A DNA stretch of 32,215 nt from an uncultured Myxococcales bacterium (GTDB taxonomy: Bacteria > Myxococcota_A > Polyangia > Palsa-1104 > JAEUJZ01), in assembly GCA_937868485.1 (NCBI GenBank), contig CALMML010000005.1, forward strand, positions 1 to 32,215, in the 5' to 3' direction. Positions 1 through 32,215 of this stretch are shown here, piece by piece (the first letter of the stretch is position 1; every line of letters begins with the position of its first letter). The notes under the pieces were generated by a model. It made no database searches and was not told the origin of the DNA. It worked only from the letters and a program-made list of their open reading frames with translations. The position numbers and the translations under genes are program-made.

Positions 1-2
1 CG

Positions 3-1544
3 TCTGCGGCGGATGCTCGACGACATCGCAAAGAATCGGGCAAAGAATCGGGCAAGCGATCGCACAAAAAGAAGGATCAAGCAGCAGATCCTGCGGGCTT
101 GTCAGTCGGTGCAGGGGATTCGCGAGCGTCTGGGGCTGAGTCGACGCTAAAGCCTCGGGTTGCGGCGCTCGTCGAGGAAGCAAAGGCGGCGCTGGCTGCT
201 CGGGACTTCGATGGAGCACAGAAGAAGGCCGAGGCGGCCTATCGCAAGCAACCGAGTGCGGAAGTGCTGTTTGTCCTCGGTCAAGTGGCGAAAGCGGCGG
301 GCCTTGCGGTCGAATCGCACGATCTGTTTCGTCGCTACCTGGCCGATCCGAGCACCGCGTCGGATTCGGTTCGTCGAGCAGAAGCGCAGCGTCAGGCGAA
401 CCTGTCGCTCCCCGAGGCTGGGGATCTGTATATCGTCGGAGACAAGGAATCGCTGGTTTACGTAAACGATCGACTGCTCGGGGCCTTGCCGCTGTTGCTT
501 CCGCTGCGGGTGGCGGCGGGAAACCTGTCGGTGACGCTTCAGAGCGGCGGACGAACCAGCCGAGGCAAGGTCGAAGTGCCTGCCGGTCAAGCGCGTGAGA
601 TGCGCTTTGATGAGCTGACGGGCGCGGTGCTGGTGTCGGTGCCTCCGACGGTTGTGCTGGTGGAAGAGCAAGCGGGTCGGCTGTCGTCGGAAGCAGCGCT
701 GGTCGAGGCGCTGGAAAAAGGCAGCCAGCAGGTTGGATATTCGCTGGCTTCGTCGGAACGAAAGCTTGGTGCGTGTGAGTCGCTGTCGGCGGACTGTCTG
801 CTGGATCTGGCCAAGCAGCGATCGGCCAACTATGCGCTGGCGGTTCGCGTCGTTCAGCCGTCGACGGGCGGCACAGGGCAGCGAGAGCTTCAGCTTCAGC
901 TGTGGGATGCGCAGGTTGGCGACTTGGCGATGCAAGAGACCGTGCGCTGTGGCTCGTTTGGGGATGAAAGTCAGCTGGCGCTGGTGACGGAGCAGGTGGC
1001 GACGGTGCTGCGAAAAGGACGCGCGCGGCCTCGCGGGGTGCTGTCGGTGACAAGCATTCCGAGTGATGCCCAGCTTTCGCTGTCGGGTCGCCTGGTCGGC
1101 AAGACTCCGTGGAAGGGCTCGGTGTTTGTCGGTCCGCAGCAGGTCGAGCTGTGGTCGCACGGCTTTGAACGTCAGCAGCTGTCGACGCTGGTGACGCCGG
1201 GGCAGACGTCGGTGCTGTCCGCGCTGCTGAGCCCAGAGCTGCTGAGCGAGCCGATGCCGTACGGTGAGCGTCGGACGATCGCGGCGCTGGGGGCGCGTCC
1301 GCTGTGGCGGGTTGCGACGGGAGCGGCGATGATGGGCGTTGGAATGCTCCTGCTTGGCGTGGGCGGATCGGCGCTGGCGGCCAATGGAACGTGCGTGCCG
1401 CCGCTGCAGCCTCCCGCGCTGGTGTGTCGGGAAACCATTCAGTCGTCGACGCTCGGTGGGTCGCTGCTTGGCGTCGGGCTTGGGCTTTCCATCGGTGGCG
1501 TGGTGATGATTGCGATTCCGCCTCGGGGCGTAGGCAGTCCCTGA
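3..1544 (+). CDS. PEGA-domain / TPR-like membrane protein (5' partial)
   Basis: The reading frame is open to the left edge, so the gene starts outside the window; a TTG at 99 is the first possible internal start but nothing favours it. The visible N-terminus is Lys/Ser/Gly-rich with a short tandem KESG repeat. A TPR-like helical segment follows (ALVEEAKAALAARDFDGAQ to about the FRRYLADP motif), then a PEGA-like beta segment (VYVNDRLLGALPL), a middle domain with SADCLLDLAKQRSANYAL, and a clear PEGA domain near the end (SVTSIPSDAQLSLSGRLVGK). Two hydrophobic segments close the protein (MMGVGMLLLGVGGSALA and LLGVGLGLSIGGVVMIAI), so the C-terminus is membrane-embedded. PEGA domains are small beta-sandwich modules common in surface proteins and kinase extracytoplasmic regions of Myxococcota. 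The exact role is unknown; a cell-envelope location is inferred from domain architecture. Confidence 0.8.
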   Translation, partial: SAADARRHRKESGKESGKRSHKKKDQAADPAGLSVGAGDSRASGAESTLKPRVAALVEEAKAALAARDFDGAQKKAEAAYRKQPSAEVLFVLGQVAKAAGLAVESHDLFRRYLADPSTASDSVRRAEAQRQANLSLPEAGDLYIVGDKESLVYVNDRLLGALPLLLPLRVAAGNLSVTLQSGGRTSRGKVEVPAGQAREMRFDELTGAVLVSVPPTVVLVEEQAGRLSSEAALVEALEKGSQQVGYSLASSERKLGACESLSADCLLDLAKQRSANYALAVRVVQPSTGGTGQRELQLQLWDAQVGDLAMQETVRCGSFGDESQLALVTEQVATVLRKGRARPRGVLSVTSIPSDAQLSLSGRLVGKTPWKGSVFVGPQQVELWSHGFERQQLSTLVTPGQTSVLSALLSPELLSEPMPYGERRTIAALGARPLWRVATGAAMMGVGMLLLGVGGSALAANGTCVPPLQPPALVCRETIQSSTLGGSLLGVGLGLSIGGVVMIAIPPRGVGSP

Positions 1545-1640
1545 CCCTGTGGTCTGAAGGAGTCAAAGCGCAGCGACGTGACCGTCACTCGCGGATGATG
1601 ATTGACTTTGGCCGGGATAGAAGGCTAAGAGGCAATCACC

Positions 1641-2066
1641 ATGAGCGAAGACCTCGTCGTGCTGCGCGAAATCTTGCAACGCGAGCTGGAGACCATAAAC
1701 GCCTACGAGAAGATGCTCGAGCGCGTATCGGACCCGGCTCTACGCGAGATCATCGATCACGTCACCGACGAAGAGCGCGAGCACGTTGCCGAGATGTATC
1801 ACCTCATCATGGATCGCGATCCGAAGCAGCGTGAGCGCTCGGCCCTGAGCCATGCGCAGCTTACGTCCATGTCGCTGCTCGGCACGGCTTCAGCGACGGT
1901 CAGCGCGGCAGGTTCAGAGCGAGATGCCGCCGCCGCTGCGGGCCTGAGCGGTCAGCTGATCGCTCCGACTTCGGCAGCCATTGAACGCGATCCGGTGCCT
2001 CCTCCTCCCCCGGTTTTTCCTGACGGTGCGTGGTCGGTGGGCGCTCTCAAGCGTAGTCCCAAATAG
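1641..2066 (+). CDS. Encapsulated ferritin-like cargo protein (EncFtn family)
   Basis: Iron-oxidising cargo of an encapsulin nanocompartment. Residues 5-62 form the two-helix EncFtn core, which in the family assembles into dimers and a decamer ring with ferroxidase sites at the dimer interface. Glu15, Glu45 and His48 have exactly the spacing (30 and 3) of the Rhodospirillum rubrum ferroxidase ligands Glu32, Glu62 and His65; Glu17 and Tyr22 match Glu34 and Tyr39, whereas the Trp38 position is Ala21 and the Glu31 position is Arg14. After the core come an Ala/Ser-rich linker and a Pro-rich stretch (residues 120-124), then a C-terminal WSVGALKR (131-138) that fits the family 1 cargo-loading consensus (TVGSLR-like). 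The start ATG has AAGAGG eight bases upstream. The shell gene follows 55 bases downstream. The length of 141 residues is close to the Myxococcus EncB and EncC cargos. Confidence 0.9.
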   Translation: MSEDLVVLREILQRELETINAYEKMLERVSDPALREIIDHVTDEEREHVAEMYHLIMDRDPKQRERSALSHAQLTSMSLLGTASATVSAAGSERDAAAAAGLSGQLIAPTSAAIERDPVPPPPPVFPDGAWSVGALKRSPK

Positions 2067-2071
2067 TCCGA

Positions 2072-2100
2072 TTCACCGTAGTCGTCCGCTTCCGTACCCT
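2072..2100 (+). promoter_or_regulatory. Possible internal promoter for the encapsulin gene
   Basis: TTCACC at 2072-2077 and TACCCT at 2095-2100 are separated by exactly 17 bases and lie in the gap between the cargo and shell genes. The same TACCCT hexamer at 17-base spacing from TTGACC is seen before the S-adenosylhomocysteinase gene. An internal promoter would allow more shell than cargo to be made. Hexamer matches are modest, so this is tentative. Confidence 0.3.
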
Positions 2101-2121
2101 AGCGAACACGAAGAGACAGCC

Positions 2122-2979
2122 ATGCCTGACACCAGCAACTTTTTGACCCACGAGCACCTGCCCTTGTCTGAGGCGCGTTGGCGCGAACTGAACATGTCAG
2201 TGGTTGATGTCGCACGACGGCGGCTTGTCGGACGGCGATTCCTTGACCTGTATGGACCGCTCGGCGCGGGCGTTCAGACGGTTCACAACGATGTCTTCAC
2301 CGGCACAGAGCGCGCGGCGATTGGCATCCTGGGTGAGGAGCCGATTGCGCCGGTTCGGACGGCGGGTCGTCAGATCCTGAGCGTACCGATCCTCTACAAG
2401 GACTTTTCGCTGTACTGGCGCGACTTGCAGACGGCGGAGCAGTTCGGAATGCCGATTGATCTGTCGGCGGCTGCGGGTGCGGCGAGCTTTGTGGCGGACC
2501 GTGAAGACGACATGATCTTCAACGGAATTCCAGAGCTGAACCTGGCGGGACTCGCGACGGTTCCGGGTCGAAATGTGATGCCGCTGGGCGACTGGAATCA
2601 GGTCGGCGCCGCGCTTTCGTCGGTGACGGTGGCGATTGAGCGACTCGTCGAAGCTGGCTTTTATGGACCGTACTGTCTGGTCACGAGTCCATTTCTGTAC
2701 GCGAAGCTGGCGCGCTTTGTTGAAAACACCGGCGTCTCGGAGCTGGGCCACATTCGTGAGCTCTGCACGGACGGCGTGTTCCGATCGAGCGTTCTGCCCC
2801 GGGATCGAGCCGTGCTCGTCTCGACGGGACCGCAGAACTTTGACTTGGCTGTGGCGCAGGATTTCCGCGTCGCCTACCTTGGTGCGGAGCAGATGAATCA
2901 TCCGTTCCGCGTCTTCGAGTGTGCGGTGCTGCGCATCAAGCGCGCCCAAGCGATTTGTACGCTCGAGCCCAAACCCTAA
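2122..2979 (+). CDS. encA: Encapsulin shell protein, family 1 (linocin M18/EncA-like)
   Basis: A 285-residue HK97-fold shell protein that self-assembles into a protein nanocompartment and packages the ferritin-like protein encoded just upstream. Recognisable conserved stretches are ARRRLVGRRFLDLYGPLGAG near the N-terminus, the IPILYKDFSLYWRD segment, DLSAAAGAA, LGDW, FYGPYCLVTSP, and the C-terminal MNHPFRVFECAVLRIKRAQ followed by AICTLE. These resemble Myxococcus xanthus EncA, and the length is nearer that protein (about 287 residues, which forms large T=3 shells) than the shorter T=1 shells, though shell size cannot be read from sequence alone. An in-frame ATG at 1981 lies inside the cargo gene; the ATG at 2122 is chosen because MPDTSNFL plus the helix beginning LSEARW matches family N-termini. 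A weak AGAGAC precedes it. A possible internal promoter lies at 2072-2100. Confidence 0.95.
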   Translation: MPDTSNFLTHEHLPLSEARWRELNMSVVDVARRRLVGRRFLDLYGPLGAGVQTVHNDVFTGTERAAIGILGEEPIAPVRTAGRQILSVPILYKDFSLYWRDLQTAEQFGMPIDLSAAAGAASFVADREDDMIFNGIPELNLAGLATVPGRNVMPLGDWNQVGAALSSVTVAIERLVEAGFYGPYCLVTSPFLYAKLARFVENTGVSELGHIRELCTDGVFRSSVLPRDRAVLVSTGPQNFDLAVAQDFRVAYLGAEQMNHPFRVFECAVLRIKRAQAICTLEPKP

Positions 2980-3014
2980 ACACATCACGACACCGATCTA
3001 CAGGAGGGGACCTA

Positions 3015-3305
3015 ATGCAGGTTTCGGCGCAAGAGGAATGGCCATCTTGGCTTGTTCCGTTTTCAGCGGTTGCTGACGAAGAAGACGAAGACTTCGAAGA
3101 TGAAGACGAAGACTTCGACGACGAAGATGAAGACGAAGACTTCGACGAAGATGAAGACGAAGACTTCGACGGCGAGAGCGAAGACTTGTTCGATGACGAC
3201 GAGATCGCAGGCGACGGCGAAGACGAAGAGTTCGATGAAGACGATGACGACTACTTCGACGACGACGAAGATGAAGACGAAGACTTCGAAGACGACGAGG
3301 AATAG
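3015..3305 (+). CDS. Hyperacidic Asp/Glu-repeat protein of unknown function
   Basis: A 96-residue protein with 62 Asp/Glu and no Lys, Arg or His. Residues 1-20 form a short non-repetitive head with two Trp and two Pro (EEWPSWLVPFSAVA). From residue 21 it is almost pure D/E interrupted by aromatic residues at 27, 34, 43, 51, 59, 73, 81 and 91, mostly 7-10 residues apart, as EDFD-type repeats. The start is well supported: AGGAGGGG lies five bases upstream of the ATG, the strongest ribosome binding site in the window. The upstream in-frame start at 2919 overlaps the encapsulin gene and lacks such a site. It follows the shell gene by 35 bases and is probably co-transcribed. No family is recognised. 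A carboxylate-rich metal-binding or mineral-nucleating role beside an iron compartment is conceivable but is pure inference; an intrinsically disordered buffer or chaperone-like protein is equally possible. Confidence 0.8.
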   Translation: MQVSAQEEWPSWLVPFSAVADEEDEDFEDEDEDFDDEDEDEDFDEDEDEDFDGESEDLFDDDEIAGDGEDEEFDEDDDDYFDDDEDEDEDFEDDEE

Positions 3306-3349
3306 CGGAGCGTAACCGCGCTCACGATCAGCGGAGCTTGGGAGCCACG

Positions 3350-3877
3350 ATGAAGGCGCAAGAGTGGAACGTCACCGTCGGAAGCGGCAAAGATCAGCGC
3401 AAGCTTTCGGTGCAGCTTGAGTCGGCGGAAGGCGGTGAATACCGTCTCCGCATTGGTAGCGATGTCACGACCGTACGCGTCGCTCGCAGTGAAGCGGGAA
3501 GCTACTCGCTCATCGACGAAAACGGACGACAGCGCAGCGTTGATATCGACGGCACGCTCCCCGATTTGAAGCTGGTGATCGACGGTAGTGATGCCGTTTC
3601 CGTCGCAGTTGCCGATGCGCAGTCGCTGCAAGCGTCGGATTCCGCAAGCTCAGCCGTCGGAGAAGTTCGCGCCGCGATGCCTGGAAAGGTCGTCAAGGTC
3701 GTCTGTAAGGTCGGTGATGTGGTCAAAGCCGGGCAGCCGCTCTTGGTCATCGAAGCGATGAAGATGGAAAACGAGCTGCGCGCGGCGGGCGGGGGCCGTG
3801 TCGAGTCGATTGCTGTTCGTGAAGGACAGACCGTCGAAGGTGGCCAAGTGTTGCTGGTCCTAGGAGGTGCGGCATGA
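3350..3877 (+). CDS. Biotin carboxyl carrier (biotin/lipoyl attachment) protein
   Basis: A 175-residue stand-alone biotin carrier. The C-terminal domain (about residues 106-172) has the biotinyl fold pattern with APGKV-like AMPGKVVKV, GDVVKAGQPL, the biotinylation motif EAMKMEN with the target Lys at residue 138, and the closing VREGQTVEGGQVLLVL. The N-terminal 100 residues are a beta-rich segment (WNVTVG, YRLRIGS, SYSLIDENGR) similar to the region before the carrier domain in propionyl-CoA-type carboxylase alpha subunits. In the family, biotin on this Lys carries CO2 between biotin carboxylase and carboxyltransferase subunits. No carboxylase or transferase gene is in the window, so its enzyme partner must be encoded elsewhere. 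The ATG at 3350 is chosen over a TTG at 3338 because GGGAG lies five bases before it. Its stop overlaps the start of the next gene. Confidence 0.9.
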   Translation: MKAQEWNVTVGSGKDQRKLSVQLESAEGGEYRLRIGSDVTTVRVARSEAGSYSLIDENGRQRSVDIDGTLPDLKLVIDGSDAVSVAVADAQSLQASDSASSAVGEVRAAMPGKVVKVVCKVGDVVKAGQPLLVIEAMKMENELRAAGGGRVESIAVREGQTVEGGQVLLVLGGAA

Positions 3878-4422
3878 TGACTCGAGTCGCTTCACTGTTT
3901 GCGGCGCTGCTGCTAGTGGTCGGCTGTGCGCAGGATGAAGGCTTCTCTCGGGACGATGGCCAAGCGCCGTTTGAAGGCCGCGACATCAAGTTCCAGAGCA
4001 CGTACGTTTACTTCCCGTCGGACTTTTCGCTGTCGATCGTGCGCGACACCATGCCTCAGTCGGAAGTCTGCGCGATTCTCAAGCGCTACAGCGAGACGAC
4101 ACCGAAGCTGGCTGGCCTGCCGGTGCTGCCGTACAAAGAAGAGCACTACACGCTGGTGATGACCGTCGATTCCGTTCAGCCTGGCGATGACGTTTCGTTC
4201 GATCCTGCGGATACCGGCACAGCGGGTGACATGCGCTATGCGGCGCTGGCTCACTACGGTGTTGGCAAAAATCGTGAACCCGATTGGGCGCTTCGAGCGA
4301 GCGGCTTTGTCCGTGTCAGTGAGCTTACGCAGCACAGCCGCGTCGCTGGTAAGCTTGCGCTACGCTTTCCTGGCGGCGAAAAGCTCGACGAAGAGTTCGC
4401 GGTAGACGCCTGTCCAAAGTAG
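3874..4422 (+). CDS. Putative lipoprotein of unknown function
   Basis: A 182-residue protein with a short N-terminal hydrophobic segment ending in a lipobox (LLLVVGC, Cys at residue 18), so it is predicted to be lipidated and anchored in the envelope. The mature part has no domain I recognise; visible features are an acidic linker after the Cys, the segment DIKFQSTYVYFPSDFS, two further Cys residues (in SEVCAIL and in the terminal DACPK) that could pair in the periplasm, and a beta-rich C-terminal half. The start ATG overlaps the stop of the biotin carrier gene (ATGA), which implies translational coupling; a second ATG directly follows and could be used instead. The functional link between a cytoplasmic biotin carrier and a lipoprotein is unclear. 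Confidence 0.75.
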   Translation: MMTRVASLFAALLLVVGCAQDEGFSRDDGQAPFEGRDIKFQSTYVYFPSDFSLSIVRDTMPQSEVCAILKRYSETTPKLAGLPVLPYKEEHYTLVMTVDSVQPGDDVSFDPADTGTAGDMRYAALAHYGVGKNREPDWALRASGFVRVSELTQHSRVAGKLALRFPGGEKLDEEFAVDACPK

Positions 4423-4499
4423 TCGCTTGGTGGACACCATCCCACCGCCTACCTTGGTTTTTTCTCCTCTCTCTGTTTCGAAATCTGCACTTGCCCAGC

Positions 4500-4528
4500 T
4501 TGACAGTCTAAGTACCCGTACTTAGAGT
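4500..4528 (+). promoter_or_regulatory. Sigma70-like promoter of the Gld-type ABC operon
   Basis: TTGACA at 4500-4505 matches the -35 consensus fully. TAGAGT at 4523-4528, 17 bases further, matches four of six -10 positions. Transcription would begin near 4535, about 58 bases before the ATPase start codon. The spacer carries a perfect palindrome, annotated separately. Confidence 0.65.
4507..4526. promoter_or_regulatory. 20-bp palindromic operator candidate inside the promoter
   Basis: TCTAAGTAC and GTACTTAGA are perfect 9-base inverted arms separated by CC. The palindrome fills the spacer between the -35 and -10 hexamers and overlaps the first four bases of the -10. This is a classical geometry for a dimeric helix-turn-helix repressor that blocks RNA polymerase. 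No regulator gene is adjacent, so the protein that binds is unknown. Confidence 0.6.
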
Positions 4529-4592
4529 GCGCTGCGGTTTTCTGTCCTGCACCATGCACCGCCAAATCGTCTAGCAGACTGGGAATGATGGG

Positions 4593-5576
4593 ATGACGAC
4601 ACACGCGCAAGGCAAGACCATGATCCACGTCGACGGCTTGACCAAGCATTACGGCAAGGTCAAGGCCGTCAACAACATCTCCTTCGACGTTCACGCCGGT
4701 GAGGTCTTAGGTTTCTTGGGTCCGAACGGGGCTGGCAAGACCACCACGATGAAGATCCTCACCTCGTATTTGTCGCCGACCGCTGGAAGAGCTGTCGTCG
4801 CTGGATACGATGTGTTCGACCAGGCGCTCGAAGCAAGAGCCCGCATCGGTTATCTCCCCGAAGGCACGCCGCTGTATCGGGACATGACGGTGCTGGAGTA
4901 TCTGCACTTCATCGCCGACGTTCGGAACATTCCGACGGGTGCCAAGCGTCAGCGACGGCTGCGCGAGGTGGTCGAGCAGTGCGGACTCGGTGATCGACTG
5001 GGCTTCCTTATCGGCGAGCTGTCGAAGGGACTCAAGCAGCGCGTCGGGCTCGCGCAGGCGATCTTGCATGAGCCGGAAGTGCTGATCCTCGACGAGCCGA
5101 CGAGTGGACTCGATCCAAACCAGATCGTCGAGATTCGCCAGGTCATCAAGCAGATTGGCGAAAAGAAGACGGTCATTTTCTCGACGCACATCATGCAAGA
5201 AGTCGCGGCGACCTGTTCGCGGGTGCTGATCATCAGCAAAGGCAAGATTGCCGCCGATGGTCGTCCCGACGAGCTTCAGCGCAAAGCGCAAGGCCAGATG
5301 TCGCTGCAAGTAGAGCTTGTCGGCGACGCGGGACTTGCCAAGAGCGGCTTGGAATCGATTCCGTCGGTGGAGTCGGTTCGTGTGCTGCCAGTCGAAGAGG
5401 AAGCAAAGACCGACGGACATCGCTTCGTGGTGATGGCCAAGTCGGGAAGTGATCCTCGGGCCGAGATCTTCAAGATGGCGACGCAGAAGGGCTTGCAGCT
5501 CCTGGAGCTTCACCGTGAGCGTGCGTCGCTGGAAGACGTGTTCCGCAACCTGACTTCGGGCGGCTCCGCAAGCTAG
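4593..5576 (+). CDS. ABC transporter ATP-binding protein (GldA-like)
   Basis: A 327-residue cytoplasmic ATPase that powers the permease encoded next. It shows Walker A GPNGAGKTT (from residue 43), the signature segment LSKGLKQRVGLAQA, Walker B VLILDEPTSGLD and the H-loop FSTHIM, all intact. The C-terminal 90 residues after the nucleotide-binding domain (VELVGDAGL to SLEDVFRNLT) form the extension typical of ABC-2 type ATPases of the GldA/NosF/drug-export group. The gene order ATPase, permease, GldG-like protein, DUF4340 protein is a widespread cassette related to the Bacteroidetes gliding genes gldA, gldF and gldG, although outside that phylum the substrate and any role in motility are unproven. 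A second in-frame ATG at 4620 (MIHVDGLTKHYG) would give the usual family N-terminus and may be the true start; neither has a strong ribosome binding site. Confidence 0.93.
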   Translation: MTTHAQGKTMIHVDGLTKHYGKVKAVNNISFDVHAGEVLGFLGPNGAGKTTTMKILTSYLSPTAGRAVVAGYDVFDQALEARARIGYLPEGTPLYRDMTVLEYLHFIADVRNIPTGAKRQRRLREVVEQCGLGDRLGFLIGELSKGLKQRVGLAQAILHEPEVLILDEPTSGLDPNQIVEIRQVIKQIGEKKTVIFSTHIMQEVAATCSRVLIISKGKIAADGRPDELQRKAQGQMSLQVELVGDAGLAKSGLESIPSVESVRVLPVEEEAKTDGHRFVVMAKSGSDPRAEIFKMATQKGLQLLELHRERASLEDVFRNLTSGGSAS

Positions 5577-5599
5577 ACCCTTTTGAGGAGAAGCTGACG

Positions 5600-6316
5600 A
5601 TGGGAAAAATTTCGACCATCATGCGCCGCGAGCTTGGCGCGTACTTCAACTCGCCGATTGCCTACGTGGTGATCTCGGTGTTCCTCGTGCTCTCGGCGTT
5701 TCTGTTCTTCAATGCGCTGTTTTTGCAGCAGCAGGCAGAGCTTCGAGAGCTGTTTGATGGCTTCTGGACGACGCTGCTCGTCGCGATCCTGGGGCCAGCC
5801 ATCACGATGCGTCTGTTTGCCGAGGAGCGCAGCAACGACACGCTGGAGCTGCTGCTGACGATGCCAGTGACGGACTGGGACATCGTGCTCGGTAAGTATC
5901 TGGCGGCGCTGGTGCTGTTTGGCTACGCGATGCTGGCGATGGGCTGCTTCGCTGTGACGGTGGCGTGGCTGGGACCGCTCGACAAGGGCGCGGCGTTTGC
6001 TGGCTTTGTCGGTCTGTACTTGACGACGGCGACGTACATGGCGATTGGGCTGATGGCGTCGGCGTTTACCAAGAACCAGATCGTCGCGTTCTTGATGGCG
6101 GTGACGATGTGTCTTTTGCTGTGGCTGGTTGGCAAGGTGGTGCAGGTGATGCCTCCGTCGATTCAGCCGTTTGTGGACTGGATTGGCGTCGACAACCACA
6201 TCGGAAACATGGCTCGCGGCGTGTTCGATACGCGGGACATTCTGTATTTCTTCAGCATCATCGCGTCGTGCCTGCTGGTTTCGCAGACGACGCTTGAGAG
6301 CCGGAGGTGGAGCTAA
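5600..6316 (+). CDS. ABC-2 type permease (GldF-like)
   Basis: A 238-residue integral membrane protein with about six hydrophobic segments, starting with an amphipathic helix (ISTIMRRELGAYFNSP) and the first membrane span IAYVVISVFLVLSAFLFFNA. The cytoplasmic motif MRLFAEERSNDTLELLLTMP following the second span is the hallmark of the ABC-2/GldF permease family. It would form the membrane channel driven by the preceding ATPase. GAGGAG lies about ten bases before the ATG at 5600, supporting that start. Its stop codon TAA overlaps the ATG of the GldG-like gene, implying coupled translation and a shared complex. Confidence 0.92.
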   Translation: MGKISTIMRRELGAYFNSPIAYVVISVFLVLSAFLFFNALFLQQQAELRELFDGFWTTLLVAILGPAITMRLFAEERSNDTLELLLTMPVTDWDIVLGKYLAALVLFGYAMLAMGCFAVTVAWLGPLDKGAAFAGFVGLYLTTATYMAIGLMASAFTKNQIVAFLMAVTMCLLLWLVGKVVQVMPPSIQPFVDWIGVDNHIGNMARGVFDTRDILYFFSIIASCLLVSQTTLESRRWS

Positions 6317-8001
6317 TGAGCAAGCCACTTCACAAGAGTCGGACGGCGGTAAACGCTGCGCTGTTTGTCGGTCTGTCGATTGGCGCGATTGCTGCGGCGA
6401 ACGTGGTGTCGCTGCGGCACTTCGGTCGGCTCGACATGACCAAGGACAAGGTCTATACGCTGGCGGCGGGATCGCGAGATCTCGTCGCGAAGCTGCCAGA
6501 CCGGATGAACGTGAAGCTGTTTATGAGCGAGGAGCTCAAGCCTCCGTTTAAGCAGCACGCACAGTTTGCGCGCGATCTTCTGTCGGAATACGCGACGTAT
6601 TCGCAGGGCAAGTTCAACCTCGAAGTCATCAAGATTGGCGACGGGGAAGAGGCCCGCAAAAAAGAAGAAGAAGCGTCCAAGTGCGGTGTTCAGAAGTCGA
6701 ACCGAGGCGTGGTTTCGGCCAACAAGTTCGAGATCGGCTCGACGTTCCTCGGCGTGTGCTTCAGCTACGGCGACAAGACCGAAGCGATTCCTGTCATTGA
6801 CCGCGACGAAGGCCTGGAGTTTCAGATCTCGGGTCTTATCAAGCAGATGACGGTGAAGAAGAAGAAGATCGGCTTTGCGACGAGCGAAGGCGAGCTGAGC
6901 CTGGCTCACGGCAGCGGTCTTCAGCTTCTGTCGGAACAGCTCAAAGCGTCGGGCTACGAGACGATCAACGTCGAGCTAAAGGCGATGGTGTCGTCGGACA
7001 TCGACGTGCTGATGATCATCGGTGCGAAGCAGCCGTTTTCCGAGCGTGCCAAGTACGTCGTCGACCAGTTCCTGATGTCAGGCAAGTCGGTGGCGTTCTT
7101 CGTCGATGGACAGCAGATGCAGACGCCGCGTGGTCAGATGGCTCCGGGCATGGAGATGCCGCAGATTGCGCAGGCGAACGATACGCAGCTCGACGATCTG
7201 CTCGGTGCGTACGGCGTCAAGATCAAGCAAGACATGGTGCTGGATAAGCGCAACTTCCCGGGGCTGGTGAACGTCGGGCAGCAGATGTACCTGATGAATC
7301 ACCCGGTGTTCCTGAAGGTGACGCCGCTGCCGCAGAACCACCCAATCAACGAGAGCATGCCGGGCGCGCTCCTGTCGTATGCGAGCGTGGTGGAGCTGGT
7401 CGGTGATGCCAAAGACGGCAAAGGTCCGGTGCAGTTTACGAAGCTGATGGAGTCGAGCAACCAGAGCTGGCGTCCGTCGGGTCCGTTTGTGTTTATGCCG
7501 GGTCCGCAGATGCAGATTCCGACGCCGAATGAGGACAAGGGTCCGTTTGCGCTCGGTGTCGTCGGTCAAGGCAAGTTTAAGAGCGCGTTTGCGGGCAAGC
7601 AGATCGTCAAGGAAGACGGCAGCAAGCTGGCCCCCGACCAGAGTCAGCCGGGCATCGATCCGATGAAGACCGAGGCTCCTGAGACGGCGCGGCTGGTGGT
7701 GATTGGCGATTCCGACTTCATCAGCGATCAGTTCATCGGAACGGGCGCGCGTGCGGGTCTGCGTGACTACCTGGCGAACTTGGTCTACACGATGAACGTC
7801 ATCGACTGGCTGGCGCAGGACGAAGCGCTGGCGGCGGTGCGGAAGAAGGGCATGCAGAGTCGGCCACTCGATCAGGTGTCCGAGAGCACGGTGACGATGG
7901 TGAAGCTGCTCAACATCGGGGCGCTGCCGGGCCTGATTCTGCTGATTGGTCTGATTCGCTTCCGGCTGCGTCAGAGCGCGCGGCAGAGCGCCAAGCTGTA
8001 A
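6316..8001 (+). CDS. GldG-like ABC-system auxiliary protein
   Basis: A 561-residue protein with one N-terminal membrane span (NAALFVGLSIGAIAAANVVS) and one near the C-terminus (LLNIGALPGLILLIGLIRF) followed by a basic tail, leaving a large extracytoplasmic domain. It contains the GldG pattern: LDMTKDKVYTLAAGSRDLVAKL after the first span, KKKIGFATSEGELSL, VDVLMIIGAKQPFSE-like segment, a long middle with Met/Gln/Pro-rich stretches, and RLVVIGDSDFISDQF near the end. In the family this protein accompanies the GldF permease and is thought to act in the same transport complex. ATG at 6316 is selected over a GTG at 6307 because it overlaps the previous stop and has GGAGGTGGAG immediately upstream. 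The usual role, substrate handling or linking of ABC activity to the envelope, is not biochemically established. Confidence 0.9.
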   Translation: MSKPLHKSRTAVNAALFVGLSIGAIAAANVVSLRHFGRLDMTKDKVYTLAAGSRDLVAKLPDRMNVKLFMSEELKPPFKQHAQFARDLLSEYATYSQGKFNLEVIKIGDGEEARKKEEEASKCGVQKSNRGVVSANKFEIGSTFLGVCFSYGDKTEAIPVIDRDEGLEFQISGLIKQMTVKKKKIGFATSEGELSLAHGSGLQLLSEQLKASGYETINVELKAMVSSDIDVLMIIGAKQPFSERAKYVVDQFLMSGKSVAFFVDGQQMQTPRGQMAPGMEMPQIAQANDTQLDDLLGAYGVKIKQDMVLDKRNFPGLVNVGQQMYLMNHPVFLKVTPLPQNHPINESMPGALLSYASVVELVGDAKDGKGPVQFTKLMESSNQSWRPSGPFVFMPGPQMQIPTPNEDKGPFALGVVGQGKFKSAFAGKQIVKEDGSKLAPDQSQPGIDPMKTEAPETARLVVIGDSDFISDQFIGTGARAGLRDYLANLVYTMNVIDWLAQDEALAAVRKKGMQSRPLDQVSESTVTMVKLLNIGALPGLILLIGLIRFRLRQSARQSAKL

Positions 8002-8019
8002 CGGAAACCGAGGCTGACG

Positions 8020-9408
8020 ATGGAAAAGAAAAACCTCTACGCGCTGGTTGCTTTTGTGGCGCTGTCGGTTCTGGCGGTGTTCTCGCTACGCTCGCCGGAG
8101 CGTGGTGAGCGGGTCGGTGAGCGGGCGCGAGCGATTGCGGAGATCAAGCCGGGCACGATTGGCTCGCTCGAAGTGGCGCAGCCGGGCGACAAAGACAAGG
8201 TCTCGCTGACGAAGAAGGGCGACAAGTGGCAGGTCATCGCTCCGTATGACAAGCCTGCGGATCCGACGGTGGCCAAGGCTGCGGTCGAGGCGCTGGAAAA
8301 AGTACGCTGGGGCGACCTGGTGACGCAGCAAAAGACCAAGCACGCCGAGTTTGAAGTGTCCGATGACAAGGCGGTGCATGTGGTGGCCAAAGACGCAGGT
8401 GGTGCGGTGCTGGCGGACCTGTACATCGGCAAAGCGAGCGGCAATGCCACGATGGTGCGGATTGCGGGCAAAGACGATGTGTGGCAATCGCTGGACTTGT
8501 ATGCGTCCACCTACAAGCGCGAAGGCAAGAGCTGGCGCGAGCACGGCATCTACGACCTGAAGGCCGACGATGCAGAAAAGCTGGTGATCGTTGGTGGTGG
8601 AACCAAGGTTTCGCTCGAGCGAGTTCCGCCAGCGGCGGGCGCAGACGGCAAGCCGGGCAGCCAGAACATCTACGAAGCGAAGTGGAAGATCGTCGAAGGG
8701 GACGCGGTGCTAAAGCCTGGTCTCGAGGTCGATAACAGCCTGCTCAATCGGATGGTTCAGTCGGTGTCGACGCTGCGGGCCTCGGACTACCAGGATGCAG
8801 CCAAGCCGGAAGAAGTGGGACTTGCGCCGGGTGCGCCGGGACAGATTGCTGTCACCGTCAGCTACAAGGAAGGCAAGAGCGCGGGCGTGCGGATCGGCCA
8901 GCTCAAGGGCGACGACTACTATGTGCAGACCGTCGACAATCCGCAGGTGTTCACCGTCAAGAAGTTCGGTTTGGAGACGGTGGCGCACATTCCGCAAGAC
9001 GTTCGGGACAAGAGCATCCTGTCGCTAAAGTCGGATCAGATCGAATCGGTGACGGTGGTGCAAGGCGCCGATGTCGTGAGCATCAAGTCCGTCGACAAGA
9101 GCTGGAAGTCAGACAAGCTGCCGGATGCGGACGAAGCCAAGCTCAAGCAGGTGGTTGATGGCTTCGATGGAATCGCGGGAACTGGCTTTTTGTCGCCGGA
9201 TGCGCCAGAGCTAAAGTCGCTTATGACGCCGAAAGCCACGATCACGGTCAAGCCGAAGACGGGCGCTCCGGTGGTCTTGAAGGTTGGGGATTCGCGCGGC
9301 GATGACTTCGCGGTGCAGAAGGTCGGTCAAGACGCGATGTGGGTGCGAAAGCTCCAGGTTGAGCGTCTGCTGAAGAAGCCCGCCGAGCTCGCCAAGGACA
9401 AGAAGTAG
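8020..9408 (+). CDS. DUF4340-like envelope protein
   Basis: A 462-residue protein with a single N-terminal membrane anchor (LYALVAFVALSVLAVFSL) and a long beta-rich exterior domain containing repeated motifs of the DUF4340 type: IGSLEVAQPGDKDKVSLTKKGDKWQVIAPYDKPADP followed by AVEALEKVRW, IGKASGNATMVRIAGKDDVW, and a later second copy-like unit (IESVTVVQGADVVSIKSVDKSWKS with VDGFDGIAG). DUF4340 proteins are regularly encoded after GldG-like genes, as here, 18 bases downstream. The function is unknown; association with the ABC complex on the outer face of the inner membrane is inferred from topology and context. It is the last gene before a strong hairpin terminator. Confidence 0.88.
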   Translation: MEKKNLYALVAFVALSVLAVFSLRSPERGERVGERARAIAEIKPGTIGSLEVAQPGDKDKVSLTKKGDKWQVIAPYDKPADPTVAKAAVEALEKVRWGDLVTQQKTKHAEFEVSDDKAVHVVAKDAGGAVLADLYIGKASGNATMVRIAGKDDVWQSLDLYASTYKREGKSWREHGIYDLKADDAEKLVIVGGGTKVSLERVPPAAGADGKPGSQNIYEAKWKIVEGDAVLKPGLEVDNSLLNRMVQSVSTLRASDYQDAAKPEEVGLAPGAPGQIAVTVSYKEGKSAGVRIGQLKGDDYYVQTVDNPQVFTVKKFGLETVAHIPQDVRDKSILSLKSDQIESVTVVQGADVVSIKSVDKSWKSDKLPDADEAKLKQVVDGFDGIAGTGFLSPDAPELKSLMTPKATITVKPKTGAPVVLKVGDSRGDDFAVQKVGQDAMWVRKLQVERLLKKPAELAKDKK

Positions 9409-9423
9409 CCTCGCCTTGCTGTG

Positions 9424-9443
9424 CCCGCGCCGCGCGGGTTTTT
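9424..9443 (+). terminator. Rho-independent terminator of the Gld-type operon
   Basis: CCCGCG (9424-9429) and CGCGGG (9433-9438) form a GC-only six-base-pair stem with a three-base loop, followed directly by five T. It sits 15 bases after the DUF4340 stop and just before the convergent ATPase gene's stop. The T-run follows the hairpin only on the plus strand, so it ends the leftward operon's neighbour, the plus-strand transcript. Confidence 0.75.
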
Positions 9444-9444
9444 C

Positions 9445-10896
9445 CTACGAAATCAGCGAAATCAGTCGGCGTCTCGTCTCGGCGAGATCGCTGCGCTCGT
9501 GTCTTCCCTGTCGCAAGAACGCTTCAATCGCGGGCAGCTTGTGCAGCGCTTCGTCGGTGGCTGGATCTGTTCCACGCTGATACGCACCCAGCAGCACAAG
9601 CTCACGCTGTCGCTCGGACAACGCAAGCAGCTCACGGAGTCGTGCCGCCGCCTGACGCTGCGAGCCGTCGACGATATCATCCATCACCCGCGACAGCGAG
9701 CGCAAGACATCGATGGCTGGATAGTGACCCCGCTCAGCCAGCGAGCGCGACAGCTCAATGTGTCCGTCGAGCGTTGCGCGAACTTCTTCGGCAATGATGT
9801 CATCGACGTCGTCGCCAGAGCCGGTGACCAAGACGGCATAGACCGCCGTGATCGAGCCAAACTCACCTTGTCCGGTGCGCTCCAAAAGCCGTGGCAGCAG
9901 TGCAAACACCGACGGTGGATAACCTTGACGCGCGGGCAGCTCACCAGCGGCCAGTCCAACCTCACGCTGGGCCCGAGCGACTCTCGTCAGCGAATCGACG
10001 AGGAGCAGCACCTTCTTGCCGCGATCTCGAAAATGTTCGGCAATCGCCGTCGCAGACAGCGCAGCTTTCAGACGCAAGAGCGGTGGCTGATCCGACGTGG
10101 CACAGACCACAACCGTCCGGCTGCGGGTTTCGTCGTCTAGCTCTCGATCGATGAAGTCGCGCACTTCGCGGCCTCGCTCGCCGATCAGACCAATCACCGT
10201 CACATCCGAGCTGGCATTGCGGGCAATCTGTCCGAGCAGCGTCGATTTTCCAAGACCCGGACCCGCAAACAGCCCGATTCGCTGACCTTGTCCAATCGAG
10301 AGACATCCGTCGATGGCACGCAGACCGAACGGCAGTGGCTCGGTGATGCGACGACGACGGAGTGGCTCCGGGGCATCTCGCTCGACGGGAATTGGAATCA
10401 GCTCCGTCGCCAAGCTAGACAGCGCGGGCCCGTCATCCATCGCTTCTCCGTAGGCGTCAATCACCCGTCCGAGCAGCGGCGTTCCTGCCAAGATTGTCAG
10501 CGGCATTCCCGTCGGACGAACCACAGAGTTTGGACCCACGCCAGCGACTGCACCGAGTGGAAGCAAGACAACCTCTTCACCGCGAAAACCGACCACTTCC
10601 GCGTAGAGCGGCGTCTCTCCGACGGCTCCTTTGCGCCACGATGGCTGGCTCGACGACTGAGGCTCCGGGTCGATGGGCTCGCTGAGTCGATCGATGGCCA
10701 CTAGCTCGCCGATACGCGCACCCGGTGCCGTCGCACGCAAGACCAGGCCGGTTAGCTCGCTGACGCGGCCCGAGATTCGTTGTGAGACGGTGGCTTGAAC
10801 CGTTCGCAGCGCTGCTTGCAGACGGAGCGGATCGGGTCGCTCACCACGCGCGGGACGCTCTGTTCGCTCGGGCTTGATGGGCGGCGTGTCGCTCAT
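9445..10896 (-). CDS. Type III secretion / flagellar ATPase (SctN/FliI family)
   Basis: A 483-residue hexameric export ATPase. Visible motifs are Walker A AGPGLGKSTL with Lys217, the family hallmark GERGREVRDFI (239-249), CATSDQPPLLR (265-275), Walker B VLLLVDSLTRVARAQRE with Asp301, and the YPPSVFALLPRLLERTG segment shared by FliI, SctN and rotary ATPase subunits. The N-terminus carries a Pro/Arg-rich tail and the beta-barrel region has an insertion of about 20 residues (around 73-93) compared with typical members. It unfolds and delivers export substrates in type III systems. The start overlaps the stop of the SctL/FliH-like gene by four bases. No other type III or flagellar component is encoded nearby, so assignment to a flagellum, an injectisome or a degenerate myxobacterial system is open. 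Confidence 0.92.
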   Translation of the reverse strand: MSDTPPIKPERTERPARGERPDPLRLQAALRTVQATVSQRISGRVSELTGLVLRATAPGARIGELVAIDRLSEPIDPEPQSSSQPSWRKGAVGETPLYAEVVGFRGEEVVLLPLGAVAGVGPNSVVRPTGMPLTILAGTPLLGRVIDAYGEAMDDGPALSSLATELIPIPVERDAPEPLRRRRITEPLPFGLRAIDGCLSIGQGQRIGLFAGPGLGKSTLLGQIARNASSDVTVIGLIGERGREVRDFIDRELDDETRSRTVVVCATSDQPPLLRLKAALSATAIAEHFRDRGKKVLLLVDSLTRVARAQREVGLAAGELPARQGYPPSVFALLPRLLERTGQGEFGSITAVYAVLVTGSGDDVDDIIAEEVRATLDGHIELSRSLAERGHYPAIDVLRSLSRVMDDIVDGSQRQAAARLRELLALSERQRELVLLGAYQRGTDPATDEALHKLPAIEAFLRQGRHERSDLAETRRRLISLIS

Positions 10897-11468
10897 GGTC
10901 CTTGTCCACGCAGCGCTCGCTCAATGGCATCGAGCTGGGTCGGCAGACGCGCATCGACGGTGCCAAGCTCTGTCTCGATGATGCAGCTTCCCCGCAAAAT
11001 GGCTGGATCGGCGCGCAGAATCACGGCTTGGGTGCGACTACAGCGCTCAATCAGCCGAGGCCGACCTCGTTCTAGCGCTTTCAGATCGTCGGGATGACAG
11101 CGAACCACCACTTCTCGTGGCGCACCGGCCTGCGACAGCGCTTCGCTGACGATATCGACCACGGCGTCGGGCTGTAGCTGTAGCTCTCGACCGAGGATCC
11201 GCTCCGCGATGCGCACCGCCAAGATGCGTAGATCTTGCTCGACATCTTTGTGCGCACGCAGTGTCTGCACCCGTGCTGCCGTCAGAAGCTCTGTGACCGC
11301 TGCCAGACCGCGCTCACGACCTTCGGCGGTCGCTTGGGTGCGCAGCCGCTCGGCTTCGTGACGCGCTTCGCTGAGCAGCTTGTCCGCTTCCGCTCGCGGG
11401 TCAAACGGGTACGGGTCGATGGCTGGCTTTTTCCCGTCGCGAAGACCGCCTTTTAGAATGCGGGCCAT
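10893..11468 (-). CDS. SctL/FliH-like stator of the type III ATPase
   Basis: A 191-residue cytoplasmic protein. After a short N-terminus (MARILKGGL) there is a charged helix (ADKLLSEARHEAERLRTQATAEGRERGL) of the coiled-coil type found in FliH, SctL and the ATP synthase b subunit, then an alpha/beta C-terminal domain with LRILAVRIAERILGRELQLQPD, VVVRCHPDDLKALE and a final GSCIIETELGTVDARLPTQLDAIERAL. The GxCxIETExGxVDA motif is characteristic of the SctL/FliH/V-type E subunit group. In the family it dimerises and links the ATPase to the sorting platform, inhibiting ATPase activity. Overlap of four bases with the ATPase gene supports co-expression. A TATACT hexamer nine bases upstream of the ATG suggests a leaderless start. 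Confidence 0.85.
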   Translation of the reverse strand: MARILKGGLRDGKKPAIDPYPFDPRAEADKLLSEARHEAERLRTQATAEGRERGLAAVTELLTAARVQTLRAHKDVEQDLRILAVRIAERILGRELQLQPDAVVDIVSEALSQAGAPREVVVRCHPDDLKALERGRPRLIERCSRTQAVILRADPAILRGSCIIETELGTVDARLPTQLDAIERALRGQGP

Positions 11469-11477
11469 GGCCTGGCC

Positions 11478-11483
11478 AGTATA
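11478..11483 (-). promoter_or_regulatory. Candidate -10 hexamer for the sctL-sctN pair
   Basis: Read on the minus strand this is TATACT, five of six matches to the -10 consensus, ending nine bases before the ATG at 11468. No convincing -35 is seen 17 bases upstream. The gene has no clear Shine-Dalgarno sequence, so the transcript may be leaderless or nearly so. Confidence 0.3.
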
Positions 11484-11504
11484 TCGCTGCCCGGCGCGGA
11501 ATGG

Positions 11505-14500
11505 GTGCTTCGGAGACGGCGGACGTGCTACTTTTTTTGTGTGAGCGAGCGGCCCCGGCCACAGAGCCCGAGCATCATTCCGCTGCAGCAGACCCTGGTG
11601 CGTCGCGTACTTCAGGTGCTGGCTGCCGTCGCGATTGTTTGGCTTGGCGTGTTCTTGGGGCTAAACGATCGACGGCTTGGCAAGCTCGTCACCAAGATCG
11701 TCGGGACGCAGATTCGCGGCGAGTTCAACCTCGGCTACGCACGCTATTCGTACTTCAGCAGCCTCGCGTCGATCATCTTGAACACCACCACGCACGTCGA
11801 GGGTGGCGACTTCGAGATGCGCGATCCCAACGGCGAGCTGGTGATGAAAGCGTCACGCATCGAGGCAGACATCTATCTTGGCGAGCTGATTCGTGGCCTG
11901 CTGCGCACCGCCGTGAGCGCACCGTTTGGCCGAGGCTCTTTCGTCGAGCTGCACTTTTCATCGGGACACCTCCACGGCGGCTGGGCGCACATTCGTCCGA
12001 TCCAAGTCCGTCGCTTGTATCCACCCAACGTGACCGGCCCGATGTTCGGCAATGAAGTCAACATCGTCGCCACGATGTCGGGCAAAAAGCCGAAGCCCGA
12101 GAGTGCTCCGCCAAGCCCCGGACACTTGCGCATCACCGTCGACGGAGAAGGACTGACCTTCGAAAACGTCGTCTACCAGATGTCGTTCCCTGGCTGGCAT
12201 GGTCGTGTCGACGGAGTAAAGGGCGCGCTGACGATGCGCTTTTCGTCGGACCCCGCCGAGACCAAGCCCGGACTTCAGAGCTTTGTCTACGAGGTCGCGC
12301 CGATGAATGCCGAGAGTGGCGAGCTGGTGCTCGGCTCGGCGGGGCCCGACGGAAGTGGTGAGTTTGTGTTTCCGCTGCGCAACCTCGAGCTGCGTCGCTT
12401 CGGTGCGCGCGCGAGCCGCAAACAAGACCTGGTGTTCCGTGGCAAGCTCAAGGCCGCCGACGCTGATGTGGAAATGGATGGCAAGCTGCTCGACACGTAC
12501 TGTGACACTGGCGTGCAGCTCGATCTGTCGTTCACGAGCGGCAACGGCCTGGCGAAGCTGGTTCCAGGCGGACTTCTGTCGGGACAGCCTCGGGGGCGAG
12601 TTCGTTTCTACGGCGCGCTGTCATCGACGCTGCCGACGACAATCAGCGGTCGTCTGTCGCCCTGTCTGAGTCAGGACTTTCACGTCCAGCACTTCCCGCT
12701 GCAAGGCGACGGACGGGCGGTGGTGATTGAAGGCCAAGTGGCCGACGTGGAAGCGCTGATTGCGTCGATTCCAATCTCGGGGGCTCGCTCGCGGTTTTCG
12801 CTCAAGGGCAGCGATCTGCACATGCCTCGGGTGACGGCGAGTGCGCTCGGTGGACAGCTTCGCGCCGAGCCGCTGCACTTTAGCTTCGCGGGCGATATGC
12901 CGTGGTCGGCGAAGATCTCGATGCAGGGAACCGATCCCGCGCAGGTTGGGATCATGCCCAAGAGCTTGCAGCCGTTCGTCGCTGGCCGTCTGAAAGGCTC
13001 GATGCGACTGTCGGGCAGCCTGGCCAAGCACGCGCATCCCGAGCGTGTGGTGATTGAGCGCGTCGATGCCCAAGTCGAGCGACTGGCTCGTCACGATCCG
13101 CTGCCGAAGGACATGAAGCTGCTCGGTTCGTTTATCTACACGCCCGAGACGGTGCTCTATCGGCAGCTTCAGCTGAGCGGCGAGACGCTGATGGTTCGTT
13201 CGGACCACGGTGCGGTTGGTCCCAGCGACGGAAAGCTCGACATTCCAGTGATGGAAATGTCGGGCAGAGGCTCGCCGCTTGGACGGGTGCTGCAGTACTT
13301 CGGAATCAGCGGTCAAGTCGGTGAAGCGCAGACGAAGTTCCGACTGGGCGGACGGATTTTGCGTCCCGAAGCCTCACGCGGGGAGTTCTTCGTCAAAGAC
13401 CTGGATCTGTTCGGTCGCAAGATCGACGAGATGTCGACGGAGTTTGCGCTGCACGATGGCAAGCTGAACCTGTCGTCGCTCAAAGCGCTGGGAAAAGATG
13501 GTGCGGTGAGCGGCGACGGTGCGCTACAGCTGTTCACCAAAGATGTCTCGACGCGGCCCGACGATCCGCAGGTGATGGTCAAGGCGGCGGTCGCTGGTGT
13601 CAGCCTCGGTCTGTTTGCGCCGGGACAGGACATCGGAGGTGTGATCACCGGCAAGATCGATGTGACGGGAACCATGAGCCATCCCGTCGGAGACGTAGAT
13701 CTGGCTCTGCCCAAGCTGACGGTGTTCGGTGGTCAGTTTGACTCGGTGTCGGTGGTGGCGCAGCTTTCGCAGACGCAGGCGATCTTGAAGCAGCTTGCGG
13801 CGACGCTCGATACGGGACGGCTGACTTCTTCAGCGACGCTGCGTCACGAGCGAGGTCGACCGCTCGACGCGACGGTGGAGTTTGCCAAGCTGCCGATTGG
13901 AAAGATGCCAATCGTACAAGGTCTGCCGATGGTGGTCGACGGAACGCTGTCGGGCAAGCTGCGGATGCTCGGGACGCTTCAGCCGCTGTTGCCGGTCTTC
14001 GAGGGCAAGCTGTCGGTGTCCGACTTCAAAGTGCAAGGACGATTGCCGACGGCGCTTGGTCCAATGATCGAGGGTGGACTTGTGCTGGCTGAGCGCGAGC
14101 CGCTGTTTGGCATGCTCGGAATGGTTGTGCGCGTCCTGACGCTGGGACAAGCCGAGCTGGGCTTTACCCCGACGGACAGCGGAACCAAGATCTCTGGCCG
14201 ACTGTTTGACTCGTTTGATATCGACGGTGTTCTGACGATGGCAGGCGGGCTGCCGCGCGGGGATCTGACGGTTCGCTTTGGCTGTCCGTTGCCGCCGTAT
14301 TTTGTCAAGTCCGTCGAAAATCCAGCAAACGGTCGAACGTCTGCGACGACGCTGGCCTGTGATCTGCTCGCGCAGAAGCTGCTGCCAGAGCTGGCCCAAA
14401 TCGGTGACGTGTCCGTGTCGGGAAGCGGTGAGCTGCGACTGCGCTTTGGCGACGATCCTCGTCCGCTGTTTGGGCCCGATCCGCTGTTCGCGCGGGGAAT

Positions 14501-16628
14501 TGGCTGTCCGATGCTGGCGTCACGCACACCGACGGAAACTGAGGCGCGTCTGTTTGGTGCGACGCTGCGGCTCAGTCGGGCGCTGCTGGCTGTCAAGACC
14601 GTCACCGACGAAGGCGAAGAACAGCGCTATCTGGCGTTCAACGACGGCGATGTCTTTTCCTGCTTCGACGGACGCGATGTCGAGCTGGGACAAGCGCGCT
14701 TCGTCAGCCAGCGCTTTGGCAGTGAGCGAGGTGCGAGCGAAGCGGTTGCACTGAACACGGCTGCTCGTCCACCACTCGGCGAGACCGGCGCGGTGCGTTT
14801 TTCGGGTCTGCTCAGTCCCGTCGAGTCCGATCTCCGCGTGCGCGGTCAGGTTCGTCTGGAGCTGCTCGAGCATCTGCTGCGCTCGGTGTTCCGTCGAACC
14901 CAAGGGGAAGCCACCGTCGATCTGCGCATCACCGGACCGCTGGCCAGCCTTCAGCCCGTCGGAACGATGGAGCTTCGCAGTGCGCAGATTGAACCGCACG
15001 AGCTGGATACCCCGCTGGAGATTCAGGGCGGCAAGCTGGTGCTTCGGTCCGATCGTGCGGAGCTGGAGAGCTTGCGTGTGCTCGTCGACAACTCGGTGAC
15101 GCTGGTTCGCGGCTTCGTCGAGATTTCACGCTACACGCCGCTTCAGGTGGGCAAGATCAACTTCGAGCTACGTGGCGATGTGTCCGCTCGGCTGCTTCAG
15201 TGGCCGTTTGCGCGCAACGTCGCGGAAGCACGCGGTCGCTTCGGGCTCGATCTGCTGAAGATCACCGGGACCATCGAAAAGCCCATCGTCGAAGGAACGC
15301 TCACCGCGCACGAGGTGTTTCTGAACCTGCGACGCTTTCACGAGCTGTCGTTTTCGCGCGGCACGATTCGCTTTCTGCGCACCGGCAGCGGCGACGACGG
15401 ACGCATCATCATCGGTCGTGGCGAAGGCAGTCCCGCCGGAGTCGCTCTGTCCGGTTTGGTCGACGGCGACGGCAAGATCGAGCTGAGCGGACGCATCGAT
15501 CACAACGGCATGGGCGGCTTCATTCGCAATGCCTGGCACCGGGCGCTCGACCGCGTCGACTTGGCGATCAAGATGGAAAACGTCCGTCACAGCTCGTCGG
15601 GTGTCTACAACGTCGAGATGTCTTCCGCGCGCGGCCTGACGCTCACCGGAAACCGTGACGGAGTCAGCCTGCTTGGCGACATCGAAGTCGTGGCTGGTCG
15701 TTACATGCAAGACTACGATCCCACCGATCGCTTCCTGTCCGCTCGACGCATCGTCGAAGAAGAGAAGCCATTCTGGGATGGTGACGACTTTTTGTCGCAG
15801 CTCAAGCTCGGCATCTCGGTGCGCACGCGCGGCACGTTCCGGGTGTTTAACAACATCGCGGACCTTCGCTTGTCGACGCAGGCATTTGATGTCGCGGGTC
15901 CGCTCGTCGACATTGCCATGAACGGTGTCATCCGCGTCGACAGCGGTGTGTTCTTCGTCCCCGGTCTGCGCGGCGAGTTCCACGTCAAAGGCGACAGCAA
16001 GATCGTGTTTTCCAAGAGCGCGCGCTGGCCCGACACGCCGTACGTCGAGGTGCTCGGTGGCACGCGAGACTTTGACCAAAACGATCAGCAGCGCAACGTC
16101 GAAGTCGCGCTCCGAGGGCGCGTCCGAGAGCTAAAGTTCGAGTGTCTTTCGTCGGACGGTCTGTCGGCGGCAGACTGCGCCAGCTTCCTGCTCCTTGGCG
16201 ATACGGCGGATGCGGTGCGCGGCGGTCGTCCCAATCCATCTGCGACGACAGCCAGCGGTGCGCGAGCCATCGACTACGGCGATCCAGCCGCCAAGCTGGT
16301 GACGAGCCAGCTTCTCACCAACCAAGTGTCCGATCCGCTGCGAGAAAAGCTTCGGCTCGATACGGTGCGCATCCAGTTTGGCGTCAGCACCTTCGATCTT
16401 CAGCTCTGCAAGCGCTTCGGTCTATACATCCGCATGTGCGGTCTGGCTGAGTGGGGACTGTTGGGCAACGCCGCCGCTCGCTATCGCGGCTACGGAGAGC
16501 TTCAAATGTCCGATCTCACCGTCGGTCAGATCAGCCTAGAGCGCATCGAGCGAGGCTTTAGCTTCCTCGAAGACACCATCAATCGCTTCAAGGTGCAAGC
16601 CGGCCTCCGTCTGCCGCTGCGCTACTAG
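11505..16628 (+). CDS. tamB: TamB-like translocation/assembly protein (AsmA-like, DUF490)
   Basis: A 1707-residue inner-membrane-anchored, largely beta-structured protein. One N-terminal span (VLQVLAAVAIVWLGVFLGL) is followed by a very long periplasmic region of repeating AsmA/TamB-type beta-strand units (for example GVKGALTMRFSS, GKLRMLGTLQPLLPVFEGKL, VEGTLTAHEVFLNL). The C-terminal part is the DUF490/TamB domain: GVIRVDSGVFFVPGLRGEFHV, LKFECLSSDGLSAADCASFL, LVTSQLLTNQVSDPLREKL and the ending FKVQAGLRLPLRY. TamB proteins bridge the periplasm and form a hydrophobic groove used for phospholipid transport and outer-membrane protein assembly. It is longer than the roughly 1250-residue E. coli protein. 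A GTG at 11541 (VSERPRPQSP) is an equally plausible start and gives a cleaner N-terminus; no ribosome binding site decides. TamA is not adjacent. Confidence 0.88.
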   Translation: MLRRRRTCYFFCVSERPRPQSPSIIPLQQTLVRRVLQVLAAVAIVWLGVFLGLNDRRLGKLVTKIVGTQIRGEFNLGYARYSYFSSLASIILNTTTHVEGGDFEMRDPNGELVMKASRIEADIYLGELIRGLLRTAVSAPFGRGSFVELHFSSGHLHGGWAHIRPIQVRRLYPPNVTGPMFGNEVNIVATMSGKKPKPESAPPSPGHLRITVDGEGLTFENVVYQMSFPGWHGRVDGVKGALTMRFSSDPAETKPGLQSFVYEVAPMNAESGELVLGSAGPDGSGEFVFPLRNLELRRFGARASRKQDLVFRGKLKAADADVEMDGKLLDTYCDTGVQLDLSFTSGNGLAKLVPGGLLSGQPRGRVRFYGALSSTLPTTISGRLSPCLSQDFHVQHFPLQGDGRAVVIEGQVADVEALIASIPISGARSRFSLKGSDLHMPRVTASALGGQLRAEPLHFSFAGDMPWSAKISMQGTDPAQVGIMPKSLQPFVAGRLKGSMRLSGSLAKHAHPERVVIERVDAQVERLARHDPLPKDMKLLGSFIYTPETVLYRQLQLSGETLMVRSDHGAVGPSDGKLDIPVMEMSGRGSPLGRVLQYFGISGQVGEAQTKFRLGGRILRPEASRGEFFVKDLDLFGRKIDEMSTEFALHDGKLNLSSLKALGKDGAVSGDGALQLFTKDVSTRPDDPQVMVKAAVAGVSLGLFAPGQDIGGVITGKIDVTGTMSHPVGDVDLALPKLTVFGGQFDSVSVVAQLSQTQAILKQLAATLDTGRLTSSATLRHERGRPLDATVEFAKLPIGKMPIVQGLPMVVDGTLSGKLRMLGTLQPLLPVFEGKLSVSDFKVQGRLPTALGPMIEGGLVLAEREPLFGMLGMVVRVLTLGQAELGFTPTDSGTKISGRLFDSFDIDGVLTMAGGLPRGDLTVRFGCPLPPYFVKSVENPANGRTSATTLACDLLAQKLLPELAQIGDVSVSGSGELRLRFGDDPRPLFGPDPLFARGIGCPMLASRTPTETEARLFGATLRLSRALLAVKTVTDEGEEQRYLAFNDGDVFSCFDGRDVELGQARFVSQRFGSERGASEAVALNTAARPPLGETGAVRFSGLLSPVESDLRVRGQVRLELLEHLLRSVFRRTQGEATVDLRITGPLASLQPVGTMELRSAQIEPHELDTPLEIQGGKLVLRSDRAELESLRVLVDNSVTLVRGFVEISRYTPLQVGKINFELRGDVSARLLQWPFARNVAEARGRFGLDLLKITGTIEKPIVEGTLTAHEVFLNLRRFHELSFSRGTIRFLRTGSGDDGRIIIGRGEGSPAGVALSGLVDGDGKIELSGRIDHNGMGGFIRNAWHRALDRVDLAIKMENVRHSSSGVYNVEMSSARGLTLTGNRDGVSLLGDIEVVAGRYMQDYDPTDRFLSARRIVEEEKPFWDGDDFLSQLKLGISVRTRGTFRVFNNIADLRLSTQAFDVAGPLVDIAMNGVIRVDSGVFFVPGLRGEFHVKGDSKIVFSKSARWPDTPYVEVLGGTRDFDQNDQQRNVEVALRGRVRELKFECLSSDGLSAADCASFLLLGDTADAVRGGRPNPSATTASGARAIDYGDPAAKLVTSQLLTNQVSDPLREKLRLDTVRIQFGVSTFDLQLCKRFGLYIRMCGLAEWGLLGNAAARYRGYGELQMSDLTVGQISLERIERGFSFLEDTINRFKVQAGLRLPLRY

Positions 16629-16646
16629 AAGCTTCAGGGTCGTGGC

Positions 16647-16675
16647 TTGACCGCATCCGGCATGACGCCTACCCT
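16647..16675 (+). promoter_or_regulatory. Candidate promoter for the S-adenosylhomocysteinase gene
   Basis: TTGACC at 16647-16652 and TACCCT at 16670-16675 are spaced by 17 bases. A start near 16682 would leave a leader of about 19 bases containing AAGGAG (16686-16691), nine bases before the ATG. The -10 is a poor consensus match but recurs before the encapsulin gene. Confidence 0.4.
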
Positions 16676-16700
16676 CTTCGCCCTTAAGGAGTCCTGACAA

Positions 16701-18029
16701 ATGGCCGATTCAATTCGTGAACCACTTCCCTACAAGGTCAAAGACATTTCCCTCGCCGAGTGGGGTCGCAAAGAGATCACCATCGCCGAGAGCGAGATGC
16801 CCGGCCTGATGGCGCTGCGTGCCGAATACGGACAGCAGCAGCCACTGCGAGGCGCTCGCATTGCGGGCTGCTTGCACATGACCGTTCAGACCGCCGTGCT
16901 CATCGAGACGCTGACCGCGCTCGGTGCCGAAGTCACCTGGACGAGCTGCAACATCTTTTCGACGCAAGACCACGCGGCAGCAGCGATTGCAGCGACGGGC
17001 GTTCCGGTCTTCGCCTGGAAGGGGGAAACCGAAGAAGAGTACAACGACTGCATCGAGATGCAGCTTCGCTCGTTCAAGGGCGGCAAAGCGCCGAACATGA
17101 TCCTCGACGACGGTGGCGATCTAACCTGGATCATCCACGACAAGTATCCCGAGATGTTCAGCGGTCCCGATCCGATCCGTGGTCTGTCCGAGGAAACCAC
17201 GACGGGCGTTCACCGTCTCTACGAAGCGTTCAAGAGCGGTCGCCTCAAGGTTCCCGCGATCAACGTGAACGACTCCGTCACCAAGAGCAAGTTTGACAAC
17301 CTGTACGGCTGCCGTGAGTCGCTCGCCGACGGTGTCAAGCGCGCCACCGGCGTGATGTTCGCAGGCAAGGTCGCGGTCGTTGCGGGCTACGGCGATGTCG
17401 GCAAGGGCTGTGCGCAGTCGCTGCGTGGCTACGGCGCGCGCGTCATCATCACCGAGATCGATCCGATCAACGCGCTTCAGGCGGTGATGGAAGGCTATCA
17501 GGTCACGACGATGGAAGAGGCCGCTCCGCTCGGCGACATCTTCGTCACCGCGACCGGCTGCATGGACGTCATCCGTGGCGAGCACATGCAGGCGATGAAG
17601 GATCAGGCGATCCTGTGCAACATCGGCCACTTCGACTGCGAGATCGACATGGCGTGGCTGACCAGCCAGCCTGGCATCTCCGAGGTGAACATCAAGCCGC
17701 AGGTTGATCAGTTCGTGTTCCCCGATGGCAAGCGACTGACGGTGCTGGCGCGTGGACGGCTCGTGAACCTGGGCTGCGCGTCGGGACACCCGTCGTTCGT
17801 GATGTCGACCAGCTTCTCGAACCAGACGATCGCGCAGATCGAGCTGTGGTGTAACCCCGGCAAGTACGCGGTTGGCGTCTACATGCTGCCGAAAAAGCTC
17901 GACGAAAAGGTCGCGGCGCTGCACCTGGGCAAGCTCGGCGTCAAGCTGACCACGCTGACCAGCAAGCAGGCCGAATACCTGGGCATCCCGAAGGACGGTC
18001 CGTACAAGCCTGAGCACTACCGCTACTAG
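16701..18029 (+). CDS. ahcY: Adenosylhomocysteinase
   Basis: A 442-residue cytoplasmic enzyme that reversibly hydrolyses S-adenosylhomocysteine to adenosine and homocysteine, closing the methylation cycle. Family signatures are complete: [19 protein letters not shown], the [16 protein letters not shown] motif, the catalytic [20 protein letters not shown] segment, the NAD-binding [18 protein letters not shown], and the conserved C-terminus ending PEHYRY, whose Tyr and Lys contact NAD of the neighbouring subunit. Length fits the form with a moderate insertion in the substrate domain. AAGGAG nine bases upstream supports the ATG. The next gene begins one base after its stop with a TTG codon. No SAH riboswitch-like structure fits the 72-base gap upstream. 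Confidence 0.97.
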
Positions 18030-18030
18030 C

Positions 18031-19542
18031 TTGTCAGCCTCGGTATCCAGGCGGCGATTCTTCCAGCGAGCCGGCAGTCTGCTGGTCTTGCTTGGAACGC
18101 CTCCGCTTGACGGGGCTCGACGCGCCAGCACCCCGCAGACCCCGTATGAGCACGGCTTGTGGCTCTCGGGCGATCATCACATCCACACCAAGTACAGCTC
18201 CGACGGTCGCTACGAGATCATCGAGCAAGTTCGCGCCGCCGAGCGCAGCGGCCTTGGCTTCTGCGTCATCACCGATCACGGCGGACCGTCGCACCAGAAG
18301 GTCGTCACCGCCGTGGCGTATCGCGAGCTACTCGAAGCCCGTCGCGCCTGTCCCGGCATCATTGTCTTTCAGGGTCTGGAGTGGAACATTCCGTCGGCAG
18401 AGCACGGCAGCATCATCGTTCCGCCGACCCACGACGAAGCCCAGATCATCGAGCAGTTCGAGTCTCGCTTCGACGCCAAGAGCCGAAAAGATCCGCCGCT
18501 GGGTGAGCCTGATGCCGTCGCAGGTGTCAGCTTTTTGCAGTCGCTGCCGAGTCGTCCGCTGTTCTTTGCCAATCATCCAGCTCGTCGCGGGCTCGACAGT
18601 CCGCATGAGCTACGCGCTTGGAGCGATGCTGGTCCCGACGTGATGCGCGGCTTTGAAGGTGCGCCCGGACACTCTGCTTCGACGCTGATGGGCGAGCTAC
18701 GTGGACACTATGCCGACAAGTCCAGCGCCGGATCCTTTCCCGGGTATCCGACTGAGTCCTATCGAACCTTTGGTGGTTACGACTATTACACCGCCGAGGT
18801 TGGAGGATTGTGGGACTCACTCCTATCTGAAGGCCGTCCGTTTTACATCACCTGCAACTCCGACTCGCATCGCTACCTGGGCGACTTGGTGGAAGTCGAT
18901 CGCAGCACCTACAAGCGAGATGGCTTCGTCACGCCGCTTGGCACCCAGCGTCCATATCGCGACGGAGAAACGCGCTATGACTTCGACTACCCACCGGGGC
19001 TTTACACCAGCACGCGCGTGTTCGCCAAGAGTCGCGATCCAATCGAGGTCTTGGCGGCGATGCGCGCGGGCAACATGTACACCTGCCTCGGCGGCCTCAT
19101 CGAGTCGCTGCGCTTCTTTGTTCACGACGGAACGCAGGCGGTGCCGATGGGCGGCTTTCTGCAGCTGACCAAGCCGGGGGCTACCGTCGAGCTGATTGTC
19201 GACATCGAGCTGTCTGAGCAGCGCAACCTCGGCGGCCTGATTCCGGCGCTTCATCACTTCGATCTCATCGTCGGAGAAGTCGGTCCGCCCGTCGCCCATC
19301 GCGATACGCTGCGCAGTCCGTCGGCCAAGATCCTGCGTCGCGTGCTACCCAGCGACTGTGAGCGCAGTGGTCGTCGCTTGCGGTTCCGTCAGCGCTTTCG
19401 CAATGTGTCGCGCAGCTTCTTTGTTCGCGTACGCGGCACCAACACCAGCGTCGTCAGCCCGCAGCTCGATCCACCGGACATCGATCCGTGGAGCGATCTG
19501 TGGTTTTACGGAAACCCGATTTTTGTGATGCAAAAGCGCTGA
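18031..19542 (+). CDS. Tat-exported PHP-domain metal-dependent phosphoesterase
   Basis: A 503-residue protein with a twin-arginine signal at its N-terminus (SRRRFFQRAG then LLVLLG), so it is probably folded with its metals in the cytoplasm and exported to the periplasm or anchored. The PHP metal-binding motifs are present: GDHHIHTKYSSDG (HxH), VITDHGG, FQGLEWN, FANHP and the late ITCNSDSHRYLGD. PHP proteins hydrolyse phosphoester bonds with a multi-metal centre; the substrate here is unknown. A C-terminal beta-rich region of about 140 residues follows the catalytic part. The only start that keeps the Tat motif is the TTG at 18031, one base after the ahcY stop, suggesting translational coupling and low expression. 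Biological connection to AhcY is not obvious. Confidence 0.85.
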   Translation: MSASVSRRRFFQRAGSLLVLLGTPPLDGARRASTPQTPYEHGLWLSGDHHIHTKYSSDGRYEIIEQVRAAERSGLGFCVITDHGGPSHQKVVTAVAYRELLEARRACPGIIVFQGLEWNIPSAEHGSIIVPPTHDEAQIIEQFESRFDAKSRKDPPLGEPDAVAGVSFLQSLPSRPLFFANHPARRGLDSPHELRAWSDAGPDVMRGFEGAPGHSASTLMGELRGHYADKSSAGSFPGYPTESYRTFGGYDYYTAEVGGLWDSLLSEGRPFYITCNSDSHRYLGDLVEVDRSTYKRDGFVTPLGTQRPYRDGETRYDFDYPPGLYTSTRVFAKSRDPIEVLAAMRAGNMYTCLGGLIESLRFFVHDGTQAVPMGGFLQLTKPGATVELIVDIELSEQRNLGGLIPALHHFDLIVGEVGPPVAHRDTLRSPSAKILRRVLPSDCERSGRRLRFRQRFRNVSRSFFVRVRGTNTSVVSPQLDPPDIDPWSDLWFYGNPIFVMQKR

Positions 19543-19557
19543 GTGGACACTCAGCGC
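19532..19557 (-). terminator. Hairpin terminator between convergent genes
   Basis: GCGCTGAGTG (19536-19545) and CACTCAGCGC (19548-19557) are perfect ten-base inverted arms separated by GA. Read on the minus strand the hairpin is followed by TTTTG, so it should end the transcript of the membrane-protein gene whose stop is at 19583. It overlaps the stop codon of the PHP gene (19540-19542) and may also protect or end that mRNA, though without a T-run on that side. Confidence 0.7.
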
Positions 19558-19582
19558 GGTCGAAGCGAGGGGAGGGCGAGCG

Positions 19583-20230
19583 TTACTTCTTGTCGGCAGC
19601 GGCGGGCGGGTGTCCACCGGCGGGCGCTTCGTGGCCTTTGCCACCGAATGCGATCACGATGAGCGCGAACAGCAGACCGACCGATCCGACGCTGAGCAGC
19701 GCAATGCGCGAGGCTCGCTTTTCGGTCTCGATGGCGACGCGCTCGAACACCACGAACGTCTGCTCCTCGGCGGGGCCAAACGACGTGAAGTTGGTGAGCG
19801 CTTCGGACTCACCCTTGCCACCGGCTGCATCGCTGATGAGCGCGACGATCGCGAGAATCAGACCACCGATCGGAACCAGGCCACCGACCATCAGGGCCAG
19901 CTCCGTCTTGCCGACACCGAGACCGAGTGCCAGCGTGGCGATCGCAGCGACCGAGACGCCGAGGTAGATCATTCGGCCTCGGGCATCCGCTTGTTCCGCA
20001 GCGACGAGGTTTGGATCGTTGTTTTCGACCTTGTCGGCACCTTTGAACATCGGGCCGATGCCCGTAGCGAGCAGGAACAGCACCAGCAGCGCGCCCAGGA
20101 CCGGAACCAGTCCGCCGATCACCAGCGCCGGAGCGGTCAGGCCCAGACCCAGTCCCAGACCCATCGTAAGGATGGCGTCGACGAGGACGAGGTTGTTGAT
20201 GAGGTTCGAGGTCTTCATATCAGCTTCCAT
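19583..20230 (-). CDS. Small multi-pass membrane protein with internal duplication
   Basis: A 215-residue protein with four hydrophobic segments in two similar hairpins plus a fifth span near the end (IALLSVGSVGLLFALIVIAF). Residues 24-52 and 101-129 are clearly duplicated: both contain LGLGLG or LGLGVG followed nine residues later by GGLVP and a Leu/Ile-rich span. Between the spans lies a soluble linker (KGADKVENNDPNLVAAEQADARGR). The tail is Gly/Pro/Ala-rich with HEAPAGGHPP. No known family is recognised. GGAGGG seven bases before the ATG at 20230 supports the start over a second Met five codons in. It is transcribed convergently with the PHP gene and is downstream of, but separated by 78 bases from, the acidic hypothetical gene on the same strand. 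Confidence 0.8.
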   Translation of the reverse strand: MEADMKTSNLINNLVLVDAILTMGLGLGLGLTAPALVIGGLVPVLGALLVLFLLATGIGPMFKGADKVENNDPNLVAAEQADARGRMIYLGVSVAAIATLALGLGVGKTELALMVGGLVPIGGLILAIVALISDAAGGKGESEALTNFTSFGPAEEQTFVVFERVAIETEKRASRIALLSVGSVGLLFALIVIAFGGKGHEAPAGGHPPAAADKK

Positions 20231-20308
20231 GCGGTGTCCCTCCGGTGGTCCGGCTTAATGAGCACATACTACGCGAGGCAGAGTCGAACACAAAGCCCCG
20301 AGCGATTC

Positions 20309-20971
20309 CTACTGCGGATTCGCGGCGTTATCGCTGTCTTCGTCCGTGTCTTCTTCGGCTGCGCGCAGGCTCGCCAGAATCTCGACGATGTAGCTGACGG
20401 TTTCAAAGCGTCCGGTCAGCGAGTAAAAGTACTCTTCACTGACGGGTGGTAGACGGGCCAGCGCTGCCGCAAGCTGTTCCATCAGTCGCGCCGGAGCCAC
20501 GAGTCCACCCTCGCTGGCATCGTCGTCCTCTGCCTCTTCGTGATCGCTGCGCAGCGCGTGCCTGGCCCACATCAGCGGATCACAGATGAGCGGTGCGGCT
20601 TCCAGCTCCACACGCCAGCCCGATGGATCATCGATCGAGTCCAGCACGGGCGTATCTGCTTGTTCTGCTTGCGAAGGGTCGAGAGGAATGGCCAGCCAGC
20701 GACCGCCAAAGCGAGCGATCATCGTCTCGCCGAGATACACTCCAGTGGCAGCGGCGACCAGATCGGCAACCTCGGGCTTGAGCGGCGCACCGTCTCGAAC
20801 CAGTCGCAGGTAGTGATCGACATAGGCCAGCGACTCCTCGGAGTGATCGAGATCGAGCGAGGTTGCGCGCTGAACGTATTCACAGGCTGCGTGGCTTAGC
20901 TCGGTCAGTCGCGCGGGCGAAGGTTGAAGCAGCGGCTGGGCGCTCGACGCTTTGGATGTTGTGCTGTGCAT
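20309..20971 (-). CDS. Hypothetical acidic cytoplasmic protein
   Basis: A 220-residue protein with no signal peptide or membrane span and no family I recognise. The N-terminal 30 residues are Ser/Pro-rich; a helical core follows (LTELSHAACEYVQRATSLDLDHSEESLAYVDHYLRL, then PEVADLVAAATGVYLGETMIARFGGRW) and the protein ends in an acidic tail (EEDTDEDSDNAANPQ). An internal Asp/Glu cluster (HEEAEDDDASE) lies near residue 150. The YVDHYL plus GVYLGE pattern is reminiscent of a class of proteins that carry an alpha-helical domain of unknown function, but that is impression only. The ATG at 20971 (MHSTTSKAS) is preferred over 21052 because GAGAG lies six bases upstream and the extension looks non-native. 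Confidence 0.65.
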   Translation of the reverse strand: MHSTTSKASSAQPLLQPSPARLTELSHAACEYVQRATSLDLDHSEESLAYVDHYLRLVRDGAPLKPEVADLVAAATGVYLGETMIARFGGRWLAIPLDPSQAEQADTPVLDSIDDPSGWRVELEAAPLICDPLMWARHALRSDHEEAEDDDASEGGLVAPARLMEQLAAALARLPPVSEEYFYSLTGRFETVSYIVEILASLRAAEEDTDEDSDNAANPQ

Positions 20972-21132
20972 GGGATCTCTCGTGCATCTAAGGAAAAACA
21001 GCGCTCGTGCGGTGGTGATCGCTGCGGATGTTCCGCGCGGATGGGGTGCCAAGCGATGGATCGGCGAATTGTGCGATGTGTTCCGGCAAGCAGCAAGACC
21101 CGTCGAGGTTTAGCCAGTCTCTGCTGTGCTGG

Positions 21133-21162
21133 TTGCCGTAGGGATAGCTTTCAAAGTACAGT
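21133..21162 (+). promoter_or_regulatory. Candidate promoter of the metallophosphoesterase gene
   Basis: TTGCCG (21133-21138) and TACAGT (21157-21162) are spaced by 18 bases; each matches four consensus positions. The -10 ends 12 bases before the ATG and there is no Shine-Dalgarno sequence between, so the leader would be only a few bases. Confidence 0.35.
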
Positions 21163-21174
21163 AGGGCTTCCGTC

Positions 21175-21906
21175 ATGAGGATTGGTATTTTCTCCGATAC
21201 CCACGCTAACCTTGAGGCACTGGAAGCCGTCTTGGAGTGTTTCCGAGTGGCTCGCGTGGACAAGCTGGTCTGCCTCGGAGATACCGTTGGGTACGGGGCT
21301 GATCCAAACGGCTGTTGCGATCTGGTCCGCAAGCATGCGGCGTTTTGCATCCTGGGAAACCACGATGCGGCGGTCGCCGGTCGAATGGATTACTCGTATT
21401 ACTACGATGCTGCGAGACAGGCGCTGGATCTGCACTCGGGCATCTTGACCGACGAAAACATGCTGTGGCTTCAGACCCTGCCGTACGAGCGACGGGAAGG
21501 GAACATCTGCTACTGCCATGGCTCCCCGGTAAACCTGGAAGAGTTCGAGTACATCTTTTCGATGGAGCAAGCGGCGCGCTGTCTGCCCTATTGGGATCAG
21601 CTGGCCGACGTGACGTTCATCGGGCACTCGCACTTGTGCAAGGCGTTCGCGCTGTCTCGCGGTGAAGTCCACGAAGTGGTCGCGCAAAAGTTCGAGGTTC
21701 GCCCCGGCTATCGCTACATCATCTCGGTGGGTTCCGTCGGACAGCCGCGCGATTACGACAACCGCGCCAGCTACTGCATCTACGACGATCAGAGCCGCAT
21801 GTTCGAGTTCCGTCGCGTCGCGTACGACATCGACGCCGCTGCGCAGAAGATCTTCGAAGCGAACCTCGAGCCAAACTTCGGCAACCGTCTGTACATCGGC
21901 GTCTGA
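21175..21906 (+). CDS. Calcineurin-like metallophosphoesterase (YfcE-like)
   Basis: A 243-residue cytoplasmic phosphoesterase with the complete dinuclear-metal motif set: IFSDTHANLEAL (D-x-H), CLGDTVGYGADP (GD), ILGNHDAAV (GNHD), ICYCHGSP and FIGHSHL (GHxH). The order and spacing fit the short YfcE/MJ0936 class, which cleaves phosphodiesters in vitro with Mn2+ or similar metals. The DTVGYGADPNGC stretch resembles members often annotated as diadenosine tetraphosphatase-like, but the substrate cannot be inferred. The C-terminal part contains VSVGSVGQPRDYDNRASY-type residues (SVGSVGQPRD) that close the active site in this class. The gene stands alone, converging with the cupin gene at a five-base gap. 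Confidence 0.9.
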   Translation: MRIGIFSDTHANLEALEAVLECFRVARVDKLVCLGDTVGYGADPNGCCDLVRKHAAFCILGNHDAAVAGRMDYSYYYDAARQALDLHSGILTDENMLWLQTLPYERREGNICYCHGSPVNLEEFEYIFSMEQAARCLPYWDQLADVTFIGHSHLCKAFALSRGEVHEVVAQKFEVRPGYRYIISVGSVGQPRDYDNRASYCIYDDQSRMFEFRRVAYDIDAAAQKIFEANLEPNFGNRLYIGV

Positions 21907-21911
21907 CGGAC

Positions 21912-22268
21912 TTACGGCGCGCTTGTGCCTTTGCGTCCGTAGCGATCTTCGAGCCGAACCACGTCATCCAGCTCGGGCGTCGAGACTTCCACCACATCGG
22001 TGTCTTCGAGCGCGATCATGCGATGGCGCAGACCCGGCGTGATGTGAAACGGAACGTGCGGCGCTAGATCGGTGTGCCCAGGCGCTTCGCCTTCCGCGTA
22101 GTGCTCGAAGCGGAGCTTGCCCGACAGCACCATGATCGTCTCGTCTTTGACCTGGTGATATTGAAGGGACAGCGACTCGCCGCGCTTGATGTGAAGGATT
22201 TTGCCGACGTAGCGGCTGGTGTGGGCCCAGATCAGCTCGTGGCCCCAAGGCTTTTCTACGGTGCGCAT
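21912..22268 (-). CDS. Cupin-domain protein, mannose-6-phosphate isomerase type II-like
   Basis: A 118-residue single-domain cupin. It begins MRTVEKPWGHELIWAHT, the opening typical of the cupin part of mannose-1-phosphate guanylyltransferase/mannose-6-phosphate isomerase proteins, and has the two cupin motifs: SLQYHQVKDETIMVLSGKL (with His, Glu metal ligand positions) and HVPFHITPGLRHRMIAL (with the late His). Such proteins isomerise or bind sugar phosphates with one metal ion; a free-standing form could act in polysaccharide precursor supply, which is inference. The ATG at 22268 is selected over a start 15 codons upstream because it fits the family and has AGAAG nearby. The next gene upstream on this strand is the TonB-dependent receptor, about 150 bases away, so joint transcription is possible. 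Confidence 0.85.
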   Translation of the reverse strand: MRTVEKPWGHELIWAHTSRYVGKILHIKRGESLSLQYHQVKDETIMVLSGKLRFEHYAEGEAPGHTDLAPHVPFHITPGLRHRMIALEDTDVVEVSTPELDDVVRLEDRYGRKGTSAP

Positions 22269-22416
22269 GTTGTTCTTCTGTGGGTTTTCCCAAAAGGATG
22301 AAAACCAAGTCAAGCATCTCGAACGGGAAAGGGCGAGCGGGCCGGGTTCGCGTGGTCACAGCGAGCGAAGCGAAGCCAAAATGTGCCGTCCGGGCTCAAA
22401 ACGGCAAGTGATCGGG

Positions 22417-24654
22417 CTAAAAGCGACCACGAACGCCGATGGACGGCAAAATCCAGCGGAATCCGTTGATCTGCGGCTGATCGTAGCGCGTGATGTTGCC
22501 TTCTCGCGGGTAGGTCAGGCCAAACACCGCTTGCTGATACGTGGCATTGACCGCTTCGAGGAAGACATCGAGCGCAAACGAGCGAAACAGCCACTCGCGA
22601 TCGATGCGCAGATCGAGCTGAAAGGTGTCGGGCAGCCGATCGGCGTTGCGGATCGTCGCACTGCCGTCGGGAGGCTTCAGCGTCGTAATCGGTCGTCCCG
22701 TCGAGTAAAAGAAGCGCGCTCCGACCATCAGGTTCCACGGCAAGCGAACCTGGGCGACGACATTCAAGATGTGCGGCTGGTCGTAGTCGGCGGGACGTAG
22801 GCCGCAGGTAAACTCGCGCTCGGCTCGGCTCAAGGTGTAGGCAATCCAGCCGGTGAAGCGTCCGGTCTTGCGACGGAACATCAGCTCCATTCCGTAGGAC
22901 GCACCATCGACTTGGCGCGTGATGACCGCTGCGTAGCCCGACAGTGACTCCGGCGGCGGCGACGTGCAGAGCTGCGGTGTGAAGTCGATGACGACATCGT
23001 TCGAGTTTGTGTACTTCTGATAAAAGCCGGTGAGGCTGAGCGACAGTGAGTACGGCATCGTCAGCTCTTGTCCGACGGCGGCGTGGGTTGCATGCTGAAG
23101 CCCGAGGCTGAGCGCGTAGGTGTCAATGCCGGGCAGCGCGACGGGAAAGCTTGGCGGCTGCTGGTAGTAACCGACGCCAGCGTGAAGCAGCAAAAAGTCG
23201 GTCAGCTTGGCGCGAAGCTGAAGCCGAGGATCGATCCCGAGCAGCGTCACCGATCCGGCGTGATACAGGTCGAGTCGGGCGCTCGCGGTCAGCTTGAGGT
23301 TTTGCCATGGCTCGGCGGACAGCACCGCATAAGCCGACGCGACGACGCCATCGCGAGATCCTCCCAGATCGCCGATGTCGTCGGGACGCGCTCGGACATC
23401 GACATCGCCAAAGTTCTGCGCGGTAAAGCGTGACACTTCGGTATCGGCCCCGAGTCGCAGCGTCAGCTTGGGCCAGGACAGCGTCGTCGCAGCGCGCAGG
23501 TTCAGCCCGAGCTTGCGCACGCCGTTGCCTTGGAAGATCGTCATTTCATCGATGCCACCGACGGCGGCAACTTCCACAGAGTGGCGTCCGATCTGCCAAG
23601 CGTAGCGAAGCTGCAAGCGATGAAAGGTGGTGCGGAAGGTGTTGTCCGACTGCGTTGCGCTTGGGTTTGCTCCGCCGAAGGCTTGGTTGCTGATCGACAC
23701 GCTGTCATACGAGCCGAGCGCCTGCACCGTCAGCCCTTTCCAGTCGAGCCGAAGCTGATAATCCCAGTAGCCGACGTCGACGCGGTTGTCGATCGCATGG
23801 ATGATCGGGCCGGGATAGCCGTAGTGACCCGAGACGGTGATGCGCACGTCTTTGGGCAGCGCAAGCTCGACGAGCGCCGATAGATCGAACAGCCGTAGCT
23901 CCAGCTCGCCGTGATAGCCATCGCTGCGCGCGGCTCGGGTCTTGGCGTCGATGATGCCGCCCGCGTAGCGACCAAACGATGCGTCGTAGGCACCGGGATA
24001 AAAGTCCATCTGCTCGACGAGACGCGCATGCACCACGCCGCCACCGACCAGCAGGTGAAACAGCTGCGGCACGCGCATTCCGTCGAGATAAAAGCCGTTC
24101 ATGCCCGGACTTGCGCCTCGGACGACATAGAGCGGCAGCAGCGGAATCGGCGTCGCGACACCGGGCAGAAGTCCTACCGCGCGAAACGGATCGCCGAGCG
24201 CACCGGGCAGCGTTCGCAGCTCTTCTCCTCGCAGGCTGATGTGCTGTCCTTCGGTCTTGTTCTGCGGGCTGCGCACCACCGTCTGAAACGGCTGCTTGTA
24301 GGCGGGCTGCTTGCGCAGTCGTAGATCGATCGTCTTGCCAATCGTCGCCGACGTAAACAGCGTCTCAAACGCTGGGTGTTTGACCTTGAGCTTCACCGGA
24401 CCTGGGCTGCTCACGGTGATCGGCAGCTCGAAGTGACCTTGATCGTCGGTCATCGTCGACACGACGACATCACCACTGCGCGCTTCGACGCTGGCTTCGG
24501 GGATCGGGTTGATCGATCCGAGCACGCGCACGCGTCCAAGCAGCCGCCCCGTCTCTTCCGCACGCAGTGACTGCGGCGCGCACACAAGCCACAGCGCGAG
24601 CCACAGCCACGTCAGCGCCGGTCGCGCCACACGGAGCATAGACGAACAGGTCAT
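22417..24654 (-). CDS. TonB-dependent outer-membrane receptor
   Basis: A 745-residue outer-membrane protein. A signal peptide (LTWLWLALWLVCA, cleavage near LRA-EET) is followed by a carboxypeptidase-regulatory-like beta domain (about residues 36-112, GRVRVLGSINPIPEASVEA, TDDQGHFELPI), a plug domain (about 120-235, with RAVGLLPGVATP, YVVRGASPGMNGFYLDGMRVP and GRYAGGIIDAKTR) and a large beta-barrel ending in Phe (GVRGRF), typical of outer-membrane barrels. Such receptors import chelates, vitamins or glycans with energy from TonB; no TonB or ExbBD gene and no ligand clue is nearby. The start ATG lies only 22 bases from the divergent rhomboid gene. The barrel has two Cys (in QLCTSPPP and in FTCGLRP), which could form a disulfide. 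Confidence 0.9.
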   Translation of the reverse strand: MTCSSMLRVARPALTWLWLALWLVCAPQSLRAEETGRLLGRVRVLGSINPIPEASVEARSGDVVVSTMTDDQGHFELPITVSSPGPVKLKVKHPAFETLFTSATIGKTIDLRLRKQPAYKQPFQTVVRSPQNKTEGQHISLRGEELRTLPGALGDPFRAVGLLPGVATPIPLLPLYVVRGASPGMNGFYLDGMRVPQLFHLLVGGGVVHARLVEQMDFYPGAYDASFGRYAGGIIDAKTRAARSDGYHGELELRLFDLSALVELALPKDVRITVSGHYGYPGPIIHAIDNRVDVGYWDYQLRLDWKGLTVQALGSYDSVSISNQAFGGANPSATQSDNTFRTTFHRLQLRYAWQIGRHSVEVAAVGGIDEMTIFQGNGVRKLGLNLRAATTLSWPKLTLRLGADTEVSRFTAQNFGDVDVRARPDDIGDLGGSRDGVVASAYAVLSAEPWQNLKLTASARLDLYHAGSVTLLGIDPRLQLRAKLTDFLLLHAGVGYYQQPPSFPVALPGIDTYALSLGLQHATHAAVGQELTMPYSLSLSLTGFYQKYTNSNDVVIDFTPQLCTSPPPESLSGYAAVITRQVDGASYGMELMFRRKTGRFTGWIAYTLSRAEREFTCGLRPADYDQPHILNVVAQVRLPWNLMVGARFFYSTGRPITTLKPPDGSATIRNADRLPDTFQLDLRIDREWLFRSFALDVFLEAVNATYQQAVFGLTYPREGNITRYDQPQINGFRWILPSIGVRGRF

Positions 24655-24661
24655 GCCTCAG

Positions 24662-24671
24662 GTTATATGAT
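24662..24671. promoter_or_regulatory. Overlapping divergent -10 elements between receptor and rhomboid genes
   Basis: On the minus strand 24662-24667 reads TATAAC, seven bases before the receptor ATG. On the plus strand 24666-24671 reads TATGAT, five bases before the rhomboid ATG. Each matches five of six -10 positions and they share two bases. Such spacing puts both transcription starts at or next to the start codons. -35 matches are poor on both sides. Confidence 0.4.
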
Positions 24672-24676
24672 CCCTT

Positions 24677-25531
24677 ATGAGTCACAGCGAAGGTTCGTCG
24701 TCGTGGTCGCCTTCATCCGTCGGAAATGATGGAACGGGAACGAGTGGGCGCCATCCGTTGGAAGATCCAATCGACGAGATGACGGTCTTTGCCGGGCTGA
24801 TGGCTCGTCGTCCGGTGCGACTGACGTATGCCTTCATCGGGCTGTATATCGTGCTGTTCGGCCTGTCGGAGCTGTGGGGCGGATCAGACAGCACGCTGAC
24901 GCTGGTTGCGATGGGCGCTGAGTCTCCGCTGATGATCCGCCTGGGCGAGTGGTGGCGACTGTTGTCTGCGACGGCGCTCCACGGCGGCTTGATGCATATC
25001 TTGCTCAACAGCTACGTGCTCTACAGCTTCGGGCCGTTTTTGGAAAAGCTCCTCGGCTGGCAGCGCTTTGTGGTGCTGTACATCCTTTCGGGGCTGGCGG
25101 GAACGTTGCTTGGGACGCTGCTCGGAGACATGGTGAGCCTGCACATCAGCGTCGGTGCGTCGGGCTGTCTGTTCGGTCTGCTCGGCGCTGGGGCGATGCT
25201 GGGCTTTCGCGACTTCGGGCTGCCGTCTGCGCTGGTGCAAGAGCTGCGGAAAGCCTCGCTCATCAACCTGGGACTGAACGTCGTGGCATCGCTGCGGCCC
25301 AATGTGGACTGGCTTGCGCACCTCGGCGGCGGTCTGTGCGGCGCGCTGCTGATGCTGATCGTGATTCGTCCCAAGCTCGACGAGGATAAGACGCGCGGCG
25401 ATCAGGTGTTTACCGCGCTGGCGGTGCTGTGTCTGTTCGCGCTGCTGGCGTCGGTGGTGGTGGCGATTTGGCAAGGTCAGCCTTGGCAACCGCCGCCTGT
25501 GGATCTTTCTTCTCCGTCGATGCCGCAGTAG
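24677..25531 (+). CDS. Rhomboid family intramembrane serine protease
   Basis: A 284-residue inner-membrane protease with six or seven spans. The rhomboid landmarks are LGEWWRLLSATALHGGLMHILLN (first-span W-R and HG-HxxxN elements), SVGASGCLFGLLGA with the nucleophile Ser162 in GASG, and DWLAHLGGGLCGALL with the catalytic partner His215. Both catalytic residues are intact, so it should be active on single-span substrates. A soluble Ser-rich N-terminal stretch of about 45 residues precedes the first span, and a C-terminal extra span (VFTALAVLCLFALLASVVVAIW) follows His215. The start has no Shine-Dalgarno sequence but a -10-like TATGAT five bases upstream; an in-frame ATG at MTVFAGLMA is the alternative. 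The histidine kinase gene follows after 12 bases, so the two are probably co-transcribed. Confidence 0.92.
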   Translation: MSHSEGSSSWSPSSVGNDGTGTSGRHPLEDPIDEMTVFAGLMARRPVRLTYAFIGLYIVLFGLSELWGGSDSTLTLVAMGAESPLMIRLGEWWRLLSATALHGGLMHILLNSYVLYSFGPFLEKLLGWQRFVVLYILSGLAGTLLGTLLGDMVSLHISVGASGCLFGLLGAGAMLGFRDFGLPSALVQELRKASLINLGLNVVASLRPNVDWLAHLGGGLCGALLMLIVIRPKLDEDKTRGDQVFTALAVLCLFALLASVVVAIWQGQPWQPPPVDLSSPSMPQ

Positions 25532-25543
25532 CGTTGGGGATCG

Positions 25544-27022
25544 ATGCGACGGCCTTCTCTTTCGCTCAAGCTGCTGCTGGCGATGCTTCTGCCTTCGCTG
25601 CTGGCCTTTGTGGCGTTCGGCTTTCTGTCGCGGCGCGCTGCGGCCTTGGCCGTCGAAGCAGAGCTGGGTCGTCGCCTGCAAACCGTGGCGCAGCTTCTGG
25701 CTCGACAGGTTGCCGATGACAGCGTCGCCCTTCTTCAGCCGGGAGACGAAGACAGCCGAACCCATCGCAGCCTCACGCGTCGTCTGAGTGAGGTCCGCGA
25801 GTCCGCTTCGCTCGCCCGCGTCTATGTCTTTGCCGTCGATCACACTGCGCGGGTTGATACCGGACCGGCAGCCATCGGCGAGCGCCTGTATCACCTCGAC
25901 GGCAGTCGCAGCGAGCTGGGCCTGATCTTTTCAGGCAAAGCGCCCGTGTCTCAGCGCGCTGCTTCATCGCTGCTCTTTTATGGTCACGACGGAAAGCCCT
26001 ACAAGTCAGGCTTTGCACCGATTCCGAGCGAGTCTGGCGAGCCTCGCTTCGCAGTTGGTGTCGATGGCAGTGCGGCGCTGTATGCCGATCTGATCGGGCT
26101 TCAGCGCACGCTGCTTGGGGTCGGTGCGCTCGCGGCGGTGCTGCTGACCGGCCTGGCGATCTTGCTTGGGCGACGGGTCAGTCAGCCACTGCGACGGCTC
26201 AGCGAGGATGCCAAGATCGTCGGTCAAGGCGTGCTCGATCGTCCGGTTCCGGTAGCGCTGCGACGCGGTCACGACGAGCTGGCCGTGCTGGCCCAGACGC
26301 TGGAGACGATGCGTGAAGGCTTGCTTCAGCGTGACGAGCGCATGCAGATGATGCTCGCTGGCATCGCGCACGAGGTTCGCAATCCGCTCGGCGGCATGGA
26401 GCTGTTTGCGGGGCTGCTCCACGAAGAGCTTCAGCCGCTGCCCGACGCGCCACCACCGGACTTGGAGCAAGCGCGCAGCTACGTCGCCCGCATCCAGCGC
26501 GAGCTTCATCATCTTCAAAAAGTGGTCGCCGACTTTCTGCTGTATGCGCGCAAGCTGCCGCCCGATCTTCAGCGGATCGATGTGAGCGCGCTCGGTCGCT
26601 TGCTTCACGAAGTCGAGCAGAGCGCACGCGGCGCAAGTGGCTCTTCCGTCGAAGTCTCCGTTGAGATCGCCGAGCGCTGTCCGGCTCTGCGCGCCGATGC
26701 GCAGCAGCTTCGTCGCGCGATCGAAAACCTGGCGCAAAACGCGGTGCAGGCCTGTGCAAGCGAGCCAAACGGACAGGTGCGGCTGTCGGCGGAGCCAGCG
26801 AGCCCGAGGCTGGTTCGCATCATCGTGTCGGACAACGGACCGGGCATTCCCGACGACGTGCTCGCCAAGATGTGGACGCCGTTTTTCACGACACGCGCGC
26901 AAGGAACCGGGCTCGGGCTGCCATTTGTCAAAGAGATCGTCGCGGCGCACAAGGGAGAGATCGAAGTGACGACGAGCGCGGCAGGAACTCGCTTTGTGCT
27001 GACGCTGCCGACCGAGCCTTGA
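25544..27022 (+). CDS. Membrane sensor histidine kinase
   Basis: A 492-residue sensor kinase. Two membrane spans (LLLAMLLPSLLAFVAFGFLS and LLGVGALAAVLLTGLAILLG) flank an extracytoplasmic sensor domain of about 150 residues. A HAMP linker (RRVSQPLRRLSEDAKIVGQG) leads to the dimerisation/phosphoacceptor box AGIAHEVRNPLGGMELFAGL with His276, followed by the ATP-binding HATPase motifs NLAQNAVQA (N box), DNGPGIP (G1) and GTGLGLPFVKEIVAAH (G2). All catalytic motifs are intact. It would autophosphorylate and pass phosphate to a response regulator, but no regulator gene is present nearby, so it is an orphan here. The sensor domain has no family I recognise. It lies between the rhomboid and thyX genes, both co-directional. 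Confidence 0.93.
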   Translation: MRRPSLSLKLLLAMLLPSLLAFVAFGFLSRRAAALAVEAELGRRLQTVAQLLARQVADDSVALLQPGDEDSRTHRSLTRRLSEVRESASLARVYVFAVDHTARVDTGPAAIGERLYHLDGSRSELGLIFSGKAPVSQRAASSLLFYGHDGKPYKSGFAPIPSESGEPRFAVGVDGSAALYADLIGLQRTLLGVGALAAVLLTGLAILLGRRVSQPLRRLSEDAKIVGQGVLDRPVPVALRRGHDELAVLAQTLETMREGLLQRDERMQMMLAGIAHEVRNPLGGMELFAGLLHEELQPLPDAPPPDLEQARSYVARIQRELHHLQKVVADFLLYARKLPPDLQRIDVSALGRLLHEVEQSARGASGSSVEVSVEIAERCPALRADAQQLRRAIENLAQNAVQACASEPNGQVRLSAEPASPRLVRIIVSDNGPGIPDDVLAKMWTPFFTTRAQGTGLGLPFVKEIVAAHKGEIEVTTSAAGTRFVLTLPTEP

Positions 27023-27057
27023 CGACCGACACCTAGCCGAAGTACGACGCTGCCGCC

Positions 27058-27996
27058 ATGTCTCTTTCTGCTGCTCAGGCTTCTGCGGTCCGCGAGGCCC
27101 AGTCCGATACCGCTACCACCCGTCGTCCTACCGTCGCTGCCATGGAAGCAGCCCTGCACGAGCCCTTTCCCGTGCTGGACCACGGCTTCGTTCGGGTCGT
27201 CGATTACATGGGCGATGATGCGGCGATTGTGCAAGCCGCCAGGGTTTCCTATGGACGCGGCACCACGCGGCTCAATAACGATCGCGGCCTGATTCGCTAT
27301 CTGGTGCGTCACCGTCACACCACGCCGCTGGAGATGTGCGAGCTGAAGCTTCACATCAAGCTGCCGATCTTCGTCGCCCGGCAGTGGATTCGCCATCGCA
27401 CCGCCAACGTCAACGAGTACTCGGCGCGCTACTCGATCCTCGACCGCGAGTTCTACCTGCCGCATCCCGATCAGCTCGCCGAGCAGTCGCGCAGCAATCG
27501 TCAGGGTCGAGAAGCGATGCTCTCATCCGAGCAGTCGGCGCGCGTGCTGCGGCTGCTTTCGACCGACGCCGAGCGCTGCTACGACCACTACGAAGAGCTG
27601 CTCAACGAAGACGACGAAGGCAACCCGCGACGACCCGGCGAGCCGCAGCTGGCCCGAGAGCTGGCGCGGATGAACCTGACGCTCAACTACTACACGCAGT
27701 GGTACTGGAAGGTGGACCTGCACAACCTGCTCCACTTTCTGTCGCTGCGGATGGACCCGCACGCCCAGTACGAGATCCGCGTCTACGCCGATGTGATCGG
27801 ATCGCTCGTCGAAAAGTGGGTGCCGCTCGCGTGGGAAGCGTTCCGCGACTATCGCTTGCAAGGCATGTCGCTGTCGCGGATGGAAGTGCTGGCGGTGAAG
27901 GCGCTCTTGCGGGGTGAGCGTCCCGACTATGCCGCGCTCGGTCTGTCTGCCCGTGAAGAGCGAGAGCTACGCGACAAGCTCGGTCTGCTCGACTGA
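27058..27996 (+). CDS. thyX: Flavin-dependent thymidylate synthase
   Basis: A 312-residue enzyme that makes dTMP from dUMP using methylene-tetrahydrofolate, FAD and NADPH. The ThyX signature RHR-x7-S is intact as [11 protein letters not shown] (residues 112-122), with the flanking [24 protein letters not shown] and the C-terminal [17 protein letters not shown]. It is longer than typical ThyX (about 220-250 residues) because of an Ala/Ser/Thr-rich N-terminal extension of about 45 residues and an acidic loop ([14 protein letters not shown]). An in-frame Met at residue 29 could be the true start, but the Met at 27058 gives a plausible gene. TTGACG (27019-27024) overlapping the kinase stop and TACGAC 18 bases further are a weak promoter candidate. 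The classical ThyA pathway is not seen here. Confidence 0.95.
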
Positions 27997-28018
27997 CAGC
28001 CCCGCGATGGGCGCGGCC

Positions 28019-29656
28019 TTAATACGCGACGTCTGAGGCTGCTTTTTTGGCTTTGGCCGGGGCTCTGTTTTGGTTCTGAATCGGTGCGGGCTTGCGCAGC
28101 GAGCGCTTGGCTTCGATGTTGCTCGGCGACGGCGCTTCCAGCATCAGCTTGTCGAGCGGCATCTTTTGGATGCGTGGCTCAAACGGTGCCGATGGCATCG
28201 CCTTCTTCGGCATGGGCAGGTTCTGCTGTTCCGTCGGCTTGACGTTCTGAATCAGGTTGCGTGCGCCGCACTCCCGCTGCCACGTCGCGCTTAGCTCGGA
28301 CAGCCCGGTCTGACTCGCGTTTGCGCGCTCGAGCTTCTGAATCAGCTCCTGCGCTTCGCTACAGTGACCGCTCTTGATCTGCTCGTAGATGTGGCCGATG
28401 GCGCTGCGATCGCTCGATGCCTTGTCGGCGATGTTACCGGCCTTGCCAACGAGCGCGTTTGACTCATCGTCGGTTCGCTGCCCGTCTTTGCCAAGCCCGC
28501 TGGCCGCAACACCGGCTTGATTGCTGACGCTGTCGGTGGACGCATAGCGTCGGGCATAGCCTTGGTTGGGCGCTTGCGCCAGCTCGGCTCGCTCCAGCTC
28601 TTCCAAGGTGCGCTTTTGCTGGAGCTGCTTGCTCTTTTCGACCACATCCCCGCTGTAGTCATCGTCTCGGGCGGCTTGGCTGCGCGACGCATACGATGGA
28701 GCCGGAGCTGCCTGTGGTACCGCGACCCGCGCCGGAGCCTGGGCTGTCGTCTCTGGTTCTGCGACAGGCGGTGGCGGCGGCGCAAATCGCTCTGCCTGAG
28801 CCGGTTGTTCCGTCATCGTGGGTGTGTTCTGCGCGACCTGAACCGGCGCAATCGGCCCGCTTGATGCTGCGGTGCTCGGCTTGGCTGCGACGATCGGTGC
28901 GGGAGCAGCTTGCGGCTTGCGTGCAGGCTCTTCCTTGGCTGCGACAGCCTTGGTGGCGCCCGCCGATGGCATCAGTCCTTCTGTGCCAGTGCTGGCCGTC
29001 GGGGCTTCTGCACGACTCCGGGCCGGAGCGTCCAGCGCACGGCCTTCAAAGAAGCCGGTCTTTCTCGGGGGCTCTTTCGGCGGTGGGGCGAGCGGGGCTC
29101 CACCTTCCACGGTTGCGCCGCCGCCGCTGATGCCTGGAGCCGCTGCGGCAAGCGGTGCAGCCCCGGGCTTTGACTCTGTGACCGAGTCCACCACGGGAAC
29201 CTGCGTCGTTGCCGTCGGCGGTGCTCGCTCGGCGGTGGCGGCAGGCGCTGGACTGTCCGAAACCGGCGCAACCGGCGCTTTGGGCGAAAACACGACCAGA
29301 AACAGCGCGGCAGCAGCCACTGTGAGCGCCGCCGTAGCCGGATGCGTCAAGATGCGTCGCACACGACCGCTCGGGAACGGCACGATCTTGCCGCCGCCCA
29401 CCGATTGCTTGGTCTGCTGCGTCGCCGCAATCGCCGCTTCCATCAGCTGCGCCTTCATCTTGGCGGCAGACTCGGCGGACAGCTCCGGCTGTGGCAGCTC
29501 GGCAACGTGCGCACGGACACCGGACAGCGACGCAAGCTCGCGACGGCAGCTCTCGCAGCCAGCCAGGTGCTCGGCAAAGGCCGCCCGATCACTCGGAGCC
29601 AGCTCCTCGTACAGATAGTCGAGCACTTGTTCGTCGTATTTACACAGCTCGCTCAT
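28019..29656 (-). CDS. Anti-sigma factor with zinc-finger (zf-HC2) and long periplasmic region
   Basis: A 545-residue single-span membrane protein that should hold the upstream-encoded ECF sigma factor inactive. The N-terminal ZAS-type zinc motif is visible as Cys5 and His30-x3-Cys34-x2-Cys37, embedded in DYLYEELAPSDRAAFAEHLAGCESC. One membrane span (about residues 104-123, HPATAALTVAAAALFLVVF) separates it from a 420-residue extracytoplasmic part rich in Pro, Ala, Thr and Gln, then a small helical module (IGHIYEQIKSGHCSEAQELIQKL, with Cys) and a Lys/Arg-rich tail ending ASDVAY. The long disordered exterior is unusual for the class and probably carries the sensing or tethering function. Its start ATG overlaps the sigma stop (ATGA), a classical coupling. 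Confidence 0.9.
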   Translation of the reverse strand: MSELCKYDEQVLDYLYEELAPSDRAAFAEHLAGCESCRRELASLSGVRAHVAELPQPELSAESAAKMKAQLMEAAIAATQQTKQSVGGGKIVPFPSGRVRRILTHPATAALTVAAAALFLVVFSPKAPVAPVSDSPAPAATAERAPPTATTQVPVVDSVTESKPGAAPLAAAAPGISGGGATVEGGAPLAPPPKEPPRKTGFFEGRALDAPARSRAEAPTASTGTEGLMPSAGATKAVAAKEEPARKPQAAPAPIVAAKPSTAASSGPIAPVQVAQNTPTMTEQPAQAERFAPPPPPVAEPETTAQAPARVAVPQAAPAPSYASRSQAARDDDYSGDVVEKSKQLQQKRTLEELERAELAQAPNQGYARRYASTDSVSNQAGVAASGLGKDGQRTDDESNALVGKAGNIADKASSDRSAIGHIYEQIKSGHCSEAQELIQKLERANASQTGLSELSATWQRECGARNLIQNVKPTEQQNLPMPKKAMPSAPFEPRIQKMPLDKLMLEAPSPSNIEAKRSLRKPAPIQNQNRAPAKAKKAASDVAY

Positions 29657-30243
29657 GAGAGTGCCCGTGCCATGTCTTCATATTCTTCCAGCAGCGACCG
29701 CAGCTTCGTAAGGGCATAGCGCATCCGGCTTTTGACCGTGTTTTCGGAAATCCCGACGATGTCTGCGATCTCCTTAAACGATAAGTCGGCTTCTTCGCGC
29801 AGCAAAAACACCTCGCGCTGGTCTTCCGGCAGCGAGTCGATCGCTCTGCGCATCCGATCCTGGAGCTGCACGCTGATGGCCTGCCGATCCACCGTCGGTC
29901 CTTTGTCGGCGGTTCGCTCGAGCAAGCTATGCCCTTCGTCATCGACCGCGTCCAGGCTCTTGGCCCGGCGATGCTGCATCCGCCGTGAGTGGTCGATGCA
30001 CAAGTTGCGCGCCAGCGTGTACAGCCAGGTGGTAAAGCGCGCTTTCTGCTCGTAGGTGTCCTTTTGTTTGACCACCCGCAGAAACGTCTCTTGGGTCAGC
30101 TCCTCGGCCACTGCCGCCGTGCCGACGGATCGCATCACGAAGTCGAACACCGGTCGTTGGTGACGCTGGATGAGCAGCTCGAAGGCGCGTGGATCGCCGT
30201 TTCGAAAGCGGAGCATCAGCGATTCATTGGCCTCGTCGCGCAC
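29653..30243 (-). CDS. ECF-type RNA polymerase sigma factor
   Basis: A 196-residue group IV sigma factor. Region 2 is clear (RHQRPVFDFVMRSVG, AEELTQETFLRVVKQKDTY, RFTTWLYTLARNLCIDHSRR) and region 4 is clear (LPEDQREVFLLREEADLSFKE followed by IADIVGISENTVKSRMRYALTKLR). It would bind core RNA polymerase and direct transcription of a stress or envelope regulon, including probably its own operon. The GTG at 30243 is chosen because GAGGG (30249-30253) sits five bases upstream; the frame also has a GTG at 30303 that would add 20 residues but lacks a ribosome binding site. It overlaps the zinc-finger anti-sigma gene by four bases and diverges from the Ser/Thr kinase gene across about 145 bases. Confidence 0.92.
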   Translation of the reverse strand: MRDEANESLMLRFRNGDPRAFELLIQRHQRPVFDFVMRSVGTAAVAEELTQETFLRVVKQKDTYEQKARFTTWLYTLARNLCIDHSRRMQHRRAKSLDAVDDEGHSLLERTADKGPTVDRQAISVQLQDRMRRAIDSLPEDQREVFLLREEADLSFKEIADIVGISENTVKSRMRYALTKLRSLLEEYEDMARALS

Positions 30244-30388
30244 CCAAGCCCTCAAAATCACAGGGGATGTATCGGCTCGATATGGTATCCCAGAGACGTG
30301 CACTTAGAAACACCCTTGCGCCTCGAATCTGCCTACAGGGCTTGGCGCTATGACGGTCTGAACGCGCAAGCCGCCAAAGAGATCCACC

Positions 30389-31687
30389 ATGCTCGATCGG
30401 GTCGGATCCTGTCGTATTGAGGGCGAGATCGCGTCCGGCGGGATGGCGGTCTTGTACCGAGCGGTGCAAGAGACGCTGGGTCGCCCGGTTGCGGTCAAAG
30501 CGCTCAAGACAGCGGTGCAAGAAGACGCGGCGTTTGCGGAGCGCTTCGAGCGAGAGGCGCGCACGCTGGCGCAGCTTCAGCACGAAAACCTGATCCACGT
30601 CTACGAGTTCTATAAAGAGCACGGCGCGCTGTTTATCGTGATGGAGCTGGTCGATGGCATTGACCTGTACGACCTGCTGGAAAAGGTGCCGCGTCTACCG
30701 CCGACCGTCGCGGCCTGCATTGCACTGCAAGTGGCGCGGGCGCTCACCTATCTGCACACGATGGGCGTCCTGCATCGCGACCTCAAGCCTGCCAACGTCC
30801 TTTTGTCGAAGAGCGGGATCGTGAAGCTCGGCGACTTTGGCATCGCCGACGACCCGCGCTATTCAGGTGACTTGACCGCGACGGGCGCGACGCTTGGCAC
30901 ACCCAGCTACATGAGCCCCGAACAGATCCTGGGCGAGCGGCTCGACTGGCGATCCGATCAGTTTTCGCTCGGGATTGTGCTGTACCAGATGCTGGTGGGA
31001 CGCAAGCCGTTTGCCGAAGACGCGCTGCACTCGCTGCCGGAAAAGATTCGAACGCAAGCGCCGCCATCGCTCGGGAAGCTGTGCCCGGACGCGCCGCCCG
31101 CGCTGCTGCGGATCGTCGAGCGCTGCCTGCGCAAAAAGCGAGATCAGCGCTATCGGACGCCCGAGCAGCTGCTTATCGCGCTGGAAGGGTTTGTGAGCGA
31201 GCACGTCGGCGAGAGCGGTCAAGCCTGCATCGTACGCTTCTTGGTCGAGCGCGGTCTGTTGCCGCCCGCCGAGCTAGAGACGCTGCCAGAAAAGAAAGTG
31301 GTGCGTCGCAAGGTCCGATTGAGCGTGCCGCCGGGGCTTCGGACGCCGCTTTGGCATGCCGGGCTGCTGGTGCTGATGCTGATCCTGGTCCAAGGCGTGC
31401 GCTCGGTGCCGCTTGGGATGCCGCGATCGCCGCTGGCTTTGGCCACGGAGCCTGACGCGAAGGTGGCGCAGCTTCTGGTGCTGGTGGACCCGTGGGCCGA
31501 GGTGCTGATCGACGGTCAAAAGGTCGAGACGACACCGTTTGCGCGGCCTCTGCGACTGCGGGCGGGCCGACGCTACCTAGAGCTGCGTGGTCCGTCTTTT
31601 AAGCCGGTGCGACAAGCGCTGGATCTTCAGCCGGGCGACAGCCGTGTGCTCCAGGTTCAGATGTCGCTCCTCAGCAAGGGAAGCTGA
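30389..31687 (+). CDS. Membrane-anchored Ser/Thr protein kinase with PEGA domain
   Basis: A 432-residue Hanks-type kinase. Residues 9-275 are the kinase domain with a Gly-rich loop (IASGGMAVLYRA), the ATP-binding Lys37 (VAVKALK), Glu56, the catalytic HRDLKPAN (129-136, Asp131) and DFG (149-151); GTPSYMSPEQ is the activation-segment end, so all catalytic residues are intact. After a linker rich in Lys/Arg there is one span (about 321-336, LVLMLILVQGV), then an extracytoplasmic PEGA-type beta domain (about 360-425, VDPWAEVLIDGQKVETTPF and LELRGPSF). This layout is common in Myxococcota and suggests an outside-to-inside or envelope-linked signal. AAAGAGAT lies close to the ATG. The secreted TPR-like gene overlaps its stop by one base. 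Confidence 0.93.
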   Translation: MLDRVGSCRIEGEIASGGMAVLYRAVQETLGRPVAVKALKTAVQEDAAFAERFEREARTLAQLQHENLIHVYEFYKEHGALFIVMELVDGIDLYDLLEKVPRLPPTVAACIALQVARALTYLHTMGVLHRDLKPANVLLSKSGIVKLGDFGIADDPRYSGDLTATGATLGTPSYMSPEQILGERLDWRSDQFSLGIVLYQMLVGRKPFAEDALHSLPEKIRTQAPPSLGKLCPDAPPALLRIVERCLRKKRDQRYRTPEQLLIALEGFVSEHVGESGQACIVRFLVERGLLPPAELETLPEKKVVRRKVRLSVPPGLRTPLWHAGLLVLMLILVQGVRSVPLGMPRSPLALATEPDAKVAQLLVLVDPWAEVLIDGQKVETTPFARPLRLRAGRRYLELRGPSFKPVRQALDLQPGDSRVLQVQMSLLSKGS

Positions 31688-32148
31688 TGCGGGGTCTTGT
31701 GCTGTGGGCGGGGCTTATCGGGCTGTGGCCAGTGACGGGAAGCCTTGCGGCATCGCCCGTGAGCAAAGCGGGGCCGGTGCGCAGGGTGGCGCCGGTACGC
31801 GCAAAGGCGCTGGCTGGGATTCCTCGGGAAGATGGACGGCCTGTCAAAGAAGACCGAGGCCGCATTGAGTCGCGGATTGCCGCCGCGCGGGGCCAAGCGC
31901 AAAAAGGCCAGTACAGCGAGGCGGTGCTTTCGCTGACCAAGGCCTTTGCCGAGACGCAGCCATCGCTGGAACAGCAGATTGCGATCTATGAGCTGCTCGC
32001 AACGTGCTACGTGGCGCTCGGCGAGCTGGATCTGGCGGTCGGCAGCTTCACCGAAGTGCTGCGTCGCAGGCCGGACTTCACGCTCGACCCGATCCGCACA
32101 AGCCCCAAGGTCCGCGCCGCCCTGGAAACCGCCAAGAGCCACTTCTAG
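31687..32148 (+). CDS. Secreted TPR-like protein coupled to the kinase gene
   Basis: A 153-residue protein. The N-terminus is a signal peptide (MRGLVLWAGLIGLWPVTGSL, cleavage near AASP). After a basic, Pro/Ala-rich linker the C-terminal 95 residues form two TPR-type helical hairpins (IAAARGQAQKGQYSEAVLSL and AIYELLATCYVALGELDLAV, followed by SFTEVLRRRPDFTLDP), a motif used for protein-protein contacts. Its ATG shares a base with the kinase stop (TGATG), so translation is coupled. It probably sits in the periplasm near the kinase PEGA domain and could modulate it or act with the same envelope machine; this is inferred from overlap, not from homology. Confidence 0.85.
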   Translation: MRGLVLWAGLIGLWPVTGSLAASPVSKAGPVRRVAPVRAKALAGIPREDGRPVKEDRGRIESRIAAARGQAQKGQYSEAVLSLTKAFAETQPSLEQQIAIYELLATCYVALGELDLAVGSFTEVLRRRPDFTLDPIRTSPKVRAALETAKSHF

Positions 32149-32164
32149 CGAAGCCTCTGGAGGT

Positions 32165-32215
32165 CAAAAGGGAAGCTCGCGAGCTTGCCAGGTGCCCTCT
32201 ACAGGGCAAAAGGGA
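32165..32215. repeat. Hairpins within a 42-bp-spaced direct repeat at the right edge
   Basis: CAAAAGGGA occurs at 32165-32173 and again at 32207-32215, 42 bases apart. Between them are a perfect 14-base palindrome AAGCTCGCGAGCTT (32173-32186) and a hairpin TGCCCT-CTAC-AGGGCA (32193-32208). There is no T-run, so a standard terminator is unlikely. The window ends inside the second copy, so whether this is a tandem repeat array, a REP-like element or chance cannot be decided. Confidence 0.4.

Follow-up and report, generated by a model that had tools for sequence, protein, structure and literature searches.

The EncA/EncB/EncC system of Myxococcus xanthus is a family 1, iron-storing encapsulin system in which a shell is paired with ferritin-like cargo, and encapsulin targeting peptides follow the consensus L(F)-x-V(I)-x-x-L(I) (PMC11202242). 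Mms6, which acts in magnetosome biomineralisation, has a disordered acidic region that binds iron through its carboxylates (PMC7041794). Acidic regulatory ORFs of Mg2+ transporters, such as mgtQ and MgtL, are associated with ribosome destabilisation (PMC8092293; PMC11282234). Here, we describe a hyperacidic gene that lies beside an encapsulin shell gene in a 32,215-nucleotide stretch of DNA from an uncultured Myxococcales bacterium, referred to below as the window. The shell and the ferritin-like cargo of this locus are homologous to those of M. xanthus and the cargo bears a targeting-peptide-like tag, while the hyperacidic gene is an addition to that plan. No mention of the acidic protein was found in the literature searched, including a large encapsulin survey (PMC8346489).

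The hyperacidic gene and selection on its charge

The features of the locus are collected in Table 1. An earlier note on this DNA had placed the acidic gene directly downstream of an encapsulin shell and proposed a link to iron handling as worth testing. The iron-related setting is genuine: the best PDB match of the shell is M. xanthus EncA (7s4q, 4e-89), and the cargo, which matches EncB, ends in the targeting-peptide-like sequence WSVGALKR.

Table 1. Coordinates of the features discussed; positions refer to the window except for the relative in genome G005.
Feature	Position	Strand	Evidence
EncB/EncFtn-type ferritin-like cargo gene, 141 aa	1641–2066	+	Pfam EncFtn-like, 7e-7; NCBIfam EncB_fam, 3.3e-18 (below that model's curated cut-off); PDB EncB 7s5k, 1.6e-9
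Family-1 encapsulin shell gene, EncA-type, 285 aa	2122–2979	+	Linocin_M18, 4e-68; NF041155, 3e-81 (over cut-off)
Shine-Dalgarno AGGAGG of the acidic gene	3002–3007	+	duplex of -10.8 kcal/mol to the anti-SD; alignment of G000, G002 and G003
Hyperacidic protein gene, 96 aa, net charge about -62	3015–3305	+	translation; codon-position conservation and charge kept in relatives
20-residue head MQVSAQEEWPSWLVPFSAVA with P-x-W-[L/I] motif	3015–3074	+	two alignments; motif scan; motif in 6 of 6 relatives
Asp/Glu tail with Phe/Tyr punctuation, predicted disordered	3075–3302	+	AlphaFold2; overlaps a degenerate 24-bp DNA repeat (TRF)
Biotin carboxyl carrier protein gene	3350–3877	+	Biotin_lipoyl, 4.6e-20; in 5 of 6 genomes the first gene 3' of the acidic one
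Lipoprotein gene, no known family	3874–4422	+	no Pfam/NCBIfam match; located behind the carrier gene in those relatives that were read, G005 among them
Acidic relative in G005, head PPTWLLSP, Tyr-punctuated acidic tail	L198:9144–9410	-	start inferred from an AAGGAG site

The ORF at 3015–3305 is a real gene. Its product (MQVSAQEEWPSWLVPFSAVADEEDEDF...FEDDEE) contains 62 Asp or Glu among 96 residues (35 D, 27 E) and no Lys, Arg or His, and it begins 35 bases after the shell stop at 2979, all as the earlier note had reported. The intergenic gaps of the gene run around it measure 35–44 bases in the window, so that the acidic protein is probably made together with the compartment; no terminator-like site was found in 2979–3015 or in 3305–3350. 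The AGGAGG site is conserved within the genus and strong, but it is not the best ribosome binding site of the window, as had been claimed, since among nine genes checked that of the lipoprotein gene at 3874 is stronger (-11.5 versus -10.8 kcal/mol).

The composition of the acidic ORF lies far outside what chance would give: its Asp/Glu content peaks at 90% per 30 residues, and no other long frame in the window exceeds 33%. A halophile-type acidic proteome was ruled out as the cause of this acidity, the median pI of the window's long frames being 7.9 in a set that includes a few probably non-coding frames. No Pfam or NCBIfam profile matched the protein at E up to 1, and it has neither a membrane helix nor a metal-binding motif other than the carboxylates themselves. 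AlphaFold2, working from a shallow alignment of five sequences, returned a mean pLDDT of 61.8 and a pTM of 0.14 with no structural elements, and the protein is thus predicted to be intrinsically disordered. The aromatic residues were described earlier as recurring about every eight positions, which is right as a mean (spacings of 7, 9, 8, 8, 14, 7, 1 and 10) but only marginal as a regularity: 263 of 5000 shuffles were equally regular, and regular spacing was not significant in any of the four relatives tested. The spacing is in part a consequence of the 24-bp DNA repeat that underlies the tail, beneath which a 6-bp repeat is also present.

The window protein and its relatives in G001–G004 can be aligned along their whole length and carry net charges of -61 to -70 (five of the six members known), although their lengths differ through indels. 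Comparisons between genomes show constraint at codon positions 1 and 2 against drift at position 3 (Fisher p 4e-4 to 7e-10); third-position divergence from the window reaches 31–52% within the genus, yet only 1–3 of about 55 acidic codons or columns change from acidic to non-acidic. The exchange of Asp and Glu, for its part, proceeds near the rate of transversion at fourfold sites (0.31 versus 0.30 for G000/G003, and 0.11 versus 0.16 and 0.19 versus 0.28 in the other pairs). Because the first two positions are held while Asp and Glu interchange at this rate, these comparisons clearly point to selection on charge, with residue identity nearly free, as for a disordered polyelectrolyte. What selection maintains is the total negative charge, the aromatics (which all six members retain within their acidic tails) and the short Pro-x-Trp-Leu head; it does not maintain the order of Asp and Glu. 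The same observations leave very little room for a functionless simple-repeat ORF that merely drifts. The DNA repeats under the tail and the indel-driven variation in length are what such drift would leave behind, but the codon-position asymmetry, the constant charge, and a head and Shine-Dalgarno site conserved through that third-position divergence speak strongly against it. Even without any link to iron, the gene would be a clear natural case of bulk-charge selection in a bacterial disordered protein.

Distribution and linkage to the encapsulin shell

Each of the six sequenced members of one family (f1) carries a single relative of the acidic gene, and none of the other Myxococcota sampled does (379 genomes). 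A first profile search hit once per genome in five members of f1 and missed the G005 relative, which was recovered by a pattern of ten consecutive acidic codons. A profile including the G005 sequence matched only f1 within the order, G001 being dropped through the filter of that search, and elsewhere in the phylum gave weak, chance-like matches only. Runs of ten acidic codons also turn up elsewhere in these genomes, at several loci, and acidity by itself does not single out the relatives; the P-x-W head does. P-x-W-[LIVM] was found within 40 residues upstream in only six of 20 distinct strongly acidic frames, exactly one per f1 genome. G002 also encodes other poly-Asp and Asp-Asp-Asp-Ser repeat proteins (L192 and L190), which are unrelated by their heads and show that such repeats are fairly common here. 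The six acidic genes are probably of common descent, a reading that for G005 draws on a short motif.

The order comprises 14 genomes, and encapsulin was found in all six of family f1 and in none of the remaining eight, so that both genes are present in the former and neither in the latter. The shell lies directly upstream of the acidic gene in four of the six (G000, G001, G002 and G003), and the gene order of the window recurs in G001, G002 and G003. In G004, a single Peptidase_S51 gene separates the two; this insertion (L038:865–2433) is lipoprotein-like and of the cyanophycinase type. The five linked genomes span three genera, and the EncB cargo gene joins the run wherever the contig reaches that far.

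The sixth genome differs. The G005 relative is isolated: it is oriented divergently from a deoC-like cluster for nucleoside catabolism, its next same-strand gene lies about 300 bases downstream, and other contigs carry encB-encA (L037), the carrier gene (L080) and a second encapsulin (L088). Its tail is punctuated by Tyr, about one every five residues, and those of the other members mainly by Phe. The second encapsulin of this genome (L088:7947–8801) is divergent; it directly follows a PDZ/C-terminal-processing protease gene and precedes an FHA-GGDEF gene, these neighbours being named from reading the sequences, with no obvious cargo nearby.

The linkage to encapsulin that the earlier note had proposed therefore stands in part: it is direct in four genomes, spans one intervening gene in a fifth and is absent in G005, whose copy is at an unrelated locus. 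Outside f1, no such gene lies beside the shell in any of 26 encapsulin-bearing Myxococcota genomes; ten encapsulin loci outside Myxococcota were also surveyed. We regard the link as real but loose. The main f1 shells form a single clade with full support (100/100), and the co-occurrence of encapsulin and acidic gene consequently amounts to one event. The f1 shells have net charges of -3 to -6, compared with -8 to -17 in the other relatives listed, which is only suggestive of a connection between shell charge and the acidic gene.

This pattern bears on a general-purpose role, in which the protein would be a polyanion acting as a mimic for DNA- or RNA-binding proteins, a chaperone-like solubiliser or a former of condensates through aromatic 'stickers', its head would bind some partner and its encapsulin neighbourhood would be incidental. 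The solitary G005 member, which keeps head motif and acidity with no encapsulin beside it, and the aromatics of all six tails fit such a role, while clustering with encapsulin in five of the six genomes and across three genera does not; on balance we consider it possible, though rather unlikely.

The conserved head and the genes downstream

The Trp/Pro head, which the earlier note had suggested as a docking element, is conserved. Docking by a standard targeting peptide, however, was not supported for the window protein, whose head scored within shuffles when known and native tags served as reference (p 0.36–0.72). The heads of the window, G001, G002 and G003 proteins were likewise no better than shuffles (p 0.06–0.88) and lack the residues of the L-x-V-x-x-L consensus. 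The G004 head, LSLGAL, scored above the native cargo tag of the window (p about 0.01–0.02 against shuffles, with known tags and uncorrected), a resemblance in sequence that is suggestive. That the acidic protein is a cargo which enters through its head and templates an iron mineral inside the shell accordingly seems very unlikely to us: the G004 score and head residues compatible with a hydrophobic 1/3/6 spacing are in its favour, and the four other heads just described are against it. Contact between the conserved Trp head and some partner is plausible.

On its other side, the acidic gene is followed directly by the carrier gene in all five encapsulin-linked genomes, in G004 at a distance of only 3 bases, and adjacency to the carrier (five of six genomes) is as strong an association as that to the shell (four of six direct). 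The protein could hence assist the biotin carboxyl carrier protein as a solubiliser, spacer or carboxylase regulator. This placement 5' of the carrier, together with the peptidase gene that intervenes on the shell side in G004, lends the idea some weight, but carrier and acidic gene are apart in G005, and no acidic gene adjoins the carrier homologues of the order's eight other genomes or those at the best loci examined in the phylum, which makes such a role improbable. The lipoprotein gene shares four bases with the carrier gene and accompanies it in G005 as well, which suggests that these two form a functional pair.

A position inside an operon behind a strong Shine-Dalgarno site, as for mgtQ (PMC8092293; PMC11282234), also raises the idea of a regulatory ORF that is hard to translate, in which the acidic nascent chain would destabilise the ribosome and its abortion would sense Mg2+ or the state of translation and tune the carrier gene. 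An acidic run starting at about residue 21 and selection on charge rather than sequence are compatible with this. The product nevertheless has 96 residues with charge selected up to the C terminus, compared with 8 in mgtQ, and the G005 member has no close same-strand gene downstream. No conserved RNA structure was found over the carrier start (folding z -1.9, 0.2 and 0.1 in three genomes, two of them no better than shuffles), and there were no Rfam matches. A short ORF of the mgtQ/MgtL type with an RNA switch was rejected on the grounds of the 96 codons and this folding, and regulation by translation in the wider sense has, in our judgement, a low probability.

A possible cation buffer and its nearest known counterparts

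The explanation that we favour, tentatively and well short of conviction, is that the protein is a polyanion which buffers cations, probably iron, and is produced along with the ferritin-type encapsulin but not packaged by the usual tag. In five of six genomes the gene shares a run with the EncA shell gene, and it would probably be co-expressed with the iron-storing compartment. Its roughly 60 carboxylates could then provide a cytosolic cation sink of low affinity and high capacity, which would hold Fe(II)/Fe(III) soluble near the encapsulin and buffer what is supplied to the ferroxidase compartment or leaks from it; the Trp/Pro head would make the contact to a partner. That the gene is co-expressed, that the protein binds cations and is specific for iron, and that it lies outside the shell are all steps that we infer. 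An iron buffer is favoured because EncA/EncB is an iron-storage system, and because of the 35-base gap free of a terminator-like site, the conserved strong Shine-Dalgarno site, the gene order in G001–G003, the conservation of charge, the predicted disorder and the co-occurrence with encapsulin in f1 only. Against it are the 26 other encapsulin genomes with no acidic gene beside the shell, a co-occurrence confounded by the single clade, and a protein whose only potential metal-binding feature is its carboxylates; the unlinked G005 copy and the linkage to the carrier gene keep our confidence from being higher. In a more specific form, which we think unlikely, the protein would be a novel encapsulin partner, a soluble and untagged polycarboxylate that buffers or templates iron from outside and is selected for charge and aromatic punctuation. 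A dedicated cytosolic polyanion beside the shell would, if true, be a testable missing piece in the entry and exit of iron in encapsulins.

Among the systems described, Mms6 resembles the acidic protein in having a disordered acidic region, a likeness that is a functional analogy only. Unlike the present protein, Mms6 has a membrane helix, and within its short acidic motif it is specific Glu, not Asp, that matter for ferric binding; in the protein described here the two residues replace each other freely along a stretch of about 75. The acidic ORFs mgtQ and MgtL share with this gene the strong Shine-Dalgarno site and the position inside an operon (PMC8092293), but the present ORF has 96 aa, its head and charge are conserved, no conserved RNA switch was found with it, and one copy has no close downstream gene. 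The head is comparable to encapsulin targeting peptides (L/F-x-V/I-x-x-L/I) as a short hydrophobic motif, most closely in G004, and differs from them in the window protein, where it does not rise above shuffles. Compared with the M. xanthus type of locus, the hyperacidic gene is extra, and it is not found beside the shell in the 26 encapsulin-bearing Myxococcota sampled outside f1. We class the locus as a variant of the ferritin-type encapsulin joined to a lineage-specific polyanion rather than a new system.
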